NCBI GenBank assembly: GCA_024635755.1
Contig: JAGXIF010000024.1
Location: 1 to 64,000, forward strand
From: Halothiobacillus sp.
GTDB lineage: Bacteria > Pseudomonadota > Gammaproteobacteria > Halothiobacillales > Halothiobacillaceae
DNA length: 64,000 nucleotides
Direction of reading: 5' to 3'
Shown: positions 1 through 64,000 of the stretch, in pieces
How positions within the stretch are numbered: the first letter of the stretch is position 1
How the letters are laid out: the number at the start of each line of letters is the position of its first letter
Notes under the pieces: model-generated
Seen by the model: only the letters and a program-made list of their open reading frames with translations
Database searches by the model: none
Told to the model about the DNA's origin: nothing
Made by a program: the position numbers and the translations under genes

Positions 1-151
1 AACCGATGATCGATCTATTGCTCATTTCCATCGCCCCCTCTTTATCGCCGGCCATCGATACGCCGGCGAACAACGTCAGGCCAAGCCCGACGGCCGCAAG
101 GGTCCTGGCGGGTAGTCGGCGGCTCGAAGCCGCTTCTCGATGCTGTGACAT
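1..151 (-). CDS. Secreted protein, N-terminal part only (possibly a small c-type cytochrome)
   Basis: The gene runs off the left edge; 50 N-terminal codons are visible. The ATG at 151 has a strong ribosome site (GAGGAGG, eight to nine bases upstream). The protein begins with a basic stretch (REAASSRRLPAR), then a hydrophobic core (TLAAVGLGLTLFAGVSMA) and a plausible signal-peptidase site after SMA, so export is well supported. The mature start reads GDKEGAMEMSNRSIIG. This resembles the region just before the haem site of cytochrome c5-like proteins, which often have an SI-x-x-RI-x-P-x-G stretch, but the CXXCH would lie outside the window. The secreted call is firm; the cytochrome call is a guess. 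Confidence 0.55.
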   Translation of the reverse strand, partial: MSQHREAASSRRLPARTLAAVGLGLTLFAGVSMAGDKEGAMEMSNRSIIG

Positions 152-470
152 CCCGTTTTCCTCCTCGATGTTTCTTGTCGCCCGGACAAGCACCAGACGT
201 CCCCGCCCAAGCCCTGCAACCTTGCCGCCACACTTAACGGCTTTGCACTTCATATATAGACCAGCTTTCTACCCATATCGACTAGCAAACCCATTCACAT
301 ACAGCACTCCCTTTCATATCCGGTTTTTAAACAACCGATCACTGGCCTTTATGTCGGCACAAGCGCGCATATAGGCGAGGACCGATCTGGGCTCAAACCC
401 ATTACTGTTTCCCTTATATACGGATCGAGCGGTGCAACACAGGGCGGCGGACACCATCCGGAATGGCGAG
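152..470. other. Intergenic region without a gene
   Basis: About 320 bases between the start of the edge gene and the end of the PAP2 gene, both on the minus strand. It is clearly more AT-rich than its surroundings, with runs such as catatataga near 250-262 and ttatata near 413-420. Promoter elements for the edge gene are plausible here, but no convincing -35/-10 pair or terminator was found. The short open frames over it look non-coding. Confidence 0.6.
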
Positions 471-1034
471 TCAGAGCAGGGAGAGGCTGATAAACGCGAT
501 CAAGCAACCGATGGCAGCACCAACCAATACATCGGAGGGATAGTGAAGGCCGAGCACCATGCGGGAGGTGGCGACCAGCAGCGCGAACGGCACGATCAGC
601 GGGGCGAGCAGGGGCTCGAAGGCAAGGAGCTGGATGCCGAAGTTCGTCGCATGGAGGGTATGGCCGGAGGGGAAGCTGTACTGATCGAGCGGCGGGACAC
701 TCACCTCGATGCGATCGTTGCGGTGCAGGGGGCGCAACCGACCGGTATGCCGCTTGATGGTCAGGTACATCAGCACGCCGACACCGCCGGAGAGCAGCAT
801 GACAAGCAGCGGCTCGAGCGCCGGCCGACCATGAACCGCCAGCACCAGCAGCGCCAGCCCGTACCAGCCGATGCCATCCCCCAGCCGCGAGGCCAACGCG
901 AACACCGCCCGGAGGACACCGCGGCGATGAATGCGATTGCAGCGCTCGGTCACCAGCGCCTCCCAGGCCAGGTAGGCGGCCAGTTGCCGCGACAGCCGGA
1001 TCGGCTCGACAAATCGTGGACGCAACAGGCTCAT
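471..1034 (-). CDS. PAP2-family membrane phosphatase
   Basis: A 187-residue integral membrane protein of the type 2 phosphatidic acid phosphatase family, which dephosphorylates lipid phosphates or undecaprenyl diphosphate at the membrane. All three family signatures are present: K94-x6-RP (KRHTGRLRP), PSGH at about 122-125, and SR-x5-H-x3-D (SRMVLGLHYPSD, about 157-168). Hydrophobic segments separate the motifs. The start was set at ATG 1034 because it overlaps the stop of the upstream glycosyltransferase (ATGA), indicating translational coupling; a longer reading frame upstream has no support. Pairing with a GT4 glycosyltransferase suggests a role in glycolipid or surface-glycan synthesis. 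The substrate cannot be told from sequence. Confidence 0.85.
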   Translation of the reverse strand: MSLLRPRFVEPIRLSRQLAAYLAWEALVTERCNRIHRRGVLRAVFALASRLGDGIGWYGLALLVLAVHGRPALEPLLVMLLSGGVGVLMYLTIKRHTGRLRPLHRNDRIEVSVPPLDQYSFPSGHTLHATNFGIQLLAFEPLLAPLIVPFALLVATSRMVLGLHYPSDVLVGAAIGCLIAFISLSLL

Positions 1035-2176
1035 GCATGCCCCTCCAGCGCCGCTGCTCGCCGTTCCACACCATCGACCACCGACCGCAGGTGCTGTTCG
1101 AAGGCGTCGATGACCGCGGACCACCCGTAGCGCAGGGCCGTCTCACGGGCGCGGTGTCGACGGCCGTCCGCATCGCCGGCCAGCAACACCGGCACCTGGT
1201 CGAGAAAGACTTGCGGGCTGTCGAGCGGTGCCAGCAGCCCGTTGACGTCCGGATCGATCAGCATGCGCCCGGCGGCGTAGTCGAAACTCAGGCAGTCGAG
1301 CCCGCTGGCCATCGCCTCGAGCACCACGATGCCGAAGGTCTCGGTGAGACTGGGAAAGAGAAAGGCATCGGCGGAAGCGTAGTGCCGCGCCAGCACCTCG
1401 CCCCGCAGCGCCCCGGTGAAGATCGCATCCGGCAGGTGCCGCTCGAGTCTACCGCGCTCCGGCCCGTCGCCCACGATCACCAGGCGCGTGCTCGGATTGA
1501 CGGACCGGGCCAGGTCCATGGCCTCGACCAGCAGATCGAGGTTCTTCTCCGCGGCCAGGCGGCCGACGTGAAGCAGCACCGGCGTGCGATCGTCCGCTCC
1601 CCAGGAGGCGCGCAAGGCCGTATCCCGCCGCGTGGGACTGAACAGGTCGGTGTCCACGCCTCGCCCAAGCACGATCAACCGCTCGAAACCGCTCGCAGCC
1701 AGCTCGGTCGCCTGCTTGTCCGTGGGGATGAAGGTGCCGTCGGAACGATTGTGAAAGCGGCGCAGATAGCGCATGACCGGCATGGCTAGCCAGCCCATGC
1801 GATAGGCGCGGGCATAGGCATGGAAGTTCGTGTGCAGCGAGGTGGTGACCGGCAGGCCGAGCGTGCGGGCGGCGGCGAGCGCCGAGGCACCCAGCGGACC
1901 TTCGGTGGCGATATGGACCGCGTCGGGCGGGTCCTCGCGCCATTCGGCCAGGAAGGCGCGCCGACGCGGCAGGCCGAAACGCACCTCGCGGTAGAACGGC
2001 AATGCCAGCCCCGGCACCTCGGCCCCGTCGCCGAGGTCGCGGCGCGAGCGACCCCGCGGGCAGGTCACCGAGACACGGTGGCCCCGCTCGCGCAGCCCAC
2101 CCACCAGGCAACCCAGCGTGGTCGCCACGCCGTTGATATCGGGCAGGTAGGTTTCGGTGACAAGACGTATATCCAA
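1031..2176 (-). CDS. Glycosyltransferase, GT4 family (MgtA-like)
   Basis: A 381-residue GT-B fold glycosyltransferase. The N-terminus (DIRLVTETYLPDINGVATT) is the classic start of the glycogen-synthase/GT4 clade that includes GDP-mannose-dependent alpha-mannosyltransferases and sulfolipid-type lipid glycosyltransferases. The C-terminal half has the nucleotide-sugar site (LHVGRLAAEKNLD and the E-x7-E motif ETFGIVVLE near residue 275). There are no membrane segments, so it is probably cytosolic or membrane-associated. It is the first gene of a two-gene unit with the PAP2 phosphatase (4-base overlap). Likely product: a glycosylated membrane lipid. Donor and acceptor are unknown. Confidence 0.85.
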   Translation of the reverse strand: MDIRLVTETYLPDINGVATTLGCLVGGLRERGHRVSVTCPRGRSRRDLGDGAEVPGLALPFYREVRFGLPRRRAFLAEWREDPPDAVHIATEGPLGASALAAARTLGLPVTTSLHTNFHAYARAYRMGWLAMPVMRYLRRFHNRSDGTFIPTDKQATELAASGFERLIVLGRGVDTDLFSPTRRDTALRASWGADDRTPVLLHVGRLAAEKNLDLLVEAMDLARSVNPSTRLVIVGDGPERGRLERHLPDAIFTGALRGEVLARHYASADAFLFPSLTETFGIVVLEAMASGLDCLSFDYAAGRMLIDPDVNGLLAPLDSPQVFLDQVPVLLAGDADGRRHRARETALRYGWSAVIDAFEQHLRSVVDGVERRAAALEGHA

Positions 2177-2339
2177 GCGGCACCCCGTGATCGACCCGGA
2201 GCGACATTGCCCCGTGGATCAGAACGCTAGGCGGCGTGGATGACAGGGCCGTGTCGGCCCGTTGACGATTTCGCGACAGTAAAGGGAAGAGGTCCGGGGT
2301 CAGATATCGGAGTGACGCGCGTCCCAGGACCGGCACCGA

Positions 2340-5574
<3,235 letters not shown>

Positions 5575-5671
5575 ACCAGCTACCTCTTGCGCCCCGGCGA
5601 CGGCGCGGCGCATTTGTCCGCGCCCCGCCCGTCGATTCGATACGTCTTGTTGCTCATGGCATGGCCCATTG

Positions 5672-8600
5672 CTAGGTCTCGATCATGTCCACCGCGGCAT
5701 CGATATCGACGGAAACGATCCGCGACACGCCGGCCTCGCGCATGGTCACGCCGACCAGCGCCGAGGCGCTTGCCATGGTGGTTTTATTGTGGGTGATGTA
5801 CATGAATTGTACCCGGTCGGACATCGCCGAAACCATAGCACAGAATCGCCCCACGTTAGCCTCGTCCAGCGGCGCGTCGACCTCGTCGAGAATACAGAAT
5901 GGCGCGGGGTTGAGCTCGAATATGGCGAAGATCAGGGCGGTGGCAGTGAGGGCCCGCTCACCCCCCGAAAGCAACGACAGGTGACTGATGCGTTTGCCCG
6001 GCGGGCGGGCCATTAGGGACACCCCGGCATCCAGCGGGTCGTCGCCGGTCAGTTCCAGGCGCGCCTCGCCGCCACCAAACAGCGCTTCGAACCGCGGGCC
6101 CAGTTGCCGGTTGACGGCCTCGAAGGTCACGAGGAAGCGCTCGCGGGTCTGCCGGTCCATGGTGGCGATCGCCTCGCCGAGCTGGGCGAGAGACGACTCG
6201 ACGTCCGCAACCTGCCCGGCCAACTCGTCGCGGCGGTGCTCAACCTCGTAATGATCCTCGATCGCGCTCAGGTTCACCGAGCCCAGTCGCTTGATCTGCG
6301 CGTCGAGCTCGGCCAGCGCCTGCTGCTGGCGCTCGGCAACGCCGTCCTCGGCCGCCAGCGCCTCGATCGCCTCGGCCTCTGGCTCCGGCTCGGACTCGCC
6401 CAATTGCGCGCGGGCCTCCTCCAGGCGGGCGACGGCATGCTGCTCTCGGGTTTCCCCCTGGGCCCGGTCGATGCGTGCCTGCTCGCTGTCCGCCCGGGCC
6501 GCATCGCGCGCGGTGCGCGCCTCGGCCACCGCCGTGCGCGCCTCGGCCTGTGCCTCGGCCGCCGCCTGCTGTGCCTGGCGCACCTGTGCCTCGGCCGCCT
6601 CGGCCTCGGCCAGACGCGCCTGGTGGGTCTCGCGCTGGTCCGTCAGTCGGGCGCGCTCACTGCGGGCCGCCTCGCCCTCGCGGGCCTGCTCGTTCAACCG
6701 AGCATCCAGTGCGTCGCGCTCATGGTCGAGCCGCCGGGTCTCGTCGGCCAGACGGGCGATCGACTGCTCGCGCTGGTCCATCTCCCGGCGGGCACGGTGA
6801 AAGCGATCAGTCGCCTCGCGGGCCGCCGCCCGGCTGCGTTCCTGTGCCACGCGAGCCTGCTCCTGCGCCTCCACGGCCTGATCTCGGCGGACATCCGCCT
6901 CGGATACCGCCCGGACACTGTTCTCGCGCTGGTGTTCCAGGTCAGCCAGACGGGCCCTGGCCTCGGCCAGCTCGCTCGCCTCGGCCGTCGCCCGCTCCTG
7001 GCCCTGCTCAATCGCCCGCTGCAGACGCTCCCGTTGCTCCCGGGAATGCCCGCGGGTCAGACGGGCCGACTCCAGTGCCCGTGCGGCCGCCTCGCGGTCA
7101 CGACGGGCGGCCTCGAGCCGATGACCCTGGGCCTCGACCCGGGCGCGCGCCTCGTTCCATGCCGACTGGGCGGTCTCGAGGTCGTGGCGGGCCGCTTCGA
7201 GCGCGCCCTCGAGTTCACGTTGCCGGGCCAAGTGGGCCAGGTGGGCGGCAGCACTGCCATCCTCGGCCCGACCCAGCCAGTGCCGGCCGACCCACCACCC
7301 CGCCGGGGTGACCAGGAACTCGCCCGGCGCGAGGCCCTCACGGCGGGCCAGCGCCTGATCGAGGTCCTCGGCCGGCCGGCCGGGGAAGTCAGCGATCCGC
7401 TCGGCCAGCCAGTCGGCATCTGCTTGGGCATCCGCCTCCAGCCACCAGCCGGTGGCCACCTGCTCGTCGGCAAACCAGTCGCTCTCGCGACTGACCAGCT
7501 CGGCGATGTCCTCGACCAACTCCGCCTCCAGCGCCGATCCCAGGGCATGGCCCACCCAGGGGTCATGGATGTCCGCGGCGACCAGTTGCTCCACCAGGCG
7601 CGGGCGCCCCGTTGGCGGGGACGATGCCTGATCGCCGCGCGCAGCGATCAGGCGCTCGAGCCCCTGTGATTCGGCGACCAGGCCGTCGAATCGCTGTCGG
7701 GTCTCACGACGGGCCGACTCGGCCTCGTCCGCCGTGGTAACGGCCGTATCCACTTGCGATTGCTGCGCGGCCAGGGTCTGTTCCGCCTCGGCCAGCGCCT
7801 GCTCCTGGTGCTCGACCTCGCGGTCCTGTCCGGCGAGGTCGTGATCCAGTTCGGCCAGCTCTCGACGGGACGTTTCCAGTTGCGCGGCGGCCGGGGCGGC
7901 CTCGAGCCGGCGGCATTCGCGATGCAGCGACTCGAGCCGTTCGGTCAACTGGGCCTGTGCGCGTTGTGGGCCGATGCGCGCCTCCGCCGCCGCCATGGCA
8001 TCGCGGCGCAGGCCGTCGAGTTCGGCCTCCGCCGCGGCGCGGGCATCGCGGGCCCGGTCGTGGGCCGCCGATAGATCATCGAGGGCGTGGCGCTGGGCCT
8101 GCTGCTCCTCGAGCAGTTGCTCGCGGCGCACTTCGGCCTGGCGACGCTCGTCCAGCCGGCGTTCCAGCGTCTCGCGGTCGAGATGCCGCTGACGCTCGAT
8201 GCCCTCGAGACGGGCGTCGAGTTCGGCCAGCCGGGTGGTGACCGCGTTGAGCTCGTTGGCGAGGCGGTACTTTTCCGCCGACTGGGCGGCGAGGTGTTCA
8301 CCGGCCGACTGCTGATCCTGCTCGGCAGCAAGCTGAGCCTGCTCGGCCGCCACCAGGGTGGCCTCTCGCTCGGACTCGACCCGGCCGGCATCCGTGACCC
8401 GCTCGTCGAGCCGGCGTTGCTCGCCCCGGGCCTGCAACAGGGCCACGGCGGCCGCCTCGACCCGCAGGGACCGCTGCCGGGTGGACAGGTCGCGATAACG
8501 GCGGGCGGCCCGCGCCTGGCGCGCGAGGGTCGCTTCCTGTCGCTCGAGCTCGGCGGCAATATCGTTCAGCCGGGCGAGGTTTTCCTGGGTGTGCGCGATC

Positions 8601-9148
8601 CGGTTGGCGGTCTCGCGCCGGCGTTCGCGGTAGACGGAGATGCCCGCGGCCTCCTCAAGGTAGCCGCGCAACTCGTCGGGCTTGGCATCGACGATGCGGT
8701 TGACCTGGCCCTGCTCGATCACCGAGTAGGAACGTGCGCCGACGCCGGTGCCCAGAAACAGGTCGACCACGTCGCGCCGGCGCACGCGGGTATTGTTGAT
8801 CTCGTAGCGCGACTGGCCCTCGCGATCGAGGCTGCGGCGGACGGTGAGTTCCCGGTAGGCGGCGAACGGCCCGTGGATGCGCTGCTCGCGGTTGTCGAGG
8901 GTCAGTTCGACCACGGCACGACTGGCGGCCGCCCGGCCGCCGCTGCCGGCGAAGATCAGGTCGTCGAGAGCCTGGCCACGCAGGTGGCGGGCCGAGGATT
9001 CGCCCATCACCCAGCGCAGGGCGTCGATCAGATTGGACTTGCCACAGCCGTTGGGGCCGACGATCGCCAGCGTGTTGTCGGGCAGCCGGATCTCGGTGGG
9101 CGAGGCGAACGACTTGAAGCCGGCGAGATACAGGCGGGTCAGGCGCAT
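5672..9148 (-). CDS. smc: Chromosome segregation protein SMC
   Basis: 1158 residues. This condensin ATPase organises and segregates the chromosome with ScpA and ScpB. The N-terminal Walker A site is IVGPNGCGKSN at about residues 29-39. Two very long Ala/Glu/Arg-rich coiled coils (about 165-500 and 660-1000) flank a globular hinge (about 500-640). The C-terminal head carries the ABC signature LSGGE and the Walker B motif FCILDEVDAPLD. Most gammaproteobacteria of the enteric type have MukB instead, so SMC with zipA fits a non-enteric lineage. Long frames on the other strand here are by-products of Ala/Arg-rich coding. Confidence 0.97.
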   Translation of the reverse strand: MRLTRLYLAGFKSFASPTEIRLPDNTLAIVGPNGCGKSNLIDALRWVMGESSARHLRGQALDDLIFAGSGGRAAASRAVVELTLDNREQRIHGPFAAYRELTVRRSLDREGQSRYEINNTRVRRRDVVDLFLGTGVGARSYSVIEQGQVNRIVDAKPDELRGYLEEAAGISVYRERRRETANRIAHTQENLARLNDIAAELERQEATLARQARAARRYRDLSTRQRSLRVEAAAVALLQARGEQRRLDERVTDAGRVESEREATLVAAEQAQLAAEQDQQSAGEHLAAQSAEKYRLANELNAVTTRLAELDARLEGIERQRHLDRETLERRLDERRQAEVRREQLLEEQQAQRHALDDLSAAHDRARDARAAAEAELDGLRRDAMAAAEARIGPQRAQAQLTERLESLHRECRRLEAAPAAAQLETSRRELAELDHDLAGQDREVEHQEQALAEAEQTLAAQQSQVDTAVTTADEAESARRETRQRFDGLVAESQGLERLIAARGDQASSPPTGRPRLVEQLVAADIHDPWVGHALGSALEAELVEDIAELVSRESDWFADEQVATGWWLEADAQADADWLAERIADFPGRPAEDLDQALARREGLAPGEFLVTPAGWWVGRHWLGRAEDGSAAAHLAHLARQRELEGALEAARHDLETAQSAWNEARARVEAQGHRLEAARRDREAAARALESARLTRGHSREQRERLQRAIEQGQERATAEASELAEARARLADLEHQRENSVRAVSEADVRRDQAVEAQEQARVAQERSRAAAREATDRFHRARREMDQREQSIARLADETRRLDHERDALDARLNEQAREGEAARSERARLTDQRETHQARLAEAEAAEAQVRQAQQAAAEAQAEARTAVAEARTARDAARADSEQARIDRAQGETREQHAVARLEEARAQLGESEPEPEAEAIEALAAEDGVAERQQQALAELDAQIKRLGSVNLSAIEDHYEVEHRRDELAGQVADVESSLAQLGEAIATMDRQTRERFLVTFEAVNRQLGPRFEALFGGGEARLELTGDDPLDAGVSLMARPPGKRISHLSLLSGGERALTATALIFAIFELNPAPFCILDEVDAPLDEANVGRFCAMVSAMSDRVQFMYITHNKTTMASASALVGVTMREAGVSRIVSVDIDAAVDMIET

Positions 9149-9230
9149 GGGGCGACCTTTCCGCTGGGAACAGGGATGACGATGGACAGCCCGCTTGTCA
9201 TCCGCACCTGCAAGGGCCGGCCGGGCGACT

Positions 9231-9236
9231 TATAAT
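9231..9236 (+). promoter_or_regulatory. Candidate -10 element upstream of queF
   Basis: A perfect TATAAT hexamer 54 bases before the queF start, in the divergent smc/queF spacer. No good -35 is seen at standard spacing, so this is a tentative promoter for the queF-kinase-cysZ unit. Confidence 0.4.
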
Positions 9237-9289
9237 CCGCCCCCCGGTTCACCGAACCCATTCCATTTGCCGCAACAGGACACGCTTGC

Positions 9290-9679
9290 ATGTCGACCCA
9301 ACCCAGCAAATCACTCGAGACTTTTCCCAACCCGCATCCGGAACGGGACTATACCATTCACATGGAAGTGCCCGAGTTCACCTGCCTGTGCCCCAAGACC
9401 GGCCAGCCGGACTTCGCCACCATCGAAATCGACTTCGTCCCCGACCAGCGCTGCGTCGAGCTCAAGTCGCTGAAGATGTACATGTGGTCGTTCCGTCAGG
9501 AAGGCGGCTTCCACGAGGCGATGACCAACCGCATCCTCGACGACATCGTCGCCGCGATCGAGCCGCGCTTCCTGCGCGTGACCGGCCGCTGGAACGTGCG
9601 CGGCGGCATCTTCACCAACGTGGTGGTCGAGCATCGCCAGGCCGGCTGGCAGCCTCCGCAGCGGGTCGAACTGCCCTAA
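9290..9679 (+). CDS. queF: NADPH-dependent 7-cyano-7-deazaguanine reductase (preQ1 synthase)
   Basis: 129 residues. It reduces the nitrile of preQ0 to the amine preQ1 in queuosine synthesis. The length and single domain fit the short (unimodular, Bacillus-type) QueF. Recognisable motifs are [14 protein letters not shown], with the nucleophilic cysteine at 34 and an aspartate at 41, and the QueF signature [13 protein letters not shown] at about 57-69. The later tRNA steps, tgt and queA, are encoded elsewhere in this window (27982-30206). It is followed after three bases by an FGGY kinase, so the two are very likely co-transcribed, although no functional link is known to me. Confidence 0.95.
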
Positions 9680-9682
9680 GGC

Positions 9683-10957
9683 ATGTCGAAGGGCATCTCG
9701 AAACGGGCCCGCTTTCTCGGCGTCGACGTCGGCACCTCGGGCCTGCGGATCGCGGCACTCGATGCCCAGGGCGACTGCCTGTTCCTGGACAAGGCCGACT
9801 GGCCGAACCCGGGGCCGGCCGACGGTCACGAACAGGACCCCATGGCTTGGTGGCAGGCATTCGATCGTCTCATGGGGCGCCTGGGCGACGACGGCCAGCT
9901 GTCCGACCTGCACGCGCTGGCCTTTGCCGGCACCTCCGGAACGGTGCTGACCGTCTCGGCGGACGGGGCACCGGAAGGCCCGGCCCTGATGTACGACAAC
10001 CCTGCGGGGGACGATCAGCTCGCCGCCCTGCGGCAGCTCGATATCGACCGCAACGCCCAGCTTGCCGCCCTGGCCCGCTGGCGCCACCTCGTCGAGCAGC
10101 GCGGGCAGACCGGTCTGCCCGTCAGCCAGGCCGACTGGTTCCTGTGGCGCCTGACCGGCCGGCACGTGAGCGACAGCAACAACGCCCTCAAATGGGGTTT
10201 CGATGCCGTCGACGAGCGGTGGCCCGCAGCGATCGCCGAGCGCTTCGGGCAGCAGTTGCCCGAAGTGCGACGCCCCGGCACGCCCGTCGGACCGATTGAT
10301 GGGGCGTTCTGCGCGCGCTGGCAGCTTCCCGTTGCGACCCGCGTAGTCACGGGCACCACCGACTCGATGGCCGCCCTCTGGGCCAGCGGGGCCCGCGCAG
10401 AAGGCGACGGGGTGAGCAGCCTGGGCTCGACCTTGGCGCTGAAATTGATCAGCCAGCACCCCGTCTTCGATATCGCCAGCGGGGTGTACAGCCATCGCTT
10501 CGGCGAGCGCTTTGCCGTCAGCGGCGCGTCGAACAGCGGCGGGCGCGTGCTGGCTCAATTCTTTGCTCGCGCGGAGCTCGAGCGCCTGAGCGCCACGATC
10601 GATCCCGAACGCCCCGACACCCTCGGTTACTGGCCACTGCCCGGGCGCGGCGAGCGCTTTCCGATCGTGGCCCCGGCGATGGCCCCGCGGCTGACCCCGC
10701 GTCCCGATGACCCCGCGGCCTTTCTCGCCGGGCTGCTGCGCGGTATCGCGCGTATCGAGGCGCAGGGCTACCGCCGCTTCGCCCAGCTGGGCGCCAGCCC
10801 GGTGAGACGGGTGTACTCGGCCGGCGGCGGGGCCCACAATGCCGTTTTCCGGCAGATCCGCGCCCATGCGCTGGGGGTGCCGGTCATGCTGGCCGAACGC
10901 ACCGAGGCGGCCTGGGGCGCGGCGCGACTGGCACAACGGGGAGCAGACGCACCATGA
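9683..10957 (+). CDS. FGGY-family carbohydrate kinase (D-ribulokinase-like)
   Basis: 424 residues with both halves of the FGGY fold. The N-terminal phosphate-binding loop FLGVDVGTSGLRIAALD is at about 11-27. The substrate region includes the GTSGT and MYDN segments, and the C-terminal half has the GTTDSMAALWASGA and SAGGGAHNAVFRQIRA nucleotide-binding motifs. The short length and NPGPADGHEQDP loop resemble the cyanobacterial/plant D-ribulose kinase group rather than long xylulokinases. It probably phosphorylates a free ketopentose; the sugar is not provable here. It starts three bases after queF, and its stop overlaps cysZ by four bases (ATGA). Confidence 0.8.
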   Translation: MSKGISKRARFLGVDVGTSGLRIAALDAQGDCLFLDKADWPNPGPADGHEQDPMAWWQAFDRLMGRLGDDGQLSDLHALAFAGTSGTVLTVSADGAPEGPALMYDNPAGDDQLAALRQLDIDRNAQLAALARWRHLVEQRGQTGLPVSQADWFLWRLTGRHVSDSNNALKWGFDAVDERWPAAIAERFGQQLPEVRRPGTPVGPIDGAFCARWQLPVATRVVTGTTDSMAALWASGARAEGDGVSSLGSTLALKLISQHPVFDIASGVYSHRFGERFAVSGASNSGGRVLAQFFARAELERLSATIDPERPDTLGYWPLPGRGERFPIVAPAMAPRLTPRPDDPAAFLAGLLRGIARIEAQGYRRFAQLGASPVRRVYSAGGGAHNAVFRQIRAHALGVPVMLAERTEAAWGAARLAQRGADAP

Positions 10958-11703
10958 CTCCAGACAGAGCAATCACCGAGCTGAGCGGCTTTGGCTACTG
11001 GGCCGCCGGCCTGCGGTTGATGTGGCAGCCGGGCCTGCGACGCTTCACCCTCATCCCGCTAGCGATCAACACCCTGCTGTTCACGGTTGCCGGCTGGCTG
11101 CTTGTCAGCTATGCCGGCGGCTGGGTCGAAGGGCTGTTGCCGGGCTGGCTGGACTTCTTGTACTGGGTACTGATGCCGCTGCTGGTCGTCACCCTGCTGG
11201 TTGCGACCTTCTTTACCTTCACGCTGATCGCCAACCTGATTGCGGCGCCCTTCAATGCGGTGCTCGCCGCGCGGGTCGAGGCACACCTTACGGGCCAGCC
11301 ACCGCCGGACTCGGGCGGCAATGCGCTGGTCGCCGCGGTCGGAGCCATCGGCGGCGAACTGGGGCGGCTGCTCTACCTGGCCGCCTGGGTCCTGCCGCTG
11401 TTCATCCTGCTGTTCATCCCGGGGCTGAACCTGTTCGCGCCGTTCGCGTGGTTCGCCTTCTCGGCCTGGATGATGAGCGTGGAATACATTGACAATGCGG
11501 CGGGCAACCACGGCCTGTCCTTCCGCGAGCAGCGCCGCCTGCTTCGGCGTCGCCCGGCACTGACGCTGGGCTTCGGCAGTCTGATGACGCTGATGACCAT
11601 GGTGCCGGTGGCGAATTTCTTCGCCATGCCGGTGGGGGTATGCGGAGCGACCCGGATGTGGGTCGAGGGGTTCAATCGGGGAGCGGTGGGCGAAAAGGAT
11701 TGA
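10954..11703 (+). CDS. cysZ: Sulfate transporter CysZ
   Basis: 249 residues, with hydrophobic segments near 25-50, 65-95, 130-160 and 195-235. The family pattern is clear: an N-terminal G-x4-GLRLMWQPGLRRFTLIPLAINTLLF region, then FTLIANLIAAPFNAVLAARVE, and the WMMSVEYIDNAAGNHGLSF segment. CysZ imports sulfate across the inner membrane for assimilation to cysteine. The third gene of the queF-kinase-cysZ unit, its ATG overlaps the preceding stop. cysE, which uses assimilated sulfide, is at 21.7 kb. Confidence 0.9.
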   Translation: MTPDRAITELSGFGYWAAGLRLMWQPGLRRFTLIPLAINTLLFTVAGWLLVSYAGGWVEGLLPGWLDFLYWVLMPLLVVTLLVATFFTFTLIANLIAAPFNAVLAARVEAHLTGQPPPDSGGNALVAAVGAIGGELGRLLYLAAWVLPLFILLFIPGLNLFAPFAWFAFSAWMMSVEYIDNAAGNHGLSFREQRRLLRRRPALTLGFGSLMTLMTMVPVANFFAMPVGVCGATRMWVEGFNRGAVGEKD

Positions 11704-11847
11704 GGGCCGGAAGCCCGCTCGAGGATGAGCGCCTCCCATGTCGTAACGAACCGGGTGGCAGCTTGATCGCGCAGGCTGAAATGCCCGTGGGCGCATGCCC
11801 CCCCCTTGTGGCCCAGTCAGGCGACTGGGACGGGGGCGGCGGCCGAC

Positions 11848-13266
11848 TCAGCCCTTGCGCGGGTCGCGGCTGTGCGAACGGCGGCGTCCCTCGGCCTTCT
11901 TCTGCTTGACCTTCTGCAACGGGGTGCGCCGGTCCAGCTTGCCCTCGTAGGGGTTGCTGTCGGTGCGGAACTCGATGCGGATGGGCGTGCCCTTCAGCTC
12001 GTATTCGCGCCGGAAGTAGGATTCCAGATAGCGGTGGTAATGACCCGGCAACCGGTTGGTCTGCTTGCCGTGAATGACGATGATGGGCGGATTGCTGCCG
12101 CCCTGGTGGGCGTATCGAAGGCGGATACGGCGCCCATGGACCAGCGGCGGCTGATGCTGCTCGACGGCCCGCTGCAGGGTGCGGGTCAGGGCATTGGTCG
12201 AGATCGAGCGCGTCGCCGCGGCGTAGGCCTGGTCGACACTCTCGAACAGATGCCCCACGCCGGTGCCGTGCAGGGCGGAAATGCGATGGATCTCGGCGAA
12301 GTTGATGAAGCCCAGCTTGCGCTCGATCTCCTGGCTGATCCGGTCGCGCATGTCCGACTCGAGGCCATCCCACTTGTTGACCGCGATCACCAGGGCCCGG
12401 CCCCGCTCGTTGATAAAGCCCAGCAGGTGCTGGTCCTGGTCGGTGATACCCACGTGCGCATCCAGGATCAGGATGACGACATTGGCCTCCTCGATCGCCT
12501 GCAGGGTCTTGACGATGCTGAACTTCTCGATCGCCTCGCCCACCCGGCTTCGCCGACGCACCCCGGCGGTGTCGATCAGGGTGTAGGGCCTGCCTTCGCG
12601 CTCGAACGGAATCTTGATCGAATCGCGGGTCGTGCCCGGCTGGTCGAAGGCCAGCACGCGGGCCTCGCCCAGCAGGCGATTGGTCAGGGTCGACTTGCCC
12701 ACGTTGGGCCGGCCGACCAGGGCCACGGTCGTACCCAGATTCTCAGGCCCTTCGCCGGCCTCGGCAGTCAGCTCCGGGGGCAGCATTTCAGCCAGTTGCT
12801 CCCACATCCCGCCGATACCGCGGCCGTGGCTGGCCGCGATGAAGGCCGGTTCGCCCATTCCCAGGGCATAGAATTCGGCCTGCACCTCGTGCTCGTCGAC
12901 GCCGTCGGTCTTGTTGACCGCCAGCAGCACCGGCTTGCCGGCTCGGCGCAACTCCGCGGCGATCTGCTGGTCGGCGGCGGTCAAGCCAGCACGCCCATCG
13001 ACGAGAAAGGCGATCAGGTCGGCCTCCTCGACAGCCAGCCAGGCCTGATCCTCCATCAAAGCCTCGATGCCACCCCGCTCGCCGGTCAGGCCGCCAGTGT
13101 CGATCACCAGCCAGTCCTGCCCCTCGTAATGCGCCGACCCGTACTGGCGATCACGCGTGAGACCCGCGAAGTCGGCGACGAGGGCGTCCCGGCTGCGGGT
13201 CATCTGGTTGAAAAGGGTCGACTTGCCCACATTGGGGCGGCCAACCAGGGCGATTACGGGCTTCAT
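11848..13266 (-). CDS. der: Ribosome-associated GTPase Der (EngA)
   Basis: 472 residues with two tandem GTPase domains, each with a [10 protein letters not shown]-loop (about residues 8-16 and near 185), and DXXG and NKTD/NKWD specificity motifs, followed by a C-terminal KH-like domain (about 360-450). The basic tail ([19 protein letters not shown]) is typical. Der is needed for 50S subunit maturation. It lies downstream of bamB, the usual gammaproteobacterial order, but a hairpin with a T-tract separates them (13291-13312). Confidence 0.96.
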
Positions 13267-13290
13267 CGAATCAAGTTACTCGGGAAAACG

Positions 13291-13312
13291 AAAAAGCGGC
13301 ACGGCGTGCCGC
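13291..13312 (-). terminator. Rho-independent terminator after bamB
   Basis: Read on the minus strand, GCGGCAC-GCC-GTGCCGC forms a 7-bp stem with a 3-base loop and is followed directly by TTTTTCG. It sits in the 56-base gap between bamB and der, so it should end or attenuate the upstream operon before der. Confidence 0.7.
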
Positions 13313-13322
13313 CAGAAGACGA

Positions 13323-14489
13323 TCAGTCGATCGAGAACACCCGCAGCTTGCCGTCGCGCGTCACCGCCAAGCCACGACCGTCCACCTGCTGGATGGGATC
13401 GATCAGCGGATCACCCCAGTCGGCACGGCCTTTCAGGGCGCCGCTGATGGCAGACAGGACGTGCACATAGCCCTCGTTGTCGCCCACCACCAGCTGGCCA
13501 TCGATCAGGGCCGGACCGGTCAGGCCGCGATGCGCCAGATCGGCTTGGCGCCACAGGGCATCGCCACTGCGGCGGTCGATCGCCCAGACCACGCCGTCGG
13601 CATCACTCAGGTACAGGGCCCGGCCGTCGGCGGCCATGCTGTTGGTATTGGAAAAGTCGCGCGACCAGAGTTCGCGGCCACCCTGGGCGGCCAGGGCCGA
13701 CAGCTTGCCCTGATAGGTGGCCACGTAGAAGATGCCGTCAGCGAAGACCGGGGTGGCATCCACGTCCACCATGCGGTCGACGTCGGTGCGCCCGGTAGGC
13801 AGGGCGACCGTCTGGCTCCAGAGCTCCTTGCCGTCCTCGCGGGCGAAGACCGCCAGCGAACCGTCATCGAACCCCGCGCCCAGCGCATCCGGGAACATCA
13901 GCACCCGGCCCTGCCCCTGCAACGTCAGGGCAGGCTGGCTGTGCGATTGCCGCCAGCGCGAGCTGCCGTCCTCGGCATCGAGGATCGCCAGCGTGCCATC
14001 CTTGCCGCGCACGGCCACGTCACCGAAGCCCACCGACGGGGCGGCGTCCACGGAACTGCCAATCGAGGTCTCCCAACGTCGCTTGCCGCTATCGGCCTCG
14101 AGGGCAAAGACGCGACCATCGTCGGCGCCGAAGACCACCAGGCCATCGCCGGCGCCGGCGCCGACGCTCAGGTCCGCGTCGAGTTCGGCCGACCAGAGCC
14201 GCTTGCCCGACTCGAGGTCGTAAGCCAGCACGTCACCGTCGGGGCCGCCGACGAACACGCGCCCGCCGTCCTCGACCGGGGCGATCGCGGAGAGCTTGTT
14301 CTCCTGGTCGCCGCCCGAAGAGGCGCTCCAGGCGACTTTCAGGGAGTGCTCGCTGTCGATCTCCTGCAGGGGGGTCGGCTTGACCAGTTCGCGCGGGGCG
14401 GAACAACCGGCCAGGGCGATGGCTGTTCCCAGGCACAGGGCGGCCGGCAGCGCAAAACGGGCACGGGGCATAAGGCGCGCGGTCATCAT
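13323..14489 (-). CDS. bamB: Outer membrane protein assembly lipoprotein BamB
   Basis: 388 residues. The signal peptide ends in a lipobox (IALAGC, lipidated cysteine near 29). The remainder is a PQQ-like eight-bladed beta-propeller with repeated GRVFVGGPDGDVLAYDLESGKRLW-type blades. BamB supports BamA in folding outer membrane beta-barrels. Two adjacent ATGs (14489 and 14486) are possible starts; the first overlaps the stop of the upstream gene. The neighbours (yfgM-like, der) match the E. coli yfgM-bamB-der order. Confidence 0.95.
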   Translation of the reverse strand: MMTARLMPRARFALPAALCLGTAIALAGCSAPRELVKPTPLQEIDSEHSLKVAWSASSGGDQENKLSAIAPVEDGGRVFVGGPDGDVLAYDLESGKRLWSAELDADLSVGAGAGDGLVVFGADDGRVFALEADSGKRRWETSIGSSVDAAPSVGFGDVAVRGKDGTLAILDAEDGSSRWRQSHSQPALTLQGQGRVLMFPDALGAGFDDGSLAVFAREDGKELWSQTVALPTGRTDVDRMVDVDATPVFADGIFYVATYQGKLSALAAQGGRELWSRDFSNTNSMAADGRALYLSDADGVVWAIDRRSGDALWRQADLAHRGLTGPALIDGQLVVGDNEGYVHVLSAISGALKGRADWGDPLIDPIQQVDGRGLAVTRDGKLRVFSID

Positions 14490-15112
14490 GAGTCACCTCC
14501 CTGCGTCGGCGGCAGGCTGTCGAGCTTCATTTCCAGCAACTGGTTGTTGGCCGCGGATTGACGGGCCTGGTCGTAGGCCGAGCGGGCCGCCACCAGGTCG
14601 CCCTGGTCGGCGAGGATGTCGCCGCGCAGCTCGGCGAACAAGCCGGCAAAACCGGCCGGTGGATTCTGCAGCATTTCCAGGGCCGCCTGGTGCTCGCCCT
14701 GCGCCCAGCGCACCCGGGCCAGTCGCAGGTCGGCGGTTGCCACCAGTTGGGTCCGGTCTGCGCTTTCGCGTGCCCGCTCTAGGTAGGCCGCGGCGGTTTC
14801 CAGGTCATTGCCTTCCACGGCGGCGCCGGCGCCCAGCAACCAGGCCAGGCTGGTGTAGCTGGTGCCATCGTGTGTGGTGGCGACCGTTTGAGCCAGCTCG
14901 ACCACCTCGCTGCCGCTCTCGGCACGCGCGATCTGCTCGAGCTCGGCAAAGGCGACCGCAGCCGAGGCCACGCGGTTTTCCTGCCAGCCTTGCCAGCCAT
15001 ACCAGCCGAGCAGGCCGGCCACGCCCAATGCCACGCCCGCGATTACCATCCGGCCATTCTCGGACCACCAATCACGGAGGCGTTCAATCTGTTCTTCGTC
15101 TGAGGCGACCAT
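14486..15112 (-). CDS. YfgM-like tetratricopeptide membrane protein
   Basis: 208 residues. A single N-terminal membrane helix (MVIAGVALGVAGLLGWYGW, about 22-40) follows a cytosolic EEQIERLRDWWSENG segment, the hallmark of the YfgM/TPR_21 family. The periplasmic part consists of Ala-rich TPR-like helices. In E. coli, YfgM associates with SecYEG and PpiD to hand over exported proteins. The position between hisS and bamB is conserved. It overlaps bamB by four bases. Confidence 0.88.
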   Translation of the reverse strand: MVASDEEQIERLRDWWSENGRMVIAGVALGVAGLLGWYGWQGWQENRVASAAVAFAELEQIARAESGSEVVELAQTVATTHDGTSYTSLAWLLGAGAAVEGNDLETAAAYLERARESADRTQLVATADLRLARVRWAQGEHQAALEMLQNPPAGFAGLFAELRGDILADQGDLVAARSAYDQARQSAANNQLLEMKLDSLPPTQGGDS

Positions 15113-15127
15113 AGAAAATCCTGATTG

Positions 15128-16393
15128 TCAGAGTGCGTCCGCCGGCGACTTGGCCAGCAGGTCATCGAGTTGGTGGGAGGCGACGGTGTGCTGTTCGCCC
15201 TCGCCGCGCAGGGGCTTGATGGAGACCTTCTCGCCTGTCGCATCCTCCATGATGACGGCGGTCTCGGCCCCACTGCGATCGGCACGCTTGAACTGCGCCT
15301 TGAGGCTGCCACGGTCGAGATTACATTGCACCCGCCGGCCGGCCAAGGTGACCCGCAGGCGGTCGGCGAGCGCCAGAGCCGCCGCCTGACGATCCGCCTC
15401 GGGCACGATCACGTAGACATCCGCACGGGTCACGTCGGCCGGCTCGCCGACCAGCTCCAGCAGACGTTCGAGGCCGATGGCGAATCCAGCCGCCGGGGTG
15501 GCCCGGCCGCCGAGCTGCTCGACCAGCCCGTCGTAGCGGCCGCCGGCGCAGATGGTGCCCTGGGTTCCGAGGGAGTCGGTGACCCACTCGAACACCAGCT
15601 TGTTGTAGTAATCCAGTCCGCGCACCAGCCGCGGATTGACCCGATAGGGAATGCCCAGCGCATCCAGCAACTCGCAACTGCGGGCAAAGTCGGCCGCCGA
15701 TTCCTCGTCGAGATAATCGGCCAGCCGGGGGGCGCCCTCCAGGATCTCCTGGATGGCGGGGTTCTTGCTGTCGAGCACGCGCAGCGGGTTGTCATGCAGG
15801 CGGCGGCGCGCCTCCTCGTCGAGGGCATCGGCATGCGCCTCGAGGTAGTCGACCAGGACGGCACGATGTCGCGCGCGGGCCTCGGGCTGGCCCAGGGTGT
15901 TGATCTCCAGGCGCACGTCCTCGATCCCCAGCCGGGTCCACAGCGAGCGGGCCATCTGGATCAGTTCCACGTCGAGCTCCGGCCCGGCGACACCGAATGT
16001 CTCGACCCCGAACTGGTGAAACTGGCGATACCGCCCCTTCTGCGGGCGCTCGTGCCGGAACATCGGTCCCGTATACCAGAGGCGTCGCTGCTGGTTGTGG
16101 ATCACGCCGTGCTGCAGGCAGGCGCGCACGCAGCCCGCCGTTCCTTCCGGACGCAGGGTGAGCGAGTCGCCGTTGCGGTCATCGAAGGTGTACATTTCCT
16201 TCTCGACGATGTCGGTCACCTCGCCGATCGAGCGGGCGAACAGGGCCGTCTGCTCGACGATCGGCATGCGGATCTCTTCGTAGCCGAAAGCCGACGCCGT
16301 CTGCCGCAGGGCGGATTCCAAGTGTCGCCAGGCCGGCGTCTTGTCGGGCAGCACGTCGTGCATGCCCCGGATGCTTTTAAGGGTCTTGCTCAT
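15128..16393 (-). CDS. hisS: Histidyl-tRNA synthetase
   Basis: 421 residues, class II synthetase. Motif 1 lies near [22 protein letters not shown], and motif 2 near [14 protein letters not shown]...[26 protein letters not shown]. The histidine-specific loops LVRGLDYYN and the motif 3 region [14 protein letters not shown] are also present. A C-terminal anticodon-binding domain covers about 325-421. It charges tRNA-His and is encoded between ispG and the yfgM-like gene, the normal order. Confidence 0.97.
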
Positions 16394-16405
16394 GTTCGGT
16401 CGTGG

Positions 16406-17503
16406 TTATCGCTCGCCGGTCGCCTTGTCACGGGCCACTCGCTCGCGGATGGTGTGTTCGATCTGGTCGACCAGCTCTTCTTCGGAGAGCTTGCGCGAAG
16501 GCTTGCCGTCGACGTACAGGAGATTGGGTTTGCCACCGGTCAGGCCCACGGACGCCTCGCGGGCCTCGCCGGGTCCGTTGACCACGCAGCCGATCACGGC
16601 CACGTCCATGGGCAGGTCGATGTCCTCGATGCGCTCTTCCAGGGCGTTGACGGTCTTGATGACGTCGAACTCCTGGCGGGCGCAGGACGGGCAGGCGATC
16701 AGGTTGACGCCGCGGCTGCGCAGTTTCAGCGACTTCAAGATATCCCAGCCGACCTTGACCTCCTCGACCGGGTCGGCGGCCAACGACACGCGCAGGGTGT
16801 CGCCGATGCCCTCGGCCAGCAGCATCCCTAATCCCACCGCCGACTTGACTGCCCCGGCGCGCGAACCACCCGCCTCGGTGATCCCCAGGTGCAGCGGCTG
16901 CTCGATCTGCGCGGCCAGCTTACGGTAGGCGCCCAGGGTCATCCAGACGTCCGAGGCCTTCAGCGAGACCTTGAACTCGGGGTAGTCGAGCCGATCGAGG
17001 ATGTCGATGTGCCGCAGGGCGGATTCGACCAGTGCGTCGGGGGTCGGTTCGCCGTACTTCTGCTGCAGGTCCTTTTCCAGCGAGCCGGCGTTGACGCCGA
17101 TGCGCAGCGGAATGCCGTGATCGCGGGCCGAATCGATCACCTGGCGCACCCGGTCCTCGCGGCCGATGTTGCCCGGGTTGATGCGCAGGCAGTCGGCGCC
17201 CAGCTCGGCCACGCGCAGGGCGATGCGGTAGTCGAAGTGGATATCAGTGACCAGCGGCAGCGAGACCCGCTGCTTGATGCGGCCGAAGGCCTCGGCGGCA
17301 TCCATGTCGGGCACGGATACGCGCACGATATCGGCGCCCGCCGCGGCCAGTCGCTCGATTTGGGCCACGGTCGCCTCGACATCGCGGGTATCGGTGTTGG
17401 TCATCGACTGGACGCTGATCGGCGCGTCACCGCCCACGCCGACGGATCCCACCTGGATGCGTCTGGAAAGACGGCGCGTCACCGGTTCGGGCTGAAAACT
17501 CAT
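16406..17503 (-). CDS. ispG: 4-hydroxy-3-methylbut-2-en-1-yl diphosphate synthase (GcpE)
   Basis: 365 residues. It catalyses the penultimate MEP-pathway step, reducing MEcPP to HMBPP with a [4Fe-4S] cluster. The N-terminal TIM barrel starts [25 protein letters not shown]. The three cluster cysteines are visible in [13 protein letters not shown] and [12 protein letters not shown]. The start overlaps the end of rodZ by four bases, so they form one transcript. Iron-sulfur supply must come from elsewhere, because no isc genes follow iscR in this window. Confidence 0.96.
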
Positions 17504-18549
17504 GAACTCCCCACGGTCATCCGCAATACGCCGGTGGCCGAACTGGGTTCGCCCAGTTCCACCGGCTCACCTTGATATTCGATTTCCACGCCCCGGGAGT
17601 TACCCAGGACCAGCGAGAAGGGGCCAGCCCCGTCGAAGGTGCGCTCTTCGCCGGCAACCAGCACGTCATACATGAGGCGGTCGCCATTGGCGTCCCGGAT
17701 CTCGACCCAACTGTCGGCCGAGGTGGCACGCAACACCAGGGTCTGCCCCGATGCTGGCGCCGGGGCCACGTCCGTGGGCTCGCCATCGGCGAGGTCGGCG
17801 GACGCCTCGTTGTCGTTCGTGGTCGGCGCAGCCTCCTGGCTCTGGATGGCCGCCAAGGGCATGTCCGGCAGGTCGGCGCCGACCGGTGAGCGCATGCCGG
17901 CCTGCGCCTGGGCCGCCTGATCGCGCACGGCCTGGTTGACCGGCGGGGCGGGCGGCTCTTCGAGCGCCCCCTGGATCGCGGGCCGACCATCGTCGCGTTT
18001 CTCTTCCCCCTCGGCGGCCGGGGCCGCGGCGGACTCGCCCCGCAGATCCTGCCACCAGGTTTGCAGCCGCTCGCGGTCAAGCTGAGACACCGCCATCACG
18101 GCGATGGCGACCAGCAGCAGGACGATCAGCCAGCCCAGCACCCGGCGCCACCCGCCGCCGCGGGTTTCCATGACGTCGAGCGTGGGGTGCGTCCCCGCCT
18201 GGATGTCCCCCTCGGCGGGTGCGCGCTGGGCGTTGTACTGAGCGACCAGGGTATCGCCGTCCAGGTCGAGCTGCTCGGCCCAGCTGCGGAGATAGGCCAG
18301 AATATAAGGGCGCCCGGGGACTTCGTCGAGCGCATCTCTCTCGATGCACTCGATCACGCGCAGATCCAGATTGAGCGGTTGCGCCAGGTCGGCGGCCGAC
18401 AACCCGGCCGCCTCGCGGGCCTGCCGGATGCGCTCGCCGACGGTGGGGGAGGCGACGCCCTGATCGAAGGTCATGGCCTCCGTGTCGGGGGCGGTGCCTG
18501 TCCGATGGCCGGTATCCACTGCCGGCTCCTGCCGATCCTGATCGCTCAT
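17500..18549 (-). CDS. rodZ: Cytoskeletal/cell-shape protein RodZ
   Basis: 349 residues. An N-terminal Xre-type helix-turn-helix ([33 protein letters not shown], about 38-70) binds MreB. One membrane helix ([19 protein letters not shown], about 138-156) follows, then a Pro/Ala/Glu-rich periplasmic linker and a C-terminal DUF4115 beta domain ([33 protein letters not shown]...). The ATG at 18549 shares a base with the pilW stop (TGATG). RodZ links MreB to the elongation machinery and rod shape. Confidence 0.92.
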
Positions 18550-19331
18550 CAACTGCCTCCCTGTTTGGGTGCCTGAGCCTCCGGCGAATCCGGGAACCGG
18601 CCTCGCAGGATCAGGCGGTGATTGGCCAGCGCCTCGTCATCCCCTAGCGCCTTGTCGATGGCGATAGCCATCACCAGCGAGCGCGGGGTGTGTCGATGGC
18701 GGGATTCGTAGCGCCGCATGGCCTCGGCCGCTTCGCTGACGGCACCTGTCTCGTAGAGCGCTTCGGCCAGGCCCAGCAGGGCTCCCGGCTGAGCCGCTCC
18801 CTTGTCGATCGCCTGGCGGTACTGCTCGAGCGCACGCCCCTTGTCCCCGGCCTGCTGGTAGCAGCGACCGGAATTGAGCAGCGCATACTCGGGCGTGTCG
18901 TACAGCGAATCGGAATAGGCCTCGCGAAACAGGGTCTGGGCGCGGTCGTACTCGCTCTGGCCACAGAGAAAACCGGCGTAGTTGTTGGCCAGGTCGGGAT
19001 TGTCGCCATCAAGACGATAGGCCCGGCGGAACGCCTGGGCCGCTTCCTTCTCTTCGCCCAGCTCATCGAGCAGCAGGGCGTGGACGTGGTGCGCCGGGGC
19101 GTAACCGGGATCGTAGGCGAGGGCGCGGCGGATCTTTTCCATGGCGACTTTCTGTTCGCCTTCCCGCATGTAACCGGCGGCCAGTTGGGTGTTGACCTCG
19201 GCGGCGGCGCGATGCTGGCTCATGTCGCGGTCGACCATCCGCTCCTGCCCGGCGGGCGTCGCGCAGCCGGAGAGGCCGACAGCCACGGCCACGAGCGCCC
19301 CCAGCATTCCCGCACGCACCCGGTGCTTCAT
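18549..19331 (-). CDS. pilW: Type IV pilus biogenesis/stability lipoprotein PilW (PilF)
   Basis: 260 residues: a lipoprotein signal with lipobox GLSGC (cysteine near 23), then about six TPR repeats (for example [35 protein letters not shown]). In Pseudomonas and Neisseria this outer membrane lipoprotein guides assembly of the PilQ secretin. No other pilus genes are in the window, and the position between rlmN and rodZ is conserved regardless of pili. Its ATG overlaps the rlmN stop by four bases. Confidence 0.88.
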
Positions 19332-20458
19332 CGGCTGACCTCCACGACACCCTGGCCCAGACCCATCTGGGCCAGGCGATCCTTGCGCCGGGAACGGTCG
19401 GCGACCTTGCCGGCCAGTTGCCCGCAGGCCGCGTCGATGTCGTCACCGCGGGTTTTGCGCGGCACGGTGTTGATGCCCGCCGCCTTGAGCCGGGTGCGGA
19501 AGCGCTCGATGCGATTGCGCGACGAGCGCTCGTAGCCCGAACCCTCGAAGGGGTTGAAGGGAATCAGGTTGATCTTGACCGCCTCCTTGCGGGGGCCGAG
19601 CAGCGCGATCAACTCGTCGGCATGTTCCGGGGTGTCGTTGACCCCCTCGATCATGACGTACTCGTAGATGATCGCCCCGTGCGGCACCACCTCGGCATAA
19701 CGGTCGCAGGCGGCCATCAGCAGGTCGAGCGGGTACTTCTCGTTGATCGGCACCAGCTCGTCGCGCAACGTGTCGTTGGACGCGTGCAGGGAGATGGCGA
19801 GCGAAATCGGCAGCCGCTCGGCCAGCCGGTCAATCGCCGGGACGATGCCGGAGGTCGAGATGGTCACCCGCCGCTTGGACAGGCCGTAGGCGTGGTCGTC
19901 GAGCATGAGCTCGGCGGCATCCACCACCGCCTGCTCGTTGAGCAGCGGCTCGCCCATGCCCATGAAGACCACGTTGCTGATCGCCTTGCCGGTGGGCAGG
20001 CGCCGCTGGATAAGCTTCTCGGCCAGCCAGAGCTGACCGACGATCTCGGCGGTCGACAGGTTGCGATTGAAGCCCTGCCGGCCGGTGGAGCAGAAGGTGC
20101 AGGTGAGCGAACAGCCCACCTGCGAGGAAATACAGAGGGTGGCCCGGTCGTCCTCGGGGATGTAGACCATCTCGACCGAGTTGCCGCTGCCGGTATCGAC
20201 GACGAACTTGCGTGTGCCATCGATGGATTCCTGATCGAACAGGATCCGGGGAGGCTGGACGCAGGCAACCTGCTTGAGCTTCTCGCGCAGGCTCTTGGCC
20301 AGGTCGGTCATCTCGTCGAAGTCGTCGACCCGGCGCTGATGTACCCACTTGAGCACCTGGTTGGCGCGAAACGGCTTTTCGCCCATCTCGGTGAACCAGG
20401 CACGCAACTGGCTGGAAGACAATCCCAGCAGGTTGATCCGCTCGTCGGTCGCAGTCAT
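19328..20458 (-). CDS. rlmN: Dual-specificity 23S rRNA/tRNA adenine-C2 methyltransferase RlmN
   Basis: 376 residues, radical-SAM enzyme that methylates A2503 of 23S rRNA and A37 of some tRNAs. The cluster motif C-x3-C-x2-C is in [16 protein letters not shown] (near 115-130). The GMGEPLLN motif and the catalytic cysteine near the C-terminus ([12 protein letters not shown]) are present. The first gene after ndk, it leads the rlmN-pilW-rodZ-ispG run, all joined by overlapping starts and stops. Confidence 0.96.
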
Positions 20459-20497
20459 TCAGGCCACCCGTGTCATGGCCCGAGAAGGTGCCAGCTT

Positions 20498-20923
20498 TTA
20501 GCGGCTGGTCAGCTCGTCGGGCTTGAAGAAGAAATCGATCTCGGTGCGCGCGTTCTCGGCACTGTCCGAACCGTGGACCGCGTTGGCGTCGATGGTCTCG
20601 GCGAAATCGGCGCGGATAGTGCCCGGCGCGGCTTCCTTGGGGTTGGTCGCCCCCATCAAGTCACGGTTCTTGGCGATGGCATCCTCGCCTTCGAGCACCT
20701 GGACGAAAACCGGGCCGGAGATCATGAAGCCGACCAGCTCACCGAAGAACGGGCGCTCGCTATGCACGGCGTAGAAGCCTTCGGCCTGCTCGCGGGTCAA
20801 CTGCATCATGCGTGCCCCGATCACCGACAGACCCGCATTCTCGAAACGAGAAATGATCTGACCGATTACGTTCTTGGCAACCGCGTCGGGCTTGATGATC
20901 GAAAGGGTGCGTTCGACGGCCAT
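20498..20923 (-). CDS. ndk: Nucleoside diphosphate kinase
   Basis: 141 residues, the usual size. It transfers the terminal phosphate between nucleoside triphosphates via a phosphohistidine. The start [18 protein letters not shown] and the active-site segment NAVHGSDS (H near 117) are diagnostic. It lies just upstream of rlmN, as in many gammaproteobacteria, but directly downstream of iscR here because the isc genes are missing. Confidence 0.97.
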
Positions 20924-21103
20924 GCTGAAACTCTCCTGCTCGGGCGGCTATCGGCCTGCCCGGTAAACGTGAAAACAAATGGAAAAACAAAAAGCTGCCG
21001 GCTGCCCTAGAGGACAACCGGAAAGCGCGATAGTTTAACGAGTCCTAAGGCAACAATCCATGCGAACGCATGTCATCACCCGAACGAGGGGCTGTGGCGC
21101 GCG

Positions 21104-21604
21104 TCAGGGGCCGACGCCGCGCATGCCGGCAGCCACCGCCTCGGAGCGTTCGTCGCGAGCGCCCTGCAGGCGATGATCCTGGCGTGCTGAGACATCCAGC
21201 ACGTCGGGCTTTTCCACCAGATCGGACAGCGAGATCGACTCAAGGAAGTCGCGAATCTGGGCCGACAATCCCATCCACAGGTCATGGGCCAGACACTGGC
21301 CGCCGTCCTGGCAGTTGCCCCGCCCCCCGCAGCGGGTCACGTCGACCACCTCGTCGACCGCGTGGATGATCTCGGCAATGTTGATTCGCCGGGGCTCCCG
21401 TGCCAGCTGGTAACCGCCGCCGGGGCCGCGCACGCTGCTGACCAGTTGCCCGCGTCGCAGTTGGGCGAACAACTGCTCGAGATAGGAAAGCGACAGCGAC
21501 TGGCGCTCGGCAATGTCGGCGAGCGCAGTGGGTTGGCCGCGGTCGTGGATCGCCAGGTCCAGCATGGCCGTCACGGCATAGCGGCCCTTGGTCGTCAGCC
21601 TCAT
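21104..21604 (-). CDS. iscR: Rrf2-family iron-sulfur regulator IscR
   Basis: 166 residues from the ATG at 21604 (MRLTTKGRYAVTAMLDLA). The frame stays open further upstream, but that part has no family similarity. A winged helix covers residues 1-70 with E43 in YLEQ. The [2Fe-2S] ligands are all present at the E. coli positions: C92, C98, C104 and H107 (RCGGRGNC...GGQCLAH). IscR normally represses iscRSUA when iron-sulfur clusters are plentiful. No isc structural genes follow: the next gene downstream is ndk. It may therefore control genes elsewhere (for example suf) or only itself. I saw no clear type 1 IscR site in the 140 bases upstream. Confidence 0.93.
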   Translation of the reverse strand: MRLTTKGRYAVTAMLDLAIHDRGQPTALADIAERQSLSLSYLEQLFAQLRRGQLVSSVRGPGGGYQLAREPRRINIAEIIHAVDEVVDVTRCGGRGNCQDGGQCLAHDLWMGLSAQIRDFLESISLSDLVEKPDVLDVSARQDHRLQGARDERSEAVAAGMRGVGP

Positions 21605-21746
21605 TGCAAACCTCCCGGCAGTCGCGCCAAGGCGCTGCCCAAACTGCAAAAATCCGAGCGAAGCCCTCGGGGAATCGTTGCTCATCATAGTCGTGCGAGC
21701 GGGTGCTGTATATGGCCGCGCGAACAAGACGGCGTCCCGCCGCAAA

Positions 21747-22559
21747 TCAGGGTCGGTCGGCTGGCGGCGGCGAAGAGTCTTCGTGATCACCGCAACCGGC
21801 CACCGCCTCTTCCTCGTCGAGGTGGCAACCATCCAGGCTGGGGCGTGGGGTACGCGACACCTCGACGCCCAGGGAGCGCAGGGCGGCGGCCATCTCGTCG
21901 AGCTGACCATCTACCGCCTGGACGTGATCGAGCAGCCGGTCGACCACCGTGGCCACCGGGTCGGGCATGTCGCGCGCCACGCCGTAGGCATCGAAGCCCA
22001 GCCGCTGCGCCACCCGCCGCTTGGTCTCGCTGTGCTCGGTCCGCTGCTCGACCACCCGGGCCGGGATACCTACCAGGGTCGCCCCCGCCGGCGCATCCTT
22101 GAGCACCACGGCATTCGACCCCACGCGCACCCCCTCACCCAGGTCAATCGGCCCGAGGATCTTCGCCCCCGCCCCGACCACGACCCCGGCCCCCAGGGTC
22201 GGGTGACGCTTGCCCTCGTGCCAGGTGGTCCCCCCCAGCGTGACGCCGTGGTAGAGGGTGCAGTCATCACCGATCACGGCCGTCTCGCCGATCACCACGC
22301 CCATGCCGTGATCGATGAAAAACCGCCGACCGATCCGCGCGCCGGGATGGATCTCGATGCCGGTCAGCCAGCGGCTGACATTGGAGATCAGCCGAGCGAG
22401 TAGCCGCCAGTTGCGGCGCCACAGGGCATGGGCGACACGGTGCCACCACACCGCGTGCAGACCCGGGTAGGTCAGGGCGATTTCCCAACGGCTGCGCGCC
22501 GCCGGATCACGGTCGAACACGCTGTCGACATCATCGAGGATCGTTTTCCACCAGCCCAT
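21747..22559 (-). CDS. cysE: Serine O-acetyltransferase
   Basis: 270 residues. It makes O-acetylserine from serine and acetyl-CoA, the acceptor for sulfide in cysteine synthesis. The N-terminal helical part ([27 protein letters not shown]) is followed by left-handed beta-helix hexapeptide repeats ([33 protein letters not shown]). Active-site histidines lie in DHGMG and YHGVTLGG. It sits between trmJ and iscR, where many gammaproteobacteria carry a cysE-type gene feeding cysteine to the Isc system. It also fits the nearby cysZ. Confidence 0.95.
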
Positions 22560-22583
22560 CGTCGCTTGCGCCCCTGTCCTGTA

Positions 22584-23399
22584 TCAGTGGTTGTCGTCGA
22601 CCGAGCGCACCCGGCCGAGTGCGGAAATCATGCCCTGAAGGATCTGCACCTCCTCCCGGCGCGGTTCGGCCCGGTTGAGCATCACCCGAATCCGGCGCAG
22701 CAGGCGCTCGGCCCGACGGGCCTGCTCCTGCGGATCGTCGCCGTCGAAGAACGTGGTGCCCTGCAAAAGCTGCTCGAGCCGCCGGCAGAGTGTAGCAAGC
22801 TCGGCCTTGCTCGCCGGCCGCTCGCTCCCGTCCGGACCCAGCGCCGGGGGCGGGGCCAGGGCGGCATGGAACAGCTCATAGGCGACCAGCTGGACGGCCT
22901 GGGCGAGATTGAGCACCGGGTAGTCCGGGTTGGCGTGAATCGCCAGCAGGCGGTCGGTCACGGCCAGCTCGGCATTGGTCAGGCCGGTGCGCTCGGCGCC
23001 GAACAGGATGCTGACGCGTCCCTCGGCCAGTGTTGCCTCAGCGGCCTGGTCGCGGATCATCCCGGCCGCCTCGCGACCGGCGTGCAGGGCCAGCGGCAGG
23101 GAGCGCACCCGCGCCGTGGTGGCCCAGACGGCCACCGAGCCGGCCACGGCCTCGTCGACCGCCGCGACGGTCCGCGCATTGTCGAGCACGTCCCCTGCAT
23201 GGGTGGCCACGGCCCGGGCCTTGGCGTCGACGGCGGCCTTGGGTGCCACCAGCACCAGGCGCGACAGCCCCATGGCCTTCATGGCCCGCGCGGCGGCGCC
23301 GATGTTTTCCGCCATCGAGGTCTGGCAGAGGACGATCTCGACACGATCCAGCCATGCGGCGGGCCGGATGGGGTGGTTTGCACTAGAGGTTTCGTTCAT
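22584..23399 (-). CDS. trmJ: tRNA (cytidine/uridine-2'-O-)-methyltransferase TrmJ
   Basis: 271 residues from ATG 23399; an ATG three codons upstream (23408) is equally possible. SPOUT-class methyltransferase modifying position 32 of several tRNAs. The N-terminal VEIVLCQTSMAENIGAAARAMKAMGL and the SAM-knot motifs SILFGAERTGLTNAEL and VLNLAQAVQLVAYELF are diagnostic. It is divergent from suhB, and the trmJ-cysE-iscR order matches the E. coli trmJ-iscR neighbourhood. Confidence 0.92.
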   Translation of the reverse strand: MNETSSANHPIRPAAWLDRVEIVLCQTSMAENIGAAARAMKAMGLSRLVLVAPKAAVDAKARAVATHAGDVLDNARTVAAVDEAVAGSVAVWATTARVRSLPLALHAGREAAGMIRDQAAEATLAEGRVSILFGAERTGLTNAELAVTDRLLAIHANPDYPVLNLAQAVQLVAYELFHAALAPPPALGPDGSERPASKAELATLCRRLEQLLQGTTFFDGDDPQEQARRAERLLRRIRVMLNRAEPRREEVQILQGMISALGRVRSVDDNH

Positions 23400-23429
23400 G
23401 GCTGACATGGTTGTCGGGGCGTTTGCGCG

Positions 23430-23435
23430 TATAAT
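23430..23435 (+). promoter_or_regulatory. Candidate -10 element upstream of suhB
   Basis: A perfect TATAAT lies 130 bases before the suhB start, in the divergent trmJ/suhB spacer. No strong -35 at 16-18 bases was found. If used, the leader is about 120 nucleotides long. Confidence 0.4.
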
Positions 23436-23564
23436 CGCGGGTCGACGACCGCAAACCAGCCCCGGAATGATCGATAAGCCGCGCCACGACTGGCACGCCA
23501 TTCATGCGGGAGCGCCCGGTCGAACGCTTTCTTCATTCGCTCGCCGAGCCGACACGAAAACATT

Positions 23565-24383
23565 ATGCCGCACCCCATGCTCAATATCGCCGTGCGCGCC
23601 GCCCGGGCCGCCGGCAGCGTCATCTCACGCAGCCATCATCGCATCAGCGACCTGACCATCGAGTCCAAGCGGCGCAACGATTACGTCAGCGATGTCGACC
23701 GACAGGCCGAGGGCGCCATCATCGACACGCTGCTCCGCGCCTACCCCGATCACGGCATTCTTGCCGAGGAATCCGGCGCAGGCGGCCAGGAAGGCTCGGA
23801 ATTCCGCTGGATCATCGACCCGCTGGATGGCACCACCAATTTCCTGCACGGCATCCCGCATTACGCGGTGTCGATCGCCCTGGAACGCCAGGGCCGCCTG
23901 GAACTGGGGGTGATCTACAACCCGGTCAACCAGGAGTTGTTCACCGCCGAGCGCGGCGCGGGGGCATTTCTCGACAACCGCCGCATCCGCGTCACCCCGC
24001 GCAAAGGACTCGAAGGCGCCCTGCTGGGCACCGGCATCCCGTTCCGGGACGACCAGAACCTCGAGCGCTACATCACCACCCTGCGGGCGCTGCACGGCCC
24101 GATCGCCGGCATTCGCCGCCCCGGTTCGGCCGCTCTGGACCTGGCTTACGTGGCCGCCGGGCGCTTCGACGGCTTCTGGGAGTACGGACTCAAGCCCTGG
24201 GACATGGCGGCCGGGGTGCTGCTGGTGCGCGAGGCCGGCGGCGTGGTAATCGACACGCAGGGCAGTGACCAATACCTCGACAATGGCAACGTCATCTGCG
24301 CCAACCCCAAGCTTACCCACGCGATGCTTCAAGCGATCAGCAAGGCCGAGAAGCAATACGACGCGGTCTCGCGTCCGAGCTGA
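23565..24383 (+). CDS. suhB: Inositol-1-monophosphatase family protein SuhB
   Basis: 272 residues. The N-terminus PHPMLNIAVRAARAAG matches the SuhB group. Metal-binding motifs typical of lithium-sensitive phosphatases are present: EES at about 66-68, WIIDPLDGTTNF at about 85-96, and PWDMAAG near 218-224. SuhB dephosphorylates myo-inositol-1-phosphate and, in E. coli, is also part of the rRNA transcription antitermination complex with Nus factors. A monocistronic unit ending at a strong bidirectional terminator. Confidence 0.95.
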   Translation: MPHPMLNIAVRAARAAGSVISRSHHRISDLTIESKRRNDYVSDVDRQAEGAIIDTLLRAYPDHGILAEESGAGGQEGSEFRWIIDPLDGTTNFLHGIPHYAVSIALERQGRLELGVIYNPVNQELFTAERGAGAFLDNRRIRVTPRKGLEGALLGTGIPFRDDQNLERYITTLRALHGPIAGIRRPGSAALDLAYVAAGRFDGFWEYGLKPWDMAAGVLLVREAGGVVIDTQGSDQYLDNGNVICANPKLTHAMLQAISKAEKQYDAVSRPS

Positions 24384-24413
24384 CCGCACCGCCTACCGCC
24401 GCGGGCGAAGGCC

Positions 24414-24493
24414 AAAAGCCCGCCGTCTTGAACTCCGCCGAACGCCGACCTCGTGTCGGGCCTTCAGGAACGGGTCAAGACGGCGGGCTTTTT
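24414..24493. terminator. Bidirectional terminator between suhB and secF
   Basis: An 18-base arm at 24414-24431 (AAAAGCCCGCCGTCTTGA) is exactly complementary to 24475-24492, followed by T at 24493. The loop is 43 bases and has a smaller inner stem (CCGAC/GTCGG). T-tracts occur in both directions, fitting its place between convergent suhB and secF. Confidence 0.85.
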
Positions 24494-24548
24494 CGTGCGT
24501 GGCCCTTCGACCCCCGGCACGGGCTCCGGGCGGCGATCACTGCCGGTC

Positions 24549-25490
24549 TCAGGGAGCGCTGTCCTCGACCTCCTTGAGGCGCTCGCGATCGTCGATCTTG
24601 AGCAGGTCCCGGCGTTTGAGCCCCATGTCCAGCGAGATCGCCGAGGCGACGTAGACCGAGGAGAACGTCCCGATGGCGATACCCAGCAGCAGGGTCAGCG
24701 AGAAGCCGTACAGCGCCTCGCCACCGAAGACGAACAGCGCCAGCGCAGTGAAGAACGTCGTTCCCGAGGTGATCACGGTGCGCGACATGGTCTGGTTGAT
24801 CGAGGCGTTCATCACGTCCTGTTCAGTTCCCTTGCGCATCTTCTGGAAGTTCTCGCGGATCCGGTCGAAGACCACGATGGTGTCGTTGATCGAATAGCCG
24901 GCCAGCGCCAGGAAGGCCGCCAGCACGGTCAGGTCAAAACGCAGACCGACCAGGCTCACGACGCCCAGCACCACGACCAGGTCGTGCGCCAAGGCGAGGA
25001 TCGCGCCGCCGGCCAGGCGCATTTGGAAGCGGAAGCCCACGTAGACCAGGATCCCGGCGAGCACCACCAGCAGGGCCAGCCCGCCGGCGTTGAACAGCTC
25101 GTCGCCCACCGCCGGGCCGACGTACTCTACCCGGCGCATCGTGACGTCCTCCGATTCGGACTGCAGCGCCATCAGCACCTGATCGGCGAGCCGCGACTGG
25201 CTCTCGCCGCTCGGCGGCAGGCGAATCAGCACCGACTCGGAAGAACCGAACAGTTGGGCGACGGCGTTATCGAATCCCTGTGCCTCGAGGGTCTCGCGCA
25301 CGGTCTCGATATCGGCCCCGCCGGGATAACCCAGCTCGACTACCACGCCACCGGTGAAGTCCAAGCCCAGATTGAGCCCCTTGGTGGCCAGCGAGCCGAC
25401 GGCCACCAGCAGCAGGATCACCGACAGGGCGTAGGCGAAGAAACGCTTGCCGAAAAAGTCGAAACGCGCGTTGGGCGGAAAGATGTTCAT
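24549..25490 (-). CDS. secF: Protein translocase subunit SecF
   Basis: 313 residues, six predicted membrane helices of the RND-like SecDF module. Typical segments are GLDFTGGVVVEL (about 37-48), the AALALAGYSINDTIVVFDRIREN motif, and the GTSFFTALALFVFGG-like stretch near 240. With SecD it uses the proton gradient to pull exported proteins through the translocon. It follows secD after 46 bases. Confidence 0.97.
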   Translation of the reverse strand: MNIFPPNARFDFFGKRFFAYALSVILLLVAVGSLATKGLNLGLDFTGGVVVELGYPGGADIETVRETLEAQGFDNAVAQLFGSSESVLIRLPPSGESQSRLADQVLMALQSESEDVTMRRVEYVGPAVGDELFNAGGLALLVVLAGILVYVGFRFQMRLAGGAILALAHDLVVVLGVVSLVGLRFDLTVLAAFLALAGYSINDTIVVFDRIRENFQKMRKGTEQDVMNASINQTMSRTVITSGTTFFTALALFVFGGEALYGFSLTLLLGIAIGTFSSVYVASAISLDMGLKRRDLLKIDDRERLKEVEDSAP

Positions 25491-25536
25491 AACTTACTCG
25501 TTCTGAATCGATTGCGGGCGACCCGGCGGGGCCAAA

Positions 25537-27399
25537 TCAGATGGACAGGTCCTTGATTCGCGCCTTGCGGCCATACACTAGGTTCGCCAGGGCACGCGAC
25601 AGCATCACCGCGGTAAACACCGAGGCGAGGATGCCGATCGACAGGGTCACGGCAAAGCCCTTGACCGGGCCGGTGCCAAAGGCGAACAGCGCCAGGGCGG
25701 CCAGCAGTGTGGTGATGTTGGCATCCAGGATGGTAGCGAAGGCCCGCTCGTAACCCGACTTGATGGCCGCGTGCGGGGTCATGCCGTTGCGCAACTCCTC
25801 GCGGATGCGCTCGAAGATCAGCACGTTGGCATCTACCGCCATGCCCACCGTCAGGACAATCCCCGCTATCCCCGGCAGGGTGAGCGTCGCCTGCAGCATC
25901 GAGAGAACGGCGATGATCAGGATCAGGTTGACCACCAAGGCGGTCACGGCGATCACGCCGAATACCCGGTAGTAGATCATCATGAAGATCGCCACCAGCA
26001 CGAAGCCGAGGATGGCGGCATTGACGCCCGCCTGGATGTTCTCGGCACCCAGACTCGGCCCGACGGTGCGCTCCTCGACGATGTCCATCGGCGCGCGCAG
26101 GGCGCCGGCACGCAACAGCAGCGAGAGGTTGCGCGCCTCCTGCGATGAGTCGAGCCCGGTGATCTGGAAGCGGTTGGCCAACTGATCGCGGATGGTCGCG
26201 ACGTTGATCACCTCCTCGACCAGCTTTTTCTCCTCAATCAGCTCGCCGTCGACCACCTTGGTATCGATGCGGTTCTCGATGAAGACCACGCCCATCTGCT
26301 GGCCGATGTTGTCACCGGTGATGTCGGCCATGCGCCGTGCGCCCTGGCTATCGAGATTGACGAACACCGCCGGCGAGCCGGAATCCTGGTCGAAGCCCGA
26401 CGAGGCGCCGGTTACCCGGTCGCCCGTGACGATCACCTGCCGCTTGAGCAGCACCGGCCCGCCATCGCGGCGCTGATAGAGCCCCGCCTGCGGCGGGATG
26501 CTGCCGGACTCGGCCGCATCGACCCAGTCCGCCGGGGAGCCGTGCACCAGGCGGAATTCTAGGGTGGCCGTCGCGCCGAGGATTTCCTTGGCCCGGACCG
26601 TGTCCTGGATACCCGGCAGTTCGACCACGATGCGACTGTCACCCTGTTGCTGGATCAGCGGCTCGGCCACGCCCAGCTCGTTGACCCGATTGCGCAAGGT
26701 TGTGATGTTCTGATCCAGGGCCGCGCGACGCTCCGTTTCGACCCCCTCGTCGGTCATCTGGGCCACGAGATAGGGTTCGCCTTCGATCTCGGCGGCATCA
26801 AACTCGAGGTCCTCGTAGCCGGCCGGCAGCCGCTCGACGGCCTGGTCGCGCCCCGCGGCGTCGCGGAAGCGTACGCGGATCTCCTGCTGGTCGGAGACCT
26901 CGGCCGACACATAACGCAACTCGGCACCACGCAGGTCCGCCCGCATGCCGTCGACCCGCCGCTCCAGCGCCGTCTTGACCGCCGCCTGCATGTCGACTTG
27001 CATCAAGAAGTGCACCCCGCCACGCAGGTCGAGGCCCAGATACATTGGCAGCGCGCCCAGGTCGGTGAGCCAGGAGGGCGCGGCCGGCGCCAGGTTGAGG
27101 GCGACCGGATAGTCACCCCCCAGCGCGGCGCGCACGACATCCACCGCCTCGAGCTGGTCATCGGTAGACTCAAACCGGATCAGGCCATCGTCGTTCTGCA
27201 TCTCGACCCGCTTGTACTCGATGCCGGCAGCGCGCAGCGCACTCTTGGCTTCCGTGAGCGCCGATTGCTCCATGCCGCCATCACGTTTGGATATCTGCAG
27301 GGCGGGTTCCTCGCCGAAGAAGTTCGGCAGGGCGTAAAACAGCCCGACCAGCACGACAACGACGACGATCAGATTCTTCCACAGGGGGTAGCGGTTCAT
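25537..27399 (-). CDS. secD: Protein translocase subunit SecD
   Basis: 620 residues. An N-terminal membrane helix (LIVVVVVLVGLFYALPNFF), a large periplasmic P1 head domain (GLDLRGGVHFLMQVDM ... VVELPGIQDTVRAKEILG), and five C-terminal helices with the AVDANVLIFERIREE motif. Partner of SecF in the Sec translocon. Order yajC-secD-secF is standard. Confidence 0.97.
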   Translation of the reverse strand: MNRYPLWKNLIVVVVVLVGLFYALPNFFGEEPALQISKRDGGMEQSALTEAKSALRAAGIEYKRVEMQNDDGLIRFESTDDQLEAVDVVRAALGGDYPVALNLAPAAPSWLTDLGALPMYLGLDLRGGVHFLMQVDMQAAVKTALERRVDGMRADLRGAELRYVSAEVSDQQEIRVRFRDAAGRDQAVERLPAGYEDLEFDAAEIEGEPYLVAQMTDEGVETERRAALDQNITTLRNRVNELGVAEPLIQQQGDSRIVVELPGIQDTVRAKEILGATATLEFRLVHGSPADWVDAAESGSIPPQAGLYQRRDGGPVLLKRQVIVTGDRVTGASSGFDQDSGSPAVFVNLDSQGARRMADITGDNIGQQMGVVFIENRIDTKVVDGELIEEKKLVEEVINVATIRDQLANRFQITGLDSSQEARNLSLLLRAGALRAPMDIVEERTVGPSLGAENIQAGVNAAILGFVLVAIFMMIYYRVFGVIAVTALVVNLILIIAVLSMLQATLTLPGIAGIVLTVGMAVDANVLIFERIREELRNGMTPHAAIKSGYERAFATILDANITTLLAALALFAFGTGPVKGFAVTLSIGILASVFTAVMLSRALANLVYGRKARIKDLSI

Positions 27400-27445
27400 C
27401 TTCTAGGGCCTTCGCGTGAGAGCCGCCTCGCGAGACGAGGCGCGT

Positions 27446-27474
27446 CCCGCCGACGGACTTCCGTGGTCGGCGGG
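27446..27474. other. Stable stem-loop between yajC and secD
   Basis: CCCGCCGAC at 27446-27454 pairs exactly with GTCGGCGGG at 27466-27474 across an 11-base loop. There is no T-tract on the minus strand, so it looks more like an mRNA processing or stability element within the operon than a terminator. Confidence 0.4.
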
Positions 27475-27524
27475 CAGGAATGACGAAGGGCCCGCCGTGG
27501 CGAGCCCTGAAACAACGGCGAGGG

Positions 27525-27863
27525 TCAGGCCTCGCGTGCGTCCTTGATCGTGCCCTTGGGCATGACCGAGGCGATAGCAAAACGCTGCACCACCACGGTG
27601 GTGTCGTCGGCGATCTCGAGCACCAGCAGCGTGTCGCCCAGGCCGACCACGCGACCCAGCATGCCGCCGGTGGTGGCAATCTCGTCGCCCTTCTCGATGG
27701 CCTCGACCAGCTTCTTGTGCTCCTTCTGGCGCTTGACCTGCGGCCGGATGAGCAGGAAGTACATCACGGCAAAGATGAGCAGAAGCGGCAGGAAGGTCGC
27801 CAGCAGGTTCGGCTCGCCACCGCCGCCCTGCGCCTGGGCCATGGCATCGCTGATAAAGAACAT
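27525..27863 (-). CDS. yajC: Preprotein translocase accessory subunit YajC
   Basis: 112 residues from ATG 27863 (MFFISDAMAQA), with a GGGAG ribosome site upstream. One membrane helix (LLATFLPLLLIFAVMYFLLI, about 20-39) is followed by RPQVKRQKEHKKL and a small cytosolic beta domain (GDEIATTGGMLGRVVGL). YajC associates with SecDF. A longer in-frame extension upstream lacks family similarity. Confidence 0.95.
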   Translation of the reverse strand: MFFISDAMAQAQGGGGEPNLLATFLPLLLIFAVMYFLLIRPQVKRQKEHKKLVEAIEKGDEIATTGGMLGRVVGLGDTLLVLEIADDTTVVVQRFAIASVMPKGTIKDAREA

Positions 27864-27981
27864 CGTGGTTGGTGCTCCCGATTGGTTTAAAAGTGAATCA
27901 ATTGATAACGCGCAAGTATGCCACAAGCACGGGGTTTTCCAGTGCCCCGACCCACGCGACGGCCGGCAACCGTCAGCGGCA

Positions 27982-30206
<2,225 letters not shown>

Positions 30207-30344
30207 GGCCGGCGCAGTCTACCCCGGCCCGGCGGGACAGGCCACCGGTCCCGCACGGCGAGCAACGTCGACCGGCAGACATGCTTTGAGCGGACACGAC
30301 GAAAGCCCCTGACGAAATCAGCGGTGTCATTGGAAAACGGCGGA

Positions 30345-30900
30345 GATTAGAGAGAAGGGAGGGCCTTCCTGGCCTGGAACAGATCCGATCGAGTGGTTCG
30401 AATCCTGGCGCAAGTCCTTGCGCTCAATCGTGCGTCCCGGTCCATGGGCGGGCTTGCGGCGAGTGCTTTTCCATAAGACAAGGCAGTGTCCGTTGCCGGT
30501 CCTGTTGCTTCTTAGCTCGCCTGCGGCCTTCCTGCGGTTTGCTTGTTGTTGCCGGTGATTGCCACCGATCTTTCGATGCGTCCCGCATCGTTCTGATGCC
30601 TTCCCTAGCAGCGCCCGTCCCTGAGCGCTCGGCGATCCTGTGATCGAGCTCGGCGTCCATGCCGATCGCGCCACTGCCTCCGTGGCGGTCCGCAAAAAAC
30701 CTGAACTCAATCCCGAGTGCCGGTTGTTTACGGTGCGCATCCCTTAACCTAGCGCCGTGCGCGTGCCGGTCGAAGCCGACAACCCGATCACTGGCAGATC
30801 CTCTGCCGTTTGCTTCCTGCGTGGACTTCCTTGCCCGCCAGTACGATCCGTCGGCCATCCTGGCCAGTGGGCTTCCTGCCCTTGTGCATCCGAGCACGGG
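30345..30900 (-). ncRNA. Candidate CsrB/RsmZ-type small RNA that sequesters CsrA/RsmA
   Basis: This stretch has no credible protein gene, and its minus strand is saturated with CsrA-binding signals. Between 30361 and 30960 I counted 27 GGA triplets on the minus strand against 4 on the plus strand. Many sit in loops of short perfect hairpins: GGGC-AGGAA-GCCC (30869-30881), GGCC-AGGAT-GGCC (30853-30865), GGCAGA-GGA-TCTGCC (30793-30807), CGATGCG-GGA-CGCATCG (30574-30590), GCGCAAG-GA-CTTGCGC (30408-30423), GGCC-AGGAA-GGCC (30362-30374). This is the architecture of CsrB, CsrC and RsmX/Y/Z RNAs, which titrate the translational repressor CsrA. At roughly 500-550 nucleotides it would be long for the class. 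A T6 run at 30693-30698 could split it into two RNAs. Ends are approximate: no clear -10 was found, and the 3' end may be the last GGCC hairpin followed by a CTCCCTTCTCTCT tract. Confidence 0.72.
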
Positions 30901-30971
30901 ACACATATTGCGCCTTTCGGATCGAGGCGAACAGACGAAAAAGCAAAAGGTTCCGTAGGAAATGTCGCTTT

Positions 30972-30997
30972 GTCTTGTAGGAATTTTCCTACAAGAC
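30972..30997. promoter_or_regulatory. Perfect palindrome resembling a GacA/UvrY upstream activating sequence
   Basis: A 12-base arm (GTCTTGTAGGAA), two-base centre (TT) and its exact complement. The core at 30976-30993, TGTAGG-N6-CCTACA, differs from the GacA consensus TGTAAG-N6-CTTACA by one symmetrical base per half. It lies about 95 bases upstream of the first GGA hairpin. A smaller TTCC-GTA-GGAA repeat is at 30952-30962. It could otherwise be a site for another LuxR/NarL-type regulator. Confidence 0.6.
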
Positions 30998-31025
30998 GGG
31001 GCGGACGCCCCGGACAGAGGAGGGG

Positions 31026-31844
31026 TCAACGGATCGGCTGGGCGGTAACTTCCTCACAGCCGTGGGCAAAAAAGCGGGCAACTGCGGCGAGAAACCCCGG
31101 CGTATCCTCGATATGCGGCCAGTGACGCGCCCGCTCGAGGGTGACGATGCAGCTCTGGGGGAAGTCGCGGGCAATCCGCTCCTCGTCGCCGGGCTCGATA
31201 TAGGCCGATTGCGCGCCGCGCACGAACAGCGCCGGCCCCAGGTAGAAGCCCGCCAGTGACGGCATGTCGGAGGTCTGCTCGTAGGCCGCCTTGAGCACGG
31301 GCAGATTGAACCGCCAGCGCCACTTGCCACCACTCCGCTCGAGGTTGGCGGCCAGAAACGCGCGCACCTCGGGTTCGAACACGTGGGCCGCCATCTGCTG
31401 ACGGGCATGGTCGCGCGATTCGAGCGTGTCCAGATCGACCGCATCCAGCGCGGCGAACACGTCCTGGTGCCAGGGCGGATACCATTTCGGCGCGATATCC
31501 ACGACCACCAGCCGCGCCACCCGCTCGGGGTAACGATCGGCCAGCACCATACCCAGTTTCCCGCCCAGGGAATGACCGATCAAATGCGCGCGCTCGATAC
31601 CGAGGCGATCCATCAGCGCGAGGACGTCGTCGGCCATCGCCTCGTAGCTCAACTCGCAGGCGTGCGGCGATCGGCCGTGATTGCGCAGATCCACATTGAT
31701 CACCCGGTAGTTCGCGCTCAACGACTGGGCAATGCCGCGCCAGTTCGAGAGCGAGCCGAACAGGCCATGCATGATGATCACCGGCAGGCCGCCACCGCGC
31801 TCCTCATAGTGCAGGTCAACCGCCGCGTTTTCGTTCGTCGTCAT
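31026..31844 (-). CDS. Alpha/beta hydrolase (YbfF-like esterase)
   Basis: 272 residues from ATG 31844 (MTTNENAAVDLHYEERGGG); 23 further in-frame codons upstream look non-coding. Alpha/beta fold: oxyanion motif IIMHGLFGSLSNW (about 23-35), nucleophile elbow GHSLGG with S92, acid and histidine near the C-terminus (RARHWPHIEDTPGF). The pattern DLRNHGRSPH is typical of the acyl-CoA/ester hydrolase YbfF group. No signal peptide. It is immediately upstream of the GGA-rich RNA region on the same strand. The substrate cannot be predicted. Confidence 0.85.
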   Translation of the reverse strand: MTTNENAAVDLHYEERGGGLPVIIMHGLFGSLSNWRGIAQSLSANYRVINVDLRNHGRSPHACELSYEAMADDVLALMDRLGIERAHLIGHSLGGKLGMVLADRYPERVARLVVVDIAPKWYPPWHQDVFAALDAVDLDTLESRDHARQQMAAHVFEPEVRAFLAANLERSGGKWRWRFNLPVLKAAYEQTSDMPSLAGFYLGPALFVRGAQSAYIEPGDEERIARDFPQSCIVTLERARHWPHIEDTPGFLAAVARFFAHGCEEVTAQPIR

Positions 31845-32005
31845 GTCAAAGGATTCCGTTGGAATGGGGCCGGTCGCCGGTCGGTGAGACGGGCGGGCCG
31901 CGAGTCTGGTCATGAGATACTACCAAACTGCGCATCCCCCGGCCGAGATCGAGCCGCGCCGCCACGACCCACTAGCCCCGCTCTCAAGCATCACAAGGTG
32001 CCTGC

Positions 32006-33319
32006 ATGTCCGACCCGCTCCCATCCTCCGCCAACCGCTGGCCGGCCCTGGAACTGCCCAAGGGGCGTATCTTCCCCGCCCAATTGGCCCTGGCCGCCGA
32101 CCTCCTCGCCCGCATCGACCGCGAGGGCCTGCCGGCCGACCGCGCCCTGCAGCGCGAGCTGGCAGGCCAGCGCAAGATGGGGCGACGAGACCGCGAGCGG
32201 GTGCGCGAACTGGTGCTGTTCGTGCTGCGCCACCGGCGGGTGATCGACTGGCTGCTGGGCGACGCCCCGCCGGCCATGGCCGCCCGGGTAGGTGTGGCGA
32301 TCGTGCTGGCCGACCGCATCGACCCGGTGCTGGCCGAAGCGGCCGGCCTGCCACCGCAGCGGGTCGAGCAGATCGAGACAGCGAGATTTTGCCCTTTTGC
32401 CGAACTGCCCCGAGCCGTGCGCTTCAACCTCTCGCCGGAAAACGAGGCGCACTGGCGCGCCCTCGACCCGACCGAGCCTGAGGCGCTGGCCCGCGCCCTC
32501 GACGAGCGCGCCCCGGTGGACCTGCACGTCAACCCGCGACGGCAGACCACCCGTGAGTTGCAGGACGAACTGGCCCAAGACGAGATCGAGACCACCCCCA
32601 TCGCCGGGCTGCCCTGCGGCCTGCGACTGGCTCGCCCGGCCCGACTGACGCGACTGCCGGCCTTTCTGGAGGGCGGCTTCGAGGTGCAGGACGCCGGCAG
32701 CCAGTGGATCGTCCAGGCGGTCGCGCCGCAGCCGGGCGAGCGGGTGCTGGATCTCTGCGCCGGGGCCGGCGGCAAGACGCTCGGCATCCTCGATGAGACC
32801 CGGGGCGCCGCGGCGGTGACCGCCTGCGACCTGCACGGCGAGCGGCTCGAGCGGCTCCGCCTGCGGGCCGAACGCCACGGCGACCACCACGTGGCCCTGC
32901 GGGCGCTCGATGCCACCGCAGCCTTACCAGCGGACCTGACCGGGTTCGACCGAGTGCTGATCGACGCCCCCTGCAGCGGGTCGGGCACCTGGCGCCGCCA
33001 CCCCGAGTTGCGCTGGGCATCGGTCGACTGGGCCGGGCTGGCAACCACCCAGCGTCGCCTGCTGGCCCATGGCGCGGCGGCCACGCGGCCCGGCGGATGG
33101 CTCGTCTATGCCACCTGCAGCCTGTGGCGGGCGGAGAACGAGGAGGTCGTCGCCGACTTTCTTTCCAGGCACGCCGGCTGGCAACTGGAGACCCCGGCGA
33201 CCGGCCGACTGCCGGACGATGCCCTCGACAGCCAGCTCGCGCGCCTGCGACCCGACCACCACCACTGCGACGGCTTTTTCATCGCCTGCCTGCGCGCGCC
33301 TGCCAGCGAGCCGGCATGA
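32006..33319 (+). CDS. rsmB: RsmB/NOL1/NOP2-type RNA cytosine-C5 methyltransferase
   Basis: 437 residues. An N-terminal NusB-like helical domain (about 20-115) precedes a Rossmann methyltransferase domain. SAM motif: VLDLCAGAGGKTLGILDE (about 247-264). Both cysteines of m5C-forming enzymes are present, in DAPCSGSGTWRRHPE and VYATCSLWRAENEEV. The domain order fits RsmB (16S C967), but the context (not next to fmt or trkA) and divergent N-terminus leave another RCMT specificity possible. It is transcribed divergently from the hydrolase. Confidence 0.85.
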   Translation: MSDPLPSSANRWPALELPKGRIFPAQLALAADLLARIDREGLPADRALQRELAGQRKMGRRDRERVRELVLFVLRHRRVIDWLLGDAPPAMAARVGVAIVLADRIDPVLAEAAGLPPQRVEQIETARFCPFAELPRAVRFNLSPENEAHWRALDPTEPEALARALDERAPVDLHVNPRRQTTRELQDELAQDEIETTPIAGLPCGLRLARPARLTRLPAFLEGGFEVQDAGSQWIVQAVAPQPGERVLDLCAGAGGKTLGILDETRGAAAVTACDLHGERLERLRLRAERHGDHHVALRALDATAALPADLTGFDRVLIDAPCSGSGTWRRHPELRWASVDWAGLATTQRRLLAHGAAATRPGGWLVYATCSLWRAENEEVVADFLSRHAGWQLETPATGRLPDDALDSQLARLRPDHHHCDGFFIACLRAPASEPA

Positions 33320-33473
33320 CAAACGGCCGGCACCCTGCCAAAACAGTGGACGGCTGAGGCATAATCGGACCGACGCGCGGCGGTCACAGGGCCGCTGTCC
33401 CAGGAAATGTAATCCAGGAACGTGACCCCCGGAGCTGTTACCCACGAACCATGGCTCCCGGCCAGGAGGCGAC

Positions 33474-33665
33474 ATGCCCAACCCACTGTCTTCCGCATCC
33501 GCCCATCGCGCCCTCATGCGGGCCGGCATCGCGCTGCTTGCCGCCATGTGGCTGACCGGCTGCGGCCAGAAAGGCCCGCTCTATCTGCCCGCCGACGAGC
33601 CGGCGGCGAATGTCGATGCGGCGGATGACGCGCCCGAGGCCACCCCCGACTCAATGCAAGACTAA
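33474..33665 (+). CDS. lptM: LptM (YifL)-type small lipoprotein
   Basis: 63 residues. The signal peptide ends in a lipobox WLTGC, immediately followed by the conserved GQKGPLYLPA motif that defines LptM; an acidic tail completes it. In E. coli, LptM binds the LptD/LptE LPS translocon and helps LptD disulfide formation. The neighbour lysA is conserved across proteobacteria, with GTG 33679 only 13 bases on. The ribosome site is CAGGAGG. Confidence 0.93.
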   Translation: MPNPLSSASAHRALMRAGIALLAAMWLTGCGQKGPLYLPADEPAANVDAADDAPEATPDSMQD

Positions 33666-33678
33666 ACCGGAGCATCGC

Positions 33679-34971
33679 GTGCCCGAGACAGCCCTTCCCC
33701 CCCAGTTTTCCCGCGCCCCCGACGGGGGGCTGATGATCGAACAGGTCGAGGCCCGCCAGCTGGTCGAGCGTTTCGGCACGCCGACCTACGTCTACTCGCG
33801 CGCCGCCATCGAGGCGGCGCTCGCCTCGCTGACCGGCGCATTCGGCGAGCGGGCCCATCGCATCTGTTACGCGGTCAAGGCCAACAGCAACATCGGCATC
33901 CTGCACCTGCTGGCTCGCCTGGGCGCCGGCTTCGACATCGTCTCCTTCGGTGAACTGGCGCGCGTGCAGGCCGCCGGCGGCGATCCGGCCAAGGTGGTGT
34001 TTTCCGGCGTGGGCAAGGCCGCCGAAGAGATCCGCCGCGCACTCGAGGCGGGGGTAGGCTGCCTGAACGTCGAGTCCGAGGCAGAGCTGCACCGAATTGC
34101 CGAGATTGCCGCCGAAATGGGCACAAAAGCGCCGATCTCTCTGCGCGTAAACCCGGACGTGGATGCCCGTACCCACCCCTACATCTCGACCGGCCTGAAA
34201 GACAACAAGTTCGGGGTGGCCATCGACGAGGCCCTGGCGCTCTACGAGTGGGCACACGCCCAGCCGGCGCTGGAGATCATCGGCATCGACTGCCACATCG
34301 GCTCGCAGTTGACCGACGTCAGCCCGTTCGCCGCGGCCGCCGAACGGGTGATGGCCCTGACCCACCAGCTCGCCGAGCGCGGCATCCGCCTCAAGCACCT
34401 CGACCTGGGCGGCGGACTGGGCATCCGCTACACCGACGAGACTCCGCCGGCGGCCGCAGACTGGGTCGAGGCGATCACCTCGGTGGTCGACGCCGACCCG
34501 CTCGGCCGGGAGCTGCCCATCTGGATCGAGCCGGGCCGCTTCCTGGTGGGGCCAGCGGGCGCCATGCTCACCCGGGTCGAATACCTCAAGCCGGGCAGCC
34601 ACAAATCGTTCGCCATCGTCGATGCGGCGATGAACGACCTGATGCGCCCGGCACTCTATGGCAGCGACATGGCGATCGAGCCGGCCGGGACCGGCAAGGA
34701 CGAGCGGCAGTCCGGCACCTGGGAAATCGTCGGCCCGATCTGCGAGACCGGCGATTTTCTCGGCCACGAGCGCCGGATGACACTGGGCGAAGGCGACCTG
34801 CTGGCCGTGCTGAGCGCCGGAGCCTACGGCTTTTCCATGGCCTCCAACTACAACACGCGCCCGCGGGCCGCCGAGGTACTGGTCGACGGCGTGGATTGCC
34901 ACGAGATCCGCCGGCGCGAGCCGCTCGAATCCCTCTGGGCGCTCGAACACCTGCCGCCGCTCGGCGACTGA
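33679..34971 (+). CDS. lysA: Diaminopimelate decarboxylase
   Basis: 430 residues from GTG 33679, chosen because GGAG lies six bases upstream and just after lptM; an ATG further up would lie within lptM. PLP-dependent fold III enzyme making lysine from meso-diaminopimelate. PLP lysine in CYAVKANSN (about 64-72), HIGSQ, the phosphate-binding LGGGLGI, catalytic CETGDF and the [10 protein letters not shown] substrate segment are present. The usual next gene, dapF, is absent; a terminator and the garB-garA locus follow. Confidence 0.95.
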
Positions 34972-35000
34972 CCGGGCGACCCGCCCGGACGACCACCCCC

Positions 35001-35041
35001 TTTGATAGCTTTCGGCTATCAAAAAGATCGAGAGAGTCAAT
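35001..35041 (+). promoter_or_regulatory. Candidate OxyR-binding region upstream of garB
   Basis: TTTGATAGC/GCTATCAAA forms a 9-bp inverted repeat (35001-35023). Within it ATAG-N7-CTAT (35005-35019) matches the OxyR half-site. After exactly 7 bases comes ATCG-N7-CAAT (35027-35041), a degenerate second half-site with 3 of 4 bases matching on each side. It lies about 200 bases upstream of a peroxidase gene, the expected kind of target. Confidence 0.45.
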
Positions 35042-35085
35042 TTCTCTTGATCGAACCGGTGATCTACTCTTCCCGCTATCCGCAG

Positions 35086-35137
35086 CAATCACGGCGCCGT
35101 GTAGGCCGATCTTGGGCCGTCGCCGTGATTGTTTTTT
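35086..35137 (+). terminator. Rho-independent terminator downstream of lysA
   Basis: CAATCACGGCG (35086-35096) pairs perfectly with CGCCGTGATTG (35121-35131). The 24-base loop holds a GGCC/GGCC inner stem, and TTTTTT follows at 35132-35137. It ends the lptM-lysA transcript, and would also end any transcript started at the OxyR-like box. Confidence 0.8.
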
Positions 35138-35156
35138 CATCATCCGTCCCTATATT
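35130..35156 (+). promoter_or_regulatory. Candidate promoter of garB
   Basis: TTGTTT (35130-35135) and TATATT (35151-35156) are separated by 15 bases, shorter than ideal. A start near 35163 would leave a leader of about 70 bases that opens with the hairpin at 35166-35189. Confidence 0.35.
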
Positions 35157-35165
35157 TCCTCACGA

Positions 35166-35198
35166 GTTGGGTGTCGCGCACCCGACAACGCTTTTTTT
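35166..35198 (+). terminator. Second terminator-like hairpin in the garB leader
   Basis: GTTGGGTG (35166-35173) pairs with CACCC and, across a bulge, AAC (35179-35189). TTTTTTT follows at 35192-35198, only 37 bases before the garB start. It may be an attenuator or a 5' stabilising hairpin. Confidence 0.45.
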
Positions 35199-35234
35199 CG
35201 TTCGTTTCAATCCATACTTAAAGGAGACTCCCGC

Positions 35235-35975
35235 ATGTTGGAGAATCGCGAAGGCCAGAAGGTACCCAACGCCACCTTCCGCACCCGTCAGAACCACGAC
35301 TGGGTCGACGTCACCACCGACGAGATCTTCAAGGGCAAGACCGTGGCGGTCTTCTCCCTGCCGGGCGCGTTCACGCCGACTTGCTCCTCGAGCCACGTGC
35401 CGCGCTTCAACGAGCTGGCGCCGGTGTTCAAGAAGCACGGTATCGACGAGATCGTCTGCATCTCGGTCAACGATGCCTTCGTCATGAACGAGTGGGCCAT
35501 CGATCAGGACGCCGAGCGCATCCGCTTCATCCCGGACGGCAACGGCGACTTCACCGACGGCATGGGCCTGCTGGTCGACAAGGACGACCTCGGTTTCGGC
35601 AAGCGCTCTTGGCGCTATTCCATGCTGGTCAAGGACGGCACCATCGAGAAGATGTTCATCGAGCCGGAGAAGCCGGGCGACCCCTACGAGGTCTCCGATG
35701 CCGACACCATGCTCGACTGGCTGGCACCGAACGCGAAAAAGCCACATTCGATCATGATGTTCTCCCGCAAGGGCTGCCCGTTCTGCGCCCGCGCCAAGGG
35801 CATGCTGCACGACGCGGGACTGGAGTTCGACGAGATCATCGTCGGTGAAGACGTCGACCTGCGCGCCCTGCGCGCCGTGGCCCAGACCGAAACGGTCCCG
35901 CAGGTCTACATCGACGGTCAGCGCGTCGGTGGCAGCGAGGAAGTCGAAACGTGGCTCAAGCAGAACGGCTACTGA
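35235..35975 (+). CDS. garB: Peroxiredoxin-glutaredoxin hybrid peroxidase
   Basis: 246 residues. An N-terminal Prx5-type peroxiredoxin (about 1-160) has the peroxidatic cysteine C50 in [14 protein letters not shown]-terminal glutaredoxin (about 170-246) has a C181-P-F-C184 active site, plus TVPQVYIDG and GG motifs for glutathione binding. Such fusions reduce peroxides with glutathione, or glutathione amide in Chromatium, and use their own Grx domain for recycling. The ribosome site AAGGAG is excellent. The reductase that would regenerate the thiol is encoded next (36150). Upstream lie an OxyR-like box and two terminator-like hairpins. Confidence 0.93.
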
Positions 35976-35999
35976 TCGCCGTCTGATCTGACGCCATCA

Positions 36000-36027
36000 C
36001 CGGCCCGGGGATCCCGGGCCGGCTTTC
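36000..36027 (+). terminator. Weak terminator between garB and garA
   Basis: CCGGCCCGGG (36000-36009), loop GAT, then CCCGGGCCGG (36013-36022): a 10-bp GC stem, followed by only CTTTC. The short T-run suggests partial termination, letting the peroxidase be made in excess of the reductase. Confidence 0.55.
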
Positions 36028-36149
36028 GCCTGCCACGCAAGGCAAGGCAGACGAAAGCCTCACTCACCTTCAATCGTGCGCGGACCTGCCAACCAGACCG
36101 GCTCTTGGCATCCAAGCCCGTTTTCTGACACCCCTTTCTGGAGACATCC

Positions 36150-37514
36150 ATGAGTGGCAAACATTTCGACATGATCGTCCTCGGCGGCGGCTCCGGCGGC
36201 CTCGCGGTCGCCGAGCGGGCTGCCCAGAACGGCCGCAACGTGGCCGTGGTCGAGCCCACCGCGCTCGGCGGCACCTGCGTTAACGTTGGCTGCGTGCCCA
36301 AGAAAGTGATGTGGTATGCCGCCAACCTGGCGCACGACCGCCACGACGCGGCCGACTGGGGTTTCCCCGACGCGCCGGGCGCAGTGGATTTCGGCACGCT
36401 GGCGAAAAAGCGCCGCGAGTTCATCGCCGGCATCAATCGCTTCTGGGACGGCTACGCCAAGGATCTCAAGCTCGAGGTGATCGACGGCTACGGCCGCCTG
36501 GCCGGGGATAAACAGGTCGATGTCGACGGCACCACCTACACGGCCGACCACATCGTGATCTCCACCGGCGGACGCCCGCTGGTGCCGCCGGTGCCGGGCG
36601 CCGAGCACGGCATCACCTCGGACGGCTTCTTCGAGCTCGACGAGTTGCCGCAGAGGACCGCCGTGATCGGCGGCGGCTACATCGGCGTGGAACTGGCCGG
36701 CGTGCTGCGCTCGCTGGGCAGCGACGTGACCCTGCTCGACATGCTCGACACCGTGCTCGCGCCGTTCGACCCGCTGATCCGCAAGACGGCCACCGAGAAC
36801 CTGCATCAGATGGGCATCGAGACCCACCTGCCGTACAAGGTGTCCAAGCTGGAGAAGACCGACGCAGGCACGATCATCCACGGCGCGGACGGCGAGACAC
36901 TCGGCCCGTTCGACCAGGTGATCTGGGCGGTCGGCCGCAAGCCGAACACCGACGACATCGGCCTCGACCAGGCCGGCATCAAGGTGGAAAAGAACGGCAT
37001 GATTCCGGTCGACGCCTACCAGAACACCAATGTCGAGGGCATCTACGCCATCGGCGACATAATCGGCAAATACCCGCTCACGCCGGTGGCCATCGCCGCC
37101 GGGCGACGCCTGTCCGATCGATTGTTCGACGGCCAGACCGACGCCCACCTGGAGTACGACACCATCCCGACGGTGGTCTTCGCCCACCCGGCACTGGGCA
37201 CCGTGGGCCTGACCGAGCCGCAGGCGATCGAGCAGTTCGGCAAGAAGGAGGTCACCATCTACGAGACCACCTTCACGCCGATGCGCTACGCCTTGTCGAG
37301 CAGCGGCTTTAAGACCGCCATGAAGCTCGTCTGCGTGGGCAAGGAAGAACGGGTGGCCGGCCTACACCTGGTTGGCGACGGGGCCGACGAGATGCTGCAG
37401 GGCTTTGCCGTCGCGGTGAAGGCCGGCCTGACCAAGGCGGACTTCGACAACACCGTCGCGCTCCACCCGACCTCGGCCGAGGAATTGGTGACGCTGAAGA
37501 GCCCGCGCGACTGA
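36150..37514 (+). CDS. garA: Glutathione reductase homologue with an NADH-type cofactor site (glutathione amide reductase-like)
   Basis: 454 residues, FAD-dependent disulfide reductase. FAD motif [13 protein letters not shown] (about 10-22), redox pair C43/C48 in [12 protein letters not shown] motif GIYAIGDI, and catalytic HPTSAEE near the C-terminus. All align gap-free with E. coli glutathione reductase through residue 207. The cofactor site departs from the NADPH form: GGGYIG has G179 where E. coli has Ala, and the stretch after beta-2 reads L-D197-M198-L199-D200-x3-A204, so the two NADPH-phosphate arginines (198 and 204) are gone and an acidic residue sits at 197. This is the fingerprint expected for NADH. 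With the preceding Prx/Grx gene it matches the garB-garA pair described in Chromatium gracile. Classical glutathione rather than its amide may still be the substrate. Confidence 0.88.
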
Positions 37515-37543
37515 TCGCGCCGGGCACTCAGCCGAGAGCAAAC

Positions 37544-37578
37544 GGCCGGCGCGGGGCAACCCGGCCGGCCATTTTTTT
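37544..37578 (+). terminator. Rho-independent terminator after garA
   Basis: GGCCGG (37544-37549) pairs with CCGGCC (37565-37570), extended by an inner GGG/CCC stem, and a T7 run follows at 37572-37578. It abuts the metR ribosome site (GAGG at 37579-37582). Confidence 0.8.
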
Positions 37579-37589
37579 GAGGTTCATCC

Positions 37590-38516
37590 ATGTTTCTGGA
37601 ACTGCGTCACCTGAAGACCATCCGCGCCATCGAGCAGACCGGCTCGCTGGCCCAGGCCGCCGACCGGTTGCACCTGACGCAGTCGGCGCTGTCGCACCAG
37701 ATCCGCGCGCTGGAGTCCTACTACGAGACGCCGCTGTTCTCGCGCAGCTCGCGACCCATGCGGGCCACTGAGGCCGGCCGGCGCCTGCTGGCGGCAGCGG
37801 ACACCATCCTGCCGGAGGTCGAGCGACTCGACCGGGATCTTCGCCAGATCGCCGGCGGGGCGACCGGACGACTGTTCCTGGCCCTGGAATGTCACTCCTG
37901 CTTCACCTGGCTGATCCCCACACTCGAGCGCTACCGGGCACAGTGGCCCTCGATCGAGACCGACCTATCGATGTCGTTCAGTTTCGATGCCATCGACGCC
38001 CTGCGGCGCGGCCAGCTCGACGGGGTGATCAGTTCCGACCCGGTCGACGACCCGGAGCTGCACTTCGAACCGCTGTTCCACTACCCCGTGGTGCTGGCCG
38101 TGGCCCCCGGCCATCCGCTGGCCACCGAACCGCGCATCGAACCCACGATGCTGGCCGACCAGACGGTGATCGGCTACCCGGTCGATCGCGACCGACTGGA
38201 TCTGTTCCAGCGATTCCTCACCCCCGCCGGCGTGGAACCGGCCGGGCAGCGCAGCTCCGAGCTGACTGCCATGATCGCCCAATGGGTGGCCAGCGGCCAT
38301 GGCGTGGCCGCCCTGCCCAAGTGGGCGATCGCCGAGGAGATCGAGCGCGGCATCATCACCGCCCGGCCGCTCGGCGAGGGACTGTCGGCGACCATGCACC
38401 TGGCCGTGCGCCGCGGCGAGCAGAAACTGGCCTACATGGATGCCTTCCTGCGCCTGGCGCGCGACCAGGCCGGCACACGGCTCAACGACATCTCGCTGAC
38501 CCAGCCACCGCGGTGA
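37590..38516 (+). CDS. metR: LysR-type regulator, MetR-like
   Basis: 308 residues. An N-terminal winged helix (HLKTIRAIEQTGSLAQAADRLHLTQSALSHQI, about 7-38) is followed by a LysR substrate domain starting LFLALECHSCFTWLIPTLERYR, which is the signature of MetR, the homocysteine-responsive activator of methionine genes. No met gene is adjacent. The start lies only 12 bases after a strong terminator, so it needs read-through or a promoter inside garA. MetR identity rests on similarity of the HSCFxWLxPTL region. Confidence 0.82.
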   Translation: MFLELRHLKTIRAIEQTGSLAQAADRLHLTQSALSHQIRALESYYETPLFSRSSRPMRATEAGRRLLAAADTILPEVERLDRDLRQIAGGATGRLFLALECHSCFTWLIPTLERYRAQWPSIETDLSMSFSFDAIDALRRGQLDGVISSDPVDDPELHFEPLFHYPVVLAVAPGHPLATEPRIEPTMLADQTVIGYPVDRDRLDLFQRFLTPAGVEPAGQRSSELTAMIAQWVASGHGVAALPKWAIAEEIERGIITARPLGEGLSATMHLAVRRGEQKLAYMDAFLRLARDQAGTRLNDISLTQPPR

Positions 38517-38529
38517 GCGGCGCCGCGAC

Positions 38530-41160
38530 TCAGGCGATACGCAGCCTCAGTGGCGGCGTTTCGCTCTCGCGGGCGAAGCGATAACCCTGCGCCAGGTCGA
38601 TGGCCAGGCTGCGGATCAACTCGACCTGAGCGTCGGTCTCGACGTTGTTGACGATCACCTCGACACCCAAGGTCTCGGCAATCGTCAGCAGGCCGTCGAC
38701 AAAGGCGCGATCACGCCGGCTCACCTTGCGATCGCACAACCACTCGGCCTCGATCTTGATGTAGTCGAAATCGAAACGGCGCAGGTAGGTGAAGGTCTCC
38801 CGGCCCGAGCCGGCCCGGTCGATCGCCAGCCGCACCCCGGCAGCGCGCAGGTCGGCGAGCGGCTGCGACAGGGCGCCCAGTTCGCCGGCAACGGGGCCCT
38901 CGCTGATCTCGACCACCACCTGTTCGGGCGACACCGGCGAGGCCGTGATGGCGTCCAGCAAGAAGTGCACGAACCGCCCCTCCAGCAGGCTGGTGGGCGC
39001 GATATTGAAGAACACCCGCCCGGCAAATCCCTGCATGGCCTCGTGGCTCAGCACCCCGGCGACCATCCGCCGATCGACGGAATCGCTGAGCTGGCCGCGG
39101 GTGAGCATGTCGACGAACTCCGCGGCCGGCACGACCCGATCGCCCACCCGCGTGCGGGCAAACACCTCGAAGCCGACGGGATCCACCTCGCCCGGCGCGT
39201 CATCGGCGACCGGCACGATCGGCTGGAATACCGGGTAGACGTCACCGGACACCACCATGGTGACCACCTCCTGGCTATTGTCGGCCATCTGCTCGACCGC
39301 GAGCATTTCCTCCCGGTTGGCCACCGCCAGGCGGTTCTTGCCGGCCGCCTTGGCTCGGTACATGGCCTGGTCGGCGAGCGAGAACAACGCCTGCGCCGAC
39401 GCGGGATCCGCCGGATCCACCGGCCCGACCACCAGCCCCACCGACAGCGACAAGGGCACGGTGACCCCGTCGGGGGCCGCGATCTGCATGGCCTGCGCCT
39501 GGGAGAGCAACCGGCTGGCCACCTGCTCGGCCGTCTGGTCGTCGGCATCCGGCAGAACGGCGACAAACTCGTCGCCCCCGTAGCGCGCAACGATGTCGCC
39601 GTCGCGCAAGCCGCTCTGCAACAGGGCGGCGACCCGCCGCAGGTAGTCATCGCCGAAACCGTGGCCATAGCGATCGTTGACCCGCTTGAAATCGTCCAGG
39701 TCGATCACCACCAGGCCAAAGCGATAGTCGTGCCGCTGGGCACGGCCGATCTCGTATTCGAGCAGGGACCAGAACATGCGCTGGTTGTAGAGGCGGGTAA
39801 GCGGGTCGCGGGTGGCGAAGTACTCCAGGTCCTCGGTGTGCTTCTCGATCGCGCGCACCGAGCCGACCACGTTGATCATGGTGGAGAGGATCGACTCGAT
39901 CACCAGCTTTTTCACCGGCACCTGCGCCTCGCCCTTGGGCACGATCAGGCCGACCATGCCCTGCATGGGCGGCAGGTCCATGGTCAGCGTCTTGGTGTGC
40001 AGGTCGAGCGTCCCGGCCTCGGTGAGCAGATGGCCGTGCTGCCCGGGGTGCTGACGGGGGATGGCATCACTGCCCGCGGTCTGGATGTGATCGCCCACCT
40101 CGACACTGATGCGCTCTCCCAGACGGGCCGCGACAATCTCGTCGACCTCGCCGTGCCAGAACACGTCCACCCCCACCGGCCGACCGGAGATGGAAAACGC
40201 CGTGAACACGCCGTGCACGGTGAATTGCTGGTTGATCTCCTCGAGCAAGTCACGGACGTAGCGCCGCCAATCCCGGACCACGTCCGAGGTGATCACGAAG
40301 TGCTCGAGCAGGCCGATCTCGAACTCCAGCAGGTTGCGGTCGATGGCGACATCCCGCACCTTGTCGGTCAGCAGGTCCACCCGGGCGAGCACGTGGTCGA
40401 ATTCGGCAAAACCGGTCGAGGCGCCAGCAAAGCGCACGCCGGCCAGGTCCTCGACACGGTTGACCTGTTCCACCGAGCGATTCAGCCGCCGCAGGGAACG
40501 CCCCAGCCGCCAGCTGAGAAACCCGGCCACCAGCAGGGCGGCCAACAGGGGCACCGGCACGACCAGCATCAGCCGCTCGACCAGATCCTCATGGGCCTGG
40601 TCGATCATCGGACCCACCGGCTGGCGGATGGAGAGCACGCCCAGCACGTCGCCCTGCTGGGCATTGGTGTGGCACTGCAGGCACTCGGCATTGGCCACCA
40701 GGGGACGGTCGTATCGCACCAGCTCGGCATCCGTGCGCACGTGGGTGCGGCGGGTGCCGAAGGCCGCCATCGCGGTATCGTCCGGCGCCGGCTGCTCGAG
40801 TCGGCCGAACAGCTCGTTGACCTTCCGGCCACGATAGACGTTGATCACCGCCCCGGGGTCGGCACTCTGGTTAAGCGAGTCGAGGAACTCGTTGAGCTGC
40901 TCGCGCGTCCAGCCCTGGCGCATGATCTGGTACATGGCATTGAAGGTGCCGCCCGCCAGCACGCGGGCGTTCTGCACCGCCGAGCGCTGCACCGCCTGGG
41001 TGAAGACCGCCTCGGTCGCCAGGTACACCGAGGCGGTGACCACCACCGAGACCACCAGGGCGGCGATCACGATCAGGGCGCGCAGGGACTGGAACCACCC
41101 GGCCACCCGCGCCCGTATCCGCCCCCCACGGGGACGTGTCACCAATCTATCGCCACGCAT
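38530..41160 (-). CDS. Membrane sensor with c-type haem motif, GGDEF and degenerate EAL domains
   Basis: 876 residues from ATG 41160, which has an AAGGA ribosome site; the upstream in-frame part looks non-coding. A membrane helix (about 27-48), then a periplasmic domain (50-195) with one haem c attachment motif C160-L-Q-C-H164 as in DUF3365/Tll0287-like sensors, then a second helix (about 197-217) and a HAMP-like segment. The GGDEF domain is intact (ARYGGDEFVAV, with I-site RDGD five residues before it). The C-terminal EAL-like domain is degenerate: EVF replaces EAL, DRAGSG replaces the DDFGTG-type metal motif, and KIEAEW replaces KID. It probably makes c-di-GMP in response to redox, NO or O2 at the haem, with the EAL part inactive or regulatory. 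Confidence 0.85.
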   Translation of the reverse strand: MRGDRLVTRPRGGRIRARVAGWFQSLRALIVIAALVVSVVVTASVYLATEAVFTQAVQRSAVQNARVLAGGTFNAMYQIMRQGWTREQLNEFLDSLNQSADPGAVINVYRGRKVNELFGRLEQPAPDDTAMAAFGTRRTHVRTDAELVRYDRPLVANAECLQCHTNAQQGDVLGVLSIRQPVGPMIDQAHEDLVERLMLVVPVPLLAALLVAGFLSWRLGRSLRRLNRSVEQVNRVEDLAGVRFAGASTGFAEFDHVLARVDLLTDKVRDVAIDRNLLEFEIGLLEHFVITSDVVRDWRRYVRDLLEEINQQFTVHGVFTAFSISGRPVGVDVFWHGEVDEIVAARLGERISVEVGDHIQTAGSDAIPRQHPGQHGHLLTEAGTLDLHTKTLTMDLPPMQGMVGLIVPKGEAQVPVKKLVIESILSTMINVVGSVRAIEKHTEDLEYFATRDPLTRLYNQRMFWSLLEYEIGRAQRHDYRFGLVVIDLDDFKRVNDRYGHGFGDDYLRRVAALLQSGLRDGDIVARYGGDEFVAVLPDADDQTAEQVASRLLSQAQAMQIAAPDGVTVPLSLSVGLVVGPVDPADPASAQALFSLADQAMYRAKAAGKNRLAVANREEMLAVEQMADNSQEVVTMVVSGDVYPVFQPIVPVADDAPGEVDPVGFEVFARTRVGDRVVPAAEFVDMLTRGQLSDSVDRRMVAGVLSHEAMQGFAGRVFFNIAPTSLLEGRFVHFLLDAITASPVSPEQVVVEISEGPVAGELGALSQPLADLRAAGVRLAIDRAGSGRETFTYLRRFDFDYIKIEAEWLCDRKVSRRDRAFVDGLLTIAETLGVEVIVNNVETDAQVELIRSLAIDLAQGYRFARESETPPLRLRIA

Positions 41161-41307
41161 CGATTCGTCCTTCCCTGGTGTGCGCACCATGCAAATCCGG
41201 CCTGCCCTGGACAACTCAGGGCAGGCCGGTCGCGAGACCCTTTTTAGGGTGACTACCTTATTAGCCGGGAGCGGCAAGCAGAAATCATTTTTAATGTCAG
41301 CATTATC

Positions 41308-41323
41308 GAATATTTGAATATTC
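41308..41323. promoter_or_regulatory. AT-rich inverted repeat in a divergent spacer
   Basis: GAATAT-TTGA-ATATTC, a 6-bp inverted repeat in an unusually AT-rich stretch (about 41255-41335) between the divergent GGDEF gene and the aldo/keto reductase remnant. A possible operator or promoter zone; no specific regulator is recognised. Confidence 0.35.
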
Positions 41324-41444
41324 TTTATTTTGCTTGGCCTGGCGAGGGTGCCTGCCGGCAGACGGACTGCCCGGAGAACGCGGGACGTTGGCACCAACCG
41401 ACGCCAGCGGCTATGGTCGGTGGACGCCGCCCAGGAGGCATTTC

Positions 41445-42312
41445 ATGGCCGACCACCCGCCACTCCCGACCCGGCGCCGGCTGCTAGGCCTCGCCGGGGC
41501 CGGGCTGGCTCTCGGGATGCTGCCGCCCGGCCACGGGCTGGCCCGATCGACCACGCCCGGCAGCAGCCCGTTGATTCGTCGCCCCATCCCCGGCCACGAC
41601 CAAAGCATCGCCGTGATCGGCATGGGCACCTGGATCACCTTCAATGTCGGCCGCGATGCGCAGGCACGGGCACAACGCAGCCAGGTGCTGCGCGCGTTTC
41701 TCGAGGCCGGCGGCGAGCTGATCGACTCTTCCCCCATGTACGGCTCGGCCGAGGCGGTGATCGGGCATGCCCTGGAGGCGATCGGCGACTCGGCGGAGGT
41801 GTTCGCCGCCAGCAAGGTCTGGACGCCGGACGGTAATGCCACCCGCGAGCAGGTCGAACGCTCCGCGCGCCTCTGGGGCATCCGGCAATTCGACCTGATG
41901 CAGGTCCACAACCTGGTGGCCTGGGAGGCCCACCTGGAGACGCTGTTCGCCATGCGCGCGGCCGGGGAGTTGACGCATGTCGGCATCACCACCTCGCACG
42001 GGCGGCGCCACCACGAGGTCGAGCGCATCATGCGCGACTACCCGATCGACTTTGTCCAGGCGAGTTACAACCTGGCCAACCGGCGCGCCGAGGACCGCCT
42101 GCTGCCGCTGGCCGCCGAACGAGGCATCGCCTTCATCGCCAACCGGCCCTTCCAGGGCGGGCGCCTGATCGATCGGGCCAAGCGCCACGCCCTGCCGGGC
42201 TGGGCGGCGCAGGCGGGTCGACCACATGCGGGAGAACATGGGGGCGCTGCGCGGCGAGTTGCCCGACGCAGGCCTGCGCCAGCGTATGATCCGTCAACTC
42301 GAGCAGTGGTGA
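41445..42312 (+). pseudogene. Tat-exported aldo/keto reductase, inactivated by internal deletion and frameshift
   Basis: The start (ATG 41445, ribosome site AGGAGG) gives a twin-arginine signal (PTRRRLLGLAGAGLALG), then a good aldo/keto reductase barrel: VIGMGTWITFN, GGELIDSSPMYGSAEAVIG, FAASKVW, FDLMQVHN, LTHVGITTSHGRRHHE, and FVQASYNLANRRAEDRLLP. After LPGWAAQAG (about 42213) the frame becomes nonsense. The expected end, RVDHMRENMGALRGELPD followed by a normal C-terminus, continues in the next frame from 42214 to TGA 42310-42312. The roughly 30 residues that usually lie between (the W-A-Q...S-HPAVT..IPAT segment) are missing. An internal deletion with a net frame change is the simplest reading; an assembly error would not explain the lost segment. 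The unshifted frame runs on to 42338, overlapping the next gene. Confidence 0.75.
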
Positions 42313-42316
42313 GGCA

Positions 42317-42916
42317 ATGGGGATGGAGACCTGGCTGAATTACCGACCGGCCGACCTGCTGATGTTCTCGGCGGAGACCTACCTGCGGTTGTTCGAACGG
42401 CTCAACCAGGGGGCCTGGCCGGCAGAGTGGCTGTTGCCGCTGGTCGCCGCGCTGATCGTCGCGCTCGCGCTCGGTCGGCATCGCTGGCAGTACCGCCTGG
42501 CAGCGGGCGGGCTTTCACTGGCGCTGGCGCTGGTTGCCTGGCGATTCTTCGGCCTCTATGCCGAGATCAACCTGGCAGCGCCCTGGCTGGCCGCCCTGTT
42601 TGTCGTCCCGTCCCTGGTGCTGGCGGTCGTGGCCATCGTCGGACCCGGCCTGGCGCTCGATCGACGGGCCCGCGGCTGGTGGGCGGGACTGGGCCTGCTC
42701 GCCTGGGGGCTGGTGATTCACCCGCTGGCCCTGCTCGCGAGCGGCCGATCGGCGGCCGGCGCGGAACTATTCGGCCTGGCACCCGATCCAACCGCCATTG
42801 CCACCATCGGCCTGTTACTGATGAGTCGGGTACCGGGGCGCGGCTGGGTGATGACCCTGCCGCTGATCTGGTGCGCGCTAAGCGCGCTGACCTGGTGGCT
42901 ACTGCTCGCGGCGTGA
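42317..42916 (+). CDS. DUF6064-family membrane protein
   Basis: 199 residues, with about six hydrophobic helices. The N-terminus METWLNYRPADLLMFSAETYLRLFERLNQ matches the conserved start of DUF6064 proteins (DLLMFSPRTYYRLFE type). Function unknown. It lies right after the aldo/keto reductase remnant and before the phospholipase D-like gene. An 18-base tandem duplication follows the stop. Confidence 0.75.
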   Translation: MGMETWLNYRPADLLMFSAETYLRLFERLNQGAWPAEWLLPLVAALIVALALGRHRWQYRLAAGGLSLALALVAWRFFGLYAEINLAAPWLAALFVVPSLVLAVVAIVGPGLALDRRARGWWAGLGLLAWGLVIHPLALLASGRSAAGAELFGLAPDPTAIATIGLLLMSRVPGRGWVMTLPLIWCALSALTWWLLLAA

Positions 42917-42917
42917 C

Positions 42918-42953
42918 AAACTGGGGAGCCTCTGCAAACTGGGGAGCCTCTGC
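42918..42953. repeat. Perfect tandem duplication of 18 bases
   Basis: AAACTGGGGAGCCTCTGC occurs twice head to tail (42918-42935 and 42936-42953), immediately after the DUF6064 stop codon. No further copies are seen nearby. Confidence 0.9.
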
Positions 42954-42992
42954 GATGCCCATTACGCCATCTATTAGCGAAGATACCCATTG

Positions 42993-45155
42993 ATGCGGAC
43001 CCGTGGCGACGACCACCCCCCACCCAGCGACGACGTCGAGCGCAGCGACAGCTTCTGGCGCATCGGCCAGGCCGACCGCGTTGGCCTGGTCATCGACGGG
43101 GAGAACTGGTTTCCGGCCTTCGCCGATCTGCTGGGCCAGGCCCGCCAGCAGGCCATCATTCTCTGCTGGGACATCGACAGCCGCGTGGCGATGTATCGCC
43201 CCTGCGATGCCAAGCGGGCGCCCTGCCACCTGACCGCGATCCTGCAGCGGGCTCTGGCGGACAACCCCGCCCTGGAGGTCCACCTGCTGCCGTGGGACTT
43301 CGCCATGATCTACGCCTTCGAGCGGGAATGGCTGCCATTGTTCAATCGCCCGCTGACACGCCACCGCCGCCTGCACGTGACCTTCGACGGCGAGCATCCG
43401 GTGGGCGCCTCACAGCACCAGAAGCTGCTGGTGGTTGACGACCGCACCGCCCTGGTCGGCGGATTCGATCCGTCGAAATGGCGCTGGGATCATCGCGAAC
43501 ACGCCCCGGCCGACGAGGCCCGCCGCGACCCCGACGGCCATCCCTTTCCGCCGTTCCATGACCTGGCCTTCGCCGTGACCGGCCCGGTCTGCCGCGATCT
43601 GGGCGACCTGGCCCGGCAACGCTGGCAACGTGCCACCGGCCAATCGCTCGCCCCGTCCCCCGCGGCCGCCGGCCCGGCGCCCTGGCCGGGTGAACGGGTG
43701 AGCGTCGAACTGGCGGATGCCCGCATCGGCATCACGCGGACCCTGCCGGCCTGGCGCGACCAGGCCGAGGTGCGCGAGATCGAAACCACGCTCTGCCGCC
43801 TGATCGCCGCGGCACGCGACTGCATCTACATTGAGAACCAGTACTTCACCAGCCACCGTATCGGCGAGGCCCTGATCGAACGGCTCGCGGCCAAGAACGG
43901 CCCCGAGGTGATCCTGGTGCTGCCGCAGGAGAAGGATGGCTGGCTGGAGCGGCTTACCATGGATGTCCTGCGCGCCCGGCTGGTAGAGCGCCTGCGCGAA
44001 GCGGATCGCCACGACCGGCTGCGGATCGTCTACCCCGCCATGGCCGGCCTGAAACCCGCGATGATCAGCGTGCACAGCAAGCTCGTCATCGGCGATGACC
44101 GCCAGATCAACCTCGGCTCGGCCAACACCTCCAACCGCTCGATGGGATTCGACAGCGAGCTCAATCTCTCCCTGCTGGGTGACAGCGAGGCCTCGCGCCG
44201 GGCGATCGCCGCCATGCGCCACGAACTGCTCGCCGAGCACCTGGGCTGCTCTCCGGCGACGGTCGCGTCCGCCGTCGACAGCCATGGCTCGGTGATCGCG
44301 GCCATCGAGGCGCTCAACCACCCGGACCAGGGTCGCTGGCTCGAACCGCAGGAAATCACGCTCGACCCGGCGATCGACCGCCAGGTTCCCGATTCGGCGG
44401 TAATCGACCCGGAACGCGCCCGCCCGCCCGAGGAGCTGATCGACATGTTTATCGAAAACCGCTCCCGCCAGCCGATCCGACGCAAGGCGGCCGGTTTCGC
44501 CGCCCTGATCGCTGCACTGGTGTTAGTGGCGCTGCTGCTCAAGTTCACCCCCCTGGGCGATCACGTCGCGCCGCGAGAATTGCTGGCTCGCCTGGCCGAG
44601 TTACGTCACATGGACGGGGGGCTCTGGGTCTTTTTCGCCCTGGCCGCCCTCGGCCTGCTGCTGGGGGTGCCCGCAACACCGGTGGTGATCGTCGCGGGGC
44701 TGCTCTTCGGCGCCTGGGCCGGTTTCGGGGTCGCCTACAGCGCCCTAACACTGTCCGCACTGGCCGGCTTCGTCGTCGGCCAATTTCTCGGCACCGACGC
44801 CCTGCGCCGGCTGGCGGGCAAGCGGCTCGACCGCCTCAGCCGTCATCTGGCCCAGCGCGGCGTCCTGACGGTGTTCTCGTTGCGCCTGATGCCCCTAGCC
44901 CCCTTCACGGTGGTCAACCTGGTCGCCGGGGCCAGCCGCATCCGATTCCGCGACTTTCTCGTCGGCAGTCTCGCCGGCCTCGCACCCGGCACCATCGCCC
45001 TGACGCTCTTCTCCGACCAGCTGCTGCGCACCATGATGGATCCAAGCCCGACCACGCTCAGCGTGCTGGCCCTGCTGACCGTCCTGTTGATCGGCATCGG
45101 CTGGGGGTTGTCGCGCTGGCTGGCGCTGCGGGAACAGGCCTCGGGGTCGTCATGA
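42993..45155 (+). CDS. Phospholipase D-like / VTT (DedA-type) membrane fusion protein
   Basis: 720 residues. The N-terminal two thirds is a PLD-superfamily phosphodiesterase with two HKD motifs: HQKLLVVDDRTALVGGFD (near 145) and HSKLVIGDDRQINLGSANTSNRSMGFD (near 355). The C-terminal third (about 495-720) is a VTT/SNARE-associated membrane domain with GLLLGVPATPVVIVAGLLFGAWAGFG and FSLRLMPLAPFTVVNLVAGAS. Such fusions may combine phosphatidyl transfer or hydrolysis with lipid handling across the membrane. The downstream EEP gene overlaps by four bases (ATGA). Confidence 0.9.
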   Translation: MRTRGDDHPPPSDDVERSDSFWRIGQADRVGLVIDGENWFPAFADLLGQARQQAIILCWDIDSRVAMYRPCDAKRAPCHLTAILQRALADNPALEVHLLPWDFAMIYAFEREWLPLFNRPLTRHRRLHVTFDGEHPVGASQHQKLLVVDDRTALVGGFDPSKWRWDHREHAPADEARRDPDGHPFPPFHDLAFAVTGPVCRDLGDLARQRWQRATGQSLAPSPAAAGPAPWPGERVSVELADARIGITRTLPAWRDQAEVREIETTLCRLIAAARDCIYIENQYFTSHRIGEALIERLAAKNGPEVILVLPQEKDGWLERLTMDVLRARLVERLREADRHDRLRIVYPAMAGLKPAMISVHSKLVIGDDRQINLGSANTSNRSMGFDSELNLSLLGDSEASRRAIAAMRHELLAEHLGCSPATVASAVDSHGSVIAAIEALNHPDQGRWLEPQEITLDPAIDRQVPDSAVIDPERARPPEELIDMFIENRSRQPIRRKAAGFAALIAALVLVALLLKFTPLGDHVAPRELLARLAELRHMDGGLWVFFALAALGLLLGVPATPVVIVAGLLFGAWAGFGVAYSALTLSALAGFVVGQFLGTDALRRLAGKRLDRLSRHLAQRGVLTVFSLRLMPLAPFTVVNLVAGASRIRFRDFLVGSLAGLAPGTIALTLFSDQLLRTMMDPSPTTLSVLALLTVLLIGIGWGLSRWLALREQASGSS

Positions 45156-45889
45156 CGGCCAAGAAGACGAGCCCCCAGAAACTGCGCGTGGCGACCTGGA
45201 ACATCCACAGTTGCATCGACCATCGCGGCCGCTACACGCCCGAGCGCACGGCACGCGTCATCCGGCTGCTCGACCCGGACATCATCGCCCTGCAGGAGGC
45301 CAACCTCGCCCCGAACCCGGCGGACGATCGCCTGCTGCGGGCGGCCCGCGCCACGCTGCCCCACTGGCTGTTCGCCCCTGCCCATGAACGCGGCTGCATC
45401 CATCGCCCGGGCGAGACCACCGGCTTTGGCAACCTGATCCTGTCGCGCTGGCCGCTCACCCCGGACGAACCGCTGGAACTCTCCCACCGCCAGCGAGAGC
45501 CCCGCCAGGCCCTGCGCGCCCGACTGGCCACCCCCGGCGGTGAGCTGCATTTCTGGGTGGTGCACCTGGGGCTGGGGCTGCTCGAACGCCGTGAGCAGGG
45601 GCAGCGCATTGCCCAGGCCCTGGCCGACCTGCCGCCCGACTCGCCCCTGATTCTCGCAGGCGACTTCAACGAGTGGCTGCCCCGCGCCCAGAGCCTGCGT
45701 GTCTTGCACCGACACCTGACCCGGCTGCCGGCCCGGCGGAGCTTCCCCGCTGCCCGACCGTTGCTGGCGCTCGATCAGATCTGGACCCGTGGCCCGCTGC
45801 ACGCCCATCACCTGAATGCCGTGCGCGACCCCATCATTCCGCGGATTTCCGACCACCTGCCGGTCGTGGCGGACCTGTCACTGGGCTGA
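45152..45889 (+). CDS. Endonuclease/exonuclease/phosphatase-family protein
   Basis: 245 residues. EEP fold: RVATWNIHSCID (about 11-22), IIALQEANL with the metal-binding Glu, GFGNLILSRWPL, LILAGDFNEWLP, and the C-terminal ISDHLPVVADL with the catalytic His. Coupled to the PLD-VTT gene by an ATGA overlap, a combination seen in other bacteria and suggestive of lipid head-group phosphodiesterase activity rather than DNA cleavage; this is inference. Confidence 0.85.
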   Translation: MTAKKTSPQKLRVATWNIHSCIDHRGRYTPERTARVIRLLDPDIIALQEANLAPNPADDRLLRAARATLPHWLFAPAHERGCIHRPGETTGFGNLILSRWPLTPDEPLELSHRQREPRQALRARLATPGGELHFWVVHLGLGLLERREQGQRIAQALADLPPDSPLILAGDFNEWLPRAQSLRVLHRHLTRLPARRSFPAARPLLALDQIWTRGPLHAHHLNAVRDPIIPRISDHLPVVADLSLG

Positions 45890-45902
45890 TCCCGGCGGCG
45901 GA

Positions 45903-46538
45903 TCACTCGGCGGCTTGCAACCAACCGGTGATCACCTCGCGCGCCTGGTTGACGTGGGTGCCCTTGGTGCCGGAGAAGGTCATCCAGTGGCCATTGGAGA
46001 GGGGATGTTCGCGTTCCAGGCGGGCGACCGTCTGCTTGGCCTGGCCAAAACTGATCTTGTCCGCCTTGGTCAGCAGGACGAGCACCGGCAGGCCGCGGCT
46101 GACGGCGTATTCGAGCATCTGCTGGTCGAGCTCCTTGGCCGGGTGGCGGATGTCCATGATCACGACCACGCCCACCAGCGACTGGCGCTCGGCGAAATAC
46201 TGCGCCATCGACTCGCCCCAGGCACGCCGCACCGCCTGGGGCACCTTGGCAAACCCGTAGCCGGGCAGGTCGACCAGGCGGTGGCGGGCGTTTTCCTTCT
46301 CGCCGCCCAGGCCGAACAGGTTGATCATCTGCGTGCGCCCCGGGGTGCGCGAGGTCCGTGCCAGCGCCTTCTGCCCCACCAGGGCGTTGAGCGCGGTGGA
46401 CTTGCCGGCGTTGGACCGGCCGGCGAAGGCGACCTCGCCCCCCCGGTCCTCGCCGATATCGGCCAGGCGCGGGGCACTCTTGATGAAGGTGGCGGCATCG
46501 AACAGGCGACGGGCAGGGCGGTTGGCGTCTTCGGTCAT
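45903..46538 (-). CDS. engB: Ribosome biogenesis GTPase YihA/YsxC (EngB)
   Basis: 211 residues from ATG 46538 (MTEDANRPARRLFDAATFIKSAPRL); an in-frame ATG at 46574 would add 12 residues. Single GTPase domain with GRSNAGKS (P-loop), RTPGRTQ (switch I), DLPGYGFAKV (DXXG), TKAD and SGTKG motifs. Needed for 50S assembly and cell division. Divergent from cytochrome c4, the usual gammaproteobacterial arrangement. Confidence 0.94.
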   Translation of the reverse strand: MTEDANRPARRLFDAATFIKSAPRLADIGEDRGGEVAFAGRSNAGKSTALNALVGQKALARTSRTPGRTQMINLFGLGGEKENARHRLVDLPGYGFAKVPQAVRRAWGESMAQYFAERQSLVGVVVIMDIRHPAKELDQQMLEYAVSRGLPVLVLLTKADKISFGQAKQTVARLEREHPLSNGHWMTFSGTKGTHVNQAREVITGWLQAAE

Positions 46539-46693
46539 CGGATTCAACCAGGTAGGAGAGTCTTGGCGGCTCATCCTGCCACGCCGCGAGGTTGCAAGCG
46601 AGTGACTTATGCGGTTTGATTACGGGTCGTTTTTACTTGGTCGAGCCGGAAACTTGCCGCCGGCGCCACGCAAACCCTAACGAGATTGCAGTG

Positions 46694-47332
46694 ATGACAG
46701 CGATTCACCCCCTGCCGCGCCGCGGCCGTTTCTCCGCCGGCACCTTGCTGGGCCTGTCCCTTCTCCTCGGGAGTGTCCAGGCGCCAGCGCAGGAAACCGG
46801 CTCGGTCACGGCCGGTCGCGAGGCATCGCAGGCCTGTGCCGCCTGCCACGGCGAGAAGGGCAACAGCAACAGCCCGGCCTTCCCCTCGATCGCCGGGCAG
46901 CCGTCCGCCTACCTGGCCAATCAACTTCGGGCCTATCGCGACAGCACGCGCGAGAACGCCATCATGAACGGTCAGGCCGCCAACCTAAGCGAACAGGACA
47001 TCCTCGATCTCGCCGCCTTCTATGCCGCCCAGGAGCGCAAGGTGGCCAATCCGGCCACAACAGACTTGGATGAGGGCCGCGTGCTATACCATCATGGCCG
47101 CGAGGGCCTGGCCGCCTGCGCGGCCTGCCACGGTGCCGAGGGCCGCGGCAACCAGCCGGCCGGCTTTCCCGCCCTGCGCGGCCTGACGGCGCCCTACACC
47201 GCGCAGTCGCTCAGGGACTACCGCAGCGAAAGCCGCCAAGGCGGCCAGGCCGCATTGATGCACCCGCTGGCCGCCGAGCTCGGTGACGAGGAGATCGACG
47301 CGCTGGCCACTCACATCGCCACTTTCGACTGA
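46694..47332 (+). CDS. Dihaem cytochrome c4
   Basis: 212 residues. A signal peptide ends near VQAPAQ. Two c-type haem domains follow, each with CAACH: C48-C51-H52 and a second near 145. Axial methionines are likely in AIMNGQAANLS and ALMHPLAAEL, which precede the typical DI-x-DLAAFYAAQ helices. Periplasmic electron carrier, usually feeding terminal oxidases. It sits directly upstream of the System II cytochrome c maturation genes that would attach its haems, and divergent from engB as in other gammaproteobacteria. Confidence 0.93.
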   Translation: MTAIHPLPRRGRFSAGTLLGLSLLLGSVQAPAQETGSVTAGREASQACAACHGEKGNSNSPAFPSIAGQPSAYLANQLRAYRDSTRENAIMNGQAANLSEQDILDLAAFYAAQERKVANPATTDLDEGRVLYHHGREGLAACAACHGAEGRGNQPAGFPALRGLTAPYTAQSLRDYRSESRQGGQAALMHPLAAELGDEEIDALATHIATFD

Positions 47333-47417
47333 CGGCCCACCGGCTGGTACGGTCACCGCGCCCGCGCACTCCGGGCGGCCAGGCCCATTCGCCCCAGATT
47401 CCACGCAAGGTTCGCCG

Positions 47418-49502
47418 ATGACTTCCCAGGCACAATCCGCCCCACCACGCCGCCGCAGCCTCCGGTCCCGGCTGTTCACCTGGCTGACGTCGATGAACCT
47501 GGCGATCGCCCTGCTGTCGATCCTGGCGATCGCCTCGGTGATCGGCACCGTCCTGCAGCAGAACCAGCCATTCAATGACTACCTGATCGAGTTCGGGCCG
47601 TTCTGGTTCGAGGTGTTCCACACCCTCGGCCTGTTCGACGTCTACTCGGTGGGCTGGTTCGTGGTCATCCTGCTGTTTCTGCTCGCCTCCACCAGCGCCT
47701 GCCTGATTCGCAACACTCCGAATTTTCTGCGCGACATCCGCAGCTTCCGCCTCAACGCGCAGGAAAAGTCGCTGCAGGCCTTCGCCCACTCGCGCCAGTT
47801 CGACAGCCAGCTGCCGGCCGAGGAGATCGTGCAGCGCAGCCAGGGCCTGTTCGCCCGTCTGGGCTACAAGGCCCGGGCAAAGGAACGCGATGGCGAAACC
47901 CTGATCGCCGCGCGCAAGGGCGGGCTCAACCGCATCGGCTACATCCTCACGCACCTGGGGATGGTGGTGATCTTGGTCGGCGGCCTGATCGACAGCAAGA
48001 TGTACCTCAAGACGCTCAACACCCTGGGCGTGGTCGAGGTTGAGACCCGCGACCTGCCGGTCAGCCAAGTGCCCGAGGAGAGCCACCTGCCGCCGGGGGT
48101 ACTGGCGGGCTTTCGCGGCTCGGTGAACATCCCCGAGAGCAAGTGGGGCGATGTGGCCTTCATCGGCCTGAAGGACGGCTACGTGGTGCAGAACCTGCCG
48201 TTCAAGATCGAGGTGAACGACTTCTTCGTCGAGTTCTACGACACGGGCATGCCCAAGTCCTTCAACTCGAACGTCACGCTCACCGACAAGGACAGTGGCG
48301 AGACCCTCACCAAGACCATCCGCGTCAACCACCCGCTCAAGTACCAGGGCTACAACATCTTCCAGTCGAGCTTCGGCGACGGTGGCAGCGAGATCGAGTT
48401 CGACGCCTGGCAGCTGGCCGGCAAGACCGGCACCCGCCAAGCGCTCGAGGGCACCGTCCACGAGGACCGCAGCTTCGAGTTCAACGGCGAGAAATACACC
48501 ATCGAGTTCACCGATTTCTCGCTGTTCAACGTCAACCCCACCGAGGGGCCGGACGGCAGCAGGGAGAACACCAACTTCGGCCCGTCGGTCACCTTCCGGG
48601 TGCGCGACGCCGCCGGTCAGGCGGTGGAGTACGAAAACTATTTCCAGCCGGTCGACTTCGACGGCACCCGCTATTTCCTCAGCGGCCTGACCCGGACCGT
48701 CGGTGGTCAGCAGCAGTTCCTGTTCATTCCCGCCGACCGCAACAACTCCATCGAGACCTTCATGGCATTCTATGCCAAGCTCAACGACGAGGAGGCCATC
48801 GCCCGCATCGCCGCCGAGCTGATCGGCCAGACCCGCGCGTCGGCTGACGACGAGGAGATGCGCAGTTCGGCCGCCCGCTCCATCAGCAACCTGGTCCAGG
48901 TGTTTGTCGCGGCCGGCTTCTCGGGACTTAGCGAGACCGTCGACGAAACCCTCGCCCAGCGGGGGCTTTCCGGCGAAGCGGCGAAGCGGGGGCGCGAATC
49001 GTCGTTCCGCGTGGTCCAGTCGGTGCTGATGCGCGCCTACATGGAAACCCTGCAGGAACAGGGTATTGAAGACTTCTCCCAGCGCGACGAGAAATTCTTC
49101 GAGGATGCGCTGGACGTAATGACAGTGATCCCCGACTACGTCTCACCGATCTATGTCGCGCCGACCGGCTTCACTCACATCCAGTCCACCGGGCTGGAGA
49201 TCACCCGCTCGCCCGGCATGTTCTGGGTGTATCTGGGCTCGCTGATGCTGACGATGGGCATCTTCATGCTGTTCTACATCCACTATCGCCGGCTGTGGGT
49301 GTTGATCAAGCCGGCCGGATCGGACCATGATGACGGCACGACACATCATCGGTTGGTGGTCGCCGGCACGGATGCCCGCAAGAACATCGATTTCGACCAG
49401 GCATTTGCCCAGTTCAGCAATGAACTTCAGCGGCAGACCGAGTCAAACGAGCAGAAAAACACACCGTCCAACCCGGATAATTCCGGCCGGCCGGAACAAT
49501 GA
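47418..49502 (+). CDS. resB: Cytochrome c biogenesis protein ResB (Ccs1)
   Basis: 694 residues from ATG 47418 (MTSQAQSAPPRRR). Membrane helices near 25-45, 70-90, 165-185 and a C-terminal helix near 618-640 flank a large periplasmic domain (190-610). The segments TSMNLAIALLSILAIASVIGTVLQQNQP, GLNRIGYILTHLGMVVILVGGLID and RVNHPLKYQGYNIFQSSFGD are hallmarks. ResB and CcsA form the System II haem delivery/ligation complex. The stop overlaps an in-frame ATG of the next gene. Confidence 0.93.
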   Translation: MTSQAQSAPPRRRSLRSRLFTWLTSMNLAIALLSILAIASVIGTVLQQNQPFNDYLIEFGPFWFEVFHTLGLFDVYSVGWFVVILLFLLASTSACLIRNTPNFLRDIRSFRLNAQEKSLQAFAHSRQFDSQLPAEEIVQRSQGLFARLGYKARAKERDGETLIAARKGGLNRIGYILTHLGMVVILVGGLIDSKMYLKTLNTLGVVEVETRDLPVSQVPEESHLPPGVLAGFRGSVNIPESKWGDVAFIGLKDGYVVQNLPFKIEVNDFFVEFYDTGMPKSFNSNVTLTDKDSGETLTKTIRVNHPLKYQGYNIFQSSFGDGGSEIEFDAWQLAGKTGTRQALEGTVHEDRSFEFNGEKYTIEFTDFSLFNVNPTEGPDGSRENTNFGPSVTFRVRDAAGQAVEYENYFQPVDFDGTRYFLSGLTRTVGGQQQFLFIPADRNNSIETFMAFYAKLNDEEAIARIAAELIGQTRASADDEEMRSSAARSISNLVQVFVAAGFSGLSETVDETLAQRGLSGEAAKRGRESSFRVVQSVLMRAYMETLQEQGIEDFSQRDEKFFEDALDVMTVIPDYVSPIYVAPTGFTHIQSTGLEITRSPGMFWVYLGSLMLTMGIFMLFYIHYRRLWVLIKPAGSDHDDGTTHHRLVVAGTDARKNIDFDQAFAQFSNELQRQTESNEQKNTPSNPDNSGRPEQ

Positions 49503-49534
49503 CGGCAAGACAATCCGCGCAGGAGAAATCGCCC

Positions 49535-50743
49535 ATGTCTGTCCCCAACGAACAGATGGTCAACGGCTATCAACCCACTTCCAACCTGCCGTCACCGCGG
49601 CGCGTCGGCCTGATTGACGTGCTGTGGACGGTCGCCATGCTGGTCGCAGCGGGCATCGGCTACAGCCAGTACAGTGCCTCGATGGACTACTACGCCACCG
49701 GCACGCTGTTCGGGGCTGCGCTTGGCCTGGGCTTCCTGGGCTGGATCTGGCCGGCGACGCGCTGGCTCACCGCCGTGGTCGCCGCGGTCTCGCTGTTCGC
49801 CCTGTGGCGATACAACATCCTGGGCGCCGACGGCGCGGTGGGCCGCGCCGCACTGGGGGAGTTTCAGGAATCAACCTTCCTGTTCAAGTTCCTGCTCTCC
49901 AGCCAAGCCGCCACCATGTGGATGGTGGCGCTGTTCTTCCTCTCGATCCCCACCTACTTCATTAGCACGCTCGCGCGTTCGGAGTATGGACTCAAGGTGG
50001 GCAGCGCCCTGGTCTGGAGCGGGGTGGCCATGGGCTTCATCGGCTTTTTCTCCCGCTGGCACGAGTCCTACCTGATCAACCCCGCGTACGGCCACATCCC
50101 GGTGAGCAATCTCTACGAGGTGTTCATCGTCTTCGCCGTGGTCACCGCGCTGCTCTACCTGTTTTACGAGAAGCACTACAACAACCGCAGCCTGGGCGGC
50201 TTCGTAATGCTGATCGTCGGCGTCGCGCTGGGCTTTTTGCTCTGGTACCAGTTCACCCGCGATGCCGAGGTGATCGCCCCGCTGGTCCCGGCACTGAAAA
50301 GCTGGTGGATGAAGATCCACGTGCCGGCGAATTTCATCGGCTATGGCACCTTCGCCATCGCCGCGATGGTGGGCGTGGCCTACGTCATCAAGGACAAGAT
50401 GGGGGGTGACGGCCCCAACGACCGCCTGCCGTCACTGGCCGTGATGGACGACATCCAGTACAAGGCCATCGCACTGGGCTTTGCCTTCTTCACCATCGCC
50501 ACCATCCTCGGCGCCATGTGGGCGGCCGAGGCCTGGGGCGGCTACTGGAGCTGGGATCCGAAGGAAACCTGGGCACTGATCGTGTGGCTGAACTACGCCG
50601 CCTGGCTGCACATGCGCCTGACCAAGGGCTGGCGCGGCCCGGTCATGGCCTGGTGGAGCATCGGCGGGCTGGTGATCACCAGCTTCGCCTTCCTCGGGGT
50701 GAACATGTTCCTCTCCGGGCTGCACTCCTACGGCGAGCTGTAA
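49535..50743 (+). CDS. ccsA: Cytochrome c biogenesis protein CcsA (ResC)
   Basis: 402 residues from ATG 49535, supported by AGGAG nine bases upstream; an upstream ATG (49499) overlapping resB is also possible. About eight membrane helices. The tryptophan-rich haem-handling WWD motif is clear: WAAEAWGGYWSWDPKETWALIVWL. Conserved histidines in NPAYGHIPVSNLYE and HVPANFIGYG are likely haem ligands. Partner of ResB in System II. Confidence 0.93.
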   Translation: MSVPNEQMVNGYQPTSNLPSPRRVGLIDVLWTVAMLVAAGIGYSQYSASMDYYATGTLFGAALGLGFLGWIWPATRWLTAVVAAVSLFALWRYNILGADGAVGRAALGEFQESTFLFKFLLSSQAATMWMVALFFLSIPTYFISTLARSEYGLKVGSALVWSGVAMGFIGFFSRWHESYLINPAYGHIPVSNLYEVFIVFAVVTALLYLFYEKHYNNRSLGGFVMLIVGVALGFLLWYQFTRDAEVIAPLVPALKSWWMKIHVPANFIGYGTFAIAAMVGVAYVIKDKMGGDGPNDRLPSLAVMDDIQYKAIALGFAFFTIATILGAMWAAEAWGGYWSWDPKETWALIVWLNYAAWLHMRLTKGWRGPVMAWWSIGGLVITSFAFLGVNMFLSGLHSYGEL

Positions 50744-50901
50744 CCCACTCGCCCGTGCATGACCCGGATGGGGCAGTCGGCTGCAGAAGTGGCGGGCATG
50801 CCCCATACTTCGTTCCATGTCCTGGTAATGGGCCCTGCCTATCGGGCCTGGCGCCGGATCGCGGCGTCCCATCCATGCAACCAATCCACTGGAATGACCC
50901 A

Positions 50902-51588
50902 ATGACCGCACCCATGACCCTTTCGCACCGGCCCTTCCGCGCCTTGCGCCGCCTCGTGGCCCTGCCCGGACTGATCCTGCTGGCCCTGTCGTTCGGCATG
51001 ATCGCCCCGACCCATGCGGCCGCTGAGGGCGAGGACTACCGCATGGTGGACACCGACGTCGAGTCGCCGGAAGGTCAGATCCTGGTCCAGGAGTTCTTCT
51101 GGTACGGCTGCCCGCACTGCTACCACCTGGAGGCGGAACTCGAGCCCTGGCTCGAGCGTCTGGGGGCGGACGTGGTCTTCGAGCGACACGCACTGGCCCT
51201 CGGCCAGCACTGGCTGCCGCTGACGCAGGCCTTCTACGCGGCCGAGGCGCTGGATGCCGTCGAGGACACCCACTCGGCGGTATTCCTCGCCATCCACGAG
51301 GACGGCAACCGGCTGGAAGACGCCGAGGCCATCGCCGACTTCTACGCCGAACAGGGCGTGGACCGGGATGCCTTCCTCGAGGCCTTCAACGGCTTCGCGG
51401 TCCAGAACCAGATCCGCAAGACCGGCCAGGTCGCCCAGGCCGCCGGGGTACGCGGCGTGCCCTCGATCCTGATCGACGGCCGCTACCTGGTAACCGGCCG
51501 CCTGGCTGGGGGCAATGCCCAGATGCTTGAGGTGGCCGACGAGTTGATCGCGGAGATCCGCGGGGAGCAAGACAGCCAAGTCCAATGA
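50902..51588 (+). CDS. dsbA: Thiol:disulfide interchange protein DsbA
   Basis: 228 residues from ATG 50902. A signal peptide ends at THAAA, followed by a thioredoxin fold with active site FFWYGCPHCYHLE and cis-proline loop VRGVPSILID. CPHC is the classical DsbA motif: a periplasmic oxidant forming disulfides, including those on apocytochromes before haem attachment. It follows ccsA by about 160 bases and overlaps the next gene by four bases. Confidence 0.93.
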   Translation: MTAPMTLSHRPFRALRRLVALPGLILLALSFGMIAPTHAAAEGEDYRMVDTDVESPEGQILVQEFFWYGCPHCYHLEAELEPWLERLGADVVFERHALALGQHWLPLTQAFYAAEALDAVEDTHSAVFLAIHEDGNRLEDAEAIADFYAEQGVDRDAFLEAFNGFAVQNQIRKTGQVAQAAGVRGVPSILIDGRYLVTGRLAGGNAQMLEVADELIAEIRGEQDSQVQ

Positions 51589-53228
51589 GTACCGGTGCCC
51601 AACTGCTGCTGCGCTGCCTGGAGAACGAGGGCGTCGAGTACGTCTTCGGCATTCCCGGCGAGGAGAATCTCGATTTCGTCGATGCGCTCAACGAGTCGTC
51701 GATCAAGCTGATCGTCACCCGCCACGAACAGGGCGCGGCCTTCATGGCCGACATCGTCGGTCGGCTGACCGGCAAGCCCGGCGTGTGCTTTTCCACGCTC
51801 GGTCCCGGCGCGACCAACCTGGTGACCGGCGTGGCGGATGCCAACATGGATCATGCCCCGCTGATCGCGATCGCCGGACAGGCGGGCATCGACCGACTGC
51901 ACAAGGAATCCCACCAGGTGCTCGATCTGGTGCGGATGTTCGAACCGATCACTCGCTATGCCTCGCGGATCGTCACCCCGTCGGCCATTCCCGAGACGAT
52001 CCGTCGCGCGACCAAGTTCGCTGAGGCCGGCAAGGGCGGGGCCAGCTTCATCGAACTGCCCGAGGACGTGGCGGCCATGCCGACGGATGCGCAATCCGCC
52101 CACCCCTTGCCCGTGACCGCCAACTGCGCCAGTCAGCCCCGCGAGGAAAATCTCGAGCGAGCCGCCACCCTGCTGGGACAGGCGGAACACCCCATCATCC
52201 TCGCCGGCCACGGCGTGGTGCGGGCCGGGGCCTCGGATGCGCTGGCCGAACTGGCCGAGCGACTGAATGTCCCGGTGGCCAACACCTTCATGGCCAAGGG
52301 CGTGATCCCCTTCCGCCACCCCATGGCGCTGGGCTCAGTGGGCCTACAATCCAAGGACTACGTCAACGTCGGCTTCGACCAGGCCGACGTGATCGTCTGC
52401 ATCGGCTACGACCTGGTGGAGTACCACCCGCAGCTGTGGCATCCCACCCGTGACCGGCAGATCATCCACGTCGACACCGAGGCGGCCGAGGTCGACGCAC
52501 ACTACCCGGTCGCCGCCAGCGTCGTGGGGGACATCAATACCGCGATGCAGCGCATGGGCGAGATCACCTCGCCGCGCGAAGGACCCGCCTTCCGCAACCT
52601 GCGCGAGGCGCTGATCGAGGACATGAATCGGCACGCCGACGACGACTGCCTGCCGATCAAGCCGCAGAAACTGATCTGGGACCTGCGCACCGCGCTGTCG
52701 AGCCACGACATCGTCATCTCCGACGTTGGCGCCCACAAGATGTGGCTGGCGCGCATGTACCGTTCCGAACAGCCCAACAGCTGCATCATCTCCAACGGCT
52801 TTGCCAGCATGGGCATCGCCCTGCCCGGGGCGATCGCCGCCAAGCTGCTCTACCCAGAACGCCACATCGTGGCCGCCACCGGGGATGCGGGGTTCTTGAT
52901 GAACGTCCAGGAGCTGGAGACCGCGGTGCGCTGCCAGACGCCAATCATCGTGCTGATCTGGAACGACGGCGGCTACGGCCTAATCGACATGAAGCAGCGT
53001 CGCGGCTTCGGTCGCAGCACCGGGGTGCACTTCGGCAACCCGGACTTCGTCCAGCTGGCCGAGAGCTTCGGGGCGAAGGGTTACCGGGTCGAGTCCGGTG
53101 ACGGCCTGTTGCCGACCCTCAAGGACGCGATGGCCAGCAACGCCGTCTGCGTGATCGACGTGCCGGTGGACTACCGCGAGAACGACCAACTCACCCGGCG
53201 GCTCGGCGAGACCCTGGTGGGCGGGTGA
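51585..53228 (+). CDS. alsS: Acetolactate synthase, catabolic AlsS-like (TPP enzyme)
   Basis: 547 residues with the three TPP-enzyme domains. The N-terminal pyrimidine-binding domain has the catalytic Glu in GIPGEENLDFVDAL and VTRHEQGAAFMAD. The C-terminal TPP/Mg site is GDAGFLMNVQELETAVRC...WNDGGYGLI. Length and pattern (HKESHQVLDLVRMFEPITRYA) resemble the FAD-independent AlsS that condenses two pyruvates. No ilvN or alsD is adjacent. Another 2-oxoacid decarboxylase-type role is possible. Its ATG overlaps the dsbA stop. Confidence 0.82.
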   Translation: MSTGAQLLLRCLENEGVEYVFGIPGEENLDFVDALNESSIKLIVTRHEQGAAFMADIVGRLTGKPGVCFSTLGPGATNLVTGVADANMDHAPLIAIAGQAGIDRLHKESHQVLDLVRMFEPITRYASRIVTPSAIPETIRRATKFAEAGKGGASFIELPEDVAAMPTDAQSAHPLPVTANCASQPREENLERAATLLGQAEHPIILAGHGVVRAGASDALAELAERLNVPVANTFMAKGVIPFRHPMALGSVGLQSKDYVNVGFDQADVIVCIGYDLVEYHPQLWHPTRDRQIIHVDTEAAEVDAHYPVAASVVGDINTAMQRMGEITSPREGPAFRNLREALIEDMNRHADDDCLPIKPQKLIWDLRTALSSHDIVISDVGAHKMWLARMYRSEQPNSCIISNGFASMGIALPGAIAAKLLYPERHIVAATGDAGFLMNVQELETAVRCQTPIIVLIWNDGGYGLIDMKQRRGFGRSTGVHFGNPDFVQLAESFGAKGYRVESGDGLLPTLKDAMASNAVCVIDVPVDYRENDQLTRRLGETLVGG

Positions 53229-54073
53229 ACCGGCACGCCGACAGGCAGCACTCCCTCAAGTGCAGCCCGCCGGGCAACGACTTCCCGCGGGATTTCGCCG
53301 AGGTGCGCGGTCACCAACCACTACGGCTGCTATCGCACAACATCCAGGTGGGCATCGCCACCCATCGTTACAGCGACTATCTCACCGGGGGCTGGAAGCA
53401 CCTGCTGCCCAGCGCCGACCGGGCGCACAGCCTCGACGCCATCGGTCCGGCCCTGGCCCATTTCGATATCATCGGCCTGCAGGAGGCGGATGCCGGCTCG
53501 ATCCGCAGCCGCTTTCTCAACCAGGCCGAATACCTCGCCGACCTGGCCGGCCTGTCCCACTGGGCGGTGCGGGTCAACCGGGATCTGGGCCAGTTCGGCA
53601 AGCATGCCCTGGGGCTGATCAGCCGCATCGAGCCGATCCAGGTCGACCAGTGCCCGCTGCCGGGCCGCATGCCCGGTCGGGGTGCCCTGGTGGCCGACTT
53701 CCGCTGGGACGGTCATCCGCTGCGCGTGATCGACACCCACCTGGCCCTGAGCCAACGGGCGCGTCAATGGCAGCTCCGCCAACTCGGCGAGCTCTGTAAC
53801 GTCAGCGGCTACGTGGTTGTGATGGCGGACTTCAACTGCGAACCCAGCGACCCGGGCCTGCGCCAGTGGTGCGTCGAGAACGGGTTGAAGCTCCCTCGGC
53901 TGTCACCGCTGACCTATCCGCGCTGGCGCCCCCAGCGGGCCATCGACCACATCGCGGTCAGCCAGGCGCTCGACATCCGCGGCAGCGAGGCGCGGACCTT
54001 CGGCGGCTCGGATCATATGCCGGTCGCCATGAGTATCGCGCTTCCGTCGCCCGGCCGGGCGAGCAGGGATTGA
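53225..54073 (+). CDS. Endonuclease/exonuclease/phosphatase-family protein (second EEP gene)
   Basis: 282 residues, GTG start overlapping the alsS stop (GTGA). Conserved EEP residues are in RLLSHNIQVGI, FDIIGLQEADAG, GLISRIEPI, IDTHLAL, VVMADFNCEPSD and SDHMPVAMSI. No signal peptide or membrane segment. The substrate may be lipid, nucleotide or nucleic acid. It is different from the EEP protein at 45152 and shares little beyond the motifs. Confidence 0.82.
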   Translation: MNRHADRQHSLKCSPPGNDFPRDFAEVRGHQPLRLLSHNIQVGIATHRYSDYLTGGWKHLLPSADRAHSLDAIGPALAHFDIIGLQEADAGSIRSRFLNQAEYLADLAGLSHWAVRVNRDLGQFGKHALGLISRIEPIQVDQCPLPGRMPGRGALVADFRWDGHPLRVIDTHLALSQRARQWQLRQLGELCNVSGYVVVMADFNCEPSDPGLRQWCVENGLKLPRLSPLTYPRWRPQRAIDHIAVSQALDIRGSEARTFGGSDHMPVAMSIALPSPGRASRD

Positions 54074-54104
54074 ACTCGACTCCAATCGAAAGGAAACAGC
54101 CGGC

Positions 54105-55562
54105 ATGTCTGACGCAAACACCGCCAGCAAGGAAGAAAATGCCTACCGGGAACGATACGAGCAACTCCTGGGCGAACTGGGTCGACTCGAGGACCACGAC
54201 CAGGAAGTGGGTGGCCTGCTCAAGCTGACCCTCACCCGGGTGCTGTTCGCCGTCGACAAGGCCTATCCAGAACTGGCCGATGCCGCGGCGCGCATCCGCG
54301 ACAAGGCGCGCAAGCAGGACGACCACGCCTTCGAGGCCGGCCGCATCAAGGTCGAGGTCGAGGAACTGGCCAAGCGCATTCGCGAAGTCGAGGCCCGCCA
54401 GCCCAGCGAGGCGGAGGAAACGGCGGCGCCGCAAGCGACCGGAACGGAGGCCGCGGCCGCCGCTCCCTCGGCCAGCCACGGCACCCACAACGGCTCTGCC
54501 GCCCACGTGCGCGAGGTGCTGCCCCTGCTGCTCGACCGCATCGCCTTCGTCGAATCGCTGGAGGGCCGCCGGGCGCGGCTGATCGCGGCGATCGACGACC
54601 CCAACGATCGCACCCTGCCCAGCATCCTGATCGACCGCAGCGCCACGCTGATCAACGACATGCGCCAGGCGATCGAGCGCGAAAAGGGCGAACTGACCCG
54701 TTTCCTCGAGCAGGTCATCGAGGCCCTCGCGGACATCGACGATCACACCCGGATGCAGAGCGACGACCTGGTGGTCCAGCGCGACGCACGCCTCAAGCTG
54801 GACCATTCACTGCGCCAGCACGTCGACGACATCGATGCCGAAATGGAATCCGCCAGCGACCTGGACGACCTCAAGAGCACGGTGCGCGAACGTATTTCGC
54901 GCATTCGCCAGCAGGTGCAGAGCTTTCAACAGAGCGAGGAACGCCGGCAGGAAGACATCGAGGCGGACAACCAGCGCCTGCGCGACCGGCTTGCCGGCCT
55001 GGAGGGCCAGACGCGGATGCTCGAAGAGCAGCTCAAGCAGAGCGAAGCGAAGCTATTCCGCGACACCCTCACCGGCCTGCCCAACCGGCTGGCCTTCGAC
55101 CACCGCGTCAAGCTGGAGGTGGCCCGCATGCGTCGCGACCACTCCGCCCTGACACTGGCGATCTGGGACCTCGACCGCTTCAAGGAAATCAACGACACCC
55201 TGGGCCACCAGGCCGGCGACAAAACCCTGATCATCGTCGGCAAGACCTTCATGACCCAGATCCGCGACGTCGACCTGATCTCCCGCTTCGGCGGCGAGGA
55301 GTTCGCCATGCTGCTTCCCGGCGCCGATGGCGAGGAAGCCCTCCAAGTGGTCAACCGCATCCGCGAGAAGCTCGCCCGCACCAAGCTGCGCTACCGCAAC
55401 CGCGAGATCGCGGTGACCAGCTCCTGCGGGCTGGCGGAATTCCGCCCCGGCGAGGACGTCGAGAGCGTGTTCTCACGCGCCGACGACGCGCTCTACCAGG
55501 CCAAGGAGCAGGGCCGCAATCGCTGCGTGCTCTCCAACGGCGAAGATACCGCCACGGACTGA
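54105..55562 (+). CDS. Cytosolic diguanylate cyclase
   Basis: 485 residues. The N-terminal half (1-300) is helical and coiled-coil rich with an Ala/Glu/Pro linker near 115-145 and no membrane segment or known sensor domain. The GGDEF domain (about 315-475) has SRFGGEEFAML with an intact inhibitory I-site (RDVD five residues upstream), so it should be an active, product-inhibited c-di-GMP synthase. It ends the dsbA-alsS-EEP run, about 30 bases after the EEP gene, and converges on ubiD. Confidence 0.92.
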   Translation: MSDANTASKEENAYRERYEQLLGELGRLEDHDQEVGGLLKLTLTRVLFAVDKAYPELADAAARIRDKARKQDDHAFEAGRIKVEVEELAKRIREVEARQPSEAEETAAPQATGTEAAAAAPSASHGTHNGSAAHVREVLPLLLDRIAFVESLEGRRARLIAAIDDPNDRTLPSILIDRSATLINDMRQAIEREKGELTRFLEQVIEALADIDDHTRMQSDDLVVQRDARLKLDHSLRQHVDDIDAEMESASDLDDLKSTVRERISRIRQQVQSFQQSEERRQEDIEADNQRLRDRLAGLEGQTRMLEEQLKQSEAKLFRDTLTGLPNRLAFDHRVKLEVARMRRDHSALTLAIWDLDRFKEINDTLGHQAGDKTLIIVGKTFMTQIRDVDLISRFGGEEFAMLLPGADGEEALQVVNRIREKLARTKLRYRNREIAVTSSCGLAEFRPGEDVESVFSRADDALYQAKEQGRNRCVLSNGEDTATD

Positions 55563-55588
55563 GTCGCGCCCGGACTCAGTCGCGCCCG
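55557..55588. repeat. Near-perfect tandem duplication of 16 bases across two stop codons
   Basis: GACTGAGTCGCGCCCG (55557-55572) is followed by GACTCAGTCGCGCCCG (55573-55588), one mismatch. The first copy holds the stop of the diguanylate cyclase, the second the stop of ubiD on the other strand. Confidence 0.85.
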
Positions 55589-57141
55589 GCGCTCTCGGCC
55601 GCCGCCAGCACCCGTTCGACGATGGGCGCCATGGCGGATTCCGCGCGCGCATCCGACCGAATCGGTCGCCCCCACTCCCGGTCGGTCTCCCCAGGCCACT
55701 TGCCGGTGGCATCCAGCCCCATCTTGCCGCCCAGCCCGGAGACGGGTGAGGCGAAATCAAGGTAGTCGATCGGCGTGTGCTCGACCAGGGTGGTGTCGCG
55801 TACCGGGTCCATGCGGGTCGTCATCGCCCAGATCACGTCCTCCCAGGAACGCGCGTCGACATCGTCGTCGACCACGATGACGAACTTGGTGTACATGAAC
55901 TGGCGCAGGAAGCTCCACACCCCCATCATCACGCGCTTGGCGTGTCCCGGGTACTGCTTCTGGATCGCGACCACCGCCAGCCGGTAGGAGCAGCCCTCCG
56001 GCGGCAGGTAGAAGTCGACGATCTCGGGAAACTGCTTCTGGATCAGTGGCACGAACACCTCGTTGAGCGCCACGCCCAGAACGGCCGGCTCGTCCGGCGG
56101 ACGGCCGGTGTGGGTGCTGTGGTAAATCGGGTTCTTGCGATGGGTGATGCGCTCGACGGTCATCACCGGGAAGGATTCGGTCTCGTTGTAGTAGCCGGTG
56201 TGATCGCCGAAGGGCCCTTCGACCGCCATGTCGTCGGGGTGGATGAAGCCCTCCAGCACCATCTCGGCATTCGCCGGCACCAGCAGATCGTGCGACAGGC
56301 ACTGGACCAGCCGCGTGCGCTCGCCGCGCAGCAGGCCGGCGAATGCGTACTCGGACAGGGTGTCGGGCACCGGGGTGACCGCCCCGAGGATGGTGGCCGG
56401 GTCGGCGCCCAGTGTCACCGCGATGGGGAACGGCTCGCCGGGGTGGTTCTGTTGCCAGTGGGCAAAATCCAGCGCGCCACCCCGGTGGGCCAGCCAGCGC
56501 ATGATCACCCGGTTGCGACCGATCACCTGCTGGCGATAGATGCCCATGTTCAGCCGCTCTCGCCCGAAGGCGGCGGCATCCCCGGAATCGGCTTCCAGCC
56601 CGCCACCCTTGCGCGGCCGGCCACGCGTGGTGGTCAGCCCCCAGGTGATCAGCGGCGCGGCATCGTCCGGCCAGCAGGTCTGGATCGGCCACTGTGCCAG
56701 ATCGACGTCGTCGCCCTCGAGCACCACCTCCTGGACTGGCGCCTTCTTCACCCGGCGCGGGGCCATGTCGAGCACCTTCTTGAAGATGGGCAGGCTGCGC
56801 CAAGCCTCCTTCAAGCCCGCCGGCGGATCGGGCTCCTTGAGAAAGGCCAGCAACCGGCCGATCTCGCGCAGGTCCGCGAGCGTCTGTCCGCCCATCCCCT
56901 GCGCGACGCGCTCGGGGGTGCCGAACAGGTTGAGCAGGACGGGGGCATCGTAGCCGACGGGATTCTCGATCAGCAGCGCCGGCCCGCCGGCGCGCAACAC
57001 GCGATCGGCCAGCACGGTCATTTCCTGGTCGGGATCGACCGGCTCGGTCACCCGTACCAGTTCACCACGGGATTTCAACCGCTCGAGAAATGCGCGCAGG
57101 TCGACCAGCGAGGCCTGGACGGCCTTGCGCTCAGGGGGCAT
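55576..57141 (-). CDS. ubiD: 4-hydroxy-3-polyprenylbenzoate decarboxylase
   Basis: 521 residues. prFMN-dependent decarboxylase of ubiquinone synthesis (needs UbiX). Family landmarks: [40 protein letters not shown] at the N-terminus, the [25 protein letters not shown] segment, [47 protein letters not shown] in the core, and [24 protein letters not shown]. The start lies 11 bases inside the end of hemY, so the two are coupled. Confidence 0.95.
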
Positions 57142-58435
57142 CGGCGTCGGACTCGCTCAGCTTGCCCTCGATCCCGGCCCGGGACAGGGCGCGCTCGTAC
57201 AGCAGGGCCGCCTCGCTGCTGTCGCGCAGACGGGAGTGCACCCGGGCGGCCACGGCGAGGTACTTGAGGTCGCGGTCGAGCGGCCCCAACCGGCCGATCC
57301 ATATCTGCGCGGCCGACGGGTCGTTTTCCGCCAGCGCCAGGCGCGCCATGGCGTAGGCAAAGGCGGCGCGCTCGCGTGCGTCACGGGCATCGGCGGCATT
57401 GGCCGGCTCCTGCCAGTCCTCGGGCACCAGCCGCAACAGACGGCGCCGCGCCTCGGCCGGGTCGGCATGCTCGATTTCCGCCCAAGCCTGCAGGGTGGCG
57501 ACCTCACGCCGGCGACCCAGGCGCTTTTCCAGCAGCTCGGCGGCGGCTTTGTTCGCCCCGCTACGCTGCAGGGCACGCGCATAGGCGACGGTGACCGCGG
57601 CATTGTCGACCACGTTGCGCCCCGCCTCGGCCCACAGCCGGGAGAGCCGGTCGAGGTCGCGCTCGCGGGCGGCGGTCTCCATGCGTCCCAGCAGGACTTG
57701 GCGCTCGACCCGCAGCAACTCGTCACCTGTCAGCTGCTTGTCCTTGACGCGGCGCAGGGTCGGCAGCAGCTTGGCCAGTGCCTCGTAGTCCCCGGCTCGC
57801 TCCAGCAGCTGTGCCCGGATCAGGAGGATCGCCTCGTCGCGCGGATGCGAGTGGATCAGCGGCTCCATCATTTCCCGAGCCCACTCGATCTCGCCCAGGC
57901 TCATCAACCGCTGGACGATGTGCAGGCGCAGGAACTCGGCGAACTTAGGGAATCGCCGCGAGACGGTCTCGAACAGATCAACGATTTCCTCGCGATAGTC
58001 CAGCCGCGAGTGTCGCAGCGCGCCCTGGCGCGACGGGTCGATGCCGTCGATCAGGGCGTCGATGGCCACCTGGAAGTGCATGGGCGGCAGGCTGCCGTCC
58101 TCGACTCCGGCCAGTGCATAACGTTGGGCCAGCTCGGTCTGGCGACGCTGGCGCTCGGCCCAGGCCCGCAGGAGCTTCTCGTCGGCGGCGTGGCGCTTCT
58201 GTTCGGCCGTGCGCCGTGTCAGACGCGCCGGGAGATGCACCAAGCCGGCCAACGCCCGCCAGACAAACCCCAGGGCGATCACGGCCAGCAGCACGATCAA
58301 CAAGAACCCGACCGCGGTGGTTTCCAGCCGCCAGCCGCCCAGTTCGAGCATCGCGCTGCCTGCCCCGGGCAGGAAGTAGACGCCGGCCCCGACGGCAAGG
58401 GCCAAGATCAGTATCCAGAAGATTACGCGTTTCAT
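57131..58435 (-). CDS. hemY: HemY-type TPR membrane protein
   Basis: 434 residues. Two N-terminal membrane helices ([19 protein letters not shown] and [24 protein letters not shown]), then TPR helices with the HemY_N signature [30 protein letters not shown]. Despite the name, this family is not protoporphyrinogen oxidase; it is a tetratricopeptide protein linked to late haem synthesis. The order hemC-hemD-hemX-hemY is conserved in gammaproteobacteria. It overlaps hemX by four bases. Confidence 0.9.
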
Positions 58436-59817
58436 TGGTTCGTCTCCTTGCCATCCGGCTCACCGCCGTCAGCGGTCGACGTCCGGTCCTTTTCCCGCTC
58501 GGAGGCCTTCTCCCAGGCTGCCAGCACGACATCCAGGGAAGGGAACTCGCGGCCGCCGAAACGCTCACGGGTCGTCTCGAGGGCCTTCTGGGCGGCCGCC
58601 GGACCGGTGGCCGCCAGGTCATAGTGTGCGGTCAGCCAGTCACCGGCCTCGGTCACTGTCGCCCGCAGGGCGTCGACATCTCGCGCCAGCAGGGACTCGC
58701 GTACCGCCGTGAGCCACAGGCGCATTTCGCGATCGTTGGCCACCCGCTCACGCATCCGGGTGGGCGTGTCCGAACGCGTCACGCTGACCTGGCGTCCCAA
58801 CCAATCGGTCACCCCGGCCCAGGTTTTCTCGTACCAGGCCGCATCTGCCGGGAGGGATGTTCCGGCCTCCGCCACCTGGTCCTGCTCGCGCTCGGGCGCC
58901 TCGAATTCGCCCGCCAGCGGCCATGACTCTACCCCGTCTGTCAGGCGGCGCAGAGCCAGTGCTTGGCCGATCCGATCACCCGCGCCGGCGGCCTCGATCT
59001 TGCCGATCGCATCGCTGATCGCCGAGCGCAATGGCAGCCAGTGGGGCCGGGACAGGTCGGCGACCCGTTCGTCGGCCAGTTCCAGTGCCAGCACTGCGCC
59101 ATCGGGATCGCGGGCAATGACCAGGCGCTCCTGGGCCCGCGTCAGCAGAAAGCCGATTTCGGCCGTCTTCCAGGCGATCTCGCCGCGACTCAGCCGATCG
59201 TCGATCTGGGCAATGCGCGCCTCGAGTCGATCCTGTCGCTCGGCCAGGTCATTCTGCTGGCCACGCAGGGCCGACTCGACTTCGCGGCGAATCGCCTCGC
59301 CCTGACCCTCGAGGGCATCGACCTCGGCCTGGGTGGCCTGCAACCGCTCCTGGATCGAGGCAACCCGTTCGTCGACCTGCTCGATGTCACCTGCCCGCGC
59401 CTCGCGCTCGGCCTGCTGCTCGTCGAGCAACTGCCATAGCTGCCAGCCGCCCACGCCCGCTGCCACAAAAAGCAGCAGGACGCCGGCCGCCAGCCAAGGC
59501 AGCAGCCGTGAACCTCGGCGCGGCTCGTCTGCCGGCTCGGTGCGATTTTCGTCTGTCTCGGGCGGCTCGCTGGCCGCGGATGGCGAGTGCCGGGAGTCGT
59601 CTTGCCGGCCGTCCGGCTCGGCGCTTTCCGGCGACTCAGGCTTCTGCCCCGCGTCGAGTGTCTCCCCGGGGGACTCCCCGGGGGACTTCCCGGGGGACTT
59701 CCCGGGCGACTTCCCGGGCGACTTCCCGGCTGACCCCTCCGGCGCTTTCCCGGGCGACTCGCCGGTCGGCTCGACCGGCTGGTCAGTGGCTTGCTTGTCT
59801 CGGTCTTTCTTGTCCAT
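58432..59817 (-). CDS. hemX: HemX-family membrane protein
   Basis: 461 residues. A long charged, disordered N-terminus (1-100) contains a tandem SPGK/SPGE repeat. One membrane helix follows (LLPWLAAGVLLLFVAAGVGGWQLWQLL, about 102-128), then a coiled coil (about 130-200), then the HemX domain (EIGFLLTRAQERLVIARDPDGAVLALELADER). Often annotated as uroporphyrinogen-III C-methyltransferase, but it lacks that enzyme's fold; a scaffolding role in haem synthesis is more likely. Confidence 0.88.
   Translation of the reverse strand: MDKKDRDKQATDQPVEPTGESPGKAPEGSAGKSPGKSPGKSPGKSPGESPGETLDAGQKPESPESAEPDGRQDDSRHSPSAASEPPETDENRTEPADEPRRGSRLLPWLAAGVLLLFVAAGVGGWQLWQLLDEQQAEREARAGDIEQVDERVASIQERLQATQAEVDALEGQGEAIRREVESALRGQQNDLAERQDRLEARIAQIDDRLSRGEIAWKTAEIGFLLTRAQERLVIARDPDGAVLALELADERVADLSRPHWLPLRSAISDAIGKIEAAGAGDRIGQALALRRLTDGVESWPLAGEFEAPEREQDQVAEAGTSLPADAAWYEKTWAGVTDWLGRQVSVTRSDTPTRMRERVANDREMRLWLTAVRESLLARDVDALRATVTEAGDWLTAHYDLAATGPAAAQKALETTRERFGGREFPSLDVVLAAWEKASEREKDRTSTADGGEPDGKETNQ
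59662..59733 (-). repeat. Six tandem 12-base units encoding the SPGK/SPGE repeat of HemX
   Basis: Plus-strand units CTCCCCGGGGGA (x2), CTTCCCGGGGGA, CTTCCCGGGCGA (x2) and CTTCCCGGCTGA are contiguous. Each adds four residues to the cytosolic linker, so changes in copy number would stay in frame. Confidence 0.9.
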
Positions 59818-59864
59818 ATTCTTCCCCCGTCAGGGCAGTCGTTGCGCCAACGCCGCGTTCTGTG

Positions 59865-60680
59865 TCAGCTCGATGTTCCATCGTCGGTTGGCTGCCGGGC
59901 GGCGACCACGGCCCAGGCCGCCTCGGCCAGCGCGCGGGGAGCCGGGCTGCCTGCCAGCACGATCTCTCCGCGAAAACCCAACCGGCGCGCCCGTTCCCGA
60001 GCCCGCTCGTTGATTACCACCAAGTTGGAGTCTAGCAGCCCGTCCCCGATGTCATCCGGCTGATTCGAGGCCGACGTCCGTCCCGCCAGGCAATCGAGTG
60101 CCTGCGGTGCGGTGATGATCCACAGCCGCTCCGGGCCGCCAGGCGGCGGGCCGGAGTCGGTCGGCGGGCATTCACGGCGATACACCGGCACGAACCGCGG
60201 GTGGGCGCCCCGGGCCGCCAGGGTCTCGGCCAGGAGTTCCCGTCCGGTCTCCCCGCGTATGATCCACACCGCGCGGCCGGCCATCTCCAGGGCGGAAAGG
60301 CAATCCAGCAGCCCCTCGCTGTCCTCGGAGGAGCGGGGCACGAAGTCGGCTGCCCGCCCCGCCTCGCGCAGGACCTGGGCCGTGGCGGCCCCGACGGTGG
60401 CCACGCGGCCGGGCGGCCAGTCCCTCACGGGACGGACGGCGTTGGCCATCTGCACGGCACGCGGGCTGACGAAGACGGTCAGGTCGTCCGGCTGCATGGC
60501 GGCCAGCGCGTCGAGCAGCGGTGCCGGCGAGCGCGGCGGCGAGATCACCAGCAGGGGGAAATCACGCAGTCGAACGGTCGTTCCCGCCGGGCGAAGCGCC
60601 TCGAGGGCGTCTCGCAGCGCGTCATTGCTCCCCACCGGCCGGGTGAGGAGGATCTCGGTAACCGGGGGGGCGACTGGCAA
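59865..60680 (-). CDS. hemD: Uroporphyrinogen-III synthase
   Basis: 271 residues from TTG 60680, chosen because AAAAGGG is at the right distance and the family start (VTEILLTRPVGSNDALRDALEALRP) follows within seven residues. No ATG is available after the hemC stop, which lies five bases upstream. It cyclises hydroxymethylbilane with inversion of ring D. Recognisable parts: LTVFVSPRAVQMA, VATVGAATAQVLREAG, SEDSEGLLDCL, WIIRGETGRELLAETLAARGA, and LWIITAPQALDCLAG. The sequence is weakly conserved in general, but the position between hemC and hemX confirms it. Confidence 0.88.
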   Translation of the reverse strand: MPVAPPVTEILLTRPVGSNDALRDALEALRPAGTTVRLRDFPLLVISPPRSPAPLLDALAAMQPDDLTVFVSPRAVQMANAVRPVRDWPPGRVATVGAATAQVLREAGRAADFVPRSSEDSEGLLDCLSALEMAGRAVWIIRGETGRELLAETLAARGAHPRFVPVYRRECPPTDSGPPPGGPERLWIITAPQALDCLAGRTSASNQPDDIGDGLLDSNLVVINERARERARRLGFRGEIVLAGSPAPRALAEAAWAVVAARQPTDDGTSS

Positions 60681-60684
60681 CGGC

Positions 60685-61653
60685 TCAGCCCTTTTCGGGC
60701 GCCTCGGTCTCGATGCCCACCTCAGCGAGGATCTTGTCGGCACCGGCACGCAGTATCCGCTCGGCCAGCTCGATGCCCAGCGCCTCGGCCTGATCGCGCG
60801 GGCCGCGGATCTCGTCACGCAGGGTGGCCGTGCCGTCCGGGCGGCCGACCATTCCGCGCAGCCAGAGCTGGTCGTCTTCCACCAGCAAGGCGTGGCCGCC
60901 GATCGGCACCTGGCAGCCGCCGTTCAGGCGGGTGTTGAAGGCGCGCTCGGCGGTCACGCGGGTGGTGGTGTCGCGGTCGACCAGCGGGGCGATCAACGCG
61001 TGCACCGCGGCATCGTCGCTGCGCGCCTCGATGCCCAGGGCGCCCTGCCCCATGGCGGGCAGGGATTCCTCGGCCGACAACCGATGGGTGATCCGGTCGG
61101 CCAACTCGGCGCGCTTGAGGCCCGAGGCGGCCAGGATGATGGCGTCGTACTCGCCGTCGTCGAGCTTGCGCAGCCGCGTGTGGATGTTGCCGCGCAGGGT
61201 CTTGACCTCGAGCTCGGGGAAGCGCTCGCGCACCTGCGTCTCGCGGCGCAGGCTGGAGGTGCCGACCACGGCGCCGGCCGGCATCTGGTCGAGGTTGCCG
61301 TAACTGTTGGAAACGAAGGCATCGTGCGGATCGTCGCCCTCGAGAATGGCGATCAGCTCCAGGCCGTCGGGGAACTGCATCGGCACGTCCTTCATCGAGT
61401 GCACGGCGATGTCGGCGCGATCCTCGAGCATGGCGACCTCTAGCTCCTTGACGAACAGCGCCTTGCCGCCGATCTTCGACAGCGGGCTGTCGAGCAGCTG
61501 GTCGCCGCGGGTGGTCATCTTGACCAGTTCGACCTCGAGCCCCGGGTTGAGCCGCCGCAGCTCGGCGGAGACGAATTCAGCCTGCCACAACGCCAGCAGA
61601 CTGGCCCGGGTGGCGATCCGCAGCACGCGGCCTTCGGAAAATGCCTTGCTCAT
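60685..61653 (-). CDS. hemC: Porphobilinogen deaminase (hydroxymethylbilane synthase)
   Basis: 322 residues. It polymerises four porphobilinogens on a dipyrromethane cofactor. The start [18 protein letters not shown], the catalytic-aspartate segment [39 protein letters not shown], and the cofactor cysteine in [13 protein letters not shown] (near 245) are all present. First gene of the hemC-hemD-hemX-hemY-ubiD run. Confidence 0.97.
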
Positions 61654-61853
61654 CTGTCATCCTCGTCATCTGGATTCGGGCGGCGGCCGGGATGCCATCA
61701 CGGTGCCACCGGGAAATGGCGGCCATGGTAGCCCAGATGCCCGACGCGGACACGGGTGGAACCGGAACCCGCCGGGCCATTCATGGTCCAAACCGCATAC
61801 AATCCGTCACGTCCCGCTGTCACCCCAGTTGCCACCTCACCGGAGAAAGACCT

Positions 61854-62474
61854 TTGGCTGCCAGCCCCTCCATCCGACACCCGCGTCGACTGGCCATCGC
61901 GGCACTCGCACCGCTCGCCTCGCTGTTTCTGCTCGGCATGGCCACGCCCCCGGCGCAGACCGACGCGTCGCAGACCAATGTCGCACCGGCCGTCGAGTCG
62001 GACGACGTGCCCCTGATGAGCGACCTGGAGAAGGTCCAGGCCGACCTGGATTACATGCGGGCGCAGCAAATCCCCATGCTGATGTTCTTCCACGCCACCT
62101 ACTGCAGTTACTGCCGGACGGTCGATGACGAATTCCTGCAGACCATGGCCGCGGACGAGGATTACCGCGGGCGACTGATCATCCGCCGGGTGGAGATCGA
62201 CTCCGACCTGCCGGAGATCGCATGGCAGGGCACCTCCTACACGCCGGTCGAATTCGCCCGCCTGCAGGGCGTGCAGCTGGTACCCGAGGTGATCTACTTC
62301 GCCCCCGACGGCCGCCAGGTAGTCGACGAGCTCAAGGGCGTGACCGTGCCGGACTTCTATCCCCAGTATCTCGACCAGCGCCTGCGCGCCGCCGAGCGCT
62401 GCATCGAGGACCCGGACCTGCCCGTCTGCACCGACAGCATCGACCAACCCCGGCGGGACCTGACGGCACCGTAG
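61854..62474 (+). CDS. Periplasmic thioredoxin-fold protein (SoxW/DsbD-C-like)
   Basis: 206 residues from TTG 61854, chosen because GGAG lies about eight bases upstream and the signal peptide follows at once (RHPRRLAIAALAPLASLFLLGMA); upstream in-frame codons look non-coding. The thioredoxin fold carries CSYC in MLMFFHATYCSYCRTVDDEF and a cis-proline in LVPEVIYFAPDG. Proteins of this kind reduce periplasmic disulfides, and SoxW-like members occur in sulfur oxidisers. It is divergent from hemC and precedes the bufferin-like genes by about 170 bases. Confidence 0.75.
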   Translation: MAASPSIRHPRRLAIAALAPLASLFLLGMATPPAQTDASQTNVAPAVESDDVPLMSDLEKVQADLDYMRAQQIPMLMFFHATYCSYCRTVDDEFLQTMAADEDYRGRLIIRRVEIDSDLPEIAWQGTSYTPVEFARLQGVQLVPEVIYFAPDGRQVVDELKGVTVPDFYPQYLDQRLRAAERCIEDPDLPVCTDSIDQPRRDLTAP

Positions 62475-62645
62475 GCCGGTGACTCATGGCTGACCAACCG
62501 GCTGTATGGGCTAACAAATCACAGCGCGAAGGTCTGGCATTCCGCCGCGTGCCTGAGGCATGATCGGGAAACCAGCCGCCGCTTTGGCTGTCGAAACCCA
62601 ACGCGGCTCGTTCGCGTGCATAACTATCAAGAGGACCATGACCAC

Positions 62646-62867
62646 ATGAAAGCGCAATCCAAGAAGCACCTGCTGATCGGTTCCACGGCCCTGGCCACCG
62701 CCATCGCCGGCTCGTCCGCCATGGCCGCGGGCAATGCCAACCCCTTCGCCTCCGAGTCGACCCACACCGGCACGCTCAAGACCGCCGAGATGGCCTGCGG
62801 CGCCGGCCAGTGCGGCAGCAACATGGACGAGGAGAAGACGGACGAGGAAAAGGCAACCGATTCCTGA
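62646..62867 (+). CDS. bufA: Bufferin-type RiPP precursor (small exported Cys peptide)
   Basis: 73 residues from ATG 62646 (GAGGA ten bases upstream). A Sec-type signal peptide (KKHLLIGSTALATAIAGSSAMA) is followed by a mature part of about 45 residues with just two cysteines, C51 and C56, in EMACGAGQCGSNM, and an acidic tail (DEEKTDEEKATDS). This MxCGxGxCG pattern is that of bufferin precursors of the BUF_6/12 kind, whose cysteines are modified by an MNIO enzyme to give copper-binding groups. The MNIO gene starts 120 bases downstream, which strongly supports the reading. Unusually few Cys motifs. Confidence 0.8.
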   Translation: MKAQSKKHLLIGSTALATAIAGSSAMAAGNANPFASESTHTGTLKTAEMACGAGQCGSNMDEEKTDEEKATDS

Positions 62868-62986
62868 TGCCTCCAGGTCGGGGGCGAACGCCCTGACCAC
62901 CAACGCAACCGGCCTCGTGCCGGTCGCACGCATTGCACGGCGGCGGGCACACTGCCCGCTGCCATCGACAGGCCGGGAGGCACGCC

Positions 62987-63835
62987 ATGCGTCCCCATGA
63001 ACCCCAATCCGCCACGGTGCCGGTCGGCATCGGCCTGCGCCGCGGCGAGTTGATGCGGGAAATCGAGACCCAGCGCCCGGCGCTGGATTTCCTCGAGGTC
63101 GCCCCGGAGAACTGGATCCGCTTCGGCGGGCCGGCCAAGGCGCGCTTCAAGGCCCTGCTCGAGGACTACCCGCTCTACACCCACGGCCTGTCGCTTTCCA
63201 TCGGCGGCCCGGCCCCGCTGGAAATGGGCTTCGTCGACGCGGTAGGCGAGTTCCTCGACGAATACCAGCCGCGCCTGTACAGCGAGCACCTGTCGTTCTG
63301 CTCGGACAACGCCCACCTCTACGACCTGATGCCGATCCCGTTCACCGAGGCGGCCATCGAGCACGTCGTCGCGCGCATCGACACCGTCCAGCAGCGCCTG
63401 GGCCGCCGGCTGGTGCTGGAAAACGTCTCTTACTACTCGCCGGTCGCCTCCACCATGGACGAGCAAAGCTTCATCCTGAAGATCCTCGAGCGCGCGGACT
63501 GCGACCTGTTGTTGGACGTGAACAACGTGTTCGTCAACAGCGTCAACCACGGCTACGACCCCTACGCCTTCATCGATGCCATGCCGGCCGAGCGGGTTTG
63601 CTACCTGCACGTCGCCGGCCACCACGAGGTCGAGCCGAACCTGATCATCGACACCCACGGCGCGCCGGTCAGCACTCCGGTCTGGGACCTGCTGGCGCAC
63701 ACCTATCGGCACGTGGGCGCCGTACCCACGCTGCTGGAACGCGATTTTGACATCCCGCCACTGACCGACCTGATGGACGAGGTCGCCACCATCCGCCGCG
63801 TGGCCGACCAGGCCCTGAACGGCGAGGCAGCCTGA
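62987..63835 (+). CDS. bufB: MNIO-family (DUF692) peptide-modifying oxidase, BufB-like
   Basis: 282 residues from ATG 62987 with GGGAGG upstream. DUF692/MNIO TIM-barrel with the multi-iron ligand set visible: THGLSLSIGG, YSEHLSF, LVLENVSYY, LLDVNNVFVNSVNHG, YLHVAGHHE, IDTHGAPV and LLERDFDIP. These enzymes oxidise cysteines in precursor peptides (methanobactin, bufferins). It lies between the Cys peptide and the DUF2063 partner, the canonical bufA-bufB-bufC order. Confidence 0.92.
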   Translation: MRPHEPQSATVPVGIGLRRGELMREIETQRPALDFLEVAPENWIRFGGPAKARFKALLEDYPLYTHGLSLSIGGPAPLEMGFVDAVGEFLDEYQPRLYSEHLSFCSDNAHLYDLMPIPFTEAAIEHVVARIDTVQQRLGRRLVLENVSYYSPVASTMDEQSFILKILERADCDLLLDVNNVFVNSVNHGYDPYAFIDAMPAERVCYLHVAGHHEVEPNLIIDTHGAPVSTPVWDLLAHTYRHVGAVPTLLERDFDIPPLTDLMDEVATIRRVADQALNGEAA

Positions 63836-63837
63836 GG

Positions 63838-64000
63838 ATGGAACCCGATTTTCGCGCCACCCAGAAGGCCTTCGCCCGCTATGTGCGCGATCCCGAGGCC
63901 AACCCGCCCCCACCCGGCAGCCGACCGGAGCGGATGGCCTGGTACGCCCGGCTGTTCTTCAACAACATCGACAGCACGCTGGAGACCGCCTTTGCGGGCC
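63838..64000 (+). CDS. bufC: DUF2063 partner protein, BufC-like (N-terminal part)
   Basis: 54 codons are visible before the window ends. The reading EPDFRATQKAFARYVRDPEANPPPPG, then PERMAWYARLFFNNIDSTLETAF, matches the DUF2063 N-terminus (FA..IRDP...NP.P.G...RM..Y..LFFNNI). This family recruits the precursor peptide to the MNIO enzyme. The ATG is two bases after the bufB stop. Confidence 0.88.
   Translation, partial: MEPDFRATQKAFARYVRDPEANPPPPGSRPERMAWYARLFFNNIDSTLETAFAG

Follow-up and report, generated by a model that had tools for sequence, protein, structure and literature searches.

A predicted CsrB/RsmZ-type RNA behind a GacA-type box between a hydrolase gene and queA in Halothiobacillaceae

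The window, that is, the whole 64,000-nucleotide (64-kb) stretch of DNA analyzed here, comes from a genome that appears to be Guyparkeria or close to it, in the family Halothiobacillaceae. Between a gene for an alpha/beta hydrolase and queA, both on the minus strand, the intergenic region carries a palindromic box followed on the same strand by a long array of GGA hairpins. The features of the locus are listed in Table 1.

Table 1. Features of the hydrolase-queA region and of a second group of GacA-type palindromes in Guyparkeria
Feature	Position	Strand	Basis or remark
Alpha/beta hydrolase gene, upstream neighbour	31029..31913	minus	Pfam PF00561
GacA/UvrY-type box TGTAGGAAAATTCCTACA, 18-bp perfect palindrome	30976..30993	minus	presumed upstream activating site
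Second, half box TTCCTACGGAA	30951..30961	minus	conserved; about 14 bp downstream of the palindrome
Possible -10 element AATATG	30904..30909	minus	position conserved in alignments; adjoins first hairpin
Predicted CsrB-type small RNA	30301..30900	minus	GGA and hairpin excess; GGA and stem conservation; syntenic array in relatives
First GGA hairpin, GUGC-UCGGAU-GCAC	30884..30897	minus	stem invariant in 10 of 10; similar hairpin in same place in second genus
Second GGA hairpin, GGGC-AGGAA-GCCC	30869..30881	minus	stem invariant in 10 of 10; similar in second genus
Long stem presenting CUC-GGGAUU-GAG, T6 run in 3' arm	30690..30733	minus	RNAalifold pairs in 10 of 10, with wobble exchanges
Last GGA hairpin, GGCC-AGGAA-GGCC, then pyrimidine tract	30362..30374	minus	stem invariant in 10 of 10; possible proximal 3' end
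Terminator-like hairpin before CTTTCG	30301..30326	minus	alignment and folds; possible distal 3' end
queA, downstream neighbour	29127..30206	minus	Pfam PF02547
ComEA-side palindromes	L024 1501-1518; L025; L222; L223 397-414; L224 589-606	minus in L222	

The minus strand of positions 30361-30960 contains 27 GGA triplets, as counted in the initial annotation, versus 5 on the plus strand, for which that annotation had given 4. This is the highest GGA count among 600-base segments on both strands of the 64 kb (mean, 8.1; standard deviation, 3.2), and the only other site with at least 22 GGA in the window is coding sequence at about 59.5 to 60.3 kb. A GGA was scored as presented by a hairpin when it lay in a loop of no more than 9 nt closed by a stem of 4 pairs or more. 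In 30330-30960 (minus strand), 15 of the 27 GGA triplets were in such loops, compared with 2.75 ± 1.6 (maximum, 8) in 500 dinucleotide-preserving shuffles. For the minus strand of 30345-30900 the count was 15 of 26 (shuffles, 2.4 ± 1.6; maximum, 8), and the antisense strand of this region had 1 GGA hairpin. The identical script, applied to E. coli CsrB as a positive control, placed 9 of its 22 GGA triplets in hairpins (shuffles, 1.3; maximum, 5). The array of GGA hairpins proposed earlier, with at least six GGA in loops, is thus confirmed far above the shuffled background, and 30345-30900 carries, in its hairpin loops, the numerous A(N)GGA motifs that mark the CsrB/RsmZ class. The folding energy of the whole region was not unusual relative to shuffles (z = -0.77), which counts against a sponge RNA. 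Since total stability is ordinary, the signal lies in where the GGA triplets sit.

The palindrome upstream of the array reads TGTAGG-N6-CCTACA and is laid out like the GacA/UvrY box, whose published consensus is TGTAAGN6CTTACA (as quoted in PMC3171408). A box of this type upstream is a further mark of the CsrB/RsmZ class, and the palindrome, which is absent from the initial annotation, is the strongest evidence for a CsrA sponge at this locus. It is the sole TGTARG-N6-CYTACA site in the window's genome and is identical in all 10 Guyparkeria genomes holding the locus; the reversed control pattern occurred in 0 of 11 genomes. At the equivalent place, genome G022 has TGTAAGAAAATTCTTACA, an exact canonical TGTAAG-N6-CTTACA, and genomes G024 and G019 have intermediate forms. 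The core of the half box, TCCTACG, is invariant in 10 sequences, and the arrangement of palindrome plus half box recurs at a further GacA-type promoter of the genus. An exact-box scan covered about 85,000 species' genomes. Among the matches listed, most exact boxes outside the family were not followed by GGA-rich DNA, indicating that the palindrome alone is not diagnostic.

The first GGA hairpin starts about 80 bp downstream of the palindrome, and transcription likely begins near position 30900. At the place of the possible -10 element, relatives carry CATCAT or CATGAT. A sigma-70 consensus scan of the region found no good promoter, which counts against the sponge reading, and the -10 element is graded weak for lack of a consensus match.

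In nine further Guyparkeria genomes, the RNA aligns at 71 to 92% identity. The palindrome and the GGA array stand upstream of queA in 10 of the 10 genomes holding the locus, and the single Guyparkeria genome without an RNA match is 64% complete and also lacks queA. GGA is the best kept of the common triplets, being retained at 79% in the nine relatives versus a mean of 49% over all triplets, a retention matched in 0 of 20,000 resamples. In ten related sequences, the 17 GGA-presenting stems were 97.9% paired, with a structure derived partly from the consensus, and 6 stem pairs had changed on both sides, versus 2.5 in shuffles and 0 to 1 in slid controls. According to the initial annotation, loss of the GGA hairpins in close relatives or a conserved reading frame would speak against an RNA of this kind. 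The opposite of the former was seen, since the triplets and their stems are preferentially kept, and frame-breaking indels leave no conserved frame.

Long open frames do occur in this G+C-rich sequence, and a protein-coding gene could be sought in a minus-strand frame of 201 codons (30424-31029) or one of 137 codons (30327-30740). The indels between relatives are mostly not multiples of three, as are 4 of the 5 that separate the window's sequence from a 92% identical copy, the frames shift in length and phase in every relative, and conservation follows the GGA triplets and the stems instead. A coding gene in the gap is extremely improbable; the region is intergenic and noncoding, as expected of the CsrB/RsmZ class.

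In the RNA region of one species (G013, sequence L021, 1731-1812), a 17-nt unit that includes a CsrA-type site, GTGACCAGGGATGACCT, is present in 4.8 tandem copies. These repeats may reflect growth of the sponge by tandem duplication.

The predicted RNA would measure about 600 nt with its 3' end at the distal terminator-like hairpin, or about 550 nt with that end just past the last GGA hairpin. An earlier size estimate of 500 to 550 nt for a CsrA sponge is retained as to the kind of RNA and revised upward as to its extent, which may reach about 30301, beyond 30345. The distal terminator is weak in the window's genome, a point against the sponge reading, and strong in most Guyparkeria relatives, where it has the form CACCC...GGGTGTTTTTT. 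A terminator consensus scan gave two terminator-like matches, both on the other strand and inside GGA hairpins.

A T6 run inside the array, which the initial annotation placed at 30693-30698 and which lies at 30694-30699, had suggested that the array is divided here into two tandem RNAs, each binding CsrA. Supporting this, a short stem (CTC-GGGATT-GAG) precedes the run, and Gammaproteobacteria commonly have two or three separate sponges. However, the U-run pairs with an upstream AAACAA in a conserved extended stem, found in 10 of 10 sequences with wobble exchanges; sequence L008 carries GGTTGTTTG there, so that the U-run is broken; and only one GacA-type box is present, before the first half. 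As the T6 run lies within the 3' arm of a long stem that is conserved, one RNA is likelier than two, and the tandem arrangement is considered very unlikely.

Comparison of the hydrolase-queA locus in relatives, as proposed at the outset, showed that the box, the array, and the gene neighbourhood recur beyond Guyparkeria. The box and GGA array are present in 3 of the 4 genera of Halothiobacillaceae. In the second genus (g4), a box is followed by 17 to 33 sense GGA triplets, versus 2 to 5 antisense, upstream of queA in 10 of 10 examined genomes, and the hydrolase gene lies upstream of the array where viewed closely; one of the boxes in this genus is exactly canonical. For the third genus (g2), one genome (G011) has a box and 24 GGA triplets (8 antisense) upstream of queA. 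In the fourth genus (g3), where seen, queA is preceded by an unrelated gene and a tRNA-like sequence. The RNA sequence of the second genus is almost entirely unlike that of Guyparkeria, and a blastn comparison across genera at a word size of 7 bases matched nothing beyond the promoter region and short words from GGA hairpins. On visual inspection, the first hairpins match up between genera, as does the last hairpin, GGCC-GGA-GGCC; in most copies of the second genus this last hairpin reads GGCC-(AC)AGGAU-GGC(C), in several followed by TTTT.

The location of the array upstream of queA and on the same strand in three genera would also fit a long CsrA-binding 5' leader of queA, acting in cis and not as a free small RNA. 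Yet in most Guyparkeria copies the strong terminator precedes queA by a good distance, another strong terminator follows the G011 copy, about 200 bp of extra sequence separates array and queA in G017, and the number of GGA triplets is far above the needs of one leader. Such a leader is very improbable indeed. A functionless compositional accident, for which the purine-rich strand and an overall stability not above that of shuffles could be cited, is already contradicted by the comparative data: the GGA triplets and stems are selectively conserved, the box is present, and the array recurs at the equivalent place in genera whose sequences have diverged. Its probability is negligible.

The window's genome has one csrA gene, and the encoded protein keeps L4 and R44, which are critical RNA-binding residues of CsrA (PMC7652899). 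It also has one full-length receiver-LuxR regulator of the GacA type, 39% identical to UvrY, whose gene adjoins uvrC, and E. coli has a matching uvrY-uvrC neighbourhood. A host CsrA with its RNA-binding residues and a GacA, both associated with the CsrB/RsmZ class, are thus present. No sCache_4 (PF09984) kinase scored over the cut-off in the genus, and a weak match in G000 is a Ser/Thr-kinase-like protein. In the window's genome, BarA is matched best by a PAS-domain hybrid kinase, but its C-terminal Hpt region has no match there. No clear BarA/GacS sensor was found in the genus by sCache_4 and BarA homology, with G009 and G003 included; this, the chief gap in the predicted circuit, counts against the sponge reading.

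No Rfam family reached its gathering cut-off in the window or the nine relatives, as the initial annotation had anticipated in writing that family searches could miss the RNA; this result is also counted against a sponge. The RNA scored below the cut-offs of the CsrB, CsrC, PrrB_RsmZ, RsmY, and related models; for the Pseudomonas families PrrB_RsmZ and RsmY the matches were weak (16.7 bits versus a cut-off of 44, the best score, and 11.7 versus 57). A plasmid search for the RNA gave no match, and in the searched part of the open-access literature no paper paired these organisms with CsrB or a small RNA.

Like E. coli CsrB (RF00018) and CsrC, the present RNA is intergenic, has dense GGA in short hairpin loops, and has a presumed UvrY/GacA-type activation site, but no sequence or covariance-model match to them is detectable. 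CsrB has 22 GGA triplets in 369 nt and binds about 18 CsrA subunits per RNA (PMC7652899). The present RNA is about 1.5 times longer and lies between the hydrolase gene and queA, whereas CsrB lies between yqcC and syd. Pseudomonas RsmX/Y/Z also have GGA hairpins behind a GacA box, but the PrrB_RsmZ (RF00166) and RsmY (RF00195) families are modelled at 121 to 133 nt, compared with about 550 to 600 nt and 26 GGA triplets here. The predicted RNA is larger than both RsmX/Y/Z and E. coli CsrB, as first proposed. Pf1 of Pseudoalteromonas is a lineage-specific CsrB-family RNA with 21 GGA triplets and a GacA-like box; its sequence resembles that of E. coli CsrB only slightly, and it acts through CsrA (PMC9927453). 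It differs from the present RNA in lineage and sequence, and its CsrA function was tested in the laboratory, whereas the present RNA is predicted from sequence. Shewanella CsrB1 and CsrB2 were predicted from GGA density and a TGTAAGN6CTTACA box and later seen on Northern blots (PMC3171408); Shewanella has two copies, and one was found in the present genome. The Halothiobacillaceae RNA is uncatalogued and large. As the CsrB/RsmZ design and lineage-specific members of low similarity are already known, it stands out only by its length and its rapid divergence.

With a probability of roughly 0.93, the hydrolase-queA gap would encode one CsrB/RsmZ-type CsrA sponge of about 550 to 600 nt that is activated by GacA. 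The CsrA sponge proposed in the initial annotation gains support from the box, synteny across the family, conservation of GGA and stems, the lack of a conserved frame, and the finding of single csrA and gacA-uvrC loci in the genome. In the predicted mechanism, phosphorylated GacA (UvrY) would bind the palindrome and switch on minus-strand transcription from about 30900. The RNA would fold into a string of about 15 to 17 small hairpins with A(N)GGA exposed in their loops, and these loops would bind many dimers of CsrA, a global regulator, and remove it from its target mRNAs, so that production of the RNA would relieve CsrA regulation. By analogy with CsrB, active GacA should lead to titration of CsrA by the RNA.

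Other GacA-type sites occur in these genomes. In G011 (sequence L023, about 1501-1518), a box, TGTAGGAAAAATCCTACA, near a gene for a LuxR-type response regulator has no adjoining GGA-rich DNA, and autoregulation is possible. In 5 Guyparkeria genomes, a second GacA-type palindrome with a downstream half box is located about 120 bp before a gene for a ComEA-like helix-hairpin-helix protein of 91 to 92 amino acids, which in L024 is followed by a pilin-like gene. The arrangement was not found in the window's genome, where the best ComEA-like match is 41% identical. From the position of these boxes, GacA may directly control a competence-type gene in the five genomes.

A broader view, which is tentative and somewhat doubtful, is that Halothiobacillaceae have a CsrB family of their own, unusually long and so fast diverging that between genera only the promoter, the terminal hairpins, and the GGA-loop design survive. 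In this family, one species would have partly rebuilt the RNA from tandem 17-nt binding-site units, GacA would work without a recognisable GacS, and the same GacA would also act on the ComEA-like gene in several Guyparkeria species. The predicted RNA would bring a Csr sponge to a bacterial family that fixes carbon and oxidises sulfur, and the set of loci could serve as a covariance-model seed for an uncatalogued RNA family. It would also show clearly how an RNA can keep its function by way of its promoter and the density of its binding sites despite turnover of the sequence, and it raises the questions of what CsrA controls in autotrophic bacteria and which kinase acts on GacA in them.

Among the matches listed in the exact-box scan, GGA-rich stretches near an exact box were also seen outside the family in L115, L140 (the Solemya velum symbiont), L142, L154, and L117. 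Judged by box and GGA content, these stretches are candidates for other uncatalogued sponges.

Follow-up and report, generated by a model that had tools for sequence, protein, structure and literature searches.

The regulatory RNAs CsrB of Escherichia coli and RsmY and RsmZ of Pseudomonas are intergenic, carry GGA motifs on many short hairpins and are preceded by a GacA-type box. In the portions of the published accounts drawn on here, this box is given as TGTAAG-N6-CTTACA (PMC4682653, PMC4950607, PMC8523701) and GacA sites are centred at -75 and -196 (PMC4950607), while the repeat of E. coli csrC reads TGTGAGACATTGCCGATA and is accompanied by an extra TGTAAG half-site, located 16 bp from the inverted repeat and upstream of it (PMC4682653). 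Among the open-licence papers listed for the GacA box and its phylogeny, for comEA with GacA homologues and for regulation in Halothiobacillus, Guyparkeria and related taxa, we found none on the site or RNA described below.

A locus sharing the traits of these RNA genes lies in the window (the whole stretch of 64,000 nucleotides that was analysed), contig C36 of a sulfur-oxidising Guyparkeria. In its genomic position it differs from csrB, rsmY and rsmZ, since the RNA is placed between queA and an alpha/beta hydrolase gene, both on the minus strand. The locus comprises the following features:

31026-31913, minus strand: alpha/beta hydrolase gene (Pfam Abhydrolase_1), ending 28 bp before the palindrome
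30972-30997, no strand assigned: perfect palindrome GTCTTGTAGGAATTTTCCTACAAGAC of 26 bases, conserved in its inner 18 bp only
30976-30993, minus strand: 18-bp GacA-type box TGTAGGAAAATTCCTACA, a single genomic copy, identical in 10/10 Guyparkeria loci
30954-30959, minus strand: third half-site CCTACG, lying 16 bp past the core of the palindrome, 6/6 columns invariant in 10 genomes
30905-30910, minus strand: predicted -10 box CAATAT, following the third half-site at a distance of 43 bp
30300-30898, minus strand: putative CsrB-like non-coding RNA of about 600 nt, both ends predicted, with GGA hairpins and compensatory changes
30300-30327, minus strand: possible 3' end region, a weak hairpin in this genome and, in the alignment of the relatives, a hairpin followed by a T-run
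29124-30206, minus strand: queA (Pfam Queuosine_synth), downstream of the RNA

The initial annotation had described a perfect 26-base symmetry around TT, a GacA-like core deviating from the classical box by one symmetrical base per half, and a position directly upstream of a GGA-rich RNA, and all three statements hold. The sequence gtcttgtaggaattttcctacaagac consists of two perfect 12-base arms flanking TT (equivalently, 11-base arms flanking 4 bases); the deviation concerns the fifth base of either half, which is G instead of A; and the RNA is on the minus strand, so that upstream means higher coordinates. Like the GacA/UvrY box, the element is an 18-bp inverted repeat with TGTAAG/CTTACA-like halves and a 6-bp centre, placed upstream of the promoter of a GGA-rich RNA. 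It does not reach the exact consensus, matching TGTAAG/CTTACA at 10 of the 12 half-site bases, which we regard as acceptable because the proven site of E. coli csrC is itself inexact in the portion of the report cited (PMC4682653).

The annotation had also named a repeat family as a possibility to be checked. An exact search for TGTAGG-N6-CCTACA returned one match in the window and the same single copy in the whole 2.23-Mb assembly (51 contigs, 87.9% complete), which rules out a dispersed repeat; with up to 2 mismatches the window contained 2 matches against 0.66 expected. A plasmid-borne element was likewise discarded, as no plasmid match was found. In the relatives search, which covered 57 genomes including this one, TGTAGG-N6-CCTACA was present in 16, among them 10 of the 11 Guyparkeria genomes; the sole Guyparkeria genome lacking it (G004) is an assembly that is 64% complete. 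Site and RNA were kept together in these 10/11 genomes, in line with the earlier proposition that they support each other. All 18 columns of the core were invariant in 10/10 Guyparkeria loci, whereas none of the 30 columns just upstream was. The outer 4 bases of each palindrome arm showed no conservation among these loci, so that the element proper measures 18 bp and its extension to 26 bases is a local addition.

Conservation extended into the promoter. Without any alignment gap, the Guyparkeria loci presented the site, 16 bp, CCTACG, 43 bp and CATCAT or CAATAT (10/10). A search with the RNA region of one genome (G022) of a sister genus within the same family, Halothiobacillaceae (g4), recovered a counterpart RNA in 10/10 genomes of that genus, each with the 18-bp site, 16 bp, CTGACG or CCGACG, 43 bp and CATNAT. 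Hence the spacing was identical in 20/20 promoters (10 Guyparkeria and 10 sister-genus), as were the second base (A) and the sixth (T) of the -10 hexamer, and the box stood upstream of a predicted Csr/Rsm sRNA promoter in 20/20 aligned loci, as a GacA/UvrY site should. The centre of the inverted repeat falls near -86, inside the published range of GacA sites. A consensus promoter scan of the window found no sigma-70 site at the csr-type promoter, as expected if its -35 element is weak. Compared with E. coli csrC, for which the cited portion of the report places the additional half-site upstream of the repeat (PMC4682653), the third half-site of Guyparkeria is located towards the promoter, the distance being 16 bp in both. 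The fixed geometry of three half-sites was not seen in most of the other lineages compared. CCGAC- or CTGAC-like motifs occurred about 16 bp past the box in other families (L034, L089, L298, L316 and others); at 5 of 19 sites they were at an offset of 15-17, with at most 2 at any other offset.

The boxes of the sister genus vary at these equivalent promoters. Besides a classical TGTAAG-N6-CTTACA box (TGTAAGAAAATTCTTACA, G022) and a TGTAAG/CCTACA hybrid (TGTAAGAAAATTCCTACA, G024), we found TGTAGG/CCTACA (G013, G017, G023), CGTAGG/CCTACA (G025, G021, G026), CGTAGG/CTTACA (G019) and AGTAGG/CCTACA (G015). The GacA recognition helices of the genus are identical (KTVSTYKVR, 10/10), and therefore one protein type accompanies A as well as G at this fifth position. 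This exchange with the classical box at the same promoter provides, on comparative grounds, the strongest support for reading the element as a GacA-type site, and the initial annotation, which had proposed that reading, is borne out by it.

The RNA itself is the most GGA-rich part of the window: minus-strand GGA peaked there at 26 per 600 nt, the window maximum, with a window mean of 8.1. Within the 700 nt after the site, 26-33 GGA were counted in 10/10 Guyparkeria genomes, and 6-13 in the three other combinations of strand and direction. The stretches analysed in the 10 genomes measured 605-646 nt and contained 24-33 GGA, and are thus longer than E. coli CsrB with its 369 nt and 22 GGA by the same count. 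As is characteristic of CsrB/RsmZ-type sRNAs, many GGA of this intergenic RNA map to predicted hairpin loops, namely 10-15 in each of the 10 RNAs against shuffle means of 1.8-2.7 (maximum 7); for this genome (stretch 30300-30904), 10 of 26 GGA were in loops against a shuffle mean of 1.9. A consensus fold with 17 local helices had 98.0% of its cells paired and compensatory changes in 11 of 81 pairs, compared with 28-38% pairing and 0-2 compensatory changes when the partners were slid, a test biased in favour of the fold by deriving it from the same alignment as that scored. The folding energy of this genome's copy was not unusual (z -0.7), and ranged from z -1.1 to -4.3 in nine relatives. Terminator scans of the window and of L018 listed no terminator at 30300-30327.

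A coding interpretation was rejected: a 201-aa ORF with a TTG start (30424-31029, minus strand) overlaps the RNA, and because indels of 1 to about 25 nt interrupt it in the alignment of the relatives, we took it as non-coding. Rfam returned no match above threshold in the window, the best sub-threshold match of the RNA being PrrB_RsmZ (16.7 bits versus 44, E=0.22). Since the gathering scores of CsrB, CsrC, RsmX, RsmY and RsmZ were not reached, the RNA does not belong to these sequence families. The RNA would be an unusually long, previously uncatalogued one that sequesters CsrA, and the palindrome is very probably where the master regulator GacA docks.

The GacA reading implies that the cognate regulators are encoded in the genome, and csrA as well as a gacA homologue were found, as the initial annotation would have it. 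CsrA, the mark of a Gac/Csr system, matched PF02599 with 90.8 bits and exceeded the cut-off of the NCBIfam CsrA model; its gene follows lysC, which in turn follows alaS (both names are readings of the ORFs). The LuxR-type HTH domain PF00196 had one match in the genome, a receiver-HTH protein encoded directly before uvrC, just as E. coli uvrY adjoins uvrC. Its best NCBIfam model was UvrY/SirA/GacA with 183.6 bits, below the cut-off of 280 bits. Given the incompleteness of the assembly, a second LuxR-type protein could be missing from it. The best model for a 782-aa ORF with REC and Hpt domains (L342:2574-4922, contig C43) was BarA, at 93.5 bits versus a cut-off of 890; neither HisKA nor HATPase was found in this protein, which is possibly a diverged GacS.

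At E<=1e-30, GacA matches were obtained in 22 of 27 family genomes. Five genomes of the genus g3 (G012, G014, G016, G018, G020; 92-100% complete) had neither a GacA match at this threshold nor a TGTARG-N6-CYTACA site, an apparent loss of the Gac regulator in that genus. This co-absence is weak evidence by itself because some GacA-bearing genomes of the sister genus also miss the pattern, at its first base.

Because site, RNA and geometry are conserved, the sister genus exchanges the box for the classical one, and the genome has both csrA and, adjoining uvrC, a gacA homologue, the best reading of the locus is GacA control of a CsrB-type RNA; the GGA hairpins recovered by the same genome comparison are consistent with it. 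We put at roughly 0.88 the probability that the palindrome serves a CsrB/RsmZ-type RNA gene as its upstream activating site, to which GacA would bind to activate an RNA that titrates CsrA. The genome yielded a single LuxR-type DNA-binding protein, GacA, which in its phosphorylated form would bind the 18-bp inverted repeat, probably helped by the third half-site 16 bp further on. From the site and the half-site it would contact RNA polymerase at a promoter whose -35 element is weak and whose -10 element is conserved. The resulting RNA of about 600 nt would display many GGA motifs on hairpin loops, titrate CsrA and so relieve the control of target mRNAs by CsrA. In substance, the initial annotation was correct: the element has the properties of a GacA box, in a TGTAGG variant, belonging to a CsrB-like RNA that is long and uncatalogued.

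Three other explanations were weighed against GacA control. A regulator other than GacA could bind the site, in which case the RNA may nonetheless act as a sponge for CsrA. This would account for TGTAGGAAAATTCCTACA being present, among the matches listed, in many genomes of Lysobacterales and other groups where no GGA-rich RNA adjoins it, but it is unlikely given that no further LuxR-type HTH protein was found in the genome and that the classical GacA box takes the place of the site in the sister genus. Alternatively, the palindrome may be an RNA hairpin or terminator of the alpha/beta hydrolase gene, which is on the same strand as the RNA and has its stop codon only 28 bp away, the perfect 12-base arms in this genome being compatible with a stem. 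However, neither side of 30972-30997 has the T-run of an intrinsic terminator, the terminator scan listed none at the palindrome, conservation is seen in the unpaired centre but not in the outer stem pairs, and the TGTAAG/CCTACA hybrid of G024 breaks a stem pair, so that we consider this explanation very improbable.

That the palindrome arose by chance or belongs to a dispersed repeat is barely credible. Taken alone its improbability is only mild: it is the one palindrome with arms >=12 and a loop <=4 in the window, and as Markov-1 resamples contained 0.12 on average and at most 2 (60 resamples), a single one is not extraordinary. Yet it has one genomic copy, and a chance origin of the site is ruled out because its core is conserved in 10 genomes amid flanks that are not.

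The initial annotation had further suggested that the changed base marks a lineage-specific motif. This did not hold, since many other families of Gammaproteobacteria have TGTAGG and mixed boxes, several of which precede GGA-rich RNAs. A scan for exact TGTAGGAAAATTCCTACA in one genome per bacterial and archaeal species yielded at least 114 stretches, 80 of which were among the matches listed; most of those outside Guyparkeria had, among the matches listed, ordinary GGA counts and no GGA-rich flank. Many Lysobacterales genomes (L046-L125) carry it, mostly without a GGA-rich flank among the matches listed. Short GGA-rich stretches followed both copies of the site in the Solemya velum symbiont and the site in three gammaproteobacterial MAGs, one of them from Porticoccaceae, and on account of such cases we rejected a lineage-private motif. 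In this gill symbiont the two RNA-like stretches (L087:894 and L087:2023), both GGA-rich, are about 1.1 kb apart, each behind an identical TGTAGG box. A sample of the class from different families, this genome included, contained TGTARG-N6-CYTACA in 35 of 104 genomes, and Csr-like RNAs, with flanks read by eye, followed TGTAGG, mixed and TGTAAG boxes alike. Only 8 of the 55 class-wide sites reached a 250-nt GGA count that is attained by <=3.4% of random positions, and many of the 55 are therefore probably chance occurrences or serve other functions.

The base at the fifth position was compared with the GacA recognition helix, in which the residue after KT[VI] aligns with Lys188 of NarL, which contacts DNA bases. 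Of the 66 class genomes matching the GacA model, 41 were read (the best 30 loci and 11 more with sites); the residue was Asn in 14, Ser in 21 and Gly or Thr in 3, with G072, G133 and G141 set aside as probably not GacA orthologues. In Asn genomes with sites (9 genomes, 11 sites) the fifth half-site base was A in 20 cases and G in 2, and no TGTAGG/CCTACA site was present; in their Ser counterparts (18 genomes, 33 sites) it was A in 22 cases and G in 44, and such a site was present in 10 of the 18. An excluded class of 7 genomes and 11 sites (15 A, 7 G) comprised, among others, G072, G133, G141 and the unmatched G121. The association of Ser or Asn with the fifth base gave Fisher P values of 2.8e-6 for half-sites and 0.009 for genomes and 0.0002 in a GC-stratified permutation, but these small values overstate independence, because a minimum of 2 Asn/Ser changes suffices on the GacA tree, which is weakly resolved and was scored without G013 (Ser). 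As judged from these genomes, TGTAGG boxes appear to accompany Ser and not Asn GacA across the Gammaproteobacteria, a strong pattern with few independent changes.

Further sites in Guyparkeria precede genes for comEA-like helix-hairpin-helix proteins, which matched Pfam HHH_3 and exceeded the NCBIfam cut-off for the ComEA repeat region, the full comEA model remaining under its cut-off. In 12 of the 15 Guyparkeria matches, three half-sites with <=2 mismatches were located at -110 to -120. Degenerate versions were present in this genome and in G008 (4 and 5 mismatches), and the G004 gene had no three-half-site element. For comparison, 3 of 1500 stretches of 250 bp drawn at random from the window scored <=4 mismatches, at least one of them being the csr site itself. 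No such site preceded the comEA genes of other genera of the family (11 matches), and in outside records with the 18-mer before comEA (L058, L081) the third half-site differs. Two comEA-like paralogues in Guyparkeria (L206-L212 and L227-L231; in this genome L222, contig C35) share the csr promoter geometry. All 14 aligned comEA-like promoters had a TANNNT hexamer exactly 43 bp past the third half-site; since this is the spacing of the csr promoters, we infer one activator acting in one geometry. Such a layout suggests that DNA uptake is controlled directly by the Gac system.

Two leads are new, a wider rule for the box and the promoters of the comEA-like genes. We tentatively combine them in a model that we hold to be slightly less probable than an even bet: GacA with Asn (the UvrY type) would need TGTAAG, GacA with Ser would read TGTAGG as well as TGTAAG, and in Guyparkeria the Ser-type GacA, at a rigid promoter with three half-sites, would serve the Csr RNA and both comEA-like genes, adding direct control of DNA uptake to that exerted through CsrA. 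If TGTARG-N6-CYTACA is the wider rule, box searches may have missed Csr RNAs in many sulfur-oxidising and other lesser-studied Gammaproteobacteria, and a single helix residue would be a testable specificity switch. And if comEA is indeed a second direct target, the Gac response regulator would be wired directly to horizontal gene transfer.
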